A DNA stretch of 64,000 nucleotides from Streptomyces sp. NBC_00224 (GTDB lineage Bacteria; Actinomycetota; Actinomycetes; Streptomycetales; Streptomycetaceae), in NCBI RefSeq assembly GCF_041435195.1, contig NZ_CP108106.1, positions 7,019,001 to 7,083,000 on the forward strand, in the 5' to 3' direction. Below are positions 1 to 64,000 of this stretch, piece after piece. Both the position numbers and the translations under genes were made by a program. The notes under the pieces are model-generated. The model was given only the letters and a program-made list of their open reading frames with translations, had not been told where the DNA came from and made no database searches. Within the stretch, counting starts at the first letter, position 1. Each line of letters begins with the position of its first letter.

Positions 1-186
1 CTGTCGCGGCTCCTCGACGCGCACGAGCGGATCCTGATCGACGCCCGGGACGCCGCCGCCCGGCTCTCCGAGGAGGGTGACGAGGGCAGCGCCGACCTGC
101 TCGTCTCCGATGTCATCCGCACCGGCGAGGCGCAGGTGTGGTTCCTGGCCGAGCATCTCGTGGACACCCCTCTGGTGCGCGGCTGA
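1..186 (+). CDS. Dps-family ferritin-like protein, C-terminal fragment
   Basis: This is the last 61 codons of a gene that begins before the window. The residues form amphipathic helix sequence, including AHERILIDARDAAARLSEEG and a tail with RTGEAQVWFLAEHL. This fits the final two helices of the Dps/ferritin-like four-helix bundle, a family that binds iron and DNA and protects against peroxide. The iron-site helices are outside the window, so activity cannot be judged. Its TGA overlaps the next ATG (TGATG), so the downstream flavin reductase is probably translationally coupled and in the same oxidative-stress operon. Confidence 0.7.
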   Translation: MSRLLDAHERILIDARDAAARLSEEGDEGSADLLVSDVIRTGEAQVWFLAEHLVDTPLVRG

Positions 187-1625
187 TGGAGGACGCGTAC
201 GAGGGCACGTACGACGTCGTCGTGGTCGGCGGCGGGCCGGGCGGCGAGGTCGTCGCGGACCGGACGGTCCGGTCGGGGCTGACCGCCGTCGTCGTCGAGG
301 CCGAGGCCGTCGGCGGCGAATGCTCCTACCGTGCCTGCGTGCCGAGCAAGGCCCTGTTGCGACCCGGCGCAGCCCGAGCGGCTGCCCGGTCGGTCGACGG
401 GGCCCGGCAGGCGGTCACTGCGGCACTCGACCCGGCGCGCGCCCTGGCCCGCCGTGACCGTTTCACCGGGCGCGGCGACGACACCGGCCAGGCCGACTGG
501 CTCGACGGTGCGGGCATCGCGCTCGTACGGGGGCACGGACGGCTCGCCGGTGAGCGCCGGGTGGACGTGACCGGGGCCGACGGCACGGTCCGTACCCTGC
601 GCGCCCGGCGCGCGGTCGTGGTCTGCACCGGCACGGAGCCTGCCCTTCCGCCGGTCGAAGGGCTCGACCGGATCGGTGTGTGGACCAACCGGCAGGCCAC
701 CACGGCCGACGCGGTGCCCGAGCGGCTCGTCGTCATCGGCGGAGGAGTGGTGGCCTGCGAGATGGCCACCGCGTGGCGCTCACTCGGAGCCTCCGTCACC
801 CTGCTCGTCCGCGACCAGGCCCTGCTGACCGGCTGGGAGCCGTGCGCGGGCGAAGAGGTCACCCGGGGGCTGAGCGATCTGGGCGTCGCGATCCGCTTCG
901 GGGTCTCGGCCGTCCGGGTAGCCCGTGACGAGACCACCCGCACGGTGACCGTGGACACCGACGACGGCACCACCCTCGTCTGCGACGAGGTCCTCGCCGC
1001 CGTCGGCCGGCGCCCGCGCACCGCGGACCTCGGCCTGGAGACGGTCGGACTGCCGTCCGGTGACTGGCTCCCGGTCGACGACACCTGCCGCGTCACGGCG
1101 GTCGAGGGCGACTGGCTCTACGCCGTCGGCGACGTGAACCACCGTGCACCGCTGACCCACATGGCCAAGTACCAGGCCCGCGCCTGCGCGGCGGCGATCG
1201 CAGAGCGAGCAGCGGGGCGCCCGGCCGTCACCGGCGGCCGACAGCCGTGGAGCGCGGAAGCCGACCGTCTCGCCGTCCCCCAGGCCGTCTTCACCCGTCC
1301 AGAGGTCGCGAGCGTCGGTCTCACGGAACGCATGGCACGCGAATCGGGTCTCGCGGTACGCGTGGTGGAGTACCGCATCGACGACGTCGCCGGAGCCGCG
1401 CTCCACGCGGATGACTACCGCGGCCTCGCCAAGCTCGTCGTCGACGAGACCCGGGGAGTCGTCGTCGGCTGCACCCTCACCGGCCCGATGGCGACCGAAC
1501 TGATCCACACGGCCACCGTGGCCATCGTGGGCGAGGTCCCCCTGGAGCACCTGTGGCACGCCGTGCCCGCCTTCCCGACGGTGAGCGAGGTCTGGCTCCG
1601 GCTCCTGGAGGCGTACGGCCTCTGA
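186..1625 (+). CDS. FAD-dependent pyridine nucleotide-disulfide oxidoreductase (dihydrolipoyl dehydrogenase/mercuric reductase-like)
   Basis: A 479-aa class I flavoprotein disulfide reductase. The FAD-binding GGGPGG lies at residues 15-20, the redox pair is C46-x4-C51 (CSYRAC, followed by VPSK), a second dinucleotide fold is at VVIGGGVVACE, and the FAD-ribityl motif is YAVGDV. The C-terminal dimerisation domain ends HAVPAFPTVSE. In lipoamide dehydrogenase this motif is HAHPTLSE, and its second His is the active-site base; here that position reads Phe. It may therefore reduce something other than lipoamide, or act as an NAD(P)H:acceptor oxidoreductase. I chose the ATG overlapping the upstream stop because the earlier in-frame start lies inside the preceding gene. 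Confidence 0.9.
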   Translation: MEDAYEGTYDVVVVGGGPGGEVVADRTVRSGLTAVVVEAEAVGGECSYRACVPSKALLRPGAARAAARSVDGARQAVTAALDPARALARRDRFTGRGDDTGQADWLDGAGIALVRGHGRLAGERRVDVTGADGTVRTLRARRAVVVCTGTEPALPPVEGLDRIGVWTNRQATTADAVPERLVVIGGGVVACEMATAWRSLGASVTLLVRDQALLTGWEPCAGEEVTRGLSDLGVAIRFGVSAVRVARDETTRTVTVDTDDGTTLVCDEVLAAVGRRPRTADLGLETVGLPSGDWLPVDDTCRVTAVEGDWLYAVGDVNHRAPLTHMAKYQARACAAAIAERAAGRPAVTGGRQPWSAEADRLAVPQAVFTRPEVASVGLTERMARESGLAVRVVEYRIDDVAGAALHADDYRGLAKLVVDETRGVVVGCTLTGPMATELIHTATVAIVGEVPLEHLWHAVPAFPTVSEVWLRLLEAYGL

Positions 1626-1631
1626 GGCGAG

Positions 1632-1737
1632 GCCCCGCCCGACCACCGCACCCGCCCCGCCCGACCACCGCACCCGCTCGGCCCAATCGGCGCGCCCTCC
1701 CGCCCGACCGGCGCACCCCCGCCCGACCGAGCGCACC
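1632..1737 (+). repeat. short GC-rich tandem direct repeats
   Basis: Two near-identical head-to-tail units of about 22 bp (core CCCCGCCCGACCACCGCACC) are followed by two degenerate copies (cores CCCGCCCGACCGGCGCACC and CCCGCCCGACCGAGCGCACC). They fill most of the gap between the reductase stop and the secreted hydrolase. This is most likely replication slippage in a spacer; no function is evident. Confidence 0.55.
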
Positions 1738-1769
1738 CGAATGCTTCACCACCCGACAAGGAAACCCCC

Positions 1770-2609
1770 ATGCATCCCAAGAGGCGCACCCTCGCCCTCG
1801 CCCTGCCGGCCACGCTGGCCGCCCTGATGGGCGCCGCACCTGCCGCACCCGCCGCACCCGCGAGCGGCCCGGTCGTCGCCCGCGCCGACCGGCACGGACC
1901 CAAGCCCACGATCGTCCTGGTCCACGGGGCGTTCGCCGACGCCTCCAGCTGGAGCGGCACGATCAGGCGGCTGCAGCGCGCCGGCTACCCCGTCCTTGCC
2001 CCCGCCAACCCGCTGCGCGGTCTCGCCGCGGACACCGCCTACCTGCGCAGCGTGCTGGCTGCCGTCGAGGGACCCGTCGTCCTGGTCGGCCACTCCTACG
2101 GCGGCGCCGTCATCAGTGGCGCCGCGCTGGGCGACAGCCGGGTGAAGGCCCTCGTCTACATCGCCGCGTTCACCCCGGACAAGGGCGAGAGCGCGGCCCA
2201 GCTCGCCGCCAAGTTCCCCGGCTCCACCCTCGGTGACACGGTGAACCCGCGGTCGTACCCGCTGCCCGGCGGTGGCAACGGCACCGAACTCGTCATCCAA
2301 CGGGCCAAGTTCCACCGGCAGTTCGCCGCCGACGTCCCCGCCGCCGACGCGGCCGTCATGGCCGCGACCCAGCGCCCGGTCGCCACCGCCGCGCTGGAGG
2401 AGAAGGCCGGGGAAGCGGCCTGGAAGACGATCCCGTCCTGGGCGCTGATCGCCACCGCCGACAAGAACATCCCGCCGGCCGCCGAACGGTGGATGGCCCG
2501 GCGCGCCGGCTCGCACATCACCGAAGTGGACGCGTCGCACGCCGTGGCCGTCTCCCGTCCGGCCGTGGTCACCGACGTGATCCTCGACGCCGTACGGGCG
2601 ACCCGCTGA
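1770..2609 (+). CDS. secreted alpha/beta hydrolase (HGAFADASSW family), paralogue 1 of 3
   Basis: A 279-aa serine hydrolase of the alpha/beta fold. The N-terminus (MHPKRRTLALALPATLAALM, then an Ala/Pro-rich stretch) is a Sec signal peptide, unlike its two paralogues in this window. The oxyanion-loop motif VHGAFADASSW follows, then GHSYGG with nucleophile Ser109, a probable acid in ATADKN and the His in DASHAV. It is closely related in sequence to the proteins at 6687-7412 and 22679-23392. It is first in a run of same-strand catabolic genes. The family includes esterases and C-C hydrolases; the substrate here is unknown. The Ser-Asp-His triad looks complete. Confidence 0.88.
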   Translation: MHPKRRTLALALPATLAALMGAAPAAPAAPASGPVVARADRHGPKPTIVLVHGAFADASSWSGTIRRLQRAGYPVLAPANPLRGLAADTAYLRSVLAAVEGPVVLVGHSYGGAVISGAALGDSRVKALVYIAAFTPDKGESAAQLAAKFPGSTLGDTVNPRSYPLPGGGNGTELVIQRAKFHRQFAADVPAADAAVMAATQRPVATAALEEKAGEAAWKTIPSWALIATADKNIPPAAERWMARRAGSHITEVDASHAVAVSRPAVVTDVILDAVRATR

Positions 2610-2659
2610 CCCGCAGAACTGCTGCCCCATCCCGTACATCCCCACAAGGAGAACCCCTC

Positions 2660-3613
2660 ATGACCGCCCGGCCGACCCTCGAACCCGCCGCCCAGGCCTT
2701 CGCCGACGCCACCGCCCAGCCGCCGTACCTCTACCAGATCCCCGTCGCCGAAGGCCGTAAGGCCGTGGACGGCGTCCAGAGCGGTGAGGGTGTTCCCCTG
2801 CCCGAGGTCGACGAGGAGTGGATCACCGTCCACGGCGGCCCGACCGGCGACGTCCGCGCCCGGATCGTCCGCCCCCGCGGCGCGACGGGCCCTCTCCCCG
2901 TCATCCTCTACATCCACGGCGCGGGCTGGGTGTTCGGCAACGCCCACACCCACGACCGGCTCGTCCGCGAACTCGCCGTCGGCACCCGGGCGGCCGTGGT
3001 GTTCCCCGAGTACGACCTCTCGCCCGAGGCGCGTTACCCCGTCGCGATCGAGCAGAACTACAGCGTCGCCCAGTGGGTCGCCCGCGAGGGCCACCACAAG
3101 GACCTCGACGGCACGCGGATCGCCGTCGCGGGCGACTCGGTCGGGGGCAACATGAGCGCCGCCCTCACCCTCATGGCCAAGCAGCGCGGTGACGTGACCC
3201 TCGTCCAGCAGGTCCTCTTCTACCCGGTCACGGACGCGAGCTTCGACACCGACTCGTACCACCGGTTCGGTGAGGGCTACTTCCTGCGCCGCGACGCCAT
3301 GAAGTGGTTCTGGGACCAGTACACGACCGACGAGGCCGAGCGCGCCCAGATCACCGCCTCCCCGCTGCGCGCCTCCACCGAGCAGCTCACCGGTCTGCCG
3401 CCCGCCCTGGTGATCACCGCCGAGGCGGACGTCCTGTGCGACGAGGGCGAGGCGTACGCGGCGAAGCTCCGTGCCGCCGGAGTCCCCGTCACCGCCCTGC
3501 GTGTCCAGGGAGTCATCCACGACTTCGTCATGCTGAACGCGCTGCGCGAGACACGGGCCGCGGACCTCGCCATCGGTCTCGCCACCGACACCCTCCGCAA
3601 GGCCCTCGCATGA
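2660..3613 (+). CDS. alpha/beta hydrolase, hormone-sensitive-lipase-like esterase
   Basis: A 317-aa cytoplasmic esterase of the HSL/GDXG group. The oxyanion motif is HGAGW at residues 86-90 (HGGG in most members). The nucleophile is Ser160 in GDSVGG, the acid is probably Asp in DVLCDEG, and the His is in IHDF. The ATG at 2660 is chosen because AAGGAGAA sits just upstream; the reading frame stays open for 57 codons before it. Its stop overlaps the next ATG (ATGA), so it is coupled to the amidohydrolase, which suggests sequential steps on one substrate. Confidence 0.92.
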   Translation: MTARPTLEPAAQAFADATAQPPYLYQIPVAEGRKAVDGVQSGEGVPLPEVDEEWITVHGGPTGDVRARIVRPRGATGPLPVILYIHGAGWVFGNAHTHDRLVRELAVGTRAAVVFPEYDLSPEARYPVAIEQNYSVAQWVAREGHHKDLDGTRIAVAGDSVGGNMSAALTLMAKQRGDVTLVQQVLFYPVTDASFDTDSYHRFGEGYFLRRDAMKWFWDQYTTDEAERAQITASPLRASTEQLTGLPPALVITAEADVLCDEGEAYAAKLRAAGVPVTALRVQGVIHDFVMLNALRETRAADLAIGLATDTLRKALA

Positions 3614-5496
3614 CCGGGCCGTCGACGAGCATGCCGGTGGCGGGCCTCGTCCCCGCGCCGCGTCGGGAGCACGAGCACGCCGACCTCCTCGTCCGTAACG
3701 CCAAGGTCTTCACCGGTGACCCCGACCGGCCCGAGGCCCGTGCCGTCGCGATCCGCGACGGCAGGGTCGCGGCCCTCGGCGACGACCACGACCTCGCCCA
3801 CCTCGTCGGGCCGGGCACCAAGGTCGTCGACGCCCTCGGCCGCCGGGTGATCCCCGGTCTCAACGACTCGCACCTGCACGTCATCCGGGGCGGCCTGAAC
3901 TACGTCCTGGAGCTGCGCTGGGACGGGGTGCGCAGTCTGCGCCACGCCCTGGCCATGCTGCGCGAGCAGGCCGGTCGCACCCCCAAGGGACAGTGGATCC
4001 GCGTCGTGGGCGGCTGGACCGCCGAACAGTTCGTCGAGCGCAGGATGCCGACCGTCGCCGAGCTGAACGCCGCCGCCCCCGACACCCCGGTGTTCGTCCT
4101 TCACCTGTACCAGTCGGCGCTGATGAACCGGGCCGCCGTCAAGGCCGCCGGATTCACCCGGGAAACCCCCGACCCGCGTGGTGGGCAGATCGTACGCGGC
4201 CGGGACGGCGAACCCAACGGCGTGCTCCTCGCCGCCCCGAGCGCCCTCATCCTCTACTCGACCCTGGCCAAGGCGCCGGCCCTGGACGAGGCCGACAAGC
4301 GGACGTCGACGCGTCACTTCCTGCGCGAGCTGAACCGCTTCGGACTGACGTCCGCGGTCGACGCCGCCGGTGGGTTCCAGAACTTCCCCGACAACTACGC
4401 CACGGTCGTCGACCTCGCCCGGTCGGGGGAGCTGACCCTCCGGATCGCCTACCACCTCTTTCCGCAGACGGCCGGTCAGGAGCTCGCCGACCTGAAGCGG
4501 TGGACCGAGATGGTCAAGCCCGGGGACGGGGACGAGTGGCTCCGGCTCAACGGCGCGGGAGAGAACCTGACCTGGGCCGCCGCCGACTTCGAGAACTTCT
4601 CCGAGCCCCGGCCCGAGCTCGCCGCAGGGTACGAGACCGAATTCGAGAGCGCCGTCCGGCTTCTCCTTGAGAACGGCTGGGGCTTCCGGCTCCACGCGAC
4701 CTACGACGAGACGATCCGCCGCGACCTGGCCGTCTTCGAGAAGCTCGCGGCCGAAGGGCTCTTCCCCGGTGGCAACCGCTGGCTCTTCGATCACGCGGAG
4801 ACGGTCTCGGCCGACAGCCTGGACCGGATCGCGGCCCTCGGCGGCGCCCTCTCCGTCCAGAACCGGATGTCCTTCCAGGGCGCCGCGTTCCTCGACCGGT
4901 ACGGCGCCGAGGCCGCCGCCCACACCCCGCCGGTCCGGGCCATGCTCGACCGGGGCCTGACCGTCGCCGCCGGAACCGACGCCACCCGCGTCTCCTCGTA
5001 CAACCCCTGGGTCGCACTCCACTGGCTGGTCACCGGGCGCACCGTCGGCGGCACGGCCCTCTACCCGGCCGGGAACCTGATCGACCGGGAGACCGCCCTC
5101 GGCCTCTACACCCGCGGCGGGGCGGAGCTCACCGGCGAACAGGACGTCAAGGGCGTACTGCGAGAGGGGTGTTACGGCGACCTCGCGATCCTGTCGGACG
5201 ACTACCTCACCGTGCCCGAGGCCGTAATCCCCGACATCGAGTCCGTCCTCACCGCCGTCGGTGGCCGCATCGTCTACGCGACCGCCGAGTACGAGGGCCT
5301 CGACGAGGCAGTCCCGCCGGTGAGCCCTGAGTGGAGCCCGGTGGCCCACTTCGGCGGCTACCAGAGCGGCGCCCGCCAGGCATCGGCCGTGGCCGAGGCC
5401 GTCGCCGAGTCCGAGCAGCACCGCCGGTGGCGCGTCGAGCGCGGCTCGGTTCCCGAGACGACGCCGTCCTTCCTCGACCCCTGCTTCGCGCACTGA
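3610..5496 (+). CDS. YtcJ-type amidohydrolase (Amidohydrolase_3)
   Basis: A 628-aa metal-dependent hydrolase of the TIM-barrel amidohydrolase superfamily. It starts with the typical small beta-domain (DLLVRNAKVFTGD, AVAIRDGRVAALG). The metal-binding HxH is in GLNDSHLH, further His ligands are in RLHATYDE and FDHAET, and the catalytic Asp is in AAGTDATR. YtcJ-like enzymes act on exocyclic amide or carbamate bonds, and most are of unknown specificity. The start ATG overlaps the esterase stop by 4 bp. The length is slightly above the usual 530-600 residues because of an N-terminal extension. The pairing suggests ester hydrolysis followed by C-N cleavage. Confidence 0.9.
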   Translation: MTGPSTSMPVAGLVPAPRREHEHADLLVRNAKVFTGDPDRPEARAVAIRDGRVAALGDDHDLAHLVGPGTKVVDALGRRVIPGLNDSHLHVIRGGLNYVLELRWDGVRSLRHALAMLREQAGRTPKGQWIRVVGGWTAEQFVERRMPTVAELNAAAPDTPVFVLHLYQSALMNRAAVKAAGFTRETPDPRGGQIVRGRDGEPNGVLLAAPSALILYSTLAKAPALDEADKRTSTRHFLRELNRFGLTSAVDAAGGFQNFPDNYATVVDLARSGELTLRIAYHLFPQTAGQELADLKRWTEMVKPGDGDEWLRLNGAGENLTWAAADFENFSEPRPELAAGYETEFESAVRLLLENGWGFRLHATYDETIRRDLAVFEKLAAEGLFPGGNRWLFDHAETVSADSLDRIAALGGALSVQNRMSFQGAAFLDRYGAEAAAHTPPVRAMLDRGLTVAAGTDATRVSSYNPWVALHWLVTGRTVGGTALYPAGNLIDRETALGLYTRGGAELTGEQDVKGVLREGCYGDLAILSDDYLTVPEAVIPDIESVLTAVGGRIVYATAEYEGLDEAVPPVSPEWSPVAHFGGYQSGARQASAVAEAVAESEQHRRWRVERGSVPETTPSFLDPCFAH

Positions 5497-5512
5497 AAGA
5501 GAGATCCACCCG

Positions 5513-6250
5513 ATGTCCGCAGCCTCCCCCGCCGCCGACGGCGGCGACCCCCCGGCGACCCCGCCGGACGTTTCCCCGGGACGCCGTTTCGAACCGGACC
5601 TCCGGTCGATGACACGCATCAACCTGCGCCCCATCGCCTCACCCATGCCGCTCGGCTTCTTCACGATAGCCATCGCTTCCGTGATGACGGGGTGCCTCCA
5701 GCTCGGGCTATTCGACGAGGCGGCCCGTGCCGCCGTCGCCTTCACCGTGCTGCCGGCCTTCGTCCTCCAACTCCTGGTGAGTGTCCTGGCCTTCGGTGCC
5801 CGTGACGTGATCGCGGCGACGCTGATGGCGGTCTTCGCCGGCAGCTGGCTGCCCTACTCGCTCATCATGCTCAGCGGCGCGGCCGACGGACTTCAGGTCC
5901 TCGGCGTGTTCAACCTGGCGCTCCTCTGCTTCGGGGCCCTGATGACCGCCGTCACCCGGCTCAAGCGCGCGCTGTGGCTCGTCCTCGCGGTCTCCCTCCC
6001 TCGCTGGGCGGCCACCGGCCTCGGGGGCATCACCGGCGCCGAATGGCTGACGCGCACGTCCGGTGCGCTCGGCCTCGTGGTGGCGCTGGTCGCGATGTAC
6101 ACGGCGTTCGCCCTGATGCTTGAGGACATGCGCAGCGAGCAGGTCCTGCCCATCGGCCGCAGCGGCCCCGCCCACCTCGCCGTGGAAGGCGACCTGGCCG
6201 TCCAGCTCCGCAACCTGGAACGCCAGGCGGGCGTACGCCGCACGCTCTGA
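5513..6250 (+). CDS. GPR1/FUN34/YaaH-like membrane protein
   Basis: A 245-aa protein with about six hydrophobic helices (from IASPMPLGFFTIAIASVMTG to LVVALVAMYTAFALML) between a Pro/Ala-rich N-terminus and a polar C-terminal tail of about 40 residues. The segment ASPMPLGFF resembles the NPAPLGL signature of acetate/succinate:proton symporters, though the Asn is not conserved. It lies 16 bp after the amidohydrolase and is probably co-transcribed. I infer export or uptake of a short-chain acid made by the neighbouring hydrolases. A generic membrane protein of unknown function is the alternative. Confidence 0.7.
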   Translation: MSAASPAADGGDPPATPPDVSPGRRFEPDLRSMTRINLRPIASPMPLGFFTIAIASVMTGCLQLGLFDEAARAAVAFTVLPAFVLQLLVSVLAFGARDVIAATLMAVFAGSWLPYSLIMLSGAADGLQVLGVFNLALLCFGALMTAVTRLKRALWLVLAVSLPRWAATGLGGITGAEWLTRTSGALGLVVALVAMYTAFALMLEDMRSEQVLPIGRSGPAHLAVEGDLAVQLRNLERQAGVRRTL

Positions 6251-6295
6251 CCGCGCCCACCCACCCCGTAACACCGCGACCGCACAGGAGCACCC

Positions 6296-6610
6296 ATGGA
6301 ACCGCAGGTGACGGACCGGCCCCAGAAGTCCCGGTACGAGATCCTCGCCGGCGACGACGGCACCGAGACCGCGGGCTTCGCCGAGTACCACCTCTCGGAG
6401 GGCGAGATCGCCTTCATCCACACCGAGATCGACAGCCGTTTCGCCGGCCAGGGCCTGGCCGGTCTCCTCGCCCGGGGAGCGCTCGACGACGTCCGGGCCC
6501 GTGGGCTGCGCGTCCTGCCGCACTGCCCTTTCATCCGGGGCTGGATCGGCAAGCACCCCGAGTACACCGACCTGGTGCCCGAGGCGAGGCGCGCCCGCTT
6601 CGGCCTGTGA
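6296..6610 (+). CDS. small GNAT-family N-acetyltransferase (Acetyltransf_CG/YjdJ-like)
   Basis: A 104-aa minimal GNAT domain. It has beta strands AGFAEYHLSEGEIAFIHTEI, the acetyl-CoA pyrophosphate loop RFAGQGLAG, and the C-terminal signature LPHCPFIRGWIGKHPEY, which is typical of the YjdJ/GtcI-like small GNATs. The upstream CACAGGAGCACC provides a good ribosome binding site. Substrates of this subgroup are not known. It lies within the hydrolase run (46 bp after the membrane protein, 76 bp before the next hydrolase). Confidence 0.88.
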   Translation: MEPQVTDRPQKSRYEILAGDDGTETAGFAEYHLSEGEIAFIHTEIDSRFAGQGLAGLLARGALDDVRARGLRVLPHCPFIRGWIGKHPEYTDLVPEARRARFGL

Positions 6611-6686
6611 AGCACCACACGAACACCACACATCCGCCTCCCGCATCCCCAGCCCCATCCCCCGTCACACACCGAGGAGTTCCCCC

Positions 6687-7412
6687 ATGTCCCGACACGC
6701 CCGCCCCACCGTCGTCCTGGTCCACGGCGCCTTCGCCGACGCCTCCAGCTTCGCCCGCGTCATCCCCGAGCTGACCGCCGCCGGCATGGAAGTGGTGGCC
6801 CCGGCGGTGCCCAACCGCGGCCTCGTCGACGACGCCGCGTACATCGCCTCGGTTATCCGCGCCGTCGAAGGCCCCGTGATCCTGGTCGGGCACTCCTACG
6901 GCGGCGCCGTCATCACCCTCGCCGGCACGGAGGACAACGTCCGCGCACTGGTGTACCTCGCGGGATACGCGCTGGAGGAGGGCGAGAGCCTGGGCGAGCT
7001 GCAGGGCCGCTTCCCCGACTCCGGTCTTGCCGACGCTCTCGTCTACACCCCGTTCCCGGTGGCCGGCTCCACCGAGAGCGGCACCGACGTCTCGGTGGAG
7101 ATCGAGAAGTTCCCCGCCCTCTTCGCCGCGGACGTCGACCCCGACCTCGCCGCGGTGCTCGCCGTCTCCCAGCGCCCCCTGGCCGCACGTGCCTTCTCGG
7201 AGGCGGCGCCTGTCGCGGCCTGGAAGACCAAGCCCTCGTGGGGCCTTGTCGCCTCCTCCGACCGCACGATCAACCCCGATGTGGAGCGCTACGGGTACGA
7301 GCGCGCCGGCATGACCACCGTCGAGGTCGACTCCTCCCACCTGGTCATGCTCGCCCAGCCCAAGGCCGTGGCGGAGCTGATCCAGGACGCGGTCCGGGCC
7401 ACCGCCCACTGA
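6687..7412 (+). CDS. alpha/beta hydrolase (HGAFADASSF family), paralogue 2 of 3
   Basis: A 241-aa cytoplasmic homologue of the secreted hydrolase at 1770-2609, without a signal peptide. The motifs are VHGAFADASSF, nucleophile Ser70 in GHSYGG, acid in SSDRTI and His in SSHLVM. The start at 6687 follows GAGGAGTTCCCCC; an upstream in-frame start overlaps the GNAT gene and has no better ribosome site. A complete triad means it should be catalytic. Comparison with paralogue 3, whose Ser is Ala, makes it the reference enzyme of the set. Confidence 0.9.
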   Translation: MSRHARPTVVLVHGAFADASSFARVIPELTAAGMEVVAPAVPNRGLVDDAAYIASVIRAVEGPVILVGHSYGGAVITLAGTEDNVRALVYLAGYALEEGESLGELQGRFPDSGLADALVYTPFPVAGSTESGTDVSVEIEKFPALFAADVDPDLAAVLAVSQRPLAARAFSEAAPVAAWKTKPSWGLVASSDRTINPDVERYGYERAGMTTVEVDSSHLVMLAQPKAVAELIQDAVRATAH

Positions 7413-7416
7413 CCCG

Positions 7417-7436
7417 ATCGTTCAAGATCGAACGAT
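7417..7436. promoter_or_regulatory. inverted repeat ATCGTTC-N6-GAACGAT (putative operator)
   Basis: Perfect 7-bp arms with a 6-bp spacer lie 6 bp after the hydrolase stop, upstream of the ABC transporter operon. A related palindrome, TCGA-N6-TCGA, follows at 7440-7453. The placement and symmetry suit a repressor or activator site for the sugar-transport operon. The regulator is not identified; the LAL protein encoded at the end of that operon is a candidate. Confidence 0.45.
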
Positions 7437-7468
7437 TAGTCGATATTGTTCGAGCGCTGGTAGCTTCT

Positions 7469-7507
7469 GATCGCCCCCGAGGACCCCTCGGCGGGCGATC
7501 GGAGGAG
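7469..7507 (+). promoter_or_regulatory. 5'-UTR hairpin abutting the Shine-Dalgarno of the solute-binding protein gene
   Basis: GATCGCCC (7469-7476) and GGGCGATC (7493-7500) form a perfect 8-bp outer stem, with an inner CCGAGG/CCTCGG stem. The next bases, GGAGGAG, are the ribosome site for the ATG at 7516. The structure could modulate translation or mRNA stability of the most abundant component of the transporter. Confidence 0.45.
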
Positions 7508-7515
7508 ATACACCC

Positions 7516-8847
7516 ATGAGGTTCGGCGCGAGGCTCGCGCTCGCCGTCATCGCCCTCGCCGCCCTTGCCACCGCCTGCGGTGTTCCTCAGGACAGTGGTC
7601 CGCCGTCGCACACCGCCGCGGACTGTGGGCCGTACGCCAGATACGGCAAGCACCCCGGCACCAAGGTCACCGTCTACGCGGAGAACCGGGACCGGGAGGC
7701 CGACCTGTTCGAAGAGACCTGGGCGGACTTCGCGGACTGCACGGGAATCGACGTCCAGTACGAGGGGGACGGGGAGTTCGAGGCCGAGATCCAGCTCCGG
7801 GTCGACGGCGGGAGCGCCCCTGACGTGGCGTTCTTCCCCCAGCCCGGGCTCCTGGAACGCTTCGCGCGGGCAGGGAAGCTCAAGCCCGCGAGCGCCGGGG
7901 TCGTGGCCCTCGCGAAGCAGGGCTGGTCGGCTGACTGGAACAGCTACGCGACCGTGAACGGCACCCTCTACGGCACGCCGCTGGTCGCGAACGTGAAGTC
8001 GTTCGTCTGGTACTCCCCGAAGTTCTTCCGGGACAGGGGACTGAGCGTTCCCCGCACGTGGTCCGAGCTGATGGCCGTGACGGAGAAGGTCGCGGCGTCG
8101 GGCGTGAAGCCGTGGTGCGCGGGCATCGAGTCCGCCGAGGCGACCGGCTGGCCCGTGACGGACTGGGTCGAGGACGTCCTGCTGCGCCAGCAGGGCACGG
8201 ACGTCTACGACCAGTGGGTCGCCCACAAGATCCCGTTCAACGACCCGCGGGTGATCAAGGCCATGGACACCGTGGGGTCCATCCTCAAGAACGACCGGTA
8301 CGCCAACGGCGGTTTCGGTCCGGCCCGGTCGATGGCGTCGATCTCCTTCCAGGAAGCCGGCACACCGATTCTCTCCGGCGACTGTGCGATGCACCGCCAG
8401 GCCTCGTTCTATGCCGGTCTGTGGCCGAAGGGCACCGAGATCGGACCGGACAAGGACGTCTACGCCTTCCTCCTGCCGGGGGCCGACCCGGCCGGCCGCC
8501 CCGTACTGGGCGGTGGGGTGTTCACCGCGGCGTTCGCCGACCGTCCCGAAGTGCGGGCCTTCCAGGAGTATCTGGCCTCCGCGGACTTCGCGAACGCGCG
8601 TATGAAGAAGGGCCCGTTCGTCTCGGCGAACAGGGGCGTGGATCCGGCGAACGCCGCGACCCCGGTCGACAGGCTCTCGATCCAGCTGCTCCAGGACCCC
8701 AGGACACAGTTCAGGTTCGACGGTTCGGACCTGATGCCCGCGTCGGTCGGCGCCGGGACGTTCTGGAAGGGAGCCGTCGACTGGATCGGCGGCGCGAGCA
8801 CCCGTCAGGTCGCCGACTCCATCGAACGGTCCTGGCCGAGCCACTGA
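7516..8847 (+). CDS. ABC sugar transporter solute-binding lipoprotein
   Basis: A 443-aa extracellular solute-binding protein of the sugar-binding family 1 type. The N-terminus is a lipoprotein signal with lipobox LATAC (lipid-anchored Cys21). The mature part shows the family layout: KVTVYAENRDREADLFEETW, GGSAPDVAFFPQPGLLERF, YGTPLVANVKSFVWYSPKFF, ending with a Trp/Gly-rich tail. Similarity is strongest to alpha-glucoside/AglE-like binding proteins. The stop overlaps the next ATG (TGATG). It captures an oligosaccharide or glycoside outside the membrane and delivers it to the two permeases that follow. Confidence 0.93.
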   Translation: MRFGARLALAVIALAALATACGVPQDSGPPSHTAADCGPYARYGKHPGTKVTVYAENRDREADLFEETWADFADCTGIDVQYEGDGEFEAEIQLRVDGGSAPDVAFFPQPGLLERFARAGKLKPASAGVVALAKQGWSADWNSYATVNGTLYGTPLVANVKSFVWYSPKFFRDRGLSVPRTWSELMAVTEKVAASGVKPWCAGIESAEATGWPVTDWVEDVLLRQQGTDVYDQWVAHKIPFNDPRVIKAMDTVGSILKNDRYANGGFGPARSMASISFQEAGTPILSGDCAMHRQASFYAGLWPKGTEIGPDKDVYAFLLPGADPAGRPVLGGGVFTAAFADRPEVRAFQEYLASADFANARMKKGPFVSANRGVDPANAATPVDRLSIQLLQDPRTQFRFDGSDLMPASVGAGTFWKGAVDWIGGASTRQVADSIERSWPSH

Positions 8848-9812
8848 TGTCGTTCGACGCCGTCGCCCAGCAGCCCAAGCTGCTGTACCTGCTCCAGGGC
8901 GTCGCCGCCTTCGCGGCGGTGGTCTCCCTGATCCTGCTGGCGCTGCACCGGGGACCGGTACGGAGGAGGGCCGCGGCCCTGATCCTGCTGGCCCCCGCGC
9001 TGCTGCTGCTCACGGTCGGTCTTCTCCTTCCAGGTCTGCGCACCCTGGTGCTGTCGTTCACCGACAGCGGGGGAGACGCGTGGGCCGGATTCGACAACTA
9101 CGTGTGGATGTTCACCGATCCCCGGGCGCTGGTCGCGCTGCGCAACACCCTGGCGTGGGTGGTGCTCGTGCCGTTGCTGGCGACCTCGGTCGGTCTGCTC
9201 TACGCGGCGGCCGTCGTACGGTCGCGGTTCAGAGCGTTCGCGCTGTCCCTCGTCCTGATGCCGATGGCGATCTCCTTCGTCGGCGCGGGTGTCGTCTGGA
9301 GGTTCGTCTACGCCTACCGTCCCGCGGAGGTCGGGCAGATCGGGCTGCTGAACCAGCTCGTCGTCGCGTTCGGCGGCGAACCGAGGCAATGGCTCGTGGA
9401 CTCGCCCTGGAACGTCCTGTTCCTCATCGTGGTGATGGTGTGGACACAGGCGGGCTTCGCGGCCGTCCTGCTGGCGGGCGCGATCGCGGCGGTTCCCCGT
9501 GAGATGACGGAGGCGGCCCAACTGGACGGTGCCTCCCCCCGGCAGATCTTCTGGCGGATCACCATGCCGTCGGTCAGGCCCACTCTGCTCGTCGTGGTCC
9601 TCGCCCAGGCGATCGGCACCTTCAAGGCCTTCGACATCGTCAAGACCATGACCGGCGGACAGTTCGACACGGGCGTCATCGCCCACGAGATGTACGACCA
9701 GGCCTTCCGCTACGGCGAGACGGGCCGCGGCGCGGCGCTCGCCGTGCTCCTCTTCGTCCTCGTCACCCCCTTCGTCGCCCACCAGGTCCGGGCGCAGCGG
9801 AGGGCGGGGTGA
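8847..9812 (+). CDS. ABC sugar transporter permease 1 (AglF/MalF-like)
   Basis: A 321-aa inner-membrane permease with about seven to eight hydrophobic segments. The cytoplasmic EAA loop reads EAAQLDGASPRQIFWRITMP, the site that docks the ATPase. The periplasmic segment VWRFVYAYRPAEVGQIGLLN is typical of AglF-like permeases. The start at 8847 overlaps the binding-protein stop by 1 bp; the longer open frame upstream is overlap with that gene. The 3' end overlaps the GTG of permease 2. Confidence 0.92.
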   Translation: MSFDAVAQQPKLLYLLQGVAAFAAVVSLILLALHRGPVRRRAAALILLAPALLLLTVGLLLPGLRTLVLSFTDSGGDAWAGFDNYVWMFTDPRALVALRNTLAWVVLVPLLATSVGLLYAAAVVRSRFRAFALSLVLMPMAISFVGAGVVWRFVYAYRPAEVGQIGLLNQLVVAFGGEPRQWLVDSPWNVLFLIVVMVWTQAGFAAVLLAGAIAAVPREMTEAAQLDGASPRQIFWRITMPSVRPTLLVVVLAQAIGTFKAFDIVKTMTGGQFDTGVIAHEMYDQAFRYGETGRGAALAVLLFVLVTPFVAHQVRAQRRAG

Positions 9813-10696
9813 ACGGCGTCCGCGAGCGTCTGGGCTCCCGCGCCTTCTCGTCGATCGCCGTGGTGATCGCGGTCCTCTGGACGACACCGACCCTCGGTCT
9901 GCTGCTCTCCTCGTTCCGCCCCGAGGAGGAGATCAAGACGACGGGCTGGTGGACCGTGTTCGGTACGCCCCACCTCACGCTCGACAACTACGGCGAGGTG
10001 CTGTCCGGCGGCGGGAACGGGTCGGGGCGGCTCGCGGAGCACTTCGTCAACTCCGTCGTCATCACCCTCCCATCGGTGCTGTTCCCGCTCGTGCTGGCGT
10101 TCTTCGCGGCGTACGCCCTGGCGTGGATCGACTTCAGGGGGCGGGACGCGCTCGTCGTCGGCATCTTCGCGCTCCAGGTCGTGCCGCTCCAGATGGCGCT
10201 CGTCCCCCTCCTGAAGCTGTTCTCCCAGGGCTGGCTGTTCCTGCCCGCCTGGAACCTCACCGGTCCCGCGCGTTTCGGCCAGGTCTGGTTCGCCCACACG
10301 GTCTTCGCGCTGCCGTTCGCGGTCTTCCTCCTGCACAACTTCCTGGCGGGGCTGCCCCGGGACCTGATCGAGGCCGCCCGCGTCGACGGCGCGTCGCACG
10401 GGACGCTGCTGCTCCGGATCGTGCTGCCCCTGGCCTGCCCGGCCCTGGTCTCCTTCGCCGTCATCCAGTTCATCTGGGTGTGGAACGACCTCCTCGTGGC
10501 ACTGACGCTGTCGGGCGGAACGGCCGAGACCGCGCCGATGACGGTCAGACTGGCGAGCCTGGCCGGGACGTACGGCAACGAGTGGCAGCGGCTCACCGCG
10601 GGAGCCTTCGTGGCGGCGTTCGTCCCGCTGCTCGTCTTCTTCTCCCTCCGGCGGCACTTCGCACGGGGACTGCTCGCCGGATCGGTCAAGGGATGA
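9809..10696 (+). CDS. ABC sugar transporter permease 2 (AglG/MalG-like)
   Basis: A 295-aa permease with six predicted transmembrane helices and the EAA motif EAARVDGASHGTLLLRIVLP. It starts with GTG, overlapping the permease 1 stop by 4 bp (GTGA). With its neighbours it forms a CUT1-type importer lacking a nucleotide-binding subunit. In streptomycetes such importers usually share the multiplexing ATPase MsiK, so an unlinked ATPase is expected. The 3' end overlaps the regulator start (ATGA). Confidence 0.92.
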   Translation: MNGVRERLGSRAFSSIAVVIAVLWTTPTLGLLLSSFRPEEEIKTTGWWTVFGTPHLTLDNYGEVLSGGGNGSGRLAEHFVNSVVITLPSVLFPLVLAFFAAYALAWIDFRGRDALVVGIFALQVVPLQMALVPLLKLFSQGWLFLPAWNLTGPARFGQVWFAHTVFALPFAVFLLHNFLAGLPRDLIEAARVDGASHGTLLLRIVLPLACPALVSFAVIQFIWVWNDLLVALTLSGGTAETAPMTVRLASLAGTYGNEWQRLTAGAFVAAFVPLLVFFSLRRHFARGLLAGSVKG

Positions 10697-13461
10697 GCCC
10701 CGACCGGCCCGGGGGACAAGGCATGGCGGTGTCCGGGAGCGCGGGGCTGAGTCGGCCCGGGCTGCGGGGCCGCGAAGCCGAGCTGGAGCGGCTGCGCGCC
10801 CTGGTCGAGGCGGTGCGCGACGGCGAGGGAGGAGCGATCGCGCTGCTCCTGGGCGAGTCCGGGATCGGGAAGACCGTACTGCTGCGGGAGACCGTCTCGA
10901 TCGCGCGGGCTCACGGGTTCGTCGTCAGCCATGGACGCGCCGAGGAACTGCACGAGCTGGCACCGCTCGCCTCACTGGCCTCGGGCCTCCTGCACGGTGA
11001 CCCGCCGCTGCTGTCCAGCACGGACTTCGCCGACCTCGCGGGCCATCACGACCAGCGCATCTGGCTCGTGGAACGACTGGCCCAGCTGATCGAGGAACGC
11101 TCGGCGGGCACGCCCGTGCTGATCGCGGTCGACGACGTCCAATGGGCCGACCCGCTGAGCCGGTTCGCCCTGAGCGTCATGCCGGCACGGCTGCTCAGCT
11201 CCCCGGTCCTCTGGCTGCTCACGGGCAGGAACGACCCGGAACTGTACGGGCAGGGGCCGCGGACGACGACCCTCCCCCTCCGGCCGCTGTCCGACACGGC
11301 CCTGGCCGAGCTGGCACGGGACGTCCTCGGCGGGGACGTGCCGACGCAGGTCGCGGAACTTCTCGACGGGGCGGGAGGCAACCCCTTCCTCGCGGCCGAG
11401 ATGCTCACGGGCATCGCGGCGTCGGGCGCGGACGCGCCGGAGCCGCCGGAGCGGCTGGTCCTCGGTGTACGCGACCGGCTGGCCGACCTCCGGCCGGACA
11501 CCCTCCACTTCCTGCGGATCGGCTCGGTCCTCGGTCGCGCGTTCTCGCTCGCGGACGCCGCCGCCCTGTGCGGCCGGCCCGCTTCCGGACTCAGCGCCGA
11601 AGTGGACGAGGCGATCGCCGCCGCCCTGCTCCACGACGACGGCGAACGCCTCCTGTTCCGCCACGACCTGCTCCGCCAGGCGGTGTACGCCGATCTCGCC
11701 CCCTCCGTACGCCGGGCGCTCCACCGTGAGGCCGCGAGCCGGCTCGTCGCGGCGGGCCGGAGCTCCACCGACGCGGTCCCGCATCTGCTGAAGAGCGCCG
11801 AACCCGGCGACCAGGAGGCGATCGGGCTGCTCGGCACGGCCGCCACGGATGTGATGGCCGTGATGCCCGACCTCGCCGCCGACCTGGCCGTACGCGCCCT
11901 GGAACTCGTACCGCCCCATGCGCCCATGGTGTTCGACGTGGGAGAACGGGCCATCGTCGCGCTGACCCGCGCGGGCCGGTACACCCAGGCACGGGATACC
12001 GGCGACACGCTGCTCGCCCGGCAGCCGCCCCTGGACGTCTTCGCCCGTCTGCAGTCCGTACTCGGCGACACGCTGTGGCACCTCGACGACGTCCACGAGC
12101 TGACCCGCCGCTCGACAGCCGCACTGGCAGCCGTCACCGACCCGGTGATCCGCGCCCGGCTCACCGCCCGGCAGGCCCTCGCCCGGTCCCGCGGGCGCGA
12201 CCTCGGGGCCGCTCGCGAGACCGGCGAACGGGCGCTCGCCGAGGCGGAGCGGTCCGGTGACCGGGAGGCCCGTGTCCTCGCGCTGTGGGGCCTCGGCGAG
12301 ATCGCCCTCAACGCGGGCGACTGCGCCGCCGCCGTCGAACACCACACGGCGCTCAGCGTGTTCGACACGGCCTTCCTTCCCGAGGAGGCCGTCGCCCGGA
12401 TCCACATGGACGACTTCGACACCGTAAGGCGACTGCTCCGGACGGCGGGCGACGCTCCCCTGCGCCCCGCCATGCTGATCTGGGCCCAGGCAACCCTGAA
12501 CATGGGGCTCGGCCGGCTCGACGACGCGGACGCCGACCTCGTCACCGCCGAGCGGCTCGAAGCGGACCTCCACGTGCCAGGCAACCTGGTCAACATCCGC
12601 GTCAACCGCGGCCTCCTCGCGATGCTGCGCGGTGACCGCGAAGCCGCGCGGGAACACCTGGACGTCGTGCGGGCGACCGTGGCCGAGCGGCCGAACACGG
12701 GCAACCACGCCACGCACCAGTACTTCGAGGCCGTCGTCGCCGACGCCGACGGCGACCACGCGGCAGCGGCCGAACTGGTCCGATCCGTGCAGCGTGACCA
12801 TCCCTTCCTCCGCTGGCGGCTCCTGCGCCCCCATGTCGTCCAGGCCGTGCGGATCGCCCTGCGCGGCGGGGACCGGAACCTGGCCGAGGACCTCGCGGCC
12901 CAGGCGGCGGAGCACGCCACCCGCAACCCTTCCGTGCCGACCGCACAGGGGACGGCCGCCCACGCGGTCGGCCTGGTGAACGCCGACCACGGACTCCTGG
13001 AGCGATCGGTCCACGTCCTCCTCACCGGCCTCCGGCAGCTGTCCCTCGCCGCCGCATCCGCCGACCTCGGGCGCGCTCTTCTCGCGGCAGGCGACCCCGC
13101 TGCGACACCCGCCCTGACCAGGGCGCACGACATCTACGCCCAGGCGGGGGCCGACGCCGAGGCAGACCGGGTCCGGGCCGATCTGGAACGGGCCACCAGC
13201 CGCTCCGGACGGCGCACCGGAGGCCTGCGGCCGCGCCCCGGCCAGGGCTGGGACGCGCTCACGGCCTCGGAACGCAAGGTGGCCCGGCTGATCGCCGCGG
13301 GCCACACCAACCGGTCGGCCGCGGAGGCCCTCGTCGTCTCCCCGCACACGGTCAACACCCATCTGGCGTCGATCTTCCGCAAGCTCTCGGTGCGCTCCAG
13401 GGTCCACCTGGCCCGGATCGTGCTTGCGGAGGGCGACGCCGGAACAGCCACCGGCGGCTGA
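10693..13461 (+). CDS. LAL-type LuxR regulator (MalT-like), coupled to the ABC transporter
   Basis: A 922-aa ATP-binding regulator. Walker A GESGIGKT lies at residues 54-61, Walker B is VLIAVDDVQWADP, a long helical TPR-like middle follows, and the C-terminal LuxR helix-turn-helix begins at LTASERKVARLIAAGHTNRSA. STAND-type LAL proteins are ATP- and ligand-activated transcription activators; MalT, the maltose activator, is the archetype. Being last in a sugar-importer operon with a 4-bp overlap suggests it senses the imported sugar and activates the same operon, perhaps through the repeats at 7417-7453. A second in-frame ATG lies 10 codons downstream. Confidence 0.9.
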   Translation: MSPDRPGGQGMAVSGSAGLSRPGLRGREAELERLRALVEAVRDGEGGAIALLLGESGIGKTVLLRETVSIARAHGFVVSHGRAEELHELAPLASLASGLLHGDPPLLSSTDFADLAGHHDQRIWLVERLAQLIEERSAGTPVLIAVDDVQWADPLSRFALSVMPARLLSSPVLWLLTGRNDPELYGQGPRTTTLPLRPLSDTALAELARDVLGGDVPTQVAELLDGAGGNPFLAAEMLTGIAASGADAPEPPERLVLGVRDRLADLRPDTLHFLRIGSVLGRAFSLADAAALCGRPASGLSAEVDEAIAAALLHDDGERLLFRHDLLRQAVYADLAPSVRRALHREAASRLVAAGRSSTDAVPHLLKSAEPGDQEAIGLLGTAATDVMAVMPDLAADLAVRALELVPPHAPMVFDVGERAIVALTRAGRYTQARDTGDTLLARQPPLDVFARLQSVLGDTLWHLDDVHELTRRSTAALAAVTDPVIRARLTARQALARSRGRDLGAARETGERALAEAERSGDREARVLALWGLGEIALNAGDCAAAVEHHTALSVFDTAFLPEEAVARIHMDDFDTVRRLLRTAGDAPLRPAMLIWAQATLNMGLGRLDDADADLVTAERLEADLHVPGNLVNIRVNRGLLAMLRGDREAAREHLDVVRATVAERPNTGNHATHQYFEAVVADADGDHAAAAELVRSVQRDHPFLRWRLLRPHVVQAVRIALRGGDRNLAEDLAAQAAEHATRNPSVPTAQGTAAHAVGLVNADHGLLERSVHVLLTGLRQLSLAAASADLGRALLAAGDPAATPALTRAHDIYAQAGADAEADRVRADLERATSRSGRRTGGLRPRPGQGWDALTASERKVARLIAAGHTNRSAAEALVVSPHTVNTHLASIFRKLSVRSRVHLARIVLAEGDAGTATGG

Positions 13462-13535
13462 GTGACCTCTGCGCCCCCGTGCAAGGTGTGGTGCGCGGTA
13501 CGGCAACAGGAGGTGCGGGACCGGTCCTAGCGTGA

Positions 13536-14432
<897 letters not shown>

Positions 14433-14452
14433 CGCCGCACCGTTGACCCGCT

Positions 14453-14481
14453 GGGTGACGCCGGAGCCCCCGGCGTCACCC
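14453..14481 (+). terminator. terminator-like hairpin after the haloperoxidase gene
   Basis: A perfect 12-bp stem (GGGTGACGCCGG pairs with CCGGCGTCACCC) has a 5-nt loop and starts about 20 bp after the stop. There is no T-tract, which is usual for high-GC actinomycete terminators. Confidence 0.7.
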
Positions 14482-14535
14482 CGGCCCCCGGTTCCCGGCG
14501 CGGGAACCGGACGAGCTCAGGAGAGCAGATACCCC

Positions 14536-15621
14536 ATGCAGTTCGGCATCTTCACCGTCGGGGACGTGACCCCCGACCCCACCAACGGCCGTACTCCGTC
14601 GGAACACGAGCGCATCAAGGCGATGGTCGCCATCGCCCTCAAGGCCGAGGAAGTCGGCCTGGACGTCTTCGCGACCGGCGAGCACCACAACCCGCCGTTC
14701 GTCCCGTCGTCGCCGACGACCATGCTCGGCTACATCGCCGCCCGCACCGAGAAGCTGATCCTGTCCACGTCCACGACGCTGATCACCACCAACGACCCGG
14801 TGAAGATCGCCGAGGACTACGCGATGCTCCAGCACCTGGCCGACGGCCGGGTCGACCTCATGCTGGGGCGCGGCAACACCGGTCCGGTCTACCCGTGGTT
14901 CGGACAGGACATCCGCCAGGGCATCAACCTCGCCAAGGAGAACTACACGCTGCTGCGCCGGCTGTGGCGCGAGGACGTCGTGGACTGGGAGGGCACGTTC
15001 CGTACGCCGCTCCAGGCCTTCACCTCGACACCCCGGCCCCTGGACGGCGTCCCGCCCTTCGTCTGGCACGGATCCATCAGGTCCCCCGAGATCGCGGAGC
15101 AGGCCGCCTTCTACGGCGACGGCTTCTTCCACAACAACATCTTCTGGCCGGCCGACCACACCAGGCGCATGGTGCAGCTCTACCGGCGCCGGTTCGCGCA
15201 CCACGGCCACGGCCGGCCGGAGGACGCCATCGTCGGCCTGGGCGGACAGGTCTTCATGCGCAAGAACTCCCAGGACGCCGTACGGGAGTTCCGTCCCTAC
15301 TTCGACAACGCTCCCGTGTACGGCCACGGCCCGTCGCTGGAGGACTTCACCGAGCAGACCCCGCTGACGGTGGGCTCTCCCCAGCAGGTCATCGAGCGGA
15401 CCCTGTCGTTCCGGGAGAGCGTCGGCGACTACCAGCGCCAGCTGTTCCTGATGGACCACGCGGGCCTGCCTCTGAAGACCGTCCTTGAACAGCTGGACAT
15501 CCTCGGCGAAGAGGTCGTGCCCGTCCTGCGGAGGGAATTCGCCAAGGGGCGTCCGTCCGGCGTGCCGGAGGCCCCCACGCACGCGTCCCTCCGCGCCGTC
15601 CGGGAGGTGTCCGCCGCATGA
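14536..15621 (+). CDS. FMN-dependent luciferase-like monooxygenase, CE1758 family
   Basis: A 361-aa bacterial-luciferase-fold monooxygenase. The N-terminus MQFGIFTVGDVTPDPTNG, the ATGEHHNPPF motif, LSTSTTLI and GRVDLMLGRGN are typical of LLM-class enzymes, and the pairing with the next gene matches the known CE1758/CE1759 duo. It would use FMNH2 supplied by the partner and O2 to oxidise an unknown organic substrate. The ATG at 14536 follows CAGGAGAGCAGATACCCC. The stop overlaps the reductase start (ATGA). Confidence 0.92.
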   Translation: MQFGIFTVGDVTPDPTNGRTPSEHERIKAMVAIALKAEEVGLDVFATGEHHNPPFVPSSPTTMLGYIAARTEKLILSTSTTLITTNDPVKIAEDYAMLQHLADGRVDLMLGRGNTGPVYPWFGQDIRQGINLAKENYTLLRRLWREDVVDWEGTFRTPLQAFTSTPRPLDGVPPFVWHGSIRSPEIAEQAAFYGDGFFHNNIFWPADHTRRMVQLYRRRFAHHGHGRPEDAIVGLGGQVFMRKNSQDAVREFRPYFDNAPVYGHGPSLEDFTEQTPLTVGSPQQVIERTLSFRESVGDYQRQLFLMDHAGLPLKTVLEQLDILGEEVVPVLRREFAKGRPSGVPEAPTHASLRAVREVSAA

Positions 15622-16232
15622 AGCTGATCGTCGTCTCCGCGGGGCTGAGCACCCCCTCCTCCACCCGCCTGCTCGCGGACCGGCTGGCCGAGTCGGCCCG
15701 CGACGAACTCGCCGCCCGGGGGCACGCGGCGTCGACCGAGGTCGTGGAGCTGCGCGAACTGGCCGGCGACATCGCCAACCATCTCGTGACCGGCTTTCCG
15801 CCGCCGCGACTGAGCGCCGCGATCGACGCGGTGACGGGGGCCGACGGCCTGATCGTCGTGACTCCCGTGTTCGCGGCTTCCTACAGCGGTCTCTTCAAGT
15901 CCTTCTTCGACGTGATCGATCCGGACGCCCTCTCCGGGAAGCCGGTCCTGATCGCGGCGACGGGCGGTACCGCCCGCCACTCCCTGGTCCTTGAGCACGC
16001 CGTGCGCCCGCTCTTCGCCTATCTCCGCGCCGTCGTCGTCCCCACCGCCGTGTACGCGGCCTCCGAGGACTGGGGCTCGGGGGGAGACGAGTACACCGAC
16101 GGCCTGCCCGGCCGCGTCCGCCGGGCGGGCGTCGAACTCGCCACGCTCATGGCGGCGCGCCCGGTCGGTGAAGAGCCCGAGGACGACGTCACCGTCCTCG
16201 AACGGCAACTCGCCGACCTGCGCTTCGACTGA
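15618..16232 (+). CDS. FMN reductase, CE1759 family, partner of the LLM monooxygenase
   Basis: A 204-aa flavodoxin-fold NADPH-dependent FMN reductase. The N-terminal phosphate-binding loop is VVSAGLSTPSSTR; VTPVFAASYSGLFKSFFDVID and AATGGTARHSL are conserved flavin-site stretches. It overlaps the monooxygenase by 4 bp and is translated with it, forming a two-component monooxygenase. No other flavin reductase lies nearby. Confidence 0.92.
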   Translation: MKLIVVSAGLSTPSSTRLLADRLAESARDELAARGHAASTEVVELRELAGDIANHLVTGFPPPRLSAAIDAVTGADGLIVVTPVFAASYSGLFKSFFDVIDPDALSGKPVLIAATGGTARHSLVLEHAVRPLFAYLRAVVVPTAVYAASEDWGSGGDEYTDGLPGRVRRAGVELATLMAARPVGEEPEDDVTVLERQLADLRFD

Positions 16233-16262
16233 GACGGGCCCCTGGGCCGGGCGACTGCGGGG

Positions 16263-16279
16263 TGGTTCATATGGTTCAT
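16263..16279. promoter_or_regulatory. direct repeat TGGTTCAT-A-TGGTTCAT upstream of LAL regulator 2
   Basis: Two exact 8-bp copies repeat with a 9-bp period, ending 13 bp before the ATG at 16293. The sequence CATACT at 16277-16282 could be a -10 element, which would place the transcript start at or near the ATG. The gene lacks a Shine-Dalgarno sequence, so a leaderless mRNA is plausible. The repeat could be a regulator site overlapping the promoter. Confidence 0.35.
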
Positions 16280-16292
16280 ACTGTTCCGCCGT

Positions 16293-19166
16293 ATGAGCGT
16301 GAACCGAGTGACGAAAAGGACCGTGCCCGAGGAACTCGCAGGTGTACGGACGGCCCTCCGCGGCAGGGACGCCGAACTGGCGTTCATCGCGGCGCGGCTC
16401 GACGCACTCGACCGGGGCGAAGGCGGGATCATCCGCGTCGAAGGCCCCGTCGGCATCGGCAGGTCCAGGATCCTCGCGGAGGCCGCGGCAGCCGCGAGGC
16501 GCCGCGGGACGAGGGTGTTCGAGGGAGCGGCGGACCCCGACGAGCAGTTCGTGCCGCTCGGTCCGCTCCTCGACGGTCTGCTCTCCGGCGAGGAACCGCT
16601 GTCGGGCGCCGTCCGCCTCAGGGACCTCGCTACGACGCCCGGCCAGCGCTTCTGGCTGCTCCAGGAACTGGGGGACCGCCTGCGGGAGACGGCTCGAAAC
16701 GGCCCCCTGCTCGTCGTCCTCGACGACCTCCAGTGGTGCGACGACCTGACCCTTCTCACCTTCAACACCCTCGCGGCCGGACTCTCGTCGTACGCCATCC
16801 TGTGGCTGGTCGCCGTGCGCGGCGGCAGCGTGCCGTCGGGAGTGCGCACGACCCTGGACCGGATCCGGCAGGCAGGCGCACACGAGCTGGCGCTGGGAGC
16901 GCTGGACGACCAGGCCACCACACGGATCACCGAGGACGTCCTGGGCGCCGCTCCCGACCCGGACGTCCTCCGCGTCGTCCGTCGCGCCGAAGGGGTCCCG
17001 CAGCTGCTGGTCGCGCTGCTCGGCTCGCTGCGGGAGGCAGTGACGATCGAGAACGGCACGGCCAGGCTGCCGGCCGGACCCCCAGCCCCACAGGAACTCC
17101 CCTCTGTCGTGCGCCGCCTCGACCAACTGTCCGACGAGGCGCGGGAGCTGGTGCAGACGGCGGCCGCCATGGGCGGCCCGGTCACCGTCGCGCTGCTGGC
17201 CGAACTGCTCGGCAGGTCCTCGGGGGCGCTCATCACAGCGGTACGGGAATCCCTCGACGCCGATCTGCTCACCGAAAGCGGCGATCGCCTCGCCTTCCGC
17301 CACGACCTGATCCGCGAGGCGGTGGAAGCCGGCCTCCCTCTGTCCCTGCGTCAGGCCCTGCGTGGTCAAGCCGCCGAGCTGCCACCGGGGAGCGCGGCCT
17401 CCCCCGCCGAGCGTCCCGGGCCGTCGGCCGGGAGAGCACCGGCAGATGCGGCGGAGGCCGGGAGAGCGGGGCCGGGAGACGCGGCGGAGGCCGACCGGCT
17501 GCGCACCGCCGCGGCAGAACTCGCGGGCACCGCTCCCGGACCCGCCGCGGAACGCAGTCTCAAGGCCCTGGAACTCACCACGGCGGCCGCTCCGGAGCGG
17601 CCGCGGATCATCGCCGAGACGATCCCGCTGCTCTGGCAGACGGGCCGGGCCGCCCAGGCGCGTGAGCTGGGAGCCTCCGCCCTGGCGGCCGGCGGTCTCG
17701 GACCTGAGGACGAGGCGCGCATACGCCTTGCCCTGGCACGCCTCGCCGTACCGTTCGACTTCTCCGAGGCGGTCCGGCAGGCCCGCGCCGGGGCGGCACT
17801 GCCCGGGATCCCCGTGGACGTCAGGGGGCGACTGCTGGCCATGCTCGCTGTCGGCCTGTCGATGTCGGGCGAGCACTCGGCGGCCGAGCAGGTCGCCGCG
17901 GAGGCGTGGGAGACCGCGGCGGCAGCGGGGGACCGCTCCGCCGAGGCCACGTTGACGACGGTCCGCTCGGCCGTGAGTTTCCACCGCATGGACTTGACCG
18001 AGGCGTTCCGGCAGGCCGAGCGGTCCGCCGCGCTGGCCGACGCCCTGGGCGTCAGCACCTCGCTGTGGGTTCCGGAGGCCTTGTGGCACGCTCTCCTGTC
18101 GAACACCACCGGACGCTCGGCGGAGGCGCTCGCCGCCGCGGAGGACGGCATCCGGATCACCAGGGAGCAGGGGCGGACGGCGGCCACCCGTATGTGGCTC
18201 ATGACCAGGTCCCGCATCCTTCTGGAGGCCGGACGGCTGACGGACGCCCGGGCGGACGCCGAAGCCGCGTCCGTGACGACCGACGATCCCGGCCCGGGAA
18301 ACCTCGCCGACGTCACGCTCCGGTACGTGATGATGCGCGTCGCCCTCCACACCAACGACCAGCAGACCGCCCGAGCGTACGCGGCGGAGGCGAGGCGCAT
18401 GCGGAGCGACGGCGCACCCGTCGTCCGGCACTTCGGCTCCTGGATGCTGGCGCTGATGGCCGACTTCGAAGGCCGACCCGACCGTGCCATGGCCGAACTC
18501 GACGCGGTGATGACATCGCCCGCCGCGGACCGGCCGGCCTACGCCGGCTTGGTCGACCCCGCCGACGCCCCGGTCCTCGTCCGCCTGGCGCTGCGCGGCG
18601 GCGCGCACGAACGGGCCGCGCAGGCAGTGGCCCTGGCCGAGCGACTGGCCGTGCTCAACCCCGACCTCACGTTCCTCGCCGCCACCGCCGCGCATGCCCG
18701 GGGGCTCCTCGACAACGACCTCGCCCCTCTCGTACGCGCCGTCCGGCTGTACGAGGACTGCCCTCGGCCGTTGGCCCGGGCGTCGGCACTGGAGGACGCC
18801 GGACGCAAGCTGGCGGCCACCCGCACGTCCGAAGCGGTGCCGTACTTCGACACGGCCCTCGCGCTCTACGCGCGAGCGGGCGCCGAGCGGGACGTCGCAC
18901 GCGTCCGTCGGCGCCTGCGGGCCGCCGGTGTCCGCCGCCGGCCCTCGACGGCCGGACTCTCCGGTGCATGGCCCGAGCTGACGGCCGCGGAGATACGGGT
19001 GGTACGGCTCGTGGCCCGAGGGCTGACCAACCAACAGGTGGCCGAGCACCTCTCCCTCTCGCCGCACACGGTGAGTTCGCACCTGCGCCGGGCCTTCACC
19101 AAGCTGGACATCACCTCGCGCGTGGAGCTGACCCGGCTGGTGAAGCATCGCGACAGCGGAGAGTAG
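16293..19166 (+). CDS. LAL-type LuxR regulator with altered Walker A
   Basis: A 957-aa protein with the LAL layout: N-terminal AAA-like ATPase, TPR-like helical middle, C-terminal LuxR helix-turn-helix (LTAAEIRVVRLVARGLTNQQV, then HTVSSHLRRAF). The P-loop reads GPVGIGRS (residues 51-58): the invariant Lys is Arg57, so ATP binding may be weakened or lost. Walker B LLVVLDDLQWCDD is intact. It lies just after the monooxygenase/reductase pair and is their likely regulator. No ribosome binding site is visible upstream of the ATG. Confidence 0.88.
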   Translation: MSVNRVTKRTVPEELAGVRTALRGRDAELAFIAARLDALDRGEGGIIRVEGPVGIGRSRILAEAAAAARRRGTRVFEGAADPDEQFVPLGPLLDGLLSGEEPLSGAVRLRDLATTPGQRFWLLQELGDRLRETARNGPLLVVLDDLQWCDDLTLLTFNTLAAGLSSYAILWLVAVRGGSVPSGVRTTLDRIRQAGAHELALGALDDQATTRITEDVLGAAPDPDVLRVVRRAEGVPQLLVALLGSLREAVTIENGTARLPAGPPAPQELPSVVRRLDQLSDEARELVQTAAAMGGPVTVALLAELLGRSSGALITAVRESLDADLLTESGDRLAFRHDLIREAVEAGLPLSLRQALRGQAAELPPGSAASPAERPGPSAGRAPADAAEAGRAGPGDAAEADRLRTAAAELAGTAPGPAAERSLKALELTTAAAPERPRIIAETIPLLWQTGRAAQARELGASALAAGGLGPEDEARIRLALARLAVPFDFSEAVRQARAGAALPGIPVDVRGRLLAMLAVGLSMSGEHSAAEQVAAEAWETAAAAGDRSAEATLTTVRSAVSFHRMDLTEAFRQAERSAALADALGVSTSLWVPEALWHALLSNTTGRSAEALAAAEDGIRITREQGRTAATRMWLMTRSRILLEAGRLTDARADAEAASVTTDDPGPGNLADVTLRYVMMRVALHTNDQQTARAYAAEARRMRSDGAPVVRHFGSWMLALMADFEGRPDRAMAELDAVMTSPAADRPAYAGLVDPADAPVLVRLALRGGAHERAAQAVALAERLAVLNPDLTFLAATAAHARGLLDNDLAPLVRAVRLYEDCPRPLARASALEDAGRKLAATRTSEAVPYFDTALALYARAGAERDVARVRRRLRAAGVRRRPSTAGLSGAWPELTAAEIRVVRLVARGLTNQQVAEHLSLSPHTVSSHLRRAFTKLDITSRVELTRLVKHRDSGE

Positions 19167-19305
19167 TCGCTTCGTATCCCCCGTGGGCTTCATGGCAATG
19201 CACGATTCGTGTGATGTGCCGACGTCGTCGCTTCCTCAGAATGATCAAGAGCCGCGGAAAGGATAGAAGTCCGCGGGGAACCGTTGGTCGAGAGAGGAAC
19301 AGCGC

Positions 19306-20553
19306 ATGACCGTAAGGCTCCAGCGAGCCCGCCCCGGCAGCCCCGAGCTCCAGGCGCTTGTCGACGAGCTCGCGGAGCGGCTCGGCCGGTCCGTCGCCGT
19401 CGACGACCCGCTGGTCCGCATGGTCTGCACGAGCCGCCACTTCGGCGACGAGGACCCGGTCCGCATCGGCACCCTGTTGCAGGGCCGCGCCGACAACGCG
19501 ACCATCCGCTACGTCCTCGCCCAGGGCGTGACCCAGTGGTCCCGAGCCGGATTCATCGATGGCCGTGACGATCTCGGACTGCTGCCCCGTTACGTCGTGC
19601 CGCTGCGCGAGCGCGGGCATCTCCTCGGACTGCTCATGGTGGTCGTGCCCGAGAAGACGCTCGCAGAGCACGAGACACGTGCCATCGCCCGGGCCGCGGA
19701 CGCCATGGCCACCCAGATGCACGGAGAGCACATCGCCACCGACGGCCGGAAGGCCGACGAGCGGGACCTCGTCCTCGAACTCGTCGGCACCGACGTCGCC
19801 GCCCGTACCACCGCACGGCGGCGAGGCAAGGAACTCGGACTGCTCGGAGCTGCCGAGCACGTCCTGGTCACCGTCGTCCAACTGAGCTGCGCGACCGAGC
19901 TCGTGCGGCAGTCCGAGGCTGCCCTGTGGGGGGCGCTGGAGGGGTTCCGGCAGACGCGTTCGGCCCAGGGCCTCATCGCGATCGGCAAGGAGCGGGCGAC
20001 ACTGCTCCAGCTGCGCGACCGCCCACCCGGTCAGGACGAGGTCACCGCACAGTCCGCTCGCATCCTGGATGAACTCCGCACCTTCCTGGGTCCGTCGGCG
20101 GACCCCGTGATCGGCGTCGGCGGCCGGCACACCGGCCTGGACGACGCATGGACGTCGTACGAGCAGGCGCTCGTGGCGGCACGCGCGGCACGCCGACTGC
20201 CCACCCTGAAGAGCGCTGGTGACTGGGAGCTGCTCGGGGAGCTCGCGGTGCTGCTCCAGCTCCCCGAGCACGTTCTGAACGCGTCCTTGGTCCCGAAGCC
20301 GCTCCGTACCCTGAGCGACACTCATGGCGGCGACCGCCTGCGGGACACCCTGCGCTGCTTCCTCGAACGCGCGGGATCGATTCCCAGGACCGCGGACACG
20401 CTGGGAATCCACCGCACCTCGCTCTACTACCGCCTGCGCCAGATCCAGGAGATCACCGGACTCGACCTCGACGACGGCGCCCACCGGCTCACTCTGCACC
20501 TCGGGCTCAGGATCGAGGAACTCCTCGCCCCGGGCGGCGGCGGGGCCGTCTGA
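19306..20553 (+). CDS. PucR-family transcriptional regulator (GGDEF_2 + HTH_30)
   Basis: A 415-aa regulator. The N-terminal half has a GAF-like sensory region (VRMVCTSRHFGDEDPVRIGTLL, YVVPLRERGHLLGLLMVVV). The middle resembles the CdaR GGDEF-like domain (GVGGRHTGLDDAWTSYEQALVAARAA). The C-terminus is the PucR helix-turn-helix (GSIPRTADTLGIHRTSLYYRLRQIQEITGLDL). Members often control purine, polyamine or xenobiotic catabolism. Gaps of 139 bp before and 153 bp after suggest its own promoter. The nearest candidate target is the hydrolase that follows. Confidence 0.9.
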   Translation: MTVRLQRARPGSPELQALVDELAERLGRSVAVDDPLVRMVCTSRHFGDEDPVRIGTLLQGRADNATIRYVLAQGVTQWSRAGFIDGRDDLGLLPRYVVPLRERGHLLGLLMVVVPEKTLAEHETRAIARAADAMATQMHGEHIATDGRKADERDLVLELVGTDVAARTTARRRGKELGLLGAAEHVLVTVVQLSCATELVRQSEAALWGALEGFRQTRSAQGLIAIGKERATLLQLRDRPPGQDEVTAQSARILDELRTFLGPSADPVIGVGGRHTGLDDAWTSYEQALVAARAARRLPTLKSAGDWELLGELAVLLQLPEHVLNASLVPKPLRTLSDTHGGDRLRDTLRCFLERAGSIPRTADTLGIHRTSLYYRLRQIQEITGLDLDDGAHRLTLHLGLRIEELLAPGGGGAV

Positions 20554-20706
20554 CCACGGCCCCTCCGACCACAGACGTGCTTCGACAAAGCGAGGAGGAT
20601 CCACGGCCCGATTCCTACAACTCGCGGTGGTGCGGGCGGCGGGCCCCATTCGATGATGTTCGGGACGGGCGGGACCGATGTACCGCCTCTGACCAGGGGA
20701 GAGGTC

Positions 20707-21558
20707 ATGAAGGAACTGATCACGACGGACGGCGCACGGCTCGCGTACCAGGACACCGGCGGCGAGGGCGTCCCGCTGGTGATGCTGCACGGCTGGGGGC
20801 AGACGCAGGCGATGTTCCGCCACCAGATCGAGGGGCTGGCGCCCGGTCGTCGCGTCGTCACCGTCGACCTCCGCGGCCACGGGAAGTCCGGCAAGCCGCG
20901 TCACGGCTACCGCATCGCCCGGCTCGCCCGCGATGTGCTCGAACTCGTCGACCATCTCGGTCTTGACCGTTTCGACGCACTGGGCTGGTCCATGGGCGTC
21001 TCGGTGTGGTGGAGCTTCATCGACCAGTACGGGACCGGACGGATCCGGCGCTTCGTCGCCGTCGACCAGCCCGCGGCGGTCGCCGCCGTGCCCTGGATGA
21101 CCGAGCGGGAACAGCGGGACTCCGGCGCCATCTTCGATGTGTCGGGGCTGTTGTACCTGGGTGCGGCCCTCGCGGGGCCGGAGGGCGACACGGTCCGCGC
21201 CGACTTCGTGCGCGGCATGTTCTCCGGCGAGCCCGACCCCGAGGTGCTGGCCTTCGTCGGCGAGGAGATCCGGTCGACACCCGCCTACGCGGGCGTACCG
21301 CTGCTGTTCGACCACTGCGCGCAGGACTGGCGCGACGTGCTTCCCCGGATCGATGTGCCGACCCTGGTGATCGGCTGCGAGGGAAGCCATGTGCACCCCG
21401 ATTCGCAGCGCTTCGTCGCCGAGCGGATTCCCGGCGCACGCCTGCACGTCTTCGCCTCCGACGTGGCGAGCTCGCACTTCCCCTTCCTGGAGAACCCGCC
21501 GGCCTTCAACGCCGTGGTGGAGAAGTTCCTGGCCGAGGAGCCGGCGAACGGGGCGTGA
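20707..21558 (+). CDS. alpha/beta hydrolase (proline iminopeptidase/haloperoxidase-like)
   Basis: A 283-aa hydrolase: MLHGWGQTQAMF, VTVDLRGHGKSGKP, nucleophile Ser95 in GWSMG, His in ASSHFPFLENP. The usual Asp after strand 7 is not obvious (IGCEGSHVHPDSQ), so the acid may be Glu there or be displaced. I chose the ATG at 20707 because GGGGAGAGGTC precedes it; an in-frame ATG 18 codons earlier lacks a ribosome site. It sits between the PucR and AraC regulator genes. Confidence 0.88.
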   Translation: MKELITTDGARLAYQDTGGEGVPLVMLHGWGQTQAMFRHQIEGLAPGRRVVTVDLRGHGKSGKPRHGYRIARLARDVLELVDHLGLDRFDALGWSMGVSVWWSFIDQYGTGRIRRFVAVDQPAAVAAVPWMTEREQRDSGAIFDVSGLLYLGAALAGPEGDTVRADFVRGMFSGEPDPEVLAFVGEEIRSTPAYAGVPLLFDHCAQDWRDVLPRIDVPTLVIGCEGSHVHPDSQRFVAERIPGARLHVFASDVASSHFPFLENPPAFNAVVEKFLAEEPANGA

Positions 21559-21599
21559 ATCCGCCCGCCGCCCGCACGCACCTACGGCTAGGAATCCCC

Positions 21600-22508
21600 A
21601 TGCCCCTCACACTGATGTCTCGTGCGCCCGAACGGGTGCCCAGGCAAGCGCCCGATCCGGCCTCGCCCTCCTCCCGCTCGGGGTGGCTGGTCCAGATGCT
21701 TTCCGAGATGCCGGACACGAACGACCGGAACCATGTCTACCTCGGCGTCCATGTCCGTGGGCCCGTCACCGTCGTCCAGGAGCGTGCCAAGACCCTGTTG
21801 GAGCCGAACGACCTGGTCTTCTGCGACCCGGCCCGACAGCACCTGCTGCAGTTCGGCGAGGACTGCCAGATGATCTTCTTCCGGGTGCCCCGCCACTATT
21901 TGGGCGTCACGGAGTCGGAACTGAACCAGGTGCTCGGCGTACCCGTACGCGGCGGGGAGGGAATCGGGGCGCTGGCGTCCGACTTCCTGACCGCGCTAGC
22001 CGCCGAGGCGGAGTTCCGCCGGTCCACGATCGGGGACCGGCGTGCCCGGACGGCCGTACACCTCCTCTCCGTCCTGGTCATGGAGCTCCTCGAAGCGGAC
22101 ACGACGGACGAGGCCGACGACGCGTCCGGGGCCGTCAACGAGATGCTGTCCCGTATCCACGGCTACATCGAAGAACATCTGATGGACCCGGACCTCTCAC
22201 CGGAGTCGATCGCACGCGCCCACCACATCTCCGTCCGGTACCTGCAGAAGCTCTTCCAGAACGACGGCAGCACGGTGAGCCAATGGGTGCGGCGGCGCAG
22301 GCTCGAATTCTGCCGCCTCGAACTGGGCCGCTCCAACCGGAGGGTCACCATGGCCGCGGTGGCACACCGCTGGGGCTTCAGCAGCCCCTCGCACTTCAGC
22401 CGCACGTTCCGCGGGGCCTACGGCATGAGCCCCAGCGAATGGCAGGCGTTGGCGACCTCGGCCTTCGCATCGACGACTGCCGTCGCCCAGGACGAGCGAA
22501 GGCGCTGA
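21600..22508 (+). CDS. AraC-family transcriptional regulator
   Basis: About 302 aa. The N-terminal ligand-binding domain is of the AraC_binding_2 type (PNDLVFCDPARQHLLQF). A C-terminal double helix-turn-helix contains DLSPESIARAHHISVRYLQKLFQ and VAHRWGFSSPSHFSRTFRGAYGMSPSEW. The start is uncertain: ATG 21600 has only AGGA nearby, and another in-frame ATG lies at 21615. It lies 41 bp after the hydrolase and 170 bp before the next hydrolase-like gene, which shares its orientation and may be its target. Confidence 0.88.
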   Translation: MPLTLMSRAPERVPRQAPDPASPSSRSGWLVQMLSEMPDTNDRNHVYLGVHVRGPVTVVQERAKTLLEPNDLVFCDPARQHLLQFGEDCQMIFFRVPRHYLGVTESELNQVLGVPVRGGEGIGALASDFLTALAAEAEFRRSTIGDRRARTAVHLLSVLVMELLEADTTDEADDASGAVNEMLSRIHGYIEEHLMDPDLSPESIARAHHISVRYLQKLFQNDGSTVSQWVRRRRLEFCRLELGRSNRRVTMAAVAHRWGFSSPSHFSRTFRGAYGMSPSEWQALATSAFASTTAVAQDERRR

Positions 22509-22517
22509 GACGCGTGT

Positions 22518-22535
22518 GCGCTGTCATGACAGCGC
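22518..22535. promoter_or_regulatory. perfect 18-bp palindrome GCGCTGTCATGACAGCGC
   Basis: A perfect dyad lies 9 bp after the araC stop and 144 bp before the start of the hydrolase-like gene at 22679. It is too short and too compact for a terminator, because the symmetry has no loop. It looks like a dimeric regulator site. Ownership by the AraC protein is not certain, since AraC proteins usually bind direct repeats. Confidence 0.45.
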
Positions 22536-22678
22536 GGATGCGCGCACGTACAAGAGGTGCCACTTCCATGGCTCTACCGTGCGTAACAGTCGCACGGACC
22601 TCTTGCCGCACTCCGGGCCGCGCCCTGACCGTCGTGACGACGCCCCACACGTGGCCCGACACCGAGAAGAGAACTCGC

Positions 22679-23392
22679 ATGCCCCACCCCACGGTCGTCC
22701 TCGTGCACGGTGCCTTCGCCGACGCGACAGGCTGGATAGGCGTCATCTCGGAACTGCGGAGCAGCGGTATCCCGGTGATCGCTCCGTCGAACCCGCTGCG
22801 GGGCCTGACGTCGGACGCCGCCTACCTCGCCTCCGTCCTGGCCCAGGTCGAAGGCCCGGCCGTACTCGTCGGCCACGCGTACGGCGGTGCGCTGATCACC
22901 GTGGCCGGCGCCGCGGAGAACGTCGTCGCGCTCGTCTACGTGGCCGCCTACGTGCCCCACGAGGGCGAGAGCCTCGGCCGGCTCCAAGAGAGCTTCCCCG
23001 AGTCCCCGCTGACGGGCCACCTGAAGGAGTGGACCTACCCGCTCCTCGACGGCGACTCGGCTGTCGAGGTCACCATCGAGGAGACGGCCTTTCCCTCCGT
23101 CTTCGCGGCGGACGTGCCCGAGGACGTCGCCGCCGTCCTGGCAGCGACCCAACGCCCGCTCGCCACGGCCGCCTTCACCGAGACCGCGTCCGCGGCGGCG
23201 TGGCGGACCAAACCGTCCTGGGCCTTGGTGGCCGGGGCGGACCGCACGATCAGCCCCGAGGTCCAACGCTTCGGCGCCGCACGAGCCGGCGCCGTCGTCG
23301 TCGAACTCCCGGACGCCTCCCACGCCGTCGCCCTCTCCGAGCCCACACGGGTCGCCGACCTGATCAGGGACGCGGTACGGGCAACGAGCTGA
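22679..23392 (+). CDS. alpha/beta hydrolase-like protein lacking the nucleophile Ser, paralogue 3 of 3
   Basis: A 237-aa intact homologue of the hydrolases at 1770 and 6687: VHGAFADATGW, GADRTI (acid), DASHAVAL (His). The nucleophile elbow reads GHAYGG: residue 67 is Ala (codon GCG at 22877-22879), where both paralogues have Ser (GHSYGG). The change needs at least two base substitutions, and the rest of the frame is undamaged. I infer a maintained non-hydrolytic protein, perhaps a ligand binder, or an enzyme using different chemistry. It has its own upstream region with an 18-bp palindrome. Confidence 0.85.
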   Translation: MPHPTVVLVHGAFADATGWIGVISELRSSGIPVIAPSNPLRGLTSDAAYLASVLAQVEGPAVLVGHAYGGALITVAGAAENVVALVYVAAYVPHEGESLGRLQESFPESPLTGHLKEWTYPLLDGDSAVEVTIEETAFPSVFAADVPEDVAAVLAATQRPLATAAFTETASAAAWRTKPSWALVAGADRTISPEVQRFGAARAGAVVVELPDASHAVALSEPTRVADLIRDAVRATS

Positions 23393-23499
23393 CCGCCCGA
23401 CCTCGGCGACGACAGGAGCGGGACCGGGCCGGTCGGGGTGCCACGCTTCGCTCGGTCCGAGCTCGGACCGGAAGGCCTCCAGACCTGGCCGCGCGAGCG

Positions 23500-23704
23500 C
23501 AAGTAGCGGTAGCGGTGCCGGGACTGCGTCCACCTCAAGGCGGCGTCGTTGATCCGGGGGTTGGATCACCTCGACGAGCACCGCGGCCGAGGTGATCACC
23601 CGTAGGTCGGCGTCGCGGGCGGCGGTGAGCCACTCGTCGACCTCGCGGTCGCGCTGCACGGCCTTGGCCAGGCCCTCGCTGTCCAGGACGAGCGCGCCGC
23701 TCAC
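23500..23704 (-). pseudogene. PIN-domain (VapC-like) toxin remnant with frameshift
   Basis: From GTG 23704 the minus strand encodes SGALVLDSEGLAKAV, then WLTAARDADLRVITSAAVLVEVIQP, a standard VapC N-terminus with the first catalytic Asp. Right after it the homology moves to another frame: the next part reads PRINDAALRWTQSR, matching the family pattern. The switch falls at a run of five G on the plus strand (23556-23560), consistent with a +1 slip. Similarity ends soon after, so the C-terminal acidic residues are missing. The frame just upstream ends PRGAKLTGGASSDAGAAA and overlaps the GTG, possibly an antitoxin tail, but I cannot confirm this. Confidence 0.55.
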
Positions 23705-23837
23705 GCGGCTGCCCCGGCATCGGAGGACGCACCGCCGGTGAGCTTGGCCCCTCTTGGCCGCCACGGCCTCGGGATCGGCGGGACTGTTGACTCGTGTCCT
23801 ACCGGCTTGAGGCGCGGCCGGCCGCCCCCGCTACGTC

Positions 23838-24638
23838 CTACTTCTCCTCCGGCTCCCAGGCGCGGAGCAGGTCGAGCAGCCCTGCGTCTCCGTCAACGTG
23901 CAAGGAGTCGGCCTGGATCCGGTCGTACAGGTAGAGGACCAGCTCACTGGCCGTGCCGTGGACGGAGGCGCCGGCTGCGTCCGAGTCTTCGCCGGTCGCG
24001 GCGGTGGGCGCGGGGATGCGGGTGGTGCGTGCCCCGTCGCCGTCGACGGTGAGGCGCCAGGAGCGGCCCTCGGCGGCGTGGAAGTCGAAGGCCGTGGGCT
24101 TGTGCGGCCAGGCACTCGGCGTTGCGCAGACGGTGAACAGGAACTCCTCCACACCGTCGAGTGCCAGCTCGACCGGCAGCGGCTGCGGGGCGCCCCCGGC
24201 GAGCTGGGCGTCGTAGGTGTGCACCGCGCTCTCCTGGACCCGGTGCCGGGCGGTGCCGCCGGCGGTCTGCGGTGACTGCGACGCGGGCCACCACGTCCAG
24301 CAACCGCTCTCCGGTCCCGCCGCGCGCAGGGCGTCCAGCAGAAGCTGCGTCGACGCGGCCAGCCAGGCCAGCAGGGCCTCCCGTTCCAGCGGCACTTCCA
24401 GAGCGGCGCGCGCGGCGACGGCCTCGGCCGGGGGAGCGTCGGCAGGCCCCGCGCCGACGATGGCGGCCCAGAAGCGGTCTCCCCCACCCAGGTGCTTCAC
24501 CAGATCGAACAGCGTCCAGTCGGGGCAGGTCGGCACCTGCGCGTCGAGACTGGGCGCGGCGGCCACCGTGGCGCGGAAGGTGGTCGACCGTTCATCGATC
24601 AGTCGCAGCAGGTCAGGGAACTCAAGATTCTTTTCCAC
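23838..24638 (-). CDS. mycothiol-dependent maleylpyruvate isomerase-family protein
   Basis: A 266-aa DinB-fold protein with the MDMPI N-terminal domain: RLIDERSTTFRATV, CPDWTLFDLVKHLGGGDRFW and the metal-site region HRVQESAVHTYDAQLAG. A C-terminal MDMPI_C-like domain follows. Such proteins bind a divalent metal and often use mycothiol, the actinobacterial thiol. Real maleylpyruvate isomerases act in gentisate breakdown, but most homologues are uncharacterised and no gentisate genes lie nearby. The gene stands alone. Confidence 0.88.
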   Translation of the reverse strand: MEKNLEFPDLLRLIDERSTTFRATVAAAPSLDAQVPTCPDWTLFDLVKHLGGGDRFWAAIVGAGPADAPPAEAVAARAALEVPLEREALLAWLAASTQLLLDALRAAGPESGCWTWWPASQSPQTAGGTARHRVQESAVHTYDAQLAGGAPQPLPVELALDGVEEFLFTVCATPSAWPHKPTAFDFHAAEGRSWRLTVDGDGARTTRIPAPTAATGEDSDAAGASVHGTASELVLYLYDRIQADSLHVDGDAGLLDLLRAWEPEEK

Positions 24639-25065
24639 GCCGGATGTCTATCACCGTGCTCCGGTGATCGGACAGCGATTTTTACAGTCGCCGCCGGTTG
24701 GCCATTGCGGAAGCCCTCGCCTCCCACCGCTCGGGTGACAAGCTGCGCACTGCTGCGAGGACGCTGGTGGTGGCGGTACGCCAGGCGTCGTGCCTGTGGG
24801 TGCTCTGGCCTCGCCGCGCGGCCGGGCACCTCGGCGACGTGACGTCCACCCGGTGTGCGCGGTCATGCTGCTGCTCGATCAGCGACGACTAGCTGAAGCC
24901 GCTCGGCTGAGCCGCGTCGTAAGGCACATGCGGAACAGCAGGTGAGGAGAGTGATGGCCCGCTCCCCAACGCCGCGCATTCTCCCCGGATTCTCCCCAGG
25001 ACTCCGAAACCGACCCGCACGGTTATTCGCAGACGCGAAGTTGATCAAGTGATCCGGCTTGCCGC
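24639..25065. other. intergenic region, 427 bp
   Basis: The gap lies between two minus-strand genes. I see no convincing coding region, RNA gene or strong terminator. It contains an 11-bp near-repeat (ATTCTCCCCGG/ATTCTCCCCAG) around 24979-25000. The part next to 24639 should carry the promoter of the MDMPI gene. Confidence 0.5.
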
Positions 25066-26238
25066 CTACAGCCAATCCCGCCGCTTGAAGATGAAGTACA
25101 GGCTCACGCACACCCCCGCCATCAGCAGAATCGCGAACGGATACCCGAACCCCCACCCCAACTCCGGCATGTTCTCGAAGTTCATCCCGTAGATCGTTCC
25201 CACCAGCGTCGGCGCGAACAAAATTGCCGCCCACGACGAGATCTTCTTGATCTCCTCGTTCTGTTCGAAGCCCGCCTCCGCCAACGCCCGCATTTCTGCG
25301 TTCTGTTGCTGGGTGACCAGTGTCGCGTTGACCGTGAGGATCTCTGTCAGGGCCTGGCGGAAGCCGTCTACGCGTTCGCTGGTGTGGGTTACGTGGTCGG
25401 CGACGTCTCGGAGGTAGCGCTGGAGTTCCTCGTCCGTGCCGTACTTGGCGAATCCCGCCATCAGGCCGTGCAGCATGCCGACCAGTGGGCGGGTGGCGCG
25501 CTGGAACTCGACGATTTCGCGGGAGAGTTCGTAGATGCGGCGGGACACCTCGGGGTCCCCGCGGAAGACTTCCGTCTCGATCTCGTCGATGTCGTTCTGG
25601 ACGCCGGAGACGACGGGTACGTAGCCGTCCACCACCGCGTCCAGGATCGCGTACAGCACTGCCTCCGGGCCCAGGGCCATCAGCTCGGGTGTCTCCTCCA
25701 TGCGGCGGCGCACCGCCGACAGGTCGGGGGCGGCGCCGTGGCGGACGGTGATGAGGAAGTCGCGGCCGATGAAGACGTGCAGCTCGCCGAAGTCGACCTC
25801 CTCCGGGGCGTCCAGATAGCGGGCCGCGCGCAGGACGACGAAGAGGGTCTCGCCGTACCGTTCGAGCTTCGGGCGCTGGTGGGCCTCCAAGGCGTCCTCC
25901 ACCGCGAGCGGGTGGAGGTCGAACTCCTCGGCCAGTGAAAGCAGTTCGGCCTCGGACGGGCGGTGCAGGCCGATCCACGCCATGCCGTCGGGGGTCTCGC
26001 GCAGCCGGCGGAAGGTCTCGGCGAGGGTGTCGGGGGACGAGACGCGGCGGCCGTCCCGGTACAGTGCGGACTCCACGACACTGCGGTGGTCGTGCCGTAC
26101 GGGCCCGGGGGAGGCCGGCGCTGCGGACGCCGGGGGCGTGGACGCGGGCGGGTTCGGCGGCGGGGCGATCTGGCGCCGCCAGGAGTGCTTCTTCGAGGGC
26201 GGCGGCGACTGGCCGGGGCGTGCTCCCCGCTCGGTCAT
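25066..26238 (-). CDS. corA: CorA-family magnesium/divalent cation transporter
   Basis: A 390-aa protein. A Pro-rich N-terminal extension of about 50 residues precedes the cytoplasmic funnel domain (GMAWIGLHRPSEAELLSL, HPLAVEDALEAHQRPKLERY). A long coiled stalk helix and two C-terminal transmembrane helices follow. The signature YGMNFENMPEL lies between the helices and forms the selectivity filter. The start overlaps the end of a small upstream frame (ATGA), so it may be translated in a coupled fashion. No riboswitch is visible upstream. Confidence 0.95.
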   Translation of the reverse strand: MTERGARPGQSPPPSKKHSWRRQIAPPPNPPASTPPASAAPASPGPVRHDHRSVVESALYRDGRRVSSPDTLAETFRRLRETPDGMAWIGLHRPSEAELLSLAEEFDLHPLAVEDALEAHQRPKLERYGETLFVVLRAARYLDAPEEVDFGELHVFIGRDFLITVRHGAAPDLSAVRRRMEETPELMALGPEAVLYAILDAVVDGYVPVVSGVQNDIDEIETEVFRGDPEVSRRIYELSREIVEFQRATRPLVGMLHGLMAGFAKYGTDEELQRYLRDVADHVTHTSERVDGFRQALTEILTVNATLVTQQQNAEMRALAEAGFEQNEEIKKISSWAAILFAPTLVGTIYGMNFENMPELGWGFGYPFAILLMAGVCVSLYFIFKRRDWL

Positions 26239-26534
26239 GGCGTCACCAGGCCCGGGCTGACTCCTCGCTCGGTCATGGCTTCACCTCCCGCGCGCGACCG
26301 CTTCCGGCGTTGTTCCGCAGCGGGCCGGGGTGCGCCCGCCTGGTCTCGGTGCAGGATATACGGCTCAAATGGCACCGGCTCGGCGTCGTTCCGGACGCCA
26401 TCCGGGTCGTTGACGTACACGCCGGACGCCACCGGGGTGCCCCGTTGCCCCGCTGTCCGTTTGCGGACGTTGCTTGCCCCGCCGCCCCCAGTACCCCCGC
26501 GCCCCCAATACTCCGCCGCCCCCCGTACCCCCAT
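26235..26534 (-). CDS. hypothetical 99-aa protein coupled to corA
   Basis: An open frame with G/C-rich third positions just upstream of corA, ending in an ATGA overlap with its start. The middle (GVYVNDPDGVRNDAEPVPF) looks coding; the N-terminus is Gly-rich and the true start may be internal. Its last 13 residues (MTERGVSPGLVTP) echo the CorA N-terminus (MTERGARPGQSPP). The DNA shows why: GCTCGGTCATGGC occurs at 26229-26241 and again at 26267-26279, a local tandem duplication. I do not recognise a family. Confidence 0.4.
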   Translation of the reverse strand: MGVRGAAEYWGRGGTGGGGASNVRKRTAGQRGTPVASGVYVNDPDGVRNDAEPVPFEPYILHRDQAGAPRPAAEQRRKRSRAGGEAMTERGVSPGLVTP

Positions 26535-26576
26535 CGCGGCCAGAACCTGTCCTAGATCCGCACTACCGTGCCCCCT

Positions 26577-27725
26577 ATGGCCCCGCAGAAAACGCGCTCC
26601 TCACGCCCCGCTTCCGCCCCCCTCCTCACCACCCGCGCCCTCAACCGCGCCACCCTCGACCGTCAGCACCTGTTGCGCCGCACCTCCGCGCTCGGGCCGA
26701 AGGACGCGGTCGCGCATCTCGTCGGGCTGCAGGCGCAGAACGTGAAGCCTCCGTACTTCGCGCTGTGGGCCCGGCTCGCCGGGTTCCGGCCGGAGCAGCT
26801 CTCCGCGCTCATCGAGGCGCGCGAGCTCGTACGGATCGTGACCCTGCGGTCCACCATCCACCTCCACACCGCCGACGACGTACTCACCCTGCGGCCGCTC
26901 GTCCAGGCGGCCCGGGACCGTGAGCTCAAGCAGTTCCGGGGGCAGCTGGAGGGTGTGGACCTGGAGCGGCTCGCCGCGACCGTGCGTGGGCTGGTGGAGG
27001 AGCGGCCGTACACCATGAAGGAGATCCGGGACGTGCTGAGCGAGCAGTGGCCCGACGCCACGCCCTTCGCGCTGTCCCTCGCCGCGCGCTGCGCGCTGCC
27101 GCTCGTGCAGGTCACGCCGCGCGGGCTGTGGGGTCGCAGCGGGCGGGTGGCGCTGACCACCGCCGAGAACTGGCTGGGGCGGGCGCCGGGGCAGGTCCCG
27201 GCGCCCGACGACACCGTGCTGCGCTATCTCGCCGCGTTCGGGCCCGCTTCGGTCAAGGACATGCAGACCTGGGCGGGACTGACCCGACTGGGTGAGGTCT
27301 TCGAGCGGCTGCGGCCCGTTCTCGTCACCTTCCGTGACGAGAACGGGGTCGAGCTCTTCGACCTGCCGGACGCGCCCCGCCCCGACGAGGGCACCCCGGC
27401 TCCGCCCCGTTTCCTGCCCGAGTTCGACAACCTGCTGCTGTCGCACGCCGACCGCACCCGGGTGATCCCGGCGGAGCACTGGGGCCGTACCTGGAAGGGC
27501 AGCCAGGCCTTCTGCACCCTCCTCGTGGACGGCTTCCTCGCCGGGGTGTGGCGCCTGGAGGAGGGGAAGGGAGCGGGGGAGGGGCACGCCGTCCTCACCG
27601 TTCAGCCGTTCGGGGACCTCGGTCGGGTCCGGCGCGACGAGGTGGCCGCCGAGGGCGAGCGGCTGCTCGCCGAGATGACCTCGGCCACCTCGTACGACGT
27701 GCGGTTCGGGGACGTCATGGGATGA
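26577..27725 (+). CDS. winged-helix DNA glycosylase-like protein, AlkZ family (HTH_42)
   Basis: A 382-aa protein of the HTH_42/AlkZ superfamily, built from tandem winged-helix domains. The N-terminal segment AHLVGLQAQNVKPPYFALWAR carries a Gln-x-Gln motif at residues 52-54. In Streptomyces AlkZ this QxQ is catalytic for opening DNA crosslinks; the related AlkX group carries QxD. TLRSTIHLHTADDVL and RFLPEFDNLLLSHADRTRVI are further family blocks. The ATG at 26577 is preferred over a GTG nine bases upstream. No toxin biosynthesis genes are adjacent, so a general repair role is more likely than self-resistance. Confidence 0.88.
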   Translation: MAPQKTRSSRPASAPLLTTRALNRATLDRQHLLRRTSALGPKDAVAHLVGLQAQNVKPPYFALWARLAGFRPEQLSALIEARELVRIVTLRSTIHLHTADDVLTLRPLVQAARDRELKQFRGQLEGVDLERLAATVRGLVEERPYTMKEIRDVLSEQWPDATPFALSLAARCALPLVQVTPRGLWGRSGRVALTTAENWLGRAPGQVPAPDDTVLRYLAAFGPASVKDMQTWAGLTRLGEVFERLRPVLVTFRDENGVELFDLPDAPRPDEGTPAPPRFLPEFDNLLLSHADRTRVIPAEHWGRTWKGSQAFCTLLVDGFLAGVWRLEEGKGAGEGHAVLTVQPFGDLGRVRRDEVAAEGERLLAEMTSATSYDVRFGDVMG

Positions 27726-27799
27726 GCGCCCCGGACCCCCGGACCCCCGGACCCCCGGAAGGGCGGACCCCCGGAAGGGCGGATCCCCGGAAGGGGCCG

Positions 27800-29131
27800 T
27801 CACACCCCCACATCCCGCGCCCGCTGGTCCTCGAACGTCTCCCGTCGCAGCAGCAGCCGCGACCGCCCCCCGGCGACCGCCACCACGGGTGGGCGGCCGG
27901 TCATGTTGTAGCCGGACGCCATCGAGACCTGGTACGCCCCGGACGCCGGTACGGCGAGGACGTCTCCGGGGCGTACGTCGTCCGGCAGTTCGACGTCCTC
28001 CGCCAGGATGTCGCCCGCCTCGCAGTGCCGCCCGACCACCGTCGTGGCGCGCATCGGCGCCGATGTCGTACGGCCGACCATGCGGACCGTGTACCGGGCC
28101 CCGTACAGCGCCGGGCGCGGGTTGTCGCTCATCCCGCCGTCGACCGCCACGAACACCTGCGCGCCGGTGCGCTTCACAGAAAGCACGCGGTACAGCGCGA
28201 CCCCGGCCGGAGCCATGATCGAGCGGCCCGGCTCGACCGTGAGCCGGGGCAGTGGAAAGCTGAACTCGGCGCAGGAGCGGGCCAGTTCCTCGGTGATCCG
28301 GCGTCCGTACGCGGCCGGGGACGGCGCCGGGTCGCCCGGCAGGTACGCCGCCGCGAAGCCGCCGCCGAGGTCCAGCTCCGGGAGCGTGACGCCGTGCCGG
28401 TCGCGGATGCGGGCCAGGAACGCGACCACCCTGCGCACCGCCTCCCCGTACGGCTCGGTCGACGTGATCTGGGAGCCCAGATGGCAGTGCAGACCGACGA
28501 GTTCGAGTCCGGGCTGGCCGAGGACGCGTGCGACGGCGTCCTCCGCGTCGCCGCCCGTGATCGACAGGCCGAACTTCTGGCCCTCCGCCCCCGTCATGAC
28601 CTTCCGGTGCGCGCCCGCCTCGATGCCCGGCAGCACCCGGACCAGGACCTTCTGGGCCGCGCCTTTGGGGACTTGGGCCGCGATCCGGGCTATCTCGGAG
28701 TCCGAGTCGATGACGATCCGGCCCACGCCCAGGCGCAGGGCCGTACTGAGGTCCCGCGGGGACTTGGCGTTGCCGTGCAGTACGACGCGCTCGGGCGGGA
28801 AGCCGCGGGTCGCCGCCAGCTCCAGTTCGCCCGCCGAGCAGACGTCGAGCCCGAGGCCCTCCTCGGCCATCCAGTCGACCACGGCCCGGGAGACGAAGGC
28901 CTTCGCCGCGTAGACGATCTCGGCGTCCGGCAGCGCCCGCCGCCAGGTCCGCGCCCGGGCCCGCACCTCGGTCTCGTCGAGTACGTACACCGGCGTCCCG
29001 TGCCGTTCGGCCAGCTCCGCGAGGGACACCCCGGCGAGCGACACATCGCCGCCGGGCGCGTTCACGGCGGAGTCCGGCCACACCGAGGGTGAGCTCAACT
29101 CCCGTACGAGAAAGTCTGGTTCGGTTGTCAT
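27800..29131 (-). CDS. lysA: diaminopimelate decarboxylase
   Basis: A 443-aa PLP enzyme of the alanine racemase-like barrel plus beta-domain type. The PLP Lys is in IVYAAKAF, followed by LDVCSAGELELA, VLHGNAKS, GLHCHLGSQI, LDLGGGFA and VEPGRSI. The C-terminal catalytic Cys is in GRHCEAGDIL. It converts meso-diaminopimelate to lysine, the last step of lysine synthesis. The frame is open far upstream; I take the ATG at 29131. Amino-acid pathway neighbours are absent, so it may be a second copy. The downstream gap to the AlkZ-like gene is 74 bp and the two genes converge. Confidence 0.92.
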   Translation of the reverse strand: MTTEPDFLVRELSSPSVWPDSAVNAPGGDVSLAGVSLAELAERHGTPVYVLDETEVRARARTWRRALPDAEIVYAAKAFVSRAVVDWMAEEGLGLDVCSAGELELAATRGFPPERVVLHGNAKSPRDLSTALRLGVGRIVIDSDSEIARIAAQVPKGAAQKVLVRVLPGIEAGAHRKVMTGAEGQKFGLSITGGDAEDAVARVLGQPGLELVGLHCHLGSQITSTEPYGEAVRRVVAFLARIRDRHGVTLPELDLGGGFAAAYLPGDPAPSPAAYGRRITEELARSCAEFSFPLPRLTVEPGRSIMAPAGVALYRVLSVKRTGAQVFVAVDGGMSDNPRPALYGARYTVRMVGRTTSAPMRATTVVGRHCEAGDILAEDVELPDDVRPGDVLAVPASGAYQVSMASGYNMTGRPPVVAVAGGRSRLLLRRETFEDQRARDVGV

Positions 29132-29211
29132 GCGGCGAAACTCCCTGTCGTCCTGGCGGAAACCTCTGTCATCCGGGAATCCCCGGAATTCCCCATCCGG
29201 GGACTCCTCCG

Positions 29212-29643
29212 TCAGTCCACGAACGCGTGGATCGCGGTGACGGCGGTCCAGACGGCCGCGGCCGCGCCGGTCACCCGCAGCACGCCGACCATGTCCGGGT
29301 CCCAGTTGCCCCGGCGCGCGCACGGCTGCCCGACGGGCTCGGCGCGTACGGCGGTCGGGGCCGGGGCCGCGAGCTGCGGGTCGACCGTCACGGTGGTCAC
29401 GCCGAGCGGCGCCGCCAACGACCGCAGCGCGGGCTCGGCGAGCCGGATCCAGCTCTGGTCGGGGCCGAGCACCGCGCACAGCCGCTCGGGACTGGTGAAG
29501 CCGACGGCGGTCCGTACGCCCAGCGGGGTGCGCGAGAAGCGCAACTGCTGTCCTCCGGCAGAGCCGAGCCGAACCGGCACGTAAAGGGCTGCTGCCGGGC
29601 GGCGTTCGTCGGGGTCCGCGTCGTCGATGGTGAGGCTTTCCAT
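29212..29643 (-). CDS. SAV_915-like small protein
   Basis: A 143-aa protein with the pattern of the Streptomyces SAV_915/SseB-like family: ALYVPVRLGS, FSRTPLGVRTAVGFTSPERL, LGPDQSWIRLAEPALRSLAAPLGVTTVTVDP. No catalytic residues or membrane segments are visible, and the function of the family is unknown. It lies 80 bp upstream of lysA on the same strand and may share its transcript. Confidence 0.75.
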   Translation of the reverse strand: MESLTIDDADPDERRPAAALYVPVRLGSAGGQQLRFSRTPLGVRTAVGFTSPERLCAVLGPDQSWIRLAEPALRSLAAPLGVTTVTVDPQLAAPAPTAVRAEPVGQPCARRGNWDPDMVGVLRVTGAAAAVWTAVTAIHAFVD

Positions 29644-29995
29644 GGTGCTGCCCTCCGGTGGGAGTACGAGGCCGGGCGGTCGCGAGTACGAGGCCGGTCG
29701 GTGCGGCGCCGCTGTGTGCGACGCTTCGACGTTATGACGGCTCCCCGGGCCGGGAGCCGTCTCCTGACGCCGTGTTGATCCCATTCCGCCCGACTTTGAT
29801 GCTCCTCTAGCGCGGCCCCGGCACCGGCCGCGCCTCATCCACCCTTGGCGACGCCCAGGGGCTGCCGCCCCTCCTCCCCGGAGGGCGGGCGGAATCCGCC
29901 GCGCGGACTTCCCCCGCACCCCCCTACGGGGGTAAAGAGGCCTGGTCACGCACCGCAGGGTGGTAGAGAGTGGCGCCAGGCAACTAGGAGGGCAC
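29644..29995. other. divergent intergenic region, 352 bp
   Basis: It separates the minus-strand SAV_915-like gene from the plus-strand acyl-CoA ligase operon, so it must hold both promoters. I see a compact hairpin (ACCCCC/GGGGGT at 29918-29933) about 60 bp before the ligase start and the ribosome site AGGAGGG at 29986-29992. I cannot assign promoter elements with confidence. Confidence 0.5.
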
Positions 29996-31684
29996 ATGGA
30001 CGCACGTGGCGCCACACAGGAGTTCCGGGCCGGACGGGACTTCCTGCTGGAGCACCGGGAGGACTATGCGACGGCCTGCCAGGGGTTCACCTGGCCCCGT
30101 CCCGAGCGGTTCAACTGGGCGCTCGACTGGTTCGACGTCATCGCCGAGGGCAACGACGCCACCGCGCTGCACATCGTCGAGGAGGACGGCCGCGAGATCA
30201 CCCTCTCGTACGCCGAGATGTCCCTGCGCTCGGACCAGGTCGCCAACTGGCTGCGCGCCCAAGGGGTACGGGCCGGGGACCGCGTCCTCGTCATGCTCGG
30301 CAACCAGCAGGAACTGTGGATGACCGCGCTGGCCGCGATGAAGCTGCGGGCGGTCGTCATCCCCGCGACCCCGCTGCTCGGCCCTGCCGACCTGCGGGAC
30401 CGGATCGAGCGCGGGCGCGCCCGGCATGTCATCGTGCGGGCCGAGGACGCGGCCAAGTTCGCGGACGTGCCCGGGGAGTACACCCGGATCGCCGTCAATC
30501 CGCACGGCGCCGACCCCGTTCCCGGATGGCTGGACTTCGACGGGGCGTTCGGGGCGGACGCGCGGTTCGAGCCGGACGGTGTCACCCTGGCCGACGACCC
30601 GCTGATGCTCTACTTCACCTCCGGCACCACGGCCCGCCCCAAGCTCGTCGAGCACACCCATGTGTCGTACCCCGTGGGGCACTTGGCGACGATGTACTGG
30701 ATCGGGCTCAGGCCCGGCGACGTGCATCTGAACATCTCCTCGCCCGGCTGGGCCAAGCACGCCTGGTCGAACCTCTTCGCCCCGTGGAACGCCGAGGCCA
30801 CCGTCTTCATCTACAACTACACACGCTTCGACGCGGCCCGGCTCATGGCCGCCATGGACGCGGCGGGCGTCACCAGCTTCTGCGCACCGCCCACGGTGTG
30901 GCGGATGCTGATCCAGGCGGACCTGAGCGCGCTGCGGAACCCGCCCCGCGAGGTCGTCGCGGCCGGCGAGCCGCTCAACCCGGAGGTCATCGAGACCGTC
31001 CGGCGGGAGTGGGGCCGGGTCATCCGGGACGGCTTCGGGCAGACCGAGACGGCCGTCCAAGTGGCCAACACACCCGGCCAGTTGCTCAAGACAGGATCGA
31101 TGGGACGGCCGAGCCCCGGCTACCAGGTGGAGCTCCTGGACCCGGTCACGGGCGAGCCGGGCGCGGCGGAGGGCGAGATCGCCCTCGACCTCTCGGCCCG
31201 GCCGGTCGGCCTGATGACCGGCTACCACGGCGACGAAGAGCGTACGGCCGAGTCGATGGCGGGCGGCTACTACCGCACCGGCGACATCGGATCCCGCGAC
31301 GAGGACGGCTACATCACCTATGTGGGCCGGGCCGACGACGTCTTCAAGGCCTCCGACTACAAGATCTCGCCGTTCGAGCTGGAGAGCGCGCTCCTGGAGC
31401 ACGAGGCGGTGGCCGAGGCGGCCGTCGTCCCCGCGCCCGACCCGCTGCGGCTCGCCGTGCCCAAGGCGTACATCGTGCTCGCGGCGGGCTGGGAGCCCGG
31501 CCCGGACACCGCGAAGGTGCTGTTCGAGCACTCGCGCGCGGTCCTCGCCCCGTACAAGCGCATCCGCCGGATCGAGTTCGGCGAACTGCCCAAGACGGTC
31601 TCCGGGAAGATCCGCCGCATCGAGCTGCGCGAGGCGACGGCGGCGGGTTCGAAGGCCGAGTACGACGAGGGGGACCTGCGGTGA
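29996..31684 (+). CDS. acyl-CoA synthetase (acetyl/medium-chain AMP-binding type)
   Basis: A 562-aa adenylate-forming ligase. The P-loop motif is [11 protein letters not shown], the A5 region is [16 protein letters not shown] follows, and the C-terminal catalytic Lys is in [15 protein letters not shown]. The layout resembles acetyl-CoA synthetase-like/medium-chain acyl-CoA ligases, activating a carboxylic acid with ATP and CoA. A very good ribosome site (AGGAGGG) precedes the ATG. The stop overlaps the GTG of a second ligase, so the two are translated together. Confidence 0.93.
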
Positions 31685-33288
31685 CGGACCTCTCGTACGC
31701 CCACGGCACCAGCGGCACGCCGCTGCTCGGCGACACCATCGGGGCCAGTCTGGACCGGGCGGTCGCCGCCTGGCCGGACCGCGAGGCGCTGGTCGACGTG
31801 GAGTCCGGGCGGCGCTGGACGTACACGCAGTTCGCCGCCGCCGTCGACGACTTGGCCCGCGCGCTGCTCGGCAGCGGGGTCCGCAAGGGCGACCGGGTCG
31901 GCATCTGGGCGGTGAACTGCCCGGAGTGGGTGCTCGTGCAGTACGCCACGGCCCGGATCGGCGCGGTCATGGTGAACATCAACCCGGCGTACCGGGCGCA
32001 CGAGCTCGCGTACGTACTGAAGCAGGCCGGGATCTCTCTGCTGGTCGCCTCGCAGACACACCGGACGAGCGACTACCGGGCGCTGGTGGAGCAGGCGCGT
32101 CCGCAGTGCCCGCAGCTGCGGGCGGTGCACTACATCGGGGACGCGTCCTGGGAGGCGCTCCTGGCGGCGGGCGCGACGGTGACGCCCGGTCAACTGGCCG
32201 CCTGTCAGGCCGAGTTGTCGTGCGACGACCCGATCAACATCCAGTACACCTCGGGGACCACCGGCTTCCCCAAGGGGGCGACGCTCTCCCACCACAACAT
32301 CCTCAACAACGGCTATTTCGTGGGCGAGTCGATCTCCTACACCGAGCGGGACCGGATCTGCGTGCCGGTGCCGTTCTACCACTGCTTCGGCATGGTCATG
32401 GGCAACCTCGCGGCCACCTCGCACGGGGCCTGCGTGGTGATCCCGGCGCCGTCCTTCGACGCGGCGGCGACCCTGCGGGCGGTGGAGCGGGAGCGGTGCA
32501 CCTCGTTGTACGGCGTGCCGACGATGTTCATCGCCGAGCTGAACCTGCCGGACTTCGGCTCGTACGACCTGTCCTCGCTGCGTACCGGGATCATGGCGGG
32601 GTCGCCGTGCCCGGTCGAGGTGATGAAGCGGGTCGTCGCCGAGATGAACATGGCCGAGGTGTCCATCTGCTACGGCATGACGGAGACGTCCCCGGTCTCC
32701 ACCCAGACGCGTGTCGAGGACGACCTGGAGCGCAGGACGAGCACGGTGGGGCGGGTGCTGCCGCACATCGAGGTGAAGGTGGTGGACCCGGCCACCGGCG
32801 TCACGCTGCCGCGCGGCCAGGCGGGTGAGCTGTGCACCCGCGGCTACAGCGTGATGCTCGGCTACTGGGACGAGCCGGAGCGGACCGCCGAGGTGATCGA
32901 CGCGGGGCGCTGGATGCACACGGGCGATCTGGCGGTGCTGCGCGAGGACGGTTACGTCCAGATCGTCGGCCGGATCAAGGACATGATCATCCGGGGCGGC
33001 GAGAACGTCTACCCGCGCGAGATCGAGGAGTTCCTCTACGCCCACCCGAAGATCGCGGACGTCCAGGTGGTGGGCGTCCCCGACGAGAAGTACGGCGAGG
33101 AGATCCTGGCCTGCGTGATCCCGCGCGACCCCGCGGACCCGCCCACGGCAGAGGACATCGCCGCGTTCTGCCGCGACCGCCTGGCGCACTACAAGGTGCC
33201 GCGACGGCTGCGGATCCTGACGGAGTTCCCGATGACGGTGAGCGGGAAGGTGCGGAAGGTGGAGCTGAGGGAGGGGTACGGGGAGTAG
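31681..33288 (+). CDS. AMP-binding acyl-CoA ligase (FadD-like)
   Basis: A 535-aa adenylate-forming ligase of the long/medium-chain fatty acid type: [61 protein letters not shown] and the C-terminal Lys in [12 protein letters not shown]. It starts with GTG, overlapping the first ligase by 4 bp. Neither ligase is followed by a carrier-protein domain, so this is fatty or short-chain acid activation, not a peptide synthetase. Two coupled ligases of different subfamily suggest activation of two acids in one pathway. Confidence 0.93.
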
Positions 33289-33335
33289 GGGGCGGGGCTC
33301 GGGGCGCGGTGGGCTCCCGGCTCAGGGTCCCCGGC

Positions 33336-33372
33336 TTACGGCCTGTGGTTTACGGCCTGTGGCTTACGGGCC
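33336..33372. repeat. 14-bp tandem repeat (TTACGGCCTGTGG), about 2.5 copies
   Basis: Two exact copies of TTACGGCCTGTGG start at 33336 and 33350, and a partial third starts at 33364. They sit at the converging 3' ends of the ligase operon and the zinc-ribbon gene, so the repeat spills into the latter's stop codon. It looks like recent slippage. Confidence 0.6.
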
Positions 33373-34395
33373 CGTCGCGACCAGCTCGTCCGCCGCGTCG
33401 TTGACCGGCTGGGGCGTGCCCGTCAGGTCCATCACGAACAGCGGGATGGACAGTTCGTCGCCGCGGGCCCGGGCGTCCTTGGTGTATCCGGCGAGTGAGA
33501 AGTAGACGCCGGTGGCCGAGCTGCTGAGCGCGTTCAGCCACAGGCACTCCACCGCGCGCAGCGACGCCGGGCGGGTCGTCGGGTCGACCTGGGCGACCAG
33601 GCCGGGGCCGCGCAGATCGATCCCGGAGGCGGGGCGCGCCTCGGACTGCAGGACGTCGCGGAAGCCGAGCCACTTCAGATAGAGCGCCGCGGCGGTCACC
33701 GCGTCCCGGGCGGTACGGATGGTCACCGGCCGGAACGCCGGGCGCGGGGGTGCGGCGGTCGGTGGAACCGGGATGTGGACCGGCAGCCGGGCGGACGGCG
33801 CGGAGACCGGCCGGACCGGAATCCGCAGCACCGTGCCGCACGAGCACCCCAGCTCCGGCTGCGGCCACTGGTCCTGCCGCCCGCACACGTCGCAGCGCAC
33901 GACGACCCAGTCGTCGGTCCAGGTGCGGTGGGTGATCGGCTCGGGCGCACCCCCGCGCTGGAGCGGCGGCGCGAGCGGGGCGCCGCAGGGGCAGGGGTAG
34001 GTGGTCGCGGCGTACCGGTGCTCGCGCCGGCACATCGGGCACCGCACGACGAGAGTCTCCCGCCCGAGCCCGGCCATGGGGTACGCGGATCCGGTGTGGT
34101 GGCCGGGGCCGCCCGGGTATCCGGATCCACCCGGGCGTCCGGGGTTGTCGGCGCCGCCGGTGTGCCCGGCTCCGCTGTGGTGCCCGGGGTTGCCGGGATG
34201 TCCGGCTCCGCCGGGACTGTCGGCCCCGCCGGGGTGCCAGGCCCCGCCGAGTCCGCCCCCGGGCAGGCCGCCGCGCCGCTCCGGCCCGCCGGGTCCCGGC
34301 GCCCCGCCGTACCTGCCGCCGGCTCCGCCGGCCCCGTCGCCGATTCCGTCGATGCCCATGTCGTCCACCCCGCGCTCGCCGCCCGTACGGTCCAT
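33364..34395 (-). CDS. protein with Gly/His-rich repeats, two zinc ribbons and a degenerate Mrr-like domain
   Basis: A 343-aa protein in three parts. Residues about 10-105 are collagen-like, rich in Gly, Pro and His. Two CxxC...CxCG zinc-ribbon-like units follow ([20 protein letters not shown], then [20 protein letters not shown]). The C-terminal third ([43 protein letters not shown]) follows the pattern of Mrr-type PD-(D/E)xK endonuclease domains, but the position of the catalytic Lys (QVK or QCK) reads QVD. I infer a DNA-associated protein that has lost cleavage. The function is unknown. It diverges from gcl across a 170-bp gap. Confidence 0.6.
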
Positions 34396-34470
34396 CGTCC
34401 CCCACCCGCGCCCGCCCGGGAGGCGTCTTCGGGGATCCCTTGACGCGCCTGCGTACGCCCCCTATGTTTC

Positions 34471-34506
34471 TTCCATATAGCAGAACTAAACTTCCGCATT
34501 ACGGAA
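34471..34506. promoter_or_regulatory. paired TTCC-N7-GGAA operators of gcl
   Basis: Box 1 at 34492-34506 is a perfect dyad, TTCCG-CATTA-CGGAA. Box 2 at 34471-34485 reads TTCCATATAGCAGAA. Their starts are 21 bp apart, two helical turns, so two dimers would bind the same face. The same architecture precedes hyi and aceB. An IclR-type regulator such as AllR, known to control allantoin/glyoxylate genes in streptomycetes, is my inference. No such gene is in the window. Confidence 0.65.
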
Positions 34507-34565
34507 TCAAGGCTCTCAGGTGGCGCGACAGAGCCCGATCCGCCAGGCCGAAGCAGGAGCACTCC

Positions 34566-36347
<1,782 letters not shown>

Positions 36348-36552
36348 CCCGGTAGCCCGTACGAGACCGGCGGCTCCGGTGCTTCCCGTGGGGGGTGGCA
36401 CCGGAGCCGTCGCCGTTCACTCGTTCGAGTTCATACGGCGGGGTTTCGGCAGGGTTTCGGCGGCGCTCCGAGGGGCTCACGGGCCAATCGTGTCGAATCC
36501 GAGACGGGCGGAGGCGGTGCGACGGGCCGCGACGGCGCATACTGGATAGACC

Positions 36553-36774
36553 ATGACGCAGCCGTCCGCGCCGAGGCGCCACCTGCCCACCAGTCCCTTC
36601 AAAGCTCCGGTCGAGCCGCAGGCCAAGACCTTCGCCCTGGGCGACCGGGTCTCCCACGACCAGTTCGGCCTGGGCACGATCGTGGGCGTCGAGGACGGAG
36701 TCGCCATGCTCGTCGACTTCGGCTCGCGCCGCGCCCGCATCCTGAGCCCCTACACCCGCATGCACCGTCTCTGA
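36553..36774 (+). CDS. small Tudor-like protein resembling the UvrD/PcrA C-terminal domain
   Basis: A 73-aa protein whose core (FALGDRVSHDQFGLGTIVGVEDGVAMLVDFG) matches the SH3/Tudor-like domain that ends UvrD/PcrA helicases, the part that contacts RNA polymerase. The tail SRRARILSPYTRMHRL is basic. It has no catalytic motif; an RNA polymerase- or nucleic-acid-binding role is an inference. It is followed by a strong bidirectional hairpin. Confidence 0.75.
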   Translation: MTQPSAPRRHLPTSPFKAPVEPQAKTFALGDRVSHDQFGLGTIVGVEDGVAMLVDFGSRRARILSPYTRMHRL

Positions 36775-36803
36775 AGACAGAGCCGCGCGCCACACACAAC
36801 AGC

Positions 36804-36836
36804 AAGGCCCCGCCCGCGAGCCGCGGACGGGGTCTT
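36804..36836. terminator. bidirectional terminator hairpin
   Basis: A 14-bp stem with mismatches (AAGGCCCCGCCCGC against GCGGACGGGGTCTT) has a 5-nt loop, between the convergent Tudor-like and secreted-protein genes. The A/T-flanked ends would give short T-tracts in both directions. Confidence 0.7.
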
Positions 36837-36839
36837 GAA

Positions 36840-36859
36840 CACGTCTGGCGTGGCCGGAC
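36840..36859 (+). repeat. 20-bp inverted repeat, left copy
   Basis: CACGTCTGGCGTGGCCGGAC. A reverse-complement copy with one mismatch lies at 41475-41494. The pair brackets the small-gene block; each copy lies within a few bases of a terminator hairpin. Confidence 0.5.
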
Positions 36860-36881
36860 GGAATTGGTCGCCCGTCGACTA

Positions 36882-37262
36882 CTACAAATTGACGATGGGG
36901 CGGCAGATCCAGGGCTGGGTATTCCTGCACACCTGGTACTTGGATATGTAGTTGCCCGGCCAGACGTCACCGCAGGGTTCTTCGGCGCCGTTCGGGTCGC
37001 CGACGTATCCGTCCCGGCCGTCAATGGTCCACCAGCGGGTGAGGAACCCCTCGCCGTTGGCGTAGGTGTCGCAGGCGTAGACGCGCTGGTTGTTGCCGTT
37101 GACGCCGCCGTGGCCGCAGATCTTGCGCCCGAGGAACCCGCAGCCACCGAGCTGACTGTCACTGTCGGCGACCGCGCCCGGCGCCAGCCACAGCCCCGCA
37201 CTCACGATCGCGGCCAGGGCCCCGCTGAACGCGGCCAGCCGATTCCTTTTCCCAGCTTTCAT
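36882..37262 (-). CDS. small secreted Cys-rich protein
   Basis: A 126-aa protein with an N-terminal Sec signal (basic MKAGKRNR, hydrophobic AAFSGALAAIVSAGLWLA, cleavage after AVA). The mature part has six Cys (GGCGF, KICGH, YACDTY, EPCGD, QVCRN, WICRP), enough for three disulfides, and is rich in Trp, Tyr and Gly. I prefer ATG 37262 because GGGGGAATG lies about 10 bp upstream; an ATG at 37271 is also in frame. I do not recognise the family. An extracellular inhibitor, toxin or wall protein is possible, but nothing decides. Confidence 0.65.
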   Translation of the reverse strand: MKAGKRNRLAAFSGALAAIVSAGLWLAPGAVADSDSQLGGCGFLGRKICGHGGVNGNNQRVYACDTYANGEGFLTRWWTIDGRDGYVGDPNGAEEPCGDVWPGNYISKYQVCRNTQPWICRPIVNL

Positions 37263-37267
37263 ACGGA

Positions 37268-37657
37268 TCATTCCCCCGTTTCTGGTTGGTCGAGGTTTCG
37301 CCGCTTCCTACTCCCTCCCGCCGCACAAAAACAGCCTCTTGGTTTGCCGTTCCGCTGAATGTCCGATACCGCCACATTCTGTGACCGTAATGACATTCTT
37401 GACGCGGGATATGCGGGATGAGAACGACCGCGGCGCCACCTGGGCGCGCGGGCAGGGCGGGCTCGGAAGCCGCCGTGGTCGTGATGCCGGGCGGTGTGCC
37501 GGATCGCCCAACCCTCCGGTCCCTCCGATGCGCCGGCGGGCTCGGAGGTGGCGAGACAGGTCATGCACTCCATCACGTGCACCGGGGCGAAGGCGCCCGG
37601 AGTCGTGTCCGCTCCGAGGACCCACTCCGCGTAGTGGATCACAGAGCGGGGGCTCAC
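37268..37657 (-). CDS. DUF7848-like small protein
   Basis: A 129-aa protein starting with GTG overlapping the upstream stop (GTGA). The first 70 residues (IHYAEWVLGADTTPG, VMECMTCLATSEPAG, GPEGWAIRHTARHHDHGGFR) fit the Streptomyces DUF7848 pattern, with a CMTC metal-site-like motif and a following His-rich segment. The usual ending (TTSFWRV-like) is absent; instead there is a basic tail running into the start of the next gene, so the C-terminus may be altered. It is the third gene of a minus-strand operon. Confidence 0.55.
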   Translation of the reverse strand: MSPRSVIHYAEWVLGADTTPGAFAPVHVMECMTCLATSEPAGASEGPEGWAIRHTARHHDHGGFRARPARAPRWRRGRSHPAYPASRMSLRSQNVAVSDIQRNGKPRGCFCAAGGSRKRRNLDQPETGE

Positions 37658-38139
37658 AGCATCCGCTCCGCAGCCGGAACGACGACCAGCCGATCCCGCC
37701 CACGCAGCACGAGTGCAGCCACGGCGCGGGCATCACAGACGTTGCCCACCGCTCGCGGGGGCAGTGCCCAGTACGGGCCGGGCCGCGAGAGCAGGTCCAG
37801 CCGTGGCACTCCCAGCCACGTCCCCGGCGTCAGGCACTCCACACCCGGCACCCGCCAGTGGGCGTACGTGCGGGGCGGGACGAGGGCGTAGTACCAGACG
37901 CCGACGCCGTACGCGTCGTGGATGACCGCCCCGCCCTTCAGTCCCTCGGCGAGGAACGCTCCAACGACCTCGGGCATCGAGCTGCCAGCGGCCGCGTGAA
38001 CGACCGGGGCTGGCAGGCGGATTGCGTCGAACACGGCTCCGGTCCGCAGGAGCGCGACCCCTACGTCGAACTCGCGCCGGGCCTGCGCCGGCACGGCGTG
38101 GGCTGAGGCGAGCCATCCGGTGATTGCCTGGTCGATCAT
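37654..38139 (-). CDS. conserved hypothetical protein of Streptomyces XRE-linked clusters
   Basis: A 161-aa soluble protein: ITGWLASAHAVPAQARREFDVGVALLRTG, FDAIRLPAPVVHAAAG, GGAVIHDAYGVGVWYYALVPP, LTPGTWLGVPRLDLLSRPGPYWALPP. I do not recognise a named domain. Genes of this pattern often accompany XRE regulators in Streptomyces. It overlaps the upstream gene (ATGA) and the downstream gene (GTGA), so the three are surely co-translated. Confidence 0.65.
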   Translation of the reverse strand: MIDQAITGWLASAHAVPAQARREFDVGVALLRTGAVFDAIRLPAPVVHAAAGSSMPEVVGAFLAEGLKGGAVIHDAYGVGVWYYALVPPRTYAHWRVPGVECLTPGTWLGVPRLDLLSRPGPYWALPPRAVGNVCDARAVAALVLRGRDRLVVVPAAERML

Positions 38140-38498
38140 GACGAGACCACCTCGGCGCTGTTCTCGGCGGCCTGTGCGTAGGCGATGAACGCGGCAGCGG
38201 CGCGGCTGCGGAGCGGGAGCGCGACGGCGAGGTGGGCCGCCGACAGCGTCACCACCCCGCCGACCCGCCCGTCCTCCATGAGCCGTAGCGTGCGGGTGAG
38301 TCCCGGTCGCTGGTCCTTCGGTGAGTCCAGCGGGCCAACGTCGTACAGCGCCGCTGTCACGGTCCACTGCTGTGCCGTGGCGTACTCGCGCAGCGCAGCG
38401 AGAACGGCATCCGGAGTGCTGCCGTCTGAGATGCAGGCGTACAGCGCGACGCTGACACGGCTGTCGCTCCTGCCCGTTCCGATGGGGATGGCGAACAC
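38136..38498 (-). CDS. resolvase-fold (serine recombinase N-domain-like) protein, probably inactive
   Basis: A 120-aa protein. VALYACISDGSTPDAVLAAL aligns with the YaRvSt start of serine recombinases; the Ser is kept but the catalytic Arg is Cys. EYATAQQWTVTAALYD, RPGLTRTLRLMEDGRVGGVVTLSAAHLA follows the rest of the catalytic-domain fold, but the later Arg (RLsR) is also absent. It ends where a DNA-binding domain would begin. It is probably a repurposed or decayed fragment. It heads the minus-strand operon, divergent from the XRE regulator. Confidence 0.5.
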   Translation of the reverse strand: MFAIPIGTGRSDSRVSVALYACISDGSTPDAVLAALREYATAQQWTVTAALYDVGPLDSPKDQRPGLTRTLRLMEDGRVGGVVTLSAAHLAVALPLRSRAAAAFIAYAQAAENSAEVVSS

Positions 38499-38732
38499 AG
38501 GTGAGCCCCTGTCGTGAGGTTCGTGGGTGCCTCAACAATCGCGCTCTGCTGGGCCCGCCGTCACGGGCAGGGATGTCCAACTTTTCTGGCGGGTCTAGAG
38601 CCTGCTGACCTGGAGCAACGCCGTTTCTTGGCTATGGAATTGGACGCAGTGTGCTCCGCGGAATCGAAGGGACGGCCACTCAGGGCTGACAGATTGACTA
38701 CCGTGAGTAAGAACGTGTCGTCAGGGAGCGCG

Positions 38733-40187
38733 ATGTCACCACCACCAAAGCCAGGAGCGAAAGCGGACCGTGACGCTCTTCGCCACGAGATGGCCGCCGT
38801 CGGATGCACCACCGCGCAGATCGCCACGGAGATGCGCGTCCGCTTCCATCTGCGTCCCCGAGAAGCATGGCGGCACGCCCTCGGGTGGACCTTGCAGGAG
38901 ACCGCAGAGCGTGTGTCCTGCGCACCCGGGCATACCATCGCGGCGGACGCCTCCCTGGTGGCCAAGTGGGAGAAGTGGCCCGGCGCGAGCGCGCGACGTC
39001 CGAGCCTCCAAGTCCTCGTAGCCCTCGCCGGCATCTACGACTGTGATGTCGAGGACCTTCTCGACATCGACGACCGTCGGGCACTGCCGAACAGCGACCT
39101 GCGGATCCTTCAGCACCACGCGCCCGAGCAGTCACAGACGACACCGCACCCGCCTGCCCCGGCCGAGCCGAAGCCTGACCGCGTACTCGCAGCCGCCGCA
39201 GAATCTGCGACCTGGGCACTGTGGGCCGAGTCCACCAACGTCGGTGACATCGCCCTCGAACAGCTCTTCGTCGACGTGCAGACCCTTGCCCGGGACTACC
39301 TCACCGACGACCCCCTGCTGATGCTCCGCCGCACCTGCGACCTCCGCGACAGGGTGTTCCGCCTCCTCGAAGGGCACCAGCCGCCCCGCCAGGCCGTCGA
39401 CCTGTACGTCTCGGCGGGCTACCTGTGCGGACTCCTCGCCTGGATGTCGTCCGACCTCGGCAACCTCCGCGCCGCCGACACGCACGGGCGTACCGCGTGG
39501 CTGTGCGCCGAGACCGCCGGCCACAACGGGCTGCGCGCTTGGATCTGCTCGACTCGCTCCAAGATCGCCATCTGGGACGGACGCTTGCGGGACGCGGTGA
39601 ACCACGCCCGGCGGGGAGCGCTTGTCGCCGCAGACGGAACCGTGGGAGCGCTACTCGCCTGCCAGGAGGCCGATGCATGGTCCATGCTCGGCGTGCGGAG
39701 TGAAGCCCTGGGAGCCCTCGCCAGGGCAGAACACGCACGTGAGGCCATTCAGGGGACAGACGAAATCGGCGGACTCTTCTCCTGCCCGCAGGCCCGACAG
39801 GAGAACTACGCGGCCGGCGTCCACCTGCTCATTGGCCAGCCGCACGCGGCGTTGCGCGAAGCGCAGACCGCCCTCGACCTGCTCGCAACCCAACGGGTCC
39901 GCGCGTACGGCACCGAGGCGCAGATCCGAATCAGCCAGGCCGCAGCCCTGCTCGCCTGCGGCGAGCCAGACGGCGTCGTGGAGGCACTGCTGCCCGTGCT
40001 GGCCATGCCCAGGGAACGACGCATGGGTCCCGTCACCCAGCGCATGAGCGACCTCGCCACCGCCATGGGCCACGGGCCCGCCGCAGACGCGAGCGCCACA
40101 ACCGTGGCACGCCGCGCGATCCTTGAGTGGTGTGCTGACTCCGCCCCGCGACACCTTGCGCTCTCGTCAGGAGACGGGCCGAACTGA
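38733..40187 (+). CDS. XRE-family regulator with TPR-like C-terminus
   Basis: A 484-aa protein. The N-terminal helix-turn-helix region reads WRHALGWTLQETAERVSC and SLVAKWEKWPG. A long helical region follows (AVDLYVSAGYLCGLLAWMSSDLGNLRAADTHGRTAWLCAETAGH), resembling tetratricopeptide repeats. Streptomyces homologues are common and few have known targets. I chose ATG 38733 because AGGGAG precedes it; the open frame extends 73 codons further up without a ribosome site. It probably controls the divergent three-gene operon. Confidence 0.85.
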   Translation: MSPPPKPGAKADRDALRHEMAAVGCTTAQIATEMRVRFHLRPREAWRHALGWTLQETAERVSCAPGHTIAADASLVAKWEKWPGASARRPSLQVLVALAGIYDCDVEDLLDIDDRRALPNSDLRILQHHAPEQSQTTPHPPAPAEPKPDRVLAAAAESATWALWAESTNVGDIALEQLFVDVQTLARDYLTDDPLLMLRRTCDLRDRVFRLLEGHQPPRQAVDLYVSAGYLCGLLAWMSSDLGNLRAADTHGRTAWLCAETAGHNGLRAWICSTRSKIAIWDGRLRDAVNHARRGALVAADGTVGALLACQEADAWSMLGVRSEALGALARAEHAREAIQGTDEIGGLFSCPQARQENYAAGVHLLIGQPHAALREAQTALDLLATQRVRAYGTEAQIRISQAAALLACGEPDGVVEALLPVLAMPRERRMGPVTQRMSDLATAMGHGPAADASATTVARRAILEWCADSAPRHLALSSGDGPN

Positions 40188-40201
40188 TTGGATTCCGGGG
40201 C

Positions 40202-40822
40202 ATGACGACAGAACCCGAGCACATGCGTGATCACTGGTGGTGGCGGCCGGGCTGGAGCGTCGGCCGCAGTTTCTACACATGGCACCTGACGTTCGAAGGT
40301 CAGCCGGACGTCCACCGCTTCGCGGCCGATTACCGCGCGGCACTCGGGCCCGTCGGCGGCCTCGACCTCATCCCTGACGAGTGGCTGCACCTCACCATGC
40401 AGGGCCTCGGCTTCGTGGGCGAGTTCCCCGAGAGCGCCGCGACGGCCATCGAGCAGGCCGCCCGGAGGCGCCTCGCCGAAGTGCCAGCGTTCGAGGTCAC
40501 CTTGAATGCTCCGATCGTCGACCCGGAGGCGATCCTCGTCCCTGTGCGGCCAGATGCGCCGGTGCGTGCCGTGCGGGACGCGATCCGTGCAGCTGTCGGT
40601 GACGTTCTACCGGAGGTCCCCGAGCGTGCTGAGGGGTTCACCCCGCACGTCTCGCTCGGGTACAGCCACGGGACCGGACCGGCGGAACCGTACGTTAAGG
40701 CGCTGGCAACGCTGGACGTCGAACCCGCACGTGCCCGCATCAGCCATGCCGAGCTGATTCTCATCAACCGAGACGACCTCATGTACGAGTGGACGCCCTT
40801 TGCCAAGGTGCCGCTCGGGTGA
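40202..40822 (+). CDS. 2'-5' RNA ligase family (2H phosphoesterase) protein
   Basis: A 206-aa 2H-superfamily protein with two catalytic motifs: HLT at residues 63-65 (WLHLTMQGLG) and HVS at 149-151 (TPHVSLGYS). The family hydrolyses cyclic phosphodiesters of RNA or nucleotides. It begins 14 bp after the XRE gene and is co-oriented, so probably co-transcribed. The substrate is unknown; RNA-end or cyclic-nucleotide processing in defence or repair are options. Confidence 0.9.
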   Translation: MTTEPEHMRDHWWWRPGWSVGRSFYTWHLTFEGQPDVHRFAADYRAALGPVGGLDLIPDEWLHLTMQGLGFVGEFPESAATAIEQAARRRLAEVPAFEVTLNAPIVDPEAILVPVRPDAPVRAVRDAIRAAVGDVLPEVPERAEGFTPHVSLGYSHGTGPAEPYVKALATLDVEPARARISHAELILINRDDLMYEWTPFAKVPLG

Positions 40823-40840
40823 TGCTGGCACGACGAAAGC

Positions 40841-40913
40841 GCCCCCTCCCGCCCGAAGGCGAGAGGGGGGCATCGGCCCGGCCGCGCTCGGGGCAGTGAC
40901 CGGGCCGGGCCGA
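40841..40913. terminator. two tandem terminator hairpins
   Basis: Hairpin 1 (40841-40871) has a 13-bp stem with one mismatch and a CGAA tetraloop (GCCCCCTCCCGCC against GGCGAGAGGGGGG). Hairpin 2 pairs CGGCCCGG (from 40874) with CCGGGCCG (to 40908). They lie between convergent genes and should stop transcription from both sides. Confidence 0.7.
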
Positions 40914-40916
40914 TCG

Positions 40917-41387
40917 TTACCCGCCGAGGAGCCGGGCCTTCTGCGTCGCGAACTCCTCGGGCGTGAGAAGACCCTGCTGCACGAGCTCGTTGAGCTTCGT
41001 CAGCTCATCAGCCACCGAGAGGGGCGCGGCCGGTGCGGATTGTGGGCCGTGCTGCGCGGCGATCGCCGCGTCCAGGGCGGCGCGCAGCTTCTCGAACTCC
41101 GGCATCTGCTTCTTGGCGAAGATCACCGAGTTCTCGTCCTTGGCAGCCGTGTTGGTCTGCGTGCCGAAGCGGCCCCGGACCTCGTTGCCGCCCGGGACGG
41201 TGAACTGGATGAAGCCGTTCATCATGGGCCCGGCGGGCTTCCACTGGATGGCGCTGATTTGGCTGATGTGGAGCCGCTTCTCGCCCTTGCCGTAGGTGGC
41301 GCGGGCTACGAAGCCGTGCCGGTTGATGGTGAGGTACTGGCCGTCGAAGGTGACGGTGGTGCCGCCGTGCGCATCGATTGTGATCAT
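40917..41387 (-). CDS. DUF4429 and SHOCT domain protein
   Basis: A 156-aa protein. The first about 100 residues form a DUF4429/PH-like beta domain (VTFDGQYLTINRHG, LHISQISAIQWKPAG, FIQFTVPGG, NSVIFAKKQMPEFEKLRAAL). The end is a SHOCT motif (SVADELTKLNELVQQGLLTPEEFATQKARLL, helical), a module thought to mediate oligomerisation. Such genes are frequent on Streptomyces plasmids and integrative elements. The start is ATG 41387. Confidence 0.85.
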   Translation of the reverse strand: MITIDAHGGTTVTFDGQYLTINRHGFVARATYGKGEKRLHISQISAIQWKPAGPMMNGFIQFTVPGGNEVRGRFGTQTNTAAKDENSVIFAKKQMPEFEKLRAALDAAIAAQHGPQSAPAAPLSVADELTKLNELVQQGLLTPEEFATQKARLLGG

Positions 41388-41449
41388 GTGCCCCCTTGCT
41401 GGTGGGGGGATGGTGGCATGGTCGTGGTCGTGGTATGGAGGAAATGGCG

Positions 41450-41473
41450 AAGCCCCGCGCGGTGGCGGGGCTT
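41450..41473. terminator. terminator hairpin
   Basis: A perfect 9-bp stem AAGCCCCGC/GCGGGGCTT has a 6-nt loop. It lies upstream of the DUF4429 gene, so it would terminate transcripts arriving from the integrase side. Confidence 0.7.
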
Positions 41474-41474
41474 T

Positions 41475-41494
41475 GTCCGGGCACGCCAGACGTG
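41475..41494 (-). repeat. 20-bp inverted repeat, right copy
   Basis: The reverse complement (minus strand) reads CACGTCTGGCGTGCCCGGAC, one mismatch from the copy at 36840-36859. Confidence 0.5.
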
Positions 41495-41644
41495 GAGCCA
41501 GGGTGCGGCATGATCCGCTGGAACGCAACCACGGATGTGGGGCGGCGTGTTGTCCGCAGGCGGGCTGAGCCCATGGCGGTTGCCGATCGACTTGGCGTCG
41601 GCCGGGCGCCGAACCCACTTCGTTGGGTCAAGGTCGTCGCGCTC

Positions 41645-41829
41645 CCCGGCTCATCGACGCGAACCCAGCCATGCGGCCAGCGGCCTCTGTGTCCCTCGAC
41701 GAGATCGCGGAACTGTTCTGCGTCGTCCACTTCACCGAAGTTCTCGCTCTGCCACTTTCCGCTTTGGCGCCACTTCACCTGGTAGGTGACCGTGCCGCCC
41801 TTCTGAGGGCGCTTCACGATGCTCGCCAT
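41645..41829 (-). pseudogene. tyrosine integrase N-terminal remnant
   Basis: From ATG 41829: MASIVKRPQKGGTVTYQVKW, then SENFGEVDDAEQFRDLVEGHRGRWPHGWVR. This is the AP2-like arm-DNA-binding start of actinobacterial tyrosine integrases. After about 60 residues the similarity stops, and the core-binding and catalytic domains are absent. The frame stays open but unrelated. It is the strongest sign that a mobile element once inserted here. Confidence 0.7.
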
Positions 41830-41892
41830 GCCGTGAAGATAGGGGAGTTTCTCATGATCGTGTTCCCACGGTGTTCCCATGCTCTTGACGCA

Positions 41893-41946
41893 GATCAAGG
41901 CCTCACCCAAACATGCAGGTGAGGCCTTGATCATCGAGCGCTCGAT
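41893..41946. repeat. 15-bp-stem hairpin followed by a 14-bp palindrome
   Basis: GATCAAGGCCTCACC (41893-41907) pairs perfectly with GGTGAGGCCTTGATC (41918-41932) around a 10-nt loop. It is followed directly by the perfect palindrome ATCGAGCGCTCGAT (41933-41946). It lies 64 bp upstream of the integrase remnant. It could be a terminator protecting the integrase promoter, or part of the attachment region. Confidence 0.55.
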
Positions 41947-42062
41947 TCGGGACCGTAAACCGAACCCAGCACCCGGGCTCTGAAGTGGTGACCGCCCGAC
42001 GGAACGAGGCTGGCGCGACAGGACGTTCGCACCGCCGGGCGGGGCTTGGTGGGGGAGGAGGT

Positions 42063-42118
42063 GCACGGACTCCCCAAAGACCGTGCCCCGGTTGCCACGG
42101 GCTCCCCCAAGCCCGTGG
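42063..42118. repeat. two adjacent hairpins of unknown role
   Basis: GCACGG/CCGTGC (from 42063) and CCACGGGCT/AGCCCGTGG (42095-42118, 6-nt loop) lie head to tail in non-coding sequence. They may be terminators of lost genes or a structured RNA; no coding frame explains them. Confidence 0.4.
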
Positions 42119-42345
42119 TGCGGGATCGCGGCGGCGGGGCGATTGGTGTGGCCCGGCGTTCCTTCTTTCAGGTCAAGAAGGGGCCGGGGCAGACCTTGAC
42201 CACCGCACTGGCATCGTCCACGCCGCCGCGATCACCGAGTCGTCCGAAACCACCGGCCACCCCTCATCCGGGTCGGCGGTTCGGACAGCGTACGAGGACC
42301 TGACCTCCCGTCAGATCTCGTACGCGGTCTGGGAGGTGAGGAACC

Positions 42346-43803
42346 TCAGTCCTCGCGCAGGGCGCGGACCGCTTCCTCCACGCGCTTGCCGTATTCGGCG
42401 TCCGCCGCGTGGAAGTGGGCGAGGTTCTTCTCGATCACGTCGTCGCGGGAGACCTGGGAGAGGCCGCCGGCGATGTTGGCGATCAGGCGGGACTTCTCGT
42501 CGTCCGACATCAGGCGGTACAGCTCGCCCGCCTGGAAGAAGTCGTCGTCCTTGACGTGGGACGGGGCCGCGTGGGTGCCGGTCCAGCCCGCGATCGCGAG
42601 CGGGGCGGAGAGTGCCGCGTCCGTCTGGGACGGGCCCGCGTAGGAGTTGGGCTCGTAGTTCTTGTCCGAGCGGCGGCCGTTGCGGGTCGCCATCAGGCCG
42701 TCGCGGCCGTAGTTGTCGGCCTCCGTCGCCTTCGGGGCGTTCACCGCGAGCTGGGTGTGGTTGACGCCCAGGCGGTAGCGGTGCGCGTCCGCGTACGCGA
42801 AGAGGCGGCCCTGGAGCATCTTGTCGGGGGAGGGGCCGATGCCCGGAACGAAGTTGTTCGGGGAGAACGCGGCCTGCTCGACCTCCTGGAACACGTTGTC
42901 CGGGTTGCGGTCCAGGACCAGGCGGCCCACCCGCTGGAGCGGGTAGTCGCTGTGCGGCCACACCTTCGTCAGGTCGAACGGGTTGAAGCGGTAGTCGGCG
43001 GCCTCGGCGGCCGGCATGACCTGGACGTACAGGGTCCAGGACGGGTTCACGCCCCGCTCGATCGCCTGGAGGAGGTCGGTCTGGTGGCTGTTCGCGTCCT
43101 TGCCGACCAGCTCGGCGGCCTGGTCCGACGACAGGGAGCGGACGCCCTGGTTCGTCTTGAAGTGGTACTTCACGAAGAAGGCCTCGCCCGCCTCGTTCGT
43201 CCACTGGTAGGTGTGCGAGCCGTAGCCGTTCATGTGGCGGTACGACGCGGGGATGCCGCGGTCGCCCATCAGCCAGGTGATCTGGTGCGTCGCCTCGGGG
43301 GCGTGCGCCCAGAAGTCCCAGACGTTGTCCGGCTCCTGCTTGCCCGTGAACGGGTCGCGCTTCTGGGAGTGGATGAAGTCGGGGAACTTGATGGGGTCCT
43401 TGATGAAGAAGACGGGCGTGTTGTTGCCTACGAGGTCGTAGTTGCCGTCTTCCGTGTAGAACTTCAGCGCGAAGCCCCGCGGGTCGCGGACCGCGTCCGC
43501 GCCGCCGAGCGAGTCCGCCACGGTGGAGAAGCGGATGAACGTCTCGGTGCGCTTGCCGACCTGCGAGAGGAAGTCTGCCTTGGTGAGGCCGGTGACGTCG
43601 TCGGTCACCTCGAAGTAGCCGTACGCGCCGGAGCCGCGGGCGTGGACCACGCGCTCCGGGATCCGCTCACGGTTGAAGCGCGCGAGCTTCTCCAGCAGGT
43701 GCTGGTCCTGGAGGAGGATGGGGCCACCGACGCCGGCGGTGGCGGAGTTCTGGTTGTCGGCGACGGGGGCGCCGGACTCGGTCGTAAGCACGCGCTTCGA
43801 CAT
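42346..43803 (-). CDS. katA: haem catalase (clade 3 monofunctional)
   Basis: A 485-aa small-subunit catalase. The distal His is in RVVHARGSGAYGYFE, the Asn in GNYDLVGNNTPVFFI, and the proximal haem Tyr in RLFAYADAHRYRLG. NADPH-site residues of clade 3 appear present. It lies next to the glyoxylate genes and shares a palindromic upstream element with the uraD-uraH-uricase operon, which fits removal of the H2O2 that uricase makes. It starts at ATG 43803. Confidence 0.97.
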   Translation of the reverse strand: MSKRVLTTESGAPVADNQNSATAGVGGPILLQDQHLLEKLARFNRERIPERVVHARGSGAYGYFEVTDDVTGLTKADFLSQVGKRTETFIRFSTVADSLGGADAVRDPRGFALKFYTEDGNYDLVGNNTPVFFIKDPIKFPDFIHSQKRDPFTGKQEPDNVWDFWAHAPEATHQITWLMGDRGIPASYRHMNGYGSHTYQWTNEAGEAFFVKYHFKTNQGVRSLSSDQAAELVGKDANSHQTDLLQAIERGVNPSWTLYVQVMPAAEAADYRFNPFDLTKVWPHSDYPLQRVGRLVLDRNPDNVFQEVEQAAFSPNNFVPGIGPSPDKMLQGRLFAYADAHRYRLGVNHTQLAVNAPKATEADNYGRDGLMATRNGRRSDKNYEPNSYAGPSQTDAALSAPLAIAGWTGTHAAPSHVKDDDFFQAGELYRLMSDDEKSRLIANIAGGLSQVSRDDVIEKNLAHFHAADAEYGKRVEEAVRALRED

Positions 43804-43879
43804 CGTGACCTTCCGTACGGGAGCTGCACTGCTGAACGGTCTGCGGTGTCTGGAGCGTAGGTACGCCCCGAAGCGAACG

Positions 43880-43894
43880 TCAACAGTTTGTTGA
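43880..43894. promoter_or_regulatory. TCAACA-N3-TGTTGA operator of catalase
   Basis: The plus strand reads TCAACAGTTTGTTGA, a perfect 6-bp dyad 77 bp upstream of the catalase ATG. The minus strand reads TTTTCAACAAACTGTTGACG, nearly identical to the site before uraD (TTTTCAACAAAGTGTTGACG). TTGACG inside it could also be a -35 hexamer. Confidence 0.6.
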
Positions 43895-43909
43895 AAATGA
43901 AGTGGGGTG

Positions 43910-43971
43910 TTCCGGGCGGCGGTGACGCCTGGGCGCGACAGGACAGGTGTCAGCGCCACCGCCGCCCGGAA
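43910..43971 (-). terminator. long terminator hairpin after glxR
   Basis: A perfect 15-bp stem (TTCCGGGCGGCGGTG with CACCGCCGCCCGGAA) encloses an inner near-perfect stem (GACGCCTG/CAGGTGTC). It starts about 20 bp past the glxR stop and insulates the catalase promoter. Confidence 0.75.
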
Positions 43972-43991
43972 GTCGAGAGGAGCCCGAAGGC

Positions 43992-44906
43992 TCAGACCTG
44001 GGCGCCCGAGAGGCGCTCGACCGCGCGCAGCAGCGCCGAGTGGTCGAGACCGCCGTCACCCTGGGCGCGCAGCGAGGCCACCAGCTGGGCGACGACCGCG
44101 CCGACCGGGAGCGCCGCACCGACGTTGCGGGCGGCGTCGGTGACGATGCCCATGTCCTTGTGGTGCAGGTCGATGCGGAAGCCCGGCGCGAAGTTCCGGT
44201 TGAGGAAGTTGTCCTTCTTGCGGGTCAGCACGGTCGAGCCGGCCAGACCGCCGTTGAGGACGTCGAGCGCCGCGGCGAGGTCCACCCCGGACTTCTCCAG
44301 GAAGACCACGGCCTCGGCGCACGCCTGGATGTTGACCGCCACGATCAGCTGGTTGGCGGCCTTCACCGTCTGGCCGGAGCCGTGCGGGCCGCAGAGCACG
44401 ATGGTCTTGCCCAGCGCGTCGAAGATGCCCTTGGCCTCGTCGAAGTCGGCCTTCTCGCCGCCGACCATGATGGAGAGCACGGCCTCGATGGCGCCGGCTT
44501 CGCCGCCGGAGACCGGGGCGTCGAGGACGCGCACGCCCTTCTCCTTGGCGTTCCTGGCCAGGTCGACCGAGGTCTGCGGGGTGATCGAGGACATGTCGAT
44601 CAGGAGGGCGCCCTGCTTGGCGTTGGCCAGGATGCCGGCCTCACCGTAGGCGATCGCCTCGACCTGCGGGGACGCCGGGACCATGGTGATGATCACGTCC
44701 GCGTCCTCGACCGCGTCGGCGATCGAGGCGGCCGCGGTGCCACCGGCGGCGGCCAGGCGGTCCAGCTTGTCCTGCTCCAGCGTGAAGCCGGTGACGGAGT
44801 AACCCGCCTTGATCAGGTTCTCGGCCATGGGCGAGCCCATGATGCCGAGGCCGATCCACGCGATCGCCGGGCGGGTGGGCTGGGAGGAGCCAGCAAGGTT
44901 GCTCAT
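43992..44906 (-). CDS. glxR: 2-hydroxy-3-oxopropionate (tartronate semialdehyde) reductase
   Basis: A 304-aa beta-hydroxyacid dehydrogenase. The NAD(P)-binding motif IAWIGLGIMGSPMAENL is near the N-terminus, the substrate signature is DAPVSGGEAGA, and the catalytic Lys is in GQTVKAANQLIVA. It reduces tartronate semialdehyde, the Gcl product, to D-glycerate. It is 38 bp downstream of hyi on the same strand, so the two form an operon under the hyi operators. Confidence 0.96.
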   Translation of the reverse strand: MSNLAGSSQPTRPAIAWIGLGIMGSPMAENLIKAGYSVTGFTLEQDKLDRLAAAGGTAAASIADAVEDADVIITMVPASPQVEAIAYGEAGILANAKQGALLIDMSSITPQTSVDLARNAKEKGVRVLDAPVSGGEAGAIEAVLSIMVGGEKADFDEAKGIFDALGKTIVLCGPHGSGQTVKAANQLIVAVNIQACAEAVVFLEKSGVDLAAALDVLNGGLAGSTVLTRKKDNFLNRNFAPGFRIDLHHKDMGIVTDAARNVGAALPVGAVVAQLVASLRAQGDGGLDHSALLRAVERLSGAQV

Positions 44907-44944
44907 TGGGGTGCCTCTCTAACTGCTGTGTTACGTAAGGAAGT

Positions 44945-45799
44945 TCAGCGGGCCGCGCGGGCCTCGGCCGGGAGCCACTCGAAGGAGGCCGCGGCGTCGG
45001 CGGCCTTGTACTCCAGGCCCACCCAGCCGTCGTAACCGGCCTTCGCGAGCTGGTCGAGGAGGGCCTCAAGGGGCAGCGAGCCGGTGCCCGGCGCGCCGCG
45101 GCCCGGGTTGTCGGCGATCTGCACATGGCCGGTCTTGTCCGCGTAGGCCTCGATGACCTGGGAGACGTCCTCGCCGTTCATCGACAGGTGGTAGATGTCG
45201 AGGAGGAACTTGGCGTTGCCGAGGCCGGTCGCCGCGTTGACCTTGTCGACGACGTCGATCGCGGACGGGGCGCTCACCAGTGGGTAGAGCGGCGACTCCG
45301 GCTTGTTGAGGGCCTCGATCAGGAGGATCGCGCCGACCCGGTCGGCGGCGCGGGCGGCCAGCACCAGGTTCTCCAGCGCGAGCGCGTCCTGCACCTGCGG
45401 GTCGGCCCCCTCCACCCGGTTGCCGTACAGCGCGTTGAGCGCCTTGCAGCCCACCGAGGCGGCGAAGTCCGCCGCGACCTCGATGTTGGCGCGGAAGCGG
45501 TCCGACTCCTCGCCGGGTACGGAGAGGGCTCCGCGGTCGGGGCCCGGCAGGGCGCCCGCGTAGAAGTTCAGGCCCACCAGCTGGGTGCCGGCCTCGTCGA
45601 GCGCCTTCTTCAGGGCGTCGAGCTCGGCCTGCGGCGGGGTGGGGGTTTCGATCCAGGGCCACCACAGCTCGACCGCCGTGAAGCCTGCCGCGGCGGCGGC
45701 CGCGGGGCGCTCCAGGAGCGGGAGTTCCGTGAAGAGGATCGAGAGGTTCACATCGAAGCGCTGGTCCGAGCCGCGTCCATGCTCAAGAAAAGGGGCCAT
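44945..45799 (-). CDS. hyi: hydroxypyruvate isomerase
   Basis: A 284-aa TIM-barrel enzyme of the xylose-isomerase-like family: FDVNLSILFTELPLLERP, AVELWWPW, LIEALNKPESPLYPL, LLDIYHLSMNGEDV, HVQIADNPGRGAPGTG. It interconverts hydroxypyruvate and tartronate semialdehyde and is a regular partner of gcl and glxR. The ATG 45799 is preceded by GAAGGAGCG. Its upstream region holds two operator boxes shared with gcl and aceB. Confidence 0.95.
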   Translation of the reverse strand: MAPFLEHGRGSDQRFDVNLSILFTELPLLERPAAAAAAGFTAVELWWPWIETPTPPQAELDALKKALDEAGTQLVGLNFYAGALPGPDRGALSVPGEESDRFRANIEVAADFAASVGCKALNALYGNRVEGADPQVQDALALENLVLAARAADRVGAILLIEALNKPESPLYPLVSAPSAIDVVDKVNAATGLGNAKFLLDIYHLSMNGEDVSQVIEAYADKTGHVQIADNPGRGAPGTGSLPLEALLDQLAKAGYDGWVGLEYKAADAAASFEWLPAEARAAR

Positions 45800-45814
45800 G
45801 AGGGTCGGCGCTCC

Positions 45815-45850
45815 TTCCGTATTGCGGAAGTTAGTTTCTGCTTGATGGAA
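45815..45850. promoter_or_regulatory. paired TTCC-N7-GGAA operators of hyi-glxR
   Basis: Box 1 at 45815-45829 is TTCCGTATTGCGGAA (perfect TTCCG/CGGAA arms). Box 2 at 45836-45850 is TTCTGCTTGATGGAA, whose reverse complement TTCCATCAAGCAGAA is nearly the gcl box 2. The start-to-start distance is again 21 bp. The boxes lie in the divergent gap between hyi and the gene at 45930. Confidence 0.65.
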
Positions 45851-45929
45851 GGTTGCAGGGCGAGCGGCGGGCTTGTCAAGGGGCCCCCTCCGATTGGCCT
45901 GCCGGATTCCCGAATCCGCGCAGTAGGTT

Positions 45930-46187
45930 GTGCGCGTGCGATTGAGAGTGGAGTTCACGACCGAGCCCTTCGACCTGGACGAGGCGCCCCCGCATGCCGT
46001 GGCCGCCCGCGAGGTCCTGCAGACGGCGGCGCTCGACGCCGTGGACGTGGGCCCCTTCGGCAACACGGCCGAGGGCGGCGCCGACCAGGTGCTCACCGCC
46101 GTCGACGCGCTGCTGCGCAAGTCCCTGGCGGCCGGTGCCACCCGGGTGTCGCTCCAGGTCAACGTGGTCGGGGAGGGCGAGAAGTGA
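45930..46187 (+). CDS. MTH1187/DUF77-like small protein
   Basis: About 85 aa, starting at GTG 45930 or 45936. The pattern VDVGPFGNTAEGGADQVLTAVDALLRKSLAAGATRVSLQVNVVGEGE matches the MTH1187/YkoF-type ferredoxin-like fold (a Gly-rich EG...D turn, then GAxRV and a final strand), some members of which bind thiamine or other small ligands. It overlaps the following helix-turn-helix gene (GTGA), suggesting a sensor-regulator pair. Confidence 0.6.
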   Translation: MRVRLRVEFTTEPFDLDEAPPHAVAAREVLQTAALDAVDVGPFGNTAEGGADQVLTAVDALLRKSLAAGATRVSLQVNVVGEGEK

Positions 46188-46561
46188 CCGAGCCTGCCGA
46201 CCACCCGCTGGTCGCGGCGGTCAAGCCGCTGGTGGACGCCATGGGGGCGGAGATACTGGGGCCCGACCAGGCCGAGCCCGACGACGTGGTGCTCAGCTGG
46301 GAGGGCGAGGACGTCATCGCGGTGCGGCTGCCGCAGCTGTCGGACTCCCTCGACCACATCCTGGCCGCCATGGAGCGCCGCCACGGCCGGCCGCTGGCCG
46401 AGCTCGACCGCAGGGCCAAGCAGTCGGTCGTACGGACCCTGGAGGCGCGCGGAGCCTTCTCCGTACGCCATGGGGTGGAGACCGTCGCGTCCGCCCTCGG
46501 GGTGAGCCGGTTCACCGTGTACAACTACCTGAACAGGGAAAACGCCGCCAAAGGCGAGTAA
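46184..46561 (+). CDS. YheO/DauR-like helix-turn-helix protein (HTH_22)
   Basis: A 125-aa protein. The C-terminal stretch VRTLEARGAFSVRHGVETVASALGVSRFTVYNYLNRE fits the HTH_22 DNA-binding domain of YheO/DauR-type regulators. The N-terminal part (VKPLVDAMGAEILGPDQAEPDDVVLSWEGEDV) resembles a short PAS-like or ligand region. GTG start inside the upstream stop. It sits between the hyi and uraD promoters and is the only DNA-binding protein in the purine cluster, so it is a candidate for one of the two operator families. Confidence 0.75.
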   Translation: MTEPADHPLVAAVKPLVDAMGAEILGPDQAEPDDVVLSWEGEDVIAVRLPQLSDSLDHILAAMERRHGRPLAELDRRAKQSVVRTLEARGAFSVRHGVETVASALGVSRFTVYNYLNRENAAKGE

Positions 46562-46590
46562 TCGCGCCCGCCTGTGAGCCGTGCTCGCGC

Positions 46591-46625
46591 AGCCGCCGTC
46601 CGGATCCCCGGGCGGCGGCTTTTTG
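46591..46625 (+). terminator. intrinsic terminator with T-tract
   Basis: AGCCGCC at 46591 pairs with GGCGGCT ending at 46620, with an inner CCGG-rich stem, followed by TTTTTG. It is a classic rho-independent terminator for the HTH_22 operon and lies 14 bp before the uraD operator. Confidence 0.85.
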
Positions 46626-46638
46626 TTGCTCCAAGTTT

Positions 46639-46653
46639 TCAACAAAGTGTTGA
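46639..46653. promoter_or_regulatory. TCAACA-N3-TGTTGA operator of uraD-uraH-uricase
   Basis: TCAACAAAGTGTTGA, a perfect 6-bp dyad, lies 66 bp upstream of the uraD GTG. It shares 19 of 20 bases with the catalase site (minus strand) including flanks. It may overlap a TTGACG -35 element. Confidence 0.65.
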
Positions 46654-46718
46654 CGGGATGTTTCCGAGGGCGTTAGCTATCCGCAGCCCGTCCAGCACCA
46701 AGGCCACGGAGGCCGTTC

Positions 46719-47243
46719 GTGACTTCGACCTCGACGCCGGGCCTCGCCCGGTTCAACACCTCCGACGACAGCACGGCGCTCGCCGCGCTCCACGAGGTGT
46801 GCGCCAGCTCGGTATGGGGGAGCAAGCTGCTCGCCCGGCGCCCTTACGCCACCCCCGACGAGCTCTTCACCGCCAGTGACGCCGCCATGGCCGAGCTGAC
46901 CGCGGCGGACCTCGAAGAGGCGATGGCCGGGCACGCGCCGATCGGGCGGCCGAAGCCCGGCGACCCGACCTCCGCCCGCGAGCAGCGGGGGATGGCCGGC
47001 GCCACGGAGGAGCTCAAGGCCGAGATGCTCGAACTCAACCTGGCCTACCAGGACAGGTTCGGCCATGTCTTCCTGATCTGTGCCACCGGGGCCACCGGTG
47101 AGCAGATGCGCGACGCGATGAAGGCCAGGATCGGCAACACCGCCGAGGCGGAGCGCGAGATCGTGCGCGCCGAACTCGGGAAGATCAACCGAATCCGGCT
47201 GACCCGTCTCGTAGAAGCAGAACCAGAAGAGGACAAGGACTGA
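46719..47243 (+). CDS. uraD: 2-oxo-4-hydroxy-4-carboxy-5-ureidoimidazoline decarboxylase
   Basis: A 174-aa all-helical OHCU decarboxylase: the catalytic His is in GHAPIGRP, the SAREQ segment follows, and FGHVFLICATGATGEQM matches the conserved core. It carries out the third step from urate to S-allantoin. It starts with GTG after ACGGAGG. The stop overlaps the uraH ATG (TGATG). Confidence 0.94.
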   Translation: MTSTSTPGLARFNTSDDSTALAALHEVCASSVWGSKLLARRPYATPDELFTASDAAMAELTAADLEEAMAGHAPIGRPKPGDPTSAREQRGMAGATEELKAEMLELNLAYQDRFGHVFLICATGATGEQMRDAMKARIGNTAEAEREIVRAELGKINRIRLTRLVEAEPEEDKD

Positions 47244-47632
47244 TGAGTACCGCCACCACCGCATCGGTGTCCACGCACATCCTCGACACCAGCATCGGGC
47301 GCCCCGCCGAGGGCGTCGCCATCTCGCTCTCGGCCCGCTCGGGCCGCGACGCCGGGTGGGTGGCGCTCGGCGGCTCCGCGACCGACGCGGACGGGCGCTG
47401 CAAGGACCTGCCGGCGCTGCCGGAGGGAACGACCCACGTACGGCTCGACTTCGCCGTTGAGACGTACTTCGAAAAGAAGCAAGCCGAGGCGCAGCAGGAC
47501 GCCCCCCGCGTAAGGGACAGCGGTGCGTTCTTCCCGGAGGTGGCGATCACGTTCGCCGTCGTGCCGGGCGAGCACTTCCACGTACCGCTGCTGCTCAACC
47601 CGTTCGGCTACTCCGTTTACCGAGGGAGCTAG
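47243..47632 (+). CDS. uraH: 5-hydroxyisourate hydrolase (transthyretin-like)
   Basis: A 129-aa transthyretin-related enzyme. It opens with VSTHILDTSIGRPAEGV and ends YSVYRGS, the HIUase signature (YRGS-type C-terminus). It hydrolyses 5-hydroxyisourate, the uricase product, to OHCU. It is sandwiched between uraD (1-bp overlap) and uricase (5-bp gap). Confidence 0.96.
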   Translation: MSTATTASVSTHILDTSIGRPAEGVAISLSARSGRDAGWVALGGSATDADGRCKDLPALPEGTTHVRLDFAVETYFEKKQAEAQQDAPRVRDSGAFFPEVAITFAVVPGEHFHVPLLLNPFGYSVYRGS

Positions 47633-47637
47633 CAGAC

Positions 47638-48561
47638 ATGCCCACGATTCTCGGCCAGAACCAGTACGGCAAAGCAGAGAACCGCGTCGTCAAGATCACG
47701 CGGGACGGCGACACCCACCACATCAAGGACCTGAACGTCTCGGTCGCCCTCTCCGGCGACATGGACGACGTCCACTACTCCGGCTCGAACGCGAACGTCC
47801 TGCCGACGGACACCACCAAGAACACGGTGTACGCGTTCGCCAAGGAGTACGGCATCGAGTCCGCCGAGCAGTTCGGCATCCACCTCGCCCGTCACTTCGT
47901 GACGTCGCAGGAGCCGATCCACCGGGCGCGCATCCGCATCGAGGAGTACTCCTGGGAGCGCATCGCGACCTCGGACAACAACTCCAGGTTCATCGGCTCG
48001 GACGAGGTCAACCACTCCTTCGCCCGCAAGGGCCAGGAGCTGCGCACCACCCAGATCACCTTCGACGGTGAGAACTGGGAGGTCGTCTCCGGCCTCAAGG
48101 ACCTCACGGTCATGAACTCCACCAACTCGGAGTTCTGGGGTTACGTCAAGGACAAGTACACGACGCTGAAGGAGGCGTACGACCGCATCCTGTGCACCGA
48201 CGTCTCCGCCGCCTGGCGTTACAACTGGACCAGCGACGAAGACCGGATGCCCAACTGGGAGAAGTCGTACGAGCAGGCCAAGAAGCACATCCTGCAGGCC
48301 TTCGCCGAGACGTACTCCCTCTCGCTCCAGCAGACCCTGTACCAGATGGGTTCGCGGGTGATCAACAGCCGCAGCGAGATCGACGAGATCCGCTTCTCGC
48401 TGCCGAACAACCACCACTTCCTGGTCGACCTCGAACCGTTCGGGCTCAAGAACGACAACGAGGTCTACTTCGCGGCCGACCGCCCCTACGGTCTGATCGA
48501 GGCCACCATCCTGCGGGACGGCGTCGAGCCGCGGATCCCGGTCGACATGACCAACCTCTGA
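47638..48561 (+). CDS. pucL: urate oxidase (uricase)
   Basis: A 307-aa cofactor-free urate oxidase built of two tunnelling-fold repeats. Visible sites are the Lys in YGKAENRVVKI, the Thr in LPTDTTKNTVY and the His in SLPNNHHFLVDLEPFG. It oxidises urate with O2, giving 5-hydroxyisourate and H2O2. It ends the three-gene operon and is followed by a strong hairpin. The catalase with the same operator would detoxify its peroxide. Confidence 0.97.
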   Translation: MPTILGQNQYGKAENRVVKITRDGDTHHIKDLNVSVALSGDMDDVHYSGSNANVLPTDTTKNTVYAFAKEYGIESAEQFGIHLARHFVTSQEPIHRARIRIEEYSWERIATSDNNSRFIGSDEVNHSFARKGQELRTTQITFDGENWEVVSGLKDLTVMNSTNSEFWGYVKDKYTTLKEAYDRILCTDVSAAWRYNWTSDEDRMPNWEKSYEQAKKHILQAFAETYSLSLQQTLYQMGSRVINSRSEIDEIRFSLPNNHHFLVDLEPFGLKNDNEVYFAADRPYGLIEATILRDGVEPRIPVDMTNL

Positions 48562-48566
48562 CGCGG

Positions 48567-48600
48567 AGCGCCCCCGGACTCCGCCGCCCGGGGGCGCTTT
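48567..48600 (+). terminator. terminator after uricase
   Basis: A perfect 11-bp stem AGCGCCCCCGG/CCGGGGGCGCT has a 10-nt loop and is followed by TT. Confidence 0.8.
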
Positions 48601-48699
48601 CCCTACTCGGCACCCGTGGGCCTCCCGGCCCCGGCACTCAAATCCTCTAGGGTCCTGCCGTGCCCACTCTCGTTTTCCAGTGAAAGAAGAGGAAGCACG

Positions 48700-50085
48700 A
48701 TGGCACCATCGGCAGCCCAGCGCATCGTCATCGAGAACTGCGCGATCGCGACCGTAGACGCCGACGACACCGAGTACGCCTCGGGGTACCTCGTCGTCGC
48801 CGACAACACGATCGAGTCGATCGGCGCGGGCAGGGCCCCGGAGGGCCTTACGAACGTGGTCCGCCGCATCGACGGCACCGGTCACCTGGTGACCCCCGGT
48901 CTGGTCAACACGCACCACCACTTCTACCAGTGGATCACGCGCGGCCTGGCCACCGACCACAACCTCTTCAACTGGCTCGTGGCGCTCTACCCCACCTGGG
49001 CGCGCATCGACGAGCAGATGGGCCGCGTCGCCGCGCAGGGCTCGCTCGCCATGATGGCCCGCGGCGGTGTCACCACCGCGATGGACCACCACTACGTGTA
49101 TCCGCAGAACGCGGGCGACCTCTCGGGCGCCATCATCGGTGCCGCGAGCGAGATGGGCGTACGGTTCACCCTCGCCCGCGGCTCCATGGACCGCAGCAAG
49201 AAGGACGGCGGACTGCCGCCGGACTTCGCCGTGGAGACCCTGGACGGAGCGCTCTCGGCGACCGCCGAGACCGTCGACCGGTTCCACGACGCCTCCTTCG
49301 GCTCGATGACCCAGGTCGCCGTCGCCCCCTGCTCGCCGTTCTCGGTCTCCACCGAACTCATGAAGCAGGGCGCCGAGTTGGCCCGCTCCAAGGGCGTACG
49401 GCTGCACACCCACGGGTCGGAGACCGTGGAGGAGGAGCAGTTCTGCAAGGAGCTGTTCGGCATGGGCCCCACCGACTACTTCGAGTCGACCGGCTGGCTC
49501 GGCCAGGACGTGTGGATGGCGCACTGCGTCCACATGAACGACTCCGACATCGCCGCGTTCGCCCGCACCGGCACCGGCGTCGCGCACTGTCCGTCCTCCA
49601 ACGCACGCCTCGCGGCCGGCATCGCCCGCGTCCCCGACATGCTGAAGGCGGGTGTCCCGGTCGGTCTCGGTGTCGACGGAACCGCCTCCAACGAGTCCGG
49701 CGAGCTCCACACCGAACTGCGCAACGCGCTCCTGATCAACCGCCTCGGCGCGCACCGCGAGGCCGCCCTCAACGCCCGCCAGGCGCTGCGGCTCGGTACG
49801 TACGGCGGCGCCCAGGTGCTCGGCCGCGCGGCCGAGATCGGCTCCCTCGAAGCGGGCAAGCTCGCCGACTTCGTGCTCTGGAAGCTCGACACCCTGGCCC
49901 ACGCCTCCATCGCCGACCCGGTGACCGCCCTGGTCTTCGGCGCCGCCGCCCCGGTGACGGCGTCGTTCGTCAACGGCAAGCAGATCGTCGAGGACAACCG
50001 CCTCCTCAACGTCGACGAGGACGCCATCGCCCGCGCCACGCGGGACGAGGCGCAGCGCCTCGCGCGGATCGCCGCGCAGGGCTGA
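48700..50085 (+). CDS. 8-oxoguanine deaminase / guanine deaminase-like amidohydrolase
   Basis: A 461-aa amidohydrolase. The metal site is NTHHHFYQWITRG, a His in LHTHGSETVEEEQF, HCVHMNDSDI, and the Asp in GLGVDGTASNES. The ATDHNLFNWLVALYPTWARI block is typical of the 8-oxoguanine deaminase/hydroxyatrazine hydrolase subgroup. It would convert 8-oxoguanine to urate, feeding the upstream uricase operon. ATG 48700 follows AGAGGAAGCACG. Confidence 0.9.
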   Translation: MAPSAAQRIVIENCAIATVDADDTEYASGYLVVADNTIESIGAGRAPEGLTNVVRRIDGTGHLVTPGLVNTHHHFYQWITRGLATDHNLFNWLVALYPTWARIDEQMGRVAAQGSLAMMARGGVTTAMDHHYVYPQNAGDLSGAIIGAASEMGVRFTLARGSMDRSKKDGGLPPDFAVETLDGALSATAETVDRFHDASFGSMTQVAVAPCSPFSVSTELMKQGAELARSKGVRLHTHGSETVEEEQFCKELFGMGPTDYFESTGWLGQDVWMAHCVHMNDSDIAAFARTGTGVAHCPSSNARLAAGIARVPDMLKAGVPVGLGVDGTASNESGELHTELRNALLINRLGAHREAALNARQALRLGTYGGAQVLGRAAEIGSLEAGKLADFVLWKLDTLAHASIADPVTALVFGAAAPVTASFVNGKQIVEDNRLLNVDEDAIARATRDEAQRLARIAAQG

Positions 50086-50112
50086 TCCGGCCCGGGATTC
50101 CCGCCCAGGAGT

Positions 50113-50140
50113 CCGGCCGAGGGGGACGGCCCTCGGCCGG
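50113..50140 (+). terminator. terminator hairpin after the deaminase
   Basis: A perfect 11-bp stem CCGGCCGAGGG/CCCTCGGCCGG has loop GGACGG. Confidence 0.7.
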
Positions 50141-50176
50141 TCGCCGTGGACCCGAGCGGGGTCCGCGGCAGCCGCG

Positions 50177-50217
50177 CCCGGTGGGTGCGCACCACATGGA
50201 CGTGCGCACCCACCGGG
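50177..50217. repeat. perfect 16-bp inverted repeat with 9-nt loop
   Basis: CCCGGTGGGTGCGCAC (50177-50192) and GTGCGCACCCACCGGG (50202-50217) flank CACATGGAC. It follows another terminator by 37 bp. It may be a second terminator or a regulatory RNA structure in the leader of the permease. Confidence 0.6.
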
Positions 50218-50394
50218 ACGGTGACCCGTGCCCATCCCCGCACGGTGCACCGCCGTTCCACGCCGCACGTCGTACCCGTACGAGACCCTGCCGTACGCCG
50301 TACGTAACACCGCCGCATCACGCACGCGTCACACTGCACCACCTCCCTGACACCCGCGTCACCGCCGACGCGTAACCGACCGGAGGAACCGCCC

Positions 50395-51798
50395 GTGGCC
50401 CCGCAGCCCAGGTTTCGCAACGATGCAGTCACTCCCGACCCCGCCAGTCAGAAGCACCCGGTCGACGAGACCCTGCCCCCACTGAAGATGTTCACCAGCG
50501 GCCTCCAGCACGTGGCCGCGATGTACGCGGGTGTGGTGGCCCCGCCCATGGTCGTCGGGCCCGCCGTAGGGCTCACCCCCAAGGAGACCGCGTTCCTGAT
50601 CGGCGCGAGTCTCTTCACCGCCGGGCTCGCCACCCTCCTCCAGACCCTCGGGTTCTGGAAGGTCGGCGCCCGCCTCCCGTTCGTCAACGGCGTCTCGTTC
50701 GCCGGTGTCACCCCGATGATCGCCATCGGCAAGGACCGCGGCCATGAGGGCATGGCCGTCATCTTCGGGGCGGTGATCGTCGCCAGTGTGCTCGGCTTCG
50801 TGCTCGCCCCGTACTTCAGCAGGCTGCTCCGCTTCTTCCCGCCCGTGGTCACCGGCACCGTGATCACCCTGATAGGCGTCTCGCTGCTGCCGGTCGCCTT
50901 TCGCTGGGCGCAGGGCGGCAACGAGGCCGCCCACGACTACGGTTCGACGAAGAACATCGGCATGGCCGCGCTCACCCTGGTGATCGTGCTCGCGCTGCGC
51001 AGGCTGCTGCGCGGGTTCCTCCAGCAGATCGCGATCCTGCTCGGCCTGGTCGTCGGCACCCTGGTCGCCGTGCCGTTCGGCATGACCAGTCTGGACGCGA
51101 TCCGGGGCGCGGACGCGGTCGGCTTCCCCACGCCGTTCCACTTCGGCGCCCCGCACTTCGAGGCCGCCGCCATCGTCTCGATGTGCATCGTGATGCTGGT
51201 CTGCATGACCGAGTCGACCGCCGACATGCTGGCGCTCGGCAAGATCGTCGGACGGCCGGCCGACGAGCGGACCATCGAGGGCGGACTGCGCGCCGACACC
51301 CTCGGCAGCGCGGTCAGCCCGCTCTTCAACGGCTTCATGGCCAGCGCCTTCGCGCAGAACATCGGCCTGGTCGCGATGACCAAGGTGCGCAGCCGCTTCG
51401 TGGTCGCCACCGGCGGCGGCATCCTCATCCTGCTGGGCCTGTGCCCGGTGGCCGCGTCGGTGATCGCGCTGGTGCCGCTGCCGGTGCTCGGCGGCGCGGG
51501 CATCGTGCTCTTCGGGTCGGTCGCGGCCAGCGGCATCCAGACGCTGGCCACGGCGGCCCTGGAGCAGGGCGAGAACGCCCTGATCGTCGCCGCCGCCCTC
51601 GGCATCGGGTTGATCCCGATCGCCGCGCCGACCTTCTACGACGCCTTCCCGGAGAACGTCCGGGTGGTGCTCGACTCCGGCATCTCCACCGGCTGTGTGG
51701 TCGCGATCGTACTCAACCTGGCCTTCAACCACCTTGGCCGGAAGGCGAGTTCGGAGGAATCCGCCGTGCTCGTGGAACCCGTGGTGGCCGCGCACTGA
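50395..51798 (+). CDS. NCS2-family nucleobase:cation symporter (purine permease)
   Basis: A 467-aa membrane transporter with about 12-14 helices. NAT/NCS2 signatures are GLQHVAAMYAG (conserved His of the first helix), CMTESTADM (Glu of the substrate site) and FAQNIGLVAMTKVRSR (the NAT motif). The context with uricase and guanine deaminase points to urate, xanthine or guanine uptake. It starts with GTG after CGGAGGAACCGCCC. Confidence 0.94.
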   Translation: MAPQPRFRNDAVTPDPASQKHPVDETLPPLKMFTSGLQHVAAMYAGVVAPPMVVGPAVGLTPKETAFLIGASLFTAGLATLLQTLGFWKVGARLPFVNGVSFAGVTPMIAIGKDRGHEGMAVIFGAVIVASVLGFVLAPYFSRLLRFFPPVVTGTVITLIGVSLLPVAFRWAQGGNEAAHDYGSTKNIGMAALTLVIVLALRRLLRGFLQQIAILLGLVVGTLVAVPFGMTSLDAIRGADAVGFPTPFHFGAPHFEAAAIVSMCIVMLVCMTESTADMLALGKIVGRPADERTIEGGLRADTLGSAVSPLFNGFMASAFAQNIGLVAMTKVRSRFVVATGGGILILLGLCPVAASVIALVPLPVLGGAGIVLFGSVAASGIQTLATAALEQGENALIVAAALGIGLIPIAAPTFYDAFPENVRVVLDSGISTGCVVAIVLNLAFNHLGRKASSEESAVLVEPVVAAH

Positions 51799-51821
51799 GC
51801 CCGCCGGCCCGGCCCGCGCGC

Positions 51822-51863
51822 GAGCGGCGCGTACGACACCTACCCGTGTCGTACGCGCCGCTC
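51822..51863. terminator. perfect 18-bp-stem bidirectional terminator
   Basis: GAGCGGCGCGTACGACAC pairs with GTGTCGTACGCGCCGCTC around a 6-nt loop, exactly between the convergent permease and chitosanase genes. Confidence 0.85.
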
Positions 51864-51878
51864 TGTCATGAGGCCCGA

Positions 51879-52727
51879 TCAGCCGATGTGGTACGGGTCG
51901 CCGTAGACCTTCCAGTCCAGCGGGGTGTTCAGGTTGAGGTTGCCCTTCTTCAGGAACACCCGCTGCTCGGTGTCGACGCGGCTGGTGTCGCTGTGCGCCT
52001 CCTCCTGCTTCATCGCCCAGACGCGGGCGTCGAGGAAGGCGCCCAGGTATTTCGTCTCGTCGCCGCCCTGGGACGGCGGCTTCGCCTTGGCCAGCGCCTT
52101 CTTGCGGATGCTGCTGAAGCTGGTGGGGTCGGTGCCGTCGCCGTGCATGACGATGGCGTCGTAGTACATGAACTGCCCGAGCGTGCCCACTCCGTCGGCC
52201 TTGCCCTGCTTGACGGCCGGGTCGAAGTAGACCCGGTCCCGCTCGTCGTTCTGGGCGTTCTTGAAGGCGGTCTCCGAAGAGGCCGTCTTCCAGTCCTTGG
52301 TGAAGTTGGGGTCGAGCCCGGCGTGCGAGTCGCTCCCGTTCACCTTGCGCAGCGCGGGCAGGTACTTCTGGAGCACGTTCCCCGGCTCGCGGTCGGCGTA
52401 GAGCTCGACGAGGTCGAGCATGTCGCCGGTGCCGGAACAGAACCCGATGATGCCGGCGGTGTAGCCCCGGCCGTCGCCGATGTCCTCGATGTACTTGTAC
52501 TGGGCCTTCCAGTTCAGTGAGGAGTTCTCCGCGCTGGAGACGAGCTCCATCGCTATTTCCTTCTTGGCCGGGTCGTCGAGCCCGGTCGCCGCTGCTGCCA
52601 TGGGGGCATTGTGGCTGGTCGCGGCGGTGGCCGTGGCCGCGGGTACGGCGATCACGGCGGCGCCGAGCACGGCGGACGCGGTGATCCTGAGACGACGTGC
52701 GAGGGCGCTGTGGTGGGGGGTGAGCAC
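51879..52727 (-). CDS. csn: chitosanase, GH46
   Basis: A 282-aa secreted endo-chitosanase. The signal peptide (RRLRITASAVLGAAVIAVPAATATAA) is followed by the GH46 catalytic domain. The acid is Glu67 in SSAENSSLNWK and the base is Asp85 in IGDGRGYT, separated by 18 residues as in the family. I choose the GTG at 52727 because CAGGAGGTCTG precedes it; the frame is open upstream but lacks a ribosome site. A palindromic operator lies 39 bp upstream. Confidence 0.95.
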   Translation of the reverse strand: MLTPHHSALARRLRITASAVLGAAVIAVPAATATAATSHNAPMAAAATGLDDPAKKEIAMELVSSAENSSLNWKAQYKYIEDIGDGRGYTAGIIGFCSGTGDMLDLVELYADREPGNVLQKYLPALRKVNGSDSHAGLDPNFTKDWKTASSETAFKNAQNDERDRVYFDPAVKQGKADGVGTLGQFMYYDAIVMHGDGTDPTSFSSIRKKALAKAKPPSQGGDETKYLGAFLDARVWAMKQEEAHSDTSRVDTEQRVFLKKGNLNLNTPLDWKVYGDPYHIG

Positions 52728-52765
52728 CAGACCTCCTGGGGGGAGTTCGTCGTTCACTGTTTTGT

Positions 52766-52780
52766 TAGGAAACTTTCCTA
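52766..52780. promoter_or_regulatory. palindrome TAGGAAA-C-TTTCCTA upstream of csn
   Basis: A perfect 7-bp dyad about a central base, 39 bp before the csn GTG. Streptomyces chitosanase genes are known to be repressed through a palindrome in this position by a ROK-type repressor (CsnR); I infer the same here. No such repressor is encoded in the window. Confidence 0.65.
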
Positions 52781-52859
52781 CCACTGGCCGGGCGGAGGCG
52801 TACAGCCTTGTGTCACAAGGAAGTTGAAGAATCCGGCCGCGTCGGGTTCAGTTCACCCG

Positions 52860-53477
52860 GTGAATGAATCGAGCCGGGTCGAGGCGTTCAGCGACGGCGT
52901 TTTCGCCATCGCGATCACCCTCCTGATCCTGGAAATCAAGGTGCCCCCGCACGCGGGCGACCACCTCTGGAGCGATCTGGGCCACCAGTGGCCCTCGTAC
53001 GCCGCCTATGTGGTGAGCTTCCTGGTCATCGGCATCATGTGGGTCAACCACCACACGCTCTTCAGCTACGTGGTACGCGTCGACCGCACGCTGATGTTCC
53101 TCAATCTGCTGCTGCTCATGACCGTCGCGGCGATCCCCTGGCCGGCAGGGCTGATGGCCGAATACCTCAGGGAGGACAACGCGTCACACGTGGCCGCCGC
53201 CGTCTACAGCGGACTCATGGTCGTCATGGCCATCAACTTCCAGGCGCTGTGGTGGCATGTGACGCGGACCGGCCATCTCTTCGACGACCGCGTCGACTCC
53301 GCGGCCGCCCGGGCCACCCGCGCCCGCTTCGCGCTCGGCTCGCTCGCCTACCCGGCGACGGTCCTGCTCGCCTTCGTCTCGGCGCCGCTGACGCTCGCCG
53401 CGCACGGGCTGCTCGCGGTGTACTACGGCTTCAACCAGCTCAGGATCCCCACGAAGGAGGCGCAGAAGACCGGTTGA
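52860..53477 (+). CDS. TMEM175/DUF1211-family membrane protein
   Basis: A 205-aa protein starting RVEAFSDGVFAIAITLLILEI, the signature of bacterial TMEM175 potassium-channel-like proteins, followed by five more hydrophobic helices (WPSYAAYVVSFLVIGIMWVN, MFLNLLLLMTVAAIPWP and others). The bacterial family conducts K+ without the canonical filter. The GTG start at 52860 has no clear ribosome site, and an upstream start is possible. Confidence 0.85.
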   Translation: MNESSRVEAFSDGVFAIAITLLILEIKVPPHAGDHLWSDLGHQWPSYAAYVVSFLVIGIMWVNHHTLFSYVVRVDRTLMFLNLLLLMTVAAIPWPAGLMAEYLREDNASHVAAAVYSGLMVVMAINFQALWWHVTRTGHLFDDRVDSAAARATRARFALGSLAYPATVLLAFVSAPLTLAAHGLLAVYYGFNQLRIPTKEAQKTG

Positions 53478-53551
53478 GGTTGCCCGGCCGGGAGGCCGCG
53501 GGCACGAGCGGGCCCGCGGCCTTCACCGTGCGCGGCACCGGGCCGCCGGGC

Positions 53552-54148
53552 TCAGGCTGCCCAGCCCGGATCCCGCCCGCTGAGCCCGACCACCCGGTCC
53601 AGCAGTGGGGCGTTCTTCGGCACCTCGACGACCGGCCCGAACGCGGGGGCGCGCATCGCGTCGTCCCGGCTCGCGTCGAAGAAGCCGTGCACCACCTCCA
53701 GGCTCGCGGCGCCCGGGTCGTACGGCTGGCCGGTGGCCCGGGCCAGGTCCCAGCCGTGGACGACGAGTTCGTTGAGCGCGACGACGCCCGCGATCGCGGC
53801 GGGGAAGGTGATGCCGCCCGCCTGGGTGTCCCCGTCCCAGGCGTCCGGCGCGCGCCACGCCTCGGCCAGTGCCGCCAGCCGCCCGGGCAGCCCGGTGCGC
53901 CAGTCCTCGGGCAGTACGGGCGTGACGGACCCGGGGTCGGTGGCGGTCGAGGGCCCGAACTCCTTGCGGGCGGCCGAGTCGAAGGCGGTGGTGAGCCCGG
54001 CGATGTGCCCGAGGAGCTCGCGTACGGAGTACTTCGGGCAGGGCGTCGGCGCCCCGAGCTGCTCGTCCCGTACACCGTCGAGCAAGGCGGCCACGGCGCG
54101 GGCGGCGGGGCCGAGGTCGGGCCGGGGGGTCTGCGTCTGGGTATCCAT
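53552..54148 (-). CDS. TIGR03086-family DinB-like metal-binding protein
   Basis: A 198-aa DinB/MDMPI-fold protein: LGAPTPCPKYSVRELLGHIAG near the N-terminus and NELVVHGWDLARATGQ in the middle, with the metal-site His residues. Actinobacteria carry many copies; substrates are unknown, and mycothiol involvement is possible. It stands alone, convergent with the TMEM175 gene. Confidence 0.88.
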   Translation of the reverse strand: MDTQTQTPRPDLGPAARAVAALLDGVRDEQLGAPTPCPKYSVRELLGHIAGLTTAFDSAARKEFGPSTATDPGSVTPVLPEDWRTGLPGRLAALAEAWRAPDAWDGDTQAGGITFPAAIAGVVALNELVVHGWDLARATGQPYDPGAASLEVVHGFFDASRDDAMRAPAFGPVVEVPKNAPLLDRVVGLSGRDPGWAA

Positions 54149-54301
54149 GACAGTGCAGACCGGCCCGGCGGCCGGAACTCATCGCGTCCGGCGCGACTTC
54201 CTTTACGGGAACGGTGCGACCGGAGTCGTCCGCCCTCTTGCCGAGCGCCGCCACCTGTGCGATATAGGTCTGGACCATCTCGTACGGAGGAGGGCCCGAC
54301 T

Positions 54302-55273
54302 GTGCGACGCCCCACCGGATACGCCGTGTTGGTCTGCGCCGTCCTCGTCCTCGCCGCCTGCTCGGCCACCGCCGACGAACGGGACGGGCGGGCGCCGACG
54401 GTGCCGGGCACCGTGACCGCGCAGGCGAGCAGCGCCACCTCCGTGCACGTCATGTGGGAGGCGTCGGCCGACGACAAGGGAGTCACCGGGTACGAGGTCC
54501 TCCAGCGGGGCACCCGGGCCAAGGCGGTGCCGGGCGAGAAGCACATGATCGACGTCGACGGGCTCGCCCCGGCGACCGCCTACAGCTTCACCGTGCGCGC
54601 CCGCGACGCCGCCGGGAACCTCTCCGCCCCCAGCGCCCCCGTGGCCGTCACCACGCCCGCGCCCGGCCCCGCCGACCACGGGCCGCCCACCGCGCCGGGG
54701 GCGCCGCGGGGCCGGGCCGACGGGAGCCGCGCGGCGACGCTGAGCTGGCGGCGAGCCACCGACGACGTGGGCGTCACCTCGTACGACATCTACCAGGAGG
54801 ACGTGCGGATCCACAGCGTCTCCGGGCGCGAGAGCGGCGCCCGGGTCACCGGGCTGCGGCCCGGGACCGTCTACAGCTTCACCGTGCGGGCCCGCGACGC
54901 CGCCGACAACTCCTCGCCGGACAGCGCCGCCGTCGACCTCACCACGGCTTCGGCTCCGGGCGCGCCCGCCAGTACGGCGCCCACCGGGCTGAGCGCGCGC
55001 TACGGGGAGGCGGCGGGGGTGCCGACCGTCGAGCTGTCCTGGCGCCCGCCGGACACGGGCGGCCCGGTCACCTCGTACCAGCTCTTCCTCGACGGACGCC
55101 TCACCACCACGATCGTGTTCGGCGCGTCGCCGCCCCCGGGCCGGGTGTCGTACGGCCTCACCGTCTCGGCCGAGAAGCCGGGCACCCGCTACAGCGTCAA
55201 ACTCCGCGCCCAGCTGCCCGACGGGAAGTGGGGCGACTTCTCGGCCCAGCGCACGGTCGTCATCGGAGGCTGA
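54302..55273 (+). CDS. lipoprotein with three fibronectin type III domains
   Basis: A 323-aa lipoprotein. The signal ends in lipobox LVLAAC. Three FN3 modules follow at roughly 35-118, 125-215 and 225-323, each with WxxSxD/WRxAxD and YSFTVRARDAA-type strands. Such modules in Streptomyces act as linkers or carbohydrate binders in secreted hydrolases; here there is no catalytic domain, so it may be a surface adhesin or scaffold. GTG 54302 follows CGGAGGAGGGCCCGACT. Confidence 0.8.
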   Translation: MRRPTGYAVLVCAVLVLAACSATADERDGRAPTVPGTVTAQASSATSVHVMWEASADDKGVTGYEVLQRGTRAKAVPGEKHMIDVDGLAPATAYSFTVRARDAAGNLSAPSAPVAVTTPAPGPADHGPPTAPGAPRGRADGSRAATLSWRRATDDVGVTSYDIYQEDVRIHSVSGRESGARVTGLRPGTVYSFTVRARDAADNSSPDSAAVDLTTASAPGAPASTAPTGLSARYGEAAGVPTVELSWRPPDTGGPVTSYQLFLDGRLTTTIVFGASPPPGRVSYGLTVSAEKPGTRYSVKLRAQLPDGKWGDFSAQRTVVIGG

Positions 55274-55277
55274 GGCT

Positions 55278-56489
55278 CTACGAGTTGAGCTGCCGTCCGC
55301 CGAACGCGCCCGAGCCATCGGCCTGTTGCCACCACTTCTCCAGGCCGCTCTGGTCCATCGCGCTCCAGTCCGGCGTTTGCTCCACGAGGCCGAGGCCGAG
55401 TTGCCGGCCCAGTTCGACCATGGACCGGCCGGTCGCAGCCCGGCCCGTGTCGTACGCACTCAGCGCCGCCCGCCAGTCCGGTGCGGTGGTGAGGCACGCC
55501 TCCAGGGCGGTGGCGTCCTGGAGCGCCTTGACCGCGCCGCCGCCGGTGTGCGGGCGGGCCACCGTCGCCGCGTCGCCCGCGAGGACCAGCCGGCCGGTGG
55601 CGTAGTGCGGCGCGGTGAAGTCGTACATCGGCTGGACGAAGAGCTCGTCGGCTGTGGTCGTGCGCACCAACTGACCCCAGTAGGGCGCCAGTTGCGTGTC
55701 CGCGATGTGGGCGAGCCGGGTGTGCAGGGTCGCGGCGAGGGTGCCGGGCGGCAGGCTGGTCGGATTGTCGAAGCGCAGGTCGAGGTCCGGGGGAGGTGCG
55801 GTGTACAGCACCCAGTTGACCCGCAGCCCGCCCCGGCCGTCGGGGATGCGGTAGATGATGACGTGCCCGCCGGGGAACACGGCGTACACGCAGTCCTCGT
55901 CCGGCCACAGCTCCGGGGCCAGCAGCCGCTCGGCCGCGAAGGCGCCCCGCCAGGCCAGATAGCCCGCGTACTTCGGACGCACCTCGGGGCACGCGGCCGT
56001 GCGCACCGCCGAACGGTACCCGTCGGCGCCGATCACCAGGTCGAACCGCTCGCTCCTGCCGTCGGACCCGGTCGCCAGCTCCACGCCGTCCGGGGTGACC
56101 TCCACCGCGGTGACAGCCGTCCCGGACCGGAAGTCGGCCGACTCGGGTACCCGGTCGCGCAGTTCGTGCCACAGCGGGCCCCAGTTGTACGTACGGAACG
56201 GGAACGGCAGCACCCCGATGCGCCGACCCAGCGGCGCCGAGCCGTCCTTCACGTACCAGCAGCGCCGGTTCAGCTGGAGCCACGGCATCGCGGCTGCCAT
56301 GTAACCGGCCGCCTCCAGCTCCGCGTACCGGCCGTTGTGCATGGCGAGTCCCACGCCCCGGTCCGCGAGATGGCCCGAGGCCCGTTCGAACACGGTGACT
56401 TCCGCCGCGCCGCCCCGGTGTGCGGCCAGCGCCGCGGCACACCCGGCGATACTGCCGCCGACTACGGCGACCCTGCCTCCACGTAACAT
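55278..56489 (-). CDS. FAD-dependent aromatic hydroxylase-like monooxygenase
   Basis: A 403-aa group A flavoprotein monooxygenase. VAVVGGSIAGCAAAL binds FAD, FDLVIGADGYRSAVR is the DG motif, and LVLAGDAATVARPHTGGGAVKALQDA is the GD motif. The PHTGGG/ALQDA wording resembles 2,6-dihydroxypyridine hydroxylase more than phenol hydroxylases. The substrate is probably a hydroxylated ring, perhaps a pyridine or pyrimidine. It stands alone, ending 4 bp from the convergent lipoprotein gene. Confidence 0.85.
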   Translation of the reverse strand: MLRGGRVAVVGGSIAGCAAALAAHRGGAAEVTVFERASGHLADRGVGLAMHNGRYAELEAAGYMAAAMPWLQLNRRCWYVKDGSAPLGRRIGVLPFPFRTYNWGPLWHELRDRVPESADFRSGTAVTAVEVTPDGVELATGSDGRSERFDLVIGADGYRSAVRTAACPEVRPKYAGYLAWRGAFAAERLLAPELWPDEDCVYAVFPGGHVIIYRIPDGRGGLRVNWVLYTAPPPDLDLRFDNPTSLPPGTLAATLHTRLAHIADTQLAPYWGQLVRTTTADELFVQPMYDFTAPHYATGRLVLAGDAATVARPHTGGGAVKALQDATALEACLTTAPDWRAALSAYDTGRAATGRSMVELGRQLGLGLVEQTPDWSAMDQSGLEKWWQQADGSGAFGGRQLNS

Positions 56490-56569
56490 CCGCTCATTCT
56501 GGCAGGGCGGACCCGGCGCGGGGCCGGAGGCGAAGGATTCGCCCCGGCCCCGCGTGGAGTGACGTCGGG

Positions 56570-58189
56570 TCAGCCGACCAGCTGCTCGTACGCGGGCAGC
56601 GTCAGGAAGTCCGCGTAGTCCGCGTCGAGGGAGACCTTCAGGAGCAGGTCGTGGGCCTGCTGCCAGCGGCCGGCCGCGAAGGCCTCCTCGCCGATCTCGG
56701 CGCGGATCGCGGCCAGTTCCTCGGCCGCGACCTTGCGGGCGAGGTCGGCGGTGGCGAGCTCGCCGTTCTCGAACACCACACCCGCGTTGATCCACTGCCA
56801 GATCTGCGAGCGGGAGATCTCGGCGGTGGCCGCGTCCTCCATGAGGTTGAAGATGGCGACGGCGCCGAGGCCGCGCAGCCAGGCCTCGATGTAGCGGGTG
56901 CCGACCTGGACGGCGTTGCGCAGACCGTCGTAGGTGGGCTTCGCGTCCAGCGAGTCGATGGCGATCAGGTCGCCGGGCGCCACCGAGACGTCCTCGCGCA
57001 GCCGGTCCTTCTGGTTCGGCCGGTCGCCGAGGACCGCGTCGAAGGAGGCCATGGCGATCGGGACGAGGTCCGGGTGGGCGACCCAGGAGCCGTCGAAGCC
57101 GTCGCCCGCCTCGCGGTCCTTGTCGGCCTTGACCTTCTCGAACGCGACCTTGTTGACCTCGGCGTCCTTGCGGGACGGGATGAAGGCCGCCATGCCGCCG
57201 ATGGCGTGCGCGCCGCGCTTGTGGCAGGTGCGGACGAGCAGTTCGGTGTACGCCCGCATGAAGGGCGCCGTCATCGTCACGAGGTTGCGGTCCGGCAGGA
57301 CGAACTTGGCGCCGCCGTCACGGAAGTTCTTGACGATGGAGAAGAGGTAGTCCCAGCGGCCCGCGTTGAGCCCGGCGGCGTGGTCGCGCAGCTCGTAGAG
57401 GATCTCCTCCATCTCGTACGCGGCCGTGATCGTCTCGATCAGGACGGTCGCGCGGACCGTGCCCTGCGGGATGCCGACGTAGTCCTGGGCGAAGACGAAG
57501 ACGTCGTTCCAGAGGCGGGCCTCCAGGTACGACTCGGTCTTGGGGAGGTAGAAGTACGGGCCCTTGCCGAGCTCGATGAGGCGCTTGGCGTTGTGGAAGA
57601 AGTAGAGGCCGAAGTCGACCAGGGCGCCGGGCACCGGGCGGCCGTCGAAGCGCAGGTGGCGCTCCTCCAGGTGCCAGCCGCGCGGGCGCATCACGACGGT
57701 GGCGAGCTGGTCGGCGTCCTTGAGCGCGTACGACTTGCCGGACCTCGGGTCGGTGAAGTCGATCCTGCGCTCGTACGCGTCGATCAGGTTGAGCTGGCCC
57801 GTGACGACGTTCTCCCAGGTGGGGGCGGAGGCGTCCTCGAAGTCGGCGAGCCAGACCTTGGCGCCCGAGTTGAGCGCGTTGATGGTCATCTTGCGGTCGG
57901 TCGGGCCGGTGATCTCGACCCGGCGGTCGTTGAGCGCGGCCGGGGCCGGGGCGACCTTCCAGTCGCCCTCGCGCACGGCGGCCGTCTCGGGGCGGAAGTC
58001 GAGCGTGGAGGTGCGGGCGATCTCCTCGCGGCGCTCCTGGCGGCGGAGCAGCAGCTCGTCACGGCGGGGCGTGAACAGCCGGTGCAGCTCGGCCACGAAG
58101 GCGAGGGCCGCGTCGGTGAGCACCTCGTCCTGCCGGGGCAGGGGCTCGGCGTCGACGATGGCCAGCGGGGACGGCGCTGGTGCGGACAT
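56570..58189 (-). CDS. aceB: malate synthase A
   Basis: A 539-aa malate synthase: GPTDRKMTINALNSGAKVWL, LADFEDASAPTWENV, the core ATVLIETITAAYEMEEILYELRDHAAGLNAGRWDY, and a C-terminal acidic loop (LMEDAATAEISRSQIWQW, with the catalytic Asp). It condenses glyoxylate with acetyl-CoA. Paired operator boxes shared with gcl and hyi lie 115-150 bp upstream, indicating that it serves ureide-derived glyoxylate. Isocitrate lyase is not in the window. Confidence 0.97.
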   Translation of the reverse strand: MSAPAPSPLAIVDAEPLPRQDEVLTDAALAFVAELHRLFTPRRDELLLRRQERREEIARTSTLDFRPETAAVREGDWKVAPAPAALNDRRVEITGPTDRKMTINALNSGAKVWLADFEDASAPTWENVVTGQLNLIDAYERRIDFTDPRSGKSYALKDADQLATVVMRPRGWHLEERHLRFDGRPVPGALVDFGLYFFHNAKRLIELGKGPYFYLPKTESYLEARLWNDVFVFAQDYVGIPQGTVRATVLIETITAAYEMEEILYELRDHAAGLNAGRWDYLFSIVKNFRDGGAKFVLPDRNLVTMTAPFMRAYTELLVRTCHKRGAHAIGGMAAFIPSRKDAEVNKVAFEKVKADKDREAGDGFDGSWVAHPDLVPIAMASFDAVLGDRPNQKDRLREDVSVAPGDLIAIDSLDAKPTYDGLRNAVQVGTRYIEAWLRGLGAVAIFNLMEDAATAEISRSQIWQWINAGVVFENGELATADLARKVAAEELAAIRAEIGEEAFAAGRWQQAHDLLLKVSLDADYADFLTLPAYEQLVG

Positions 58190-58303
58190 GTGCTGTCACT
58201 CCTTCGCGGGCGGTGCCCTCACCGGCCGCCGGAAGTCAGAAAAGGCACTCAGTGCCAGGACCCCGGAATGCGACTGGGGGCGCCGTCTCAATCAATCGGG
58301 CGC

Positions 58304-58339
58304 TTCTGAACAGTGGATACTAGTTTCCTCATAGTGGAA
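58304..58339. promoter_or_regulatory. paired TTCC-N7-GGAA operators of aceB
   Basis: Box 1 at 58325-58339 is TTCCTCATAGTGGAA. Box 2 at 58304-58318 is TTCTGAACAGTGGAT. The start distance is 21 bp, as at gcl and hyi. The boxes lie 115-150 bp upstream of the aceB start. Confidence 0.55.
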
Positions 58340-58341
58340 GT

Positions 58342-58356
58342 TCAATGGTTTGTTGA
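58342..58356. promoter_or_regulatory. degenerate TCAACA-N3-TGTTGA-like site near aceB
   Basis: The plus strand reads TCAATGGTTTGTTGA; the minus strand reads TCAACAAACCATTGA, sharing the TCAACAAA half with the catalase and uraD sites. It starts 2 bp beyond the aceB TTCC box, which suggests that both regulators may act here. Confidence 0.45.
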
Positions 58357-58427
58357 TATCGAGATTCTCCGGGTCGACAGACCGTGGCGCTCGGTGCCAC
58401 CGCGTTCACTCCAGGTGTACCGGAGGA

Positions 58428-59036
58428 TCAGTCCAGGCGCCCGAGATCCGCCTCCGTGTCGATGTCGTACGGCTCGGCCACGTCCCCGCACTCGACGAGC
58501 GTGATCTCCGGCTCGTGCGCCGCGAGGTAGGCGCGCGCCCCGCGGTCGCCCCGCGCGCTCGTCGCCACCGGCTGCCACCGGTCGGCGCCGAAGAGCACGG
58601 GATGGCCGCGCCTCCCCTCGTACGCGGCCGCCACGAGCGAGGCCGGTGAGCGGTACGCGGCCCTGACGCGGCCGATCGCCTCCGCGCCGATGCCGGGCTG
58701 GTCCACCAGGCTCACCAGGGCGGCCCCGGCTCCCGTCGCGGCCAGCGAGGCGAGGCCCGCGCGCAGGGAGGAGCCCATGCCCTCGGGCCACTCCGGGTTG
58801 TCGATCAGCACGCAGCCGTCCAGCAGGGCGCGGGCGCGCACCTCGTCCGCGGCGGCGCCGAGCACCACGTGCACGGTGGTGCAGCCGCCCTCGCGCAGCA
58901 CCCGTACCGCGTGCTCCACCAGCGGGCGGCCCCGGTGCGTCAACAGGGCCTTGGGCCTGCCGCCGAGGCGGCGTCCGCCGCCCGCGGCCAGCAGCAGGCC
59001 CACGACCTGCGGTTCGTCCTTCGTCGGTTGTGTCAT
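58428..59036 (-). CDS. MobA/MocA-like nucleotidyltransferase
   Basis: A 202-aa NTP transferase: VVGLLLAAGGGRRLGGRPKALL (nucleotide-binding LxAGxxxRxGxxK), DNPEWPEGMGSSLRAGL and LVSLVDQPGIGAEAI (metal-binding DQP). It fits molybdenum cofactor cytidylyltransferase-like proteins, which prepare the cofactor of xanthine dehydrogenase. The purine context is suggestive, but XDH itself is not in the window. Confidence 0.88.
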   Translation of the reverse strand: MTQPTKDEPQVVGLLLAAGGGRRLGGRPKALLTHRGRPLVEHAVRVLREGGCTTVHVVLGAAADEVRARALLDGCVLIDNPEWPEGMGSSLRAGLASLAATGAGAALVSLVDQPGIGAEAIGRVRAAYRSPASLVAAAYEGRRGHPVLFGADRWQPVATSARGDRGARAYLAAHEPEITLVECGDVAEPYDIDTEADLGRLD

Positions 59037-59122
59037 GGCACCACGTATACCGAATGCTCCCCCCGAATTCCGTCCACACGGTGGCGCGCGCCCGGCGCGA
59101 TGGCGTTAACTGGCCCGCAACT

Positions 59123-59148
59123 CCCGTCAGTTGACCTTCGCTGACGGG
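59123..59148. promoter_or_regulatory. inverted repeat CCCGTCAG-N10-CTGACGGG
   Basis: Perfect 8-bp arms around TTGACCTTCG, 41 bp before the DUF5955-like gene. The loop contains TTGACC, which could be a -35 hexamer buried in an operator. Confidence 0.4.
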
Positions 59149-59188
59149 CTGTGAGCACCGGCACGAAGATGTGCGTGGGGAAGGAATT

Positions 59189-59497
59189 TTGTTGCGACGC
59201 GTGGAGCAGTGGCCCGTGACCGGCAGTGCGGATCCCAGGGTGGCGGGGCTGCGCGTTGCCGTGGCGCGGCTGCGGCGGGAGCTGGCGGGGTATCCGGGGG
59301 AGTTCCCGGACCGGGCCGTCGCGGAGGACGAGCTCGCGGCGCTGGATGCGATGGCGGTGTCCGGGGCGCCGGAGGTTTTGCGGCTGCGCCGCTCGCTGTT
59401 GCTGATCGCGGGGTCCATCGGCTCGGTGAGCGCGCTCTCCGTGGCCGTGAAGGCGGTTCGGGAGGCGGTGGACTTATTCGGGGAGCCGCGACGCTAG
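59189..59497 (+). CDS. DUF5955-like small protein
   Basis: A protein of about 102 aa, (M)LRRVEQWPVTGSADPRVAGL, then RLRRELAGYPGEFPDRAVAEDELAALDAM and LRRSLLLIAGSIGSVSALSVAVKAVREAVDLFG. The helical pattern and sequence fit the Streptomyces DUF5955 group, which has no known function. I prefer the TTG at 59189 because GGGGAAGGA precedes it; a GTG at 59171 is also in frame. Confidence 0.7.
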   Translation: MLRRVEQWPVTGSADPRVAGLRVAVARLRRELAGYPGEFPDRAVAEDELAALDAMAVSGAPEVLRLRRSLLLIAGSIGSVSALSVAVKAVREAVDLFGEPRR

Positions 59498-59512
59498 CGC
59501 GTTGGCCCGGGA

Positions 59513-59659
59513 TTCGTCTGCGGGTTGTCTGTGGCTGGTCGCGCAGTTCCCCGCGCCCCTAAGAATGCCGCTGCGCGGCAATCCCCTGGGCGCCCCGAAG
59601 GGGCGCTTCAGGGGCGCGGGGAACTGCGCGACCAGCCCCCCCACTCACCCGCAGACGAA
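59513..59659. repeat. 147-bp cloverleaf-like inverted repeat
   Basis: Main arms: a perfect 28-bp inverted repeat at 59533-59560 and 59610-59637, containing the well-known streptomycete string GCGCAGTTCCCCGCGCCCCT. An outer pair TTCGTCTGCGGG/CCCGCAGACGAA lies at 59513-59524 and 59648-59659. Between the arms are two perfect hairpins: TGCCGC/GCGGCA (59566-59580) and GCGCCCC/GGGGCGC (59590-59606). It separates convergent genes, so it may serve as a terminator, but its size suggests a mobile or cruciform-forming repeat. Confidence 0.75.
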
Positions 59660-59670
59660 CACCGGGCCGG

Positions 59671-61158
59671 CTACGCCACCCAGTGCGGGCGGTCGAGTTC
59701 CCTCGGGGTCGCGGGCAGGCCCGCGGACAGGGTTGCCGCGAGGCGGCGGACCGCCTCCCGCGTCACATCCGGCGGCATGCAGTACGGGATCCGCAGGCGA
59801 TGCTCGTGCGTGCCCGGGTCCGCCGCGAAGCGGGCGCCGCCCTGGAGGCGTACTCCGTGGGCCAGGGCCGCCTGGCACAGGGCGCCCGCGATCGGGCGGC
59901 CCAGGTCGACCCAGAGCGTCAGGCCGCCCGGCGGCAACTGCCAGCGCCACTCGGGCAGGTGGTGGGTCAGGGCGTCCGCCAGGGCCGTGCGGCGCTCGCG
60001 CATCTGGGCCAGCCGTGCCACCAGCACCGCGTCCATCCCGGGCAGCAGCTCCAGCGCCACCAGCTGGTCCAGGACCGAGGACGCCATGTCCCGGTGGATC
60101 CGGGTGGCCGCCAGTTCGGTGATCAGCCGCGAACTCGCCCGCACCCAGCCGATGCGCAGCCCGCCCCAGTGCGTCTTGCTCAGCGAGCCGACCGTCACGA
60201 TCTGCTCCGCCTCGCCGTGCCGCGCCAGCGACGCGAGCGGGACGGGCGCCGGGACGTCCAGCGCCATCTCCGCCATCGTCTCGTCGACCAGCAGCCACGT
60301 CCCGGTGGCGCGCGCCGAGCGCAGCAGCCGGGCGCGCTGCTCGGGCCCCATCAGGGCGCCGGTCGGATTGTGGAAGTCCGGGATCAGATAGGCGAGCCGG
60401 GGCGCGGTCTGCCGCAGCGCGCACTCCATCAGCTCGCCGTCCCAGCCGTCGTCCGTCACCGGCACGGGCGTCATGCGCAGCCCGGCGTACCGGATCGCGT
60501 CCAGGCCGTTGGCGTACGACGGGCTCTCGACCAGGACGCGGTCGCCGGGGCGCCCGAGCAGCCCAAGCACCAGTGAGAGGGCCTGCTGGGCACCGGTGGT
60601 GATCAGGATCTGGTCGGGGAGCGTCGGCAGCCCGCGCCGGGTGTACCGCTCGGCGACGGCCGCGCGCAGCTCGGGCAGGCCGAGCGGGTGGTAGCCCGGG
60701 GTGCGCAGATGGCCGGTCAGCCGCGCCCCGGCGAGCGCCAGCGCCTCGGCGTACTCGGCCTCCGGCGCGGCGGGCGCCGCCATCGCCAGGTCGATGGTGT
60801 CCGCGCCGTCCGGGAAGCTGGCCACATTGGCCGGGCGCTGGCCGGCCGGCAGCTCGGTCCAGGTGCCCGCGCCCCGGCGGCTCAGCGCGTACCCGCCCTC
60901 GCGCAGCAGGTCGTACGCGGCGGTCACGGTGGCCCGGCTCACCGCGAGGGCGACGGCCAGCTCCCGCTCGGCGGGCAGCCTCGTGTGCAGCGGAATACGC
61001 CCGTCGAGCAGGAGCGTGCGGACGCCCTGGGCGAGTGCGCGATAGCCGGGGCGCTCCCCGGCGGTGGCGGCGACCAGGGTGGCCAGCTGACGGCTGCCCA
61101 GTGTCCGGCTGCTGTCGGCCACGCCGCCCAAGGAGTGGACCGTTCCCATCCCTGCCAT
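59671..61158 (-). CDS. MocR-type regulator (GntR winged helix fused to aminotransferase-like domain)
   Basis: A 495-aa protein. Residues about 35-105 form a GntR helix-turn-helix (RALAQGVRTLLLDGRIPLHTRLPAERELAVAL, SRATVTAAYDLLREGGY). The rest is a fold-type I PLP aminotransferase-like domain with the PLP Lys in VGSLSKTHWGGLRIGW and DFHNPTGALM. MocR proteins regulate vitamin B6, GABA or sulfur metabolism, often with a divergent target. Repeats in the divergent gap (61172-61235) are probable operators. Confidence 0.92.
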   Translation of the reverse strand: MAGMGTVHSLGGVADSSRTLGSRQLATLVAATAGERPGYRALAQGVRTLLLDGRIPLHTRLPAERELAVALAVSRATVTAAYDLLREGGYALSRRGAGTWTELPAGQRPANVASFPDGADTIDLAMAAPAAPEAEYAEALALAGARLTGHLRTPGYHPLGLPELRAAVAERYTRRGLPTLPDQILITTGAQQALSLVLGLLGRPGDRVLVESPSYANGLDAIRYAGLRMTPVPVTDDGWDGELMECALRQTAPRLAYLIPDFHNPTGALMGPEQRARLLRSARATGTWLLVDETMAEMALDVPAPVPLASLARHGEAEQIVTVGSLSKTHWGGLRIGWVRASSRLITELAATRIHRDMASSVLDQLVALELLPGMDAVLVARLAQMRERRTALADALTHHLPEWRWQLPPGGLTLWVDLGRPIAGALCQAALAHGVRLQGGARFAADPGTHEHRLRIPYCMPPDVTREAVRRLAATLSAGLPATPRELDRPHWVA

Positions 61159-61171
61159 ACCAACTCCCTTG

Positions 61172-61235
61172 GATTGGCCCTGCTGTCCAGGCCAATCACC
61201 CTACAGACTCAGGAGGTGTCAACGCATTGGTCTGG
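61172..61235. promoter_or_regulatory. MocR operator candidates in the divergent gap
   Basis: The inverted repeat GATTGGCC (61172-61179) / GGCCAATC (61190-61197) is followed by CATTGGTCTGG (61225-61235). The plus-strand copy ATTGGTCTGG and the minus-strand ATTGGCCTGG near 61196 are the same motif in opposite orientation, about 30 bp apart, as expected for a MocR dimer site controlling both directions. A minus-strand TTGACA hexamer lies at 61217-61222. Confidence 0.55.
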
Positions 61236-61258
61236 TACGGCTGGAAAGGACGAGAACC

Positions 61259-61411
61259 ATGCAGGGCGAGGCGACGGTCATGGGCACAGTGACAGGCACG
61301 GTGACGGACCGGTTCGAGCGGGAGATGCAGCGGCGCAGCGAGGAGCGGCCGAGGCCGGTCTCCCTCGGCCGGCTGCGGGCCCTTCGGCTGTGGAAGGGGC
61401 GGGACGAGTGA
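61259..61411 (+). CDS. 50-aa basic protein divergent from mocR
   Basis: The sequence has an N-terminal Gly/Thr/Val part (TVMGTVTGTVTDRF) and a strongly basic C-terminus (SLGRLRALRLWKGRDE). GGAAAGGACGAGAACC precedes the ATG, and the stop overlaps the next gene (GTGA), supporting real translation. I do not recognise a family. As the first gene divergent from mocR it is the likely regulated target. Confidence 0.6.
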   Translation: MQGEATVMGTVTGTVTDRFEREMQRRSEERPRPVSLGRLRALRLWKGRDE

Positions 61412-61920
61412 ACGGGCGGCACGGCGGGCCGGGCGCGGGGCGGGTGGTCGTGGGCGTGAGCGGTTCGCTCGGCAGCCTGGCCGCCCTGCGCGCCGCCGCC
61501 GAGGAGGCGCGGCGCGGCGGCCGCACCCTGCTCGCGGTGATCGCGTGGGAGCCGCCCGAGGGCGAGTATCTGTATCTGCGCCGACCCGACCCGGCATGGG
61601 CGGCGCACTGGGAGCAGGACGCCCGGCAGCGCCTCGACGAGGCCTTCGCGGACGCGTTCGGCGGGCTGCCGCCGGGCGTCGAGGTCCGCGAAGCGGCGGT
61701 GCGCGGGCGGCCGGGGCCCGCGCTGTGCGCGGTCGCGCACCGCCCGGACGACCTGCTGGTGGTGGGCGCGCGGACGCGGGCCCGGCGGGCCCGGGTGCGC
61801 CGGTACGTGCTGCGGCACGCGCGGTGCCCGCTGCTGGCCGTGCCGGCGCCGCGCGCCCCCAAGGGCGGGGTCCGGGAGCTGCGCCGGGCGACGGCACAGG
61901 ACTTCGCGCTGCGGGTGTGA
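61408..61920 (+). CDS. universal stress protein (UspA-like)
   Basis: A 170-aa single USP domain: RVVVGVSGSLGSLAALRAAAEEARR, LLAVIAWEPPEG, and the C-terminal part DDLLVVGARTRARRARVRRYVLRHARCPLLAVPAP. The usual ATP-binding GxxGxxxxGS is reduced to GARTRARRARVRR, so nucleotide binding is doubtful. GTG start overlapping the 50-aa gene. Its stop codon lies inside a terminator stem. Confidence 0.85.
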   Translation: MNGRHGGPGAGRVVVGVSGSLGSLAALRAAAEEARRGGRTLLAVIAWEPPEGEYLYLRRPDPAWAAHWEQDARQRLDEAFADAFGGLPPGVEVREAAVRGRPGPALCAVAHRPDDLLVVGARTRARRARVRRYVLRHARCPLLAVPAPRAPKGGVRELRRATAQDFALRV

Positions 61921-61943
61921 GCCCCCGGCGGCAGGGGGCTCAC
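61917..61943 (+). terminator. terminator overlapping the USP stop codon
   Basis: A perfect 10-bp stem GTGAGCCCCC/GGGGGCTCAC has a 7-nt loop. The left arm contains the TGA stop. Confidence 0.75.
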
Positions 61944-61979
61944 GGGCGGGAGCCCGAAGGGCGTCAGCCCCCGCCCCGG

Positions 61980-62558
61980 TCAGCCCCCGCCCCGGTCGTC
62001 CTCCGCCTCCGGCGGCAGCACGTCCTGCGGCGCGTTCCGGGCGAGCAGCGCGAAGAGCTCCGCCACCGGATACGCGCGGTTCGCCTCGATGCCCGGCGGT
62101 GCCGGGGCCGCCGGGACCAGGGTGTCCGAGGCGGGCGAGTGCAGCCAGACGGCGATCAGATGGACGGCCGGCAGGTGCAGCAGCCGCACCTCCGCGTCGC
62201 CCGGCTCACGCCCGGCGGCCGCCAGCGCGCCCGCCGTCCCGGCCACGAACGGCCCGTAGTTGAGCTGGCTGAAGACATGGCCGCCCGCCTCGTCCCGTAC
62301 CGTCTCGGCGAGCGCGACCGGCCCCGAGTCGTGCTGGACGAGATAGCGCCAGGCGACCGGTTGGGCCCGGTCCAGGCCGCCCGGCAGATCGCCGAGCCCG
62401 ATCACGTACATCTGCAGCGGATGCGCCAGCCGGAGCTCGTCGGCCGCGGCGGGCAGCAGCATCGCGGTGCGGACCCGGCCGAGGCCCGCGAGGAGCTCGA
62501 CCCCGGCCTCGGCGGCCGAGCGCGACTCCTGGGGTGGCTGCGGTACTTGAAGCGCCAT
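61980..62558 (-). CDS. hypothetical protein linked to the papain-like protease
   Basis: A 192-aa soluble protein: TAMLLPAAADELRLAHPLQMYVIGLGDLPGG, PVAWRYLVQHDSGPVALAETV, HVFSQLNYGPFVAGTAGAL, LLHLPAVHLIAVWLHSP. I do not recognise a domain. It follows the protease gene by 9 bp on the same strand, so the two are co-transcribed. A chaperone, inhibitor or processing partner of the protease is possible. Confidence 0.7.
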   Translation of the reverse strand: MALQVPQPPQESRSAAEAGVELLAGLGRVRTAMLLPAAADELRLAHPLQMYVIGLGDLPGGLDRAQPVAWRYLVQHDSGPVALAETVRDEAGGHVFSQLNYGPFVAGTAGALAAAGREPGDAEVRLLHLPAVHLIAVWLHSPASDTLVPAAPAPPGIEANRAYPVAELFALLARNAPQDVLPPEAEDDRGGG

Positions 62559-62567
62559 GGTCCGTCC

Positions 62568-63380
62568 CTATGCCCGGGTGTAGTAGCTGTGGGTCCAGGT
62601 TCCGCTGCCCTGGTAGTTGGTCGCGAGCGTGTTGTAGACCTGGTCGGAGCGGCCGTAGATCGGGTCGTCGACGGCCACGATCGCGTCCGAGCCGCTCTGC
62701 GGCGCGTCCACGCCCATCGCGGTGAGGAAGTGGCCGCCGCCGGTCGACCAGCCGATCCGGACGCACAGCGGGCGGCCCGCCTTGATCTCGGACTCGACGG
62801 TTGCGAAGTCCACCCGGTTGGAGACCATCCGGTCGAAGTGGCCGACGATCCTGAGCGGATTGTCCAGCGGCTGCTGCGAGTTGCAGCCCGCCCCGCTCGC
62901 CCCGCCGCCGCAGCAGTCGGTGCGCCCGGTCTGCGAGTTGGCCACCGCGCACTGGGTCCAGGTGCTGCCCGCGTTGTAGAACAGCGCGATGCTGGTCGAC
63001 ACGGCGGCCCAGCACCAGTTGGTCTGCTGCTGGCGCTGCATCGCAAAGGCCAACCGGCCGCCGTCCCACAGCCGGTAGACCGGCTTGTCGTCCAGGACCG
63101 TGATGTCGGTGACGATGTGCAGCCGGGCGCCCCAGTCGACGGTGACCACGAAGGTCACCCCGTGGTTGGGGTCGTACGGCGGCGAGTGCGGGCTGATGTT
63201 GCTGACCCGCACCGGCGCCGCGCCGAGGAACCGGGGGCTGTGCTTGAGGTCGTTGGGGTCGACGCTGTACTCGGAGACCGTGACCACGACCGTCGAGTCG
63301 TGGTCGATGATGCCCCAGTTGAAGTTCAGCGCGGTGCGGCCCTGGAGGCCGGCCCAGTACTGGCGTGCGGTACGCGGCAT
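62568..63380 (-). CDS. papain-like cysteine protease with duplicated N-terminal beta domain
   Basis: A 270-aa protein. Residues 1-100 form a beta-rich domain (QYWAGLQGRTALNFNWGIID, SPHSPPYDPNHGVTF, HIVTDITVLD) that is repeated as the separate protein at 63390-63716. The C-terminal domain resembles AvrRpt2/C39-like papain proteases: Cys123 in QQTNWCWAAVSTSIALFY, His217 in STGGGHFLTAMGVD, Asp238/239 in AVDDPIYG. It has no signal peptide, so it acts in the cytoplasm or uses a non-classical route. Several other Cys (CCGGGASGAGC) may form a metal or disulfide site. Confidence 0.8.
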   Translation of the reverse strand: MPRTARQYWAGLQGRTALNFNWGIIDHDSTVVVTVSEYSVDPNDLKHSPRFLGAAPVRVSNISPHSPPYDPNHGVTFVVTVDWGARLHIVTDITVLDDKPVYRLWDGGRLAFAMQRQQQTNWCWAAVSTSIALFYNAGSTWTQCAVANSQTGRTDCCGGGASGAGCNSQQPLDNPLRIVGHFDRMVSNRVDFATVESEIKAGRPLCVRIGWSTGGGHFLTAMGVDAPQSGSDAIVAVDDPIYGRSDQVYNTLATNYQGSGTWTHSYYTRA

Positions 63381-63389
63381 CGGCCCCCC

Positions 63390-63716
63390 TCAGCCGTTCT
63401 GGTACTCGATGGCGACCGGCGGGCCGTCCAGGACCGTGATGTCGGTGACGATGTGCAGCGGCGCGCCCCACTCCACGTTGACCGTGAATGTGACGCCGTG
63501 GTTCGGGTCGTAGGGCGGCGAGTGCGGGCTGATGTTCTCCACCGTGATCGTGGCGGCGCCGACGAACCGGGGGCTGTGCCGGGGATCGTTGTTGTCCACG
63601 CTGTACTCGGACGCGGTGATGATCACGGTCGAGTCGTGGTTGATGATGCCCCAGTTGAAGTTGAGTCTGGTGCGCCCTTGCAGATTCCACCAGTACTGGC
63701 GGGCTGTCTGTGGCAT
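63390..63716 (-). CDS. stand-alone copy of the protease N-terminal domain
   Basis: A 108-aa protein aligned end to end with residues 1-100 of the protease encoded 9 bp downstream: QYWWNLQGRTRLNFNWGIIN, HDSTVIITASEYSVDNND, SPHSPPYDPNHGVTFTVNVEWG, HIVTDITVLDG. It is not a broken gene; it has its own start and stop. Possible roles are substrate adaptor, structural subunit or inhibitor. Confidence 0.8.
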   Translation of the reverse strand: MPQTARQYWWNLQGRTRLNFNWGIINHDSTVIITASEYSVDNNDPRHSPRFVGAATITVENISPHSPPYDPNHGVTFTVNVEWGAPLHIVTDITVLDGPPVAIEYQNG

Positions 63717-63800
63717 ACGGGCCTCCGCGCGGGGTCAGGCCGGACACATGCCGCATGCATGCCCGCCCGGGGCGCCCGGGACGCGTGGGCGTAGAGGAAA

Positions 63801-64000
63801 TCAGCCCGGCTGCCGGATCAGCCGGCGCGCGCCGGCCGCCGCGACCGCCGCCGTGCGCGACTCCACTCCCAACTTGGCGTAGATATGCACGAGATGGGAC
63901 TTGACGGTCGCCTGGCTGAGGAAGAGCCGCTTGCTGATCTGCAGGTTGGAGAGCCCGTCGCCGACCAGTTGCAGCACCTCCAGCTCCCGGCGGGTGAGCG
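63801..64000 (-). CDS. LuxR-family response regulator, C-terminal fragment
   Basis: The final 65 codons of a gene that continues beyond the window. [20 protein letters not shown], then [34 protein letters not shown], is a complete NarL/LuxR helix-turn-helix. A receiver domain and a sensor kinase would be expected outside the window. It lies 84 bp downstream-side of the protease module on the same strand and could control it. Confidence 0.9.

Follow-up and report, generated by a model that had tools for sequence, protein, structure and literature searches.

The AllR protein of Streptomyces coelicolor reportedly represses genes of the allantoin pathway, hyi being one of its targets, and belongs to the IclR type. 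In Escherichia coli, both AllR and IclR are glyoxylate-responsive repressors, and AllR acts on gcl; another member of the family, BhcR of Paracoccus denitrificans, is an activator of the beta-hydroxyaspartate cycle whose DNA binding is lowered by glyoxylate (PMC11323563, in the part used here). Tandem sites of IclR-family regulators, as presented in the consulted part of PMC8222616, consist of palindromic boxes with centers 18-22 nt apart and are interpreted as tetramer binding. The portion of Table 1 of that paper available to us includes E. coli AllR with the motif KTTGGAAWAWTWTTCCAAC, and no Streptomyces AllR was found in it. In a body of literature represented mostly by titles and abstract openings, we found no description of the Streptomyces tandem operator analyzed below.

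Putative tandem operators of glyoxylate metabolism genes

The window, i.e., the whole stretch of 64,000 nucleotides that was analyzed (G000:C1:7019001-7083000), belongs to a genome of 9.18 Mb. It contains three 36-bp elements, located upstream of gcl, hyi-glxR and aceB exactly where a previous sequence-only reading had placed them (Table 1). Each element is composed of two 15-bp TTCC-N7-GGAA-like boxes and a 6-bp spacer (15-6-15), and the distance of 21 bp between box starts is the same at all three loci, in agreement with that reading. On the coding strand, the gcl and hyi elements are similar across most of the 36 bp. The second boxes had also been described as weaker, which is not clearly the case, as the two boxes score 22.2/20.5 at gcl, 20.5/19.8 at hyi and 16.4/22.6 at aceB with a matrix derived from sites elsewhere, for which the 99.9% quantile over 80 named loci is 1.4. 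The box centers, 21 nt apart at gcl, hyi and aceB, fall within the 18-22 nt range of IclR-family tandem operators.

Specificity resides in the pair, and the lone dyad is uninformative: a single TTCC-N7-GGAA dyad has 91 exact copies genome-wide versus 48 for the backward control. An exact box accompanied by a box with up to two mismatches at offset 21 occurs three times in the window, compared with a mean of 0.003 and a maximum of one in 300 dinucleotide shuffles of the window, and every other offset between 15 and 60 gives at most one pair in the real sequence. A whole-genome search for the 36-bp motif, proposed as a check in the sequence-only reading, was performed with the composite pattern at up to three mismatches and returned five places in 9.18 Mb, namely gcl, hyi, aceB, the allR/allB gap and the DUF6986 promoter, versus zero for the backward control; since the pattern was derived from the three window sites, this search tests their specificity and not their discovery. 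The gcl, hyi and aceB sites are only a part of the regulon. The 36-bp signature provides a sharp, searchable mark of a genus-wide glyoxylate/allantoin regulon, and its high specificity makes it usable for assigning unknown genes to the pathway, DUF6986 being already such a case.

Promoters were predicted as consensus readings and do not represent mapped starts. When 29 gcl promoters are anchored, their consensus shows TtgaCG and TA.ATT, and the predicted gcl promoter ends 2 bp before box 1, so that the transcription start is expected inside this box. At aceB, for which TTGAAC and TA.TAT are seen in the anchored consensus, one box takes up 15 bp of the 17-bp spacer between the hexamers, and the other box overlaps the end of -10 by 2 bp together with the expected transcription start.

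Table 1. Coordinates of genes, predicted promoters and conserved elements (positions refer to the window unless a locus handle is given)
Feature	Location	Strand	Description
Predicted gcl promoter	34440..34468	+	TTGACG-17-TATGTT; sequence and consensus
Putative tandem operator of gcl	34471..34506	+	TTCCATATAGCAGAA-CTAAAC-TTCCGCATTACGGAA
gcl, glyoxylate carboligase	34566..36347	+	TIGR01504, 1193.9 bits (cut-off 711.2)
Second dyad, catalase	43879-43895		
glxR, 2-hydroxy-3-oxopropionate reductase	43992..44906	-	TIGR01505, 482.4 bits (cut-off 340.75)
hyi, hydroxypyruvate-isomerase-like	44945..45799	-	TIGR03234, 307.5 bits, below cut-off 353.45
Putative tandem operator of hyi-glxR	45815..45850	-	Coding strand: TTCCATCAAGCAGAA-ACTAAC-TTCCGCAATACGGAA
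Predicted hyi -35	45874..45879	-	TTGACA; CTTGACA in anchored consensus; -10 not clear
Thiamine-binding-like small protein gene	45930-46184		Below cut-off; between hyi and uraD
HTH_22 protein gene	46187-46561		Between hyi and uraD
Second dyad, uraD-uricase	46638-46654		
aceB, malate synthase A	56570..58189	-	TIGR01344, 835.3 bits (cut-off 594.5)
Putative tandem operator of aceB	58304..58339	-	
Predicted aceB promoter	58317..58345	-	TTGAAC-17-TAGTAT
Second dyad at aceB	58341-58357		Two-mismatch copy abutting the aceB operator
allR, IclR-type gene	L021:9588-10385	-	Window-equivalent 67587-68384; 3.6 kb past window end
Tandem site at allR/allB	L021:10524-10559		Inside 343-bp gap; 4.5 kb past window end
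Second dyad, allR/allB gap	L021:10637-10653		At allB
allB, allantoinase	L021:10729-12066	+	TIGR03178, 623.7 bits; allantoicase gene next
DUF6986 gene	L022:3596-4894	-	5.2 Mb from window
Site upstream of DUF6986	L022:4933-4968		

Conservation of the tandem element

The matrix used for testing was built from allR and aceB sites in 80 named loci, namely those nearest to the AllR studied here; the closest AllR loci are from Streptomyces. Among these training loci, the pair is present at allR in 79 out of 79 loci (L080 was too short) and at aceB in 63 out of 63 (aceB being within reach in 63 of the 80); the best offset between 15 and 80 is 21 in 78/79 and 63/63 of them, respectively. Among promoters outside the training set, the tandem score exceeds the 99% shuffle level in all 29 gcl promoters (46 genomes have gcl, of which the 30 loci with the highest scores were taken and L181 proved too short), and the pair is found in 29 of 30 hyi promoters (the 30 best of 54, with L225 lacking it; 29/29 in another scoring round). 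For these promoters, 21 is again the best offset within the same range at gcl (29/29), hyi (29/29) and DUF6986 (29/30). In the 1.59 Mb comprising the window and the 80 named loci, 154 pairs scoring above 19 were counted at offset 21, overlapping registers included, the next being 24 pairs at offset 22; among the 151 such offset-21 pairs outside the window, 87 are located at allR, 63 at aceB and one elsewhere. It should be noted that orthologous promoters are not independent, and these counts reflect maintenance of the element and not separate origins. At orthologous gcl, hyi and aceB promoters, both boxes and the distance between them are maintained, and not missing, which upholds the shared regulon proposed from the sequence alone.

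Across the genus, the composite with up to two mismatches is present in 94 of 101 genomes, the control giving a single match over the whole set. The seven genomes without it at this threshold are G031, G035, G037, G043, G060, G073 and G094. With the exception of G073, they possess an AllR relative with 75-91% identity, including five diverged ones at 75-84%; for G094 (91%), the matrix finds a pair scoring 37.5 between allR and allB (L357). Among 20 further Streptomyces, about half of which were picked for a diverged AllR, the allR/allB stretch scores above 15 in 16 cases and reaches 12.4 and 15.0 in two others, and no tandem score above 12 was found there in L360 and L365, nor at allR/allB in G037 and G043. 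One genome has two identical aceB-type operators that point in opposite directions and are separated by about 410 bp (L113:15962-15997 and 16372-16407).

At the class level, the composite with up to two mismatches was identified in 43 of 197 genomes, comprising all 16 Streptomyces and 27 of 181 others, with three matches for the control. Fourteen stretches around matches were analyzed, all picked for having a match, with L309 being of Streptomyces origin. The nine stretches holding allR all score above 15 at this gene, and some others have the site at aceB or hyi. Among six non-Streptomyces genomes represented by loci picked by DUF6986, the pair is found at allR in five (G136, G194, G215, G283 and G281, the first four being pattern matches too), and G223 has no pair at allR. 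Strong pairs in L307 (G146:C5, ~7735) and L309 (G033:C52, ~9590) have no gene of the query set within the stretch and may mark further targets. Additionally, three genomes belonging to a single genus have a second tandem-like site at a distance of ~0.23-0.30 kb from their hyi operator (L303:8599, L304:13700, L311:9591).

The candidate regulator and its predicted mode of action

Beyond the window, the allR and allB genes are divergent, and a further copy of the tandem site is located between them. The sequence-only reading had linked the boxes to AllR by inference; the occurrence of the same pair ahead of the genome's single close AllR-type gene, which diverges from allB, and at allR in 79/79 close relatives strengthens this probable link. 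The candidate regulator has HTH_IclR (68.6 bits, cut-off 22) and IclR_C (147.1 bits, cut-off 24) domains. The best NCBIfam matches are all below their cut-offs, in the order BhcR (203.9 bits, cut-off 350), IclR (168.4, cut-off 380) and the E. coli-type AllR equivalog NF007548 (125.5, cut-off 406). As the last cut-off is missed, the name AllR rests on the gene neighborhood and on what has reportedly been described in Streptomyces. Compared with E. coli IclR (2o99), the regulator retains Gly160, Asp212, Ser239 and Ser241 (IclR numbering) and has Val in place of Ala161; the list of glyoxylate-contacting residues comes from Table 1 in the consulted part of PMC11323563, and the motif-based mapping was made in the present analysis.

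The combined evidence from site conservation, fixed spacing, promoter position and the adjoining regulator gene makes it very probable that AllR, an IclR-family repressor, uses each of the 36-bp elements as a tandem operator. According to the proposed mechanism, the palindromic boxes, which are separated by two helical turns and lie on the same DNA face, would be occupied by a pair of AllR dimers or by a single tetramer, and the fixed spacing offers a direct test of the IclR tetramer model. With operators lying over the core promoter or start at gcl and aceB, bound AllR would block RNA polymerase, at the start of gcl and at the -35/-10 spacer and -10 of aceB. Breakdown of allantoin would raise the level of glyoxylate or allantoate, upon which AllR would let go, and the promoters of gcl, hyi-glxR, aceB, allB-allC and allR would open together, leading to clearance of glyoxylate. 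The DUF6986 gene would be the fifth conserved target of AllR.

Other explanations of these sites can be weighed against the same data. An origin of the pairs by chance or as composition artefacts would draw on the abundance of single TTCC-N7-GGAA dyads (91 in the genome), but it is refuted by the shuffled, backward and offset controls and by conservation, so that it deserves virtually no credence. A different regulator, of the IclR type or unrelated to it, could bind the sites, the allR promoter then being just one more target. The genome has 15 IclR_C matches, one genome (G050, 82% complete) carries the site with no AllR match at E<=1e-60, and six genomes have an AllR relative without the composite at up to two mismatches. 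This scenario nevertheless appears quite improbable given that 99 of 101 genomes have a single close AllR relative each (E<=1e-60) and that the site accompanies allR in 79/79 close relatives and in other families.

AllR might also bind as an activator or a dual regulator at some of the promoters. Repression by AllR is not certain because the related BhcR, which provides the best NCBIfam match, is an IclR-type activator according to the part of PMC11323563 used here. The placement of the operators also differs, being downstream of -10 at gcl and between -35 and -10 at aceB, but both placements overlap the core promoter or the start, which fits repression. Streptomyces AllR is itself said to be a repressor. 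The same applies to E. coli IclR and AllR in the accessible part of PMC11323563, and we regard activation as improbable.

DUF6986, a tentative ureidoglycolate lyase

The least expected member of the operator set is the DUF6986 gene, and the main follow-up value of the operator lies in its use to place this gene. The tandem score of DUF6986 promoters is past the 99% shuffle level in 28 of 30 cases and exceeds 15 in 65 of 71 Streptomyces genomes, the studied one included (56/59 and 9/12 in the two sets); the misses are L149, L175, L286 (14.6), L320 (8.7), L322 and L323. The left box is the weaker one here, with a median score of 8.1 and both boxes above 8 in 29/56.

The DUF6986 protein matches PF22484, with PF03328 just below its cut-off, and has a malyl-CoA-lyase/malate-synthase-like fold. 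A comparison with PDB sequences gave two matches above E 0.3 and no credible relative; a first structure prediction from 15 close sequences reached a pLDDT of 63.7 and was left unused. The protein does not match the classical ureidoglycolate lyase family AllA (PF04115), which itself has no match in this genome at E<=1e-8 and is lacking in 196 of the 197 genomes analyzed at class level. Outside Streptomyces, DUF6986 is found among allantoin/urate genes. Two of the genomes checked have no intact allB/allC next to allR, and DUF6986 is missing from both. A lack of DUF6986 was also noted in six additional Streptomyces. In a Streptomyces genome without DUF6986 (G247), the region L344:5900-6450 contains remnants of the deleted allB-allC beside intact allR and aceB.

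Because the operator is common at this gene, which clusters with allantoin/urate genes elsewhere and is absent from both checked genomes in which allR has no intact allB/allC next to it, we tentatively put forward DUF6986 (PF22484) as a possible ureidoglycolate lyase of a type unrelated to AllA, with a malyl-CoA-lyase/malate-synthase barrel and AllR control via the tandem operator, a proposal that we hold at somewhat less than even confidence. If true, it would fill the missing ureidoglycolate-to-glyoxylate step of actinomycete allantoin breakdown. The fold and the regulon would also allow a second malate synthase, but the ureide step seems to fit better, as aceB is retained in both genomes from which DUF6986 and intact allB/allC beside allR are missing. 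No paper on DUF6986 under that name was found in the open-licence literature searched.

The operator assignment is least certain at this gene because two elements overlap there in part of the species. The element might consist of one AllR box and the second dyad TTCAAC-N5-GTTGAA (see below) instead of an AllR tandem: some of the species have TTCAACGGATTGTTGAT as its left half, the left box has the low median score given above, and a second dyad with up to two mismatches occurs in 21 of 59 upstream stretches, although not always at that place. On balance, this composition is rather unlikely, considering the clear left box in the studied genome (17.9; TTCTGNTATGCGGAT) and in several others, as well as offset 21 being the best in 29/30 promoters.

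A second conserved dyad

A second dyad, TTCAAC-N5-GTTGAA, occurs with up to one mismatch between allR and allB in 79/79 loci and nowhere else in them. The form noted across its catalase, uraD-uricase and allB copies is TTCAAC-N5-GTTGA(A/C). At up to two mismatches, the window contains six copies versus 0.26 expected; besides those in Table 1, the other three (10469, 21505 and 32527) have no known tie to the pathway. When only dyads flanked by 25 bp of sequence in both directions are counted, the 30 hyi loci contain, at up to one mismatch, 26 copies towards catalase and 14 towards uraD. Judging by its positions, the second dyad may define a separate urate regulon, and the HTH_22 protein encoded beside uraD is a candidate regulator.

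Comparison with known regulatory systems

The regulator is reportedly already described in Streptomyces, and the AllR regulon of S. coelicolor is said to resemble the present one in its IclR-type repressor and hyi target. The tandem layout, in turn, is a known trait of the IclR family, as documented in the part of PMC8222616 used here: the spacing of 21 is alike, and the motif in the present case is TTCC-N7-GGAA. This motif is unlike the KTTGGAAWAWTWTTCCAAC listed for E. coli AllR in the same excerpt, and the present protein is far below the cut-off of the E. coli AllR model. In common with E. coli AllR and IclR, as portrayed in the accessible portion of PMC11323563, are the predicted glyoxylate-responsive control of gcl and the oxygen-binding ligand residues, which are largely kept. 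Finally, BhcR is the nearest NCBIfam model to the present regulator, yet the score is below the cut-off of that model.
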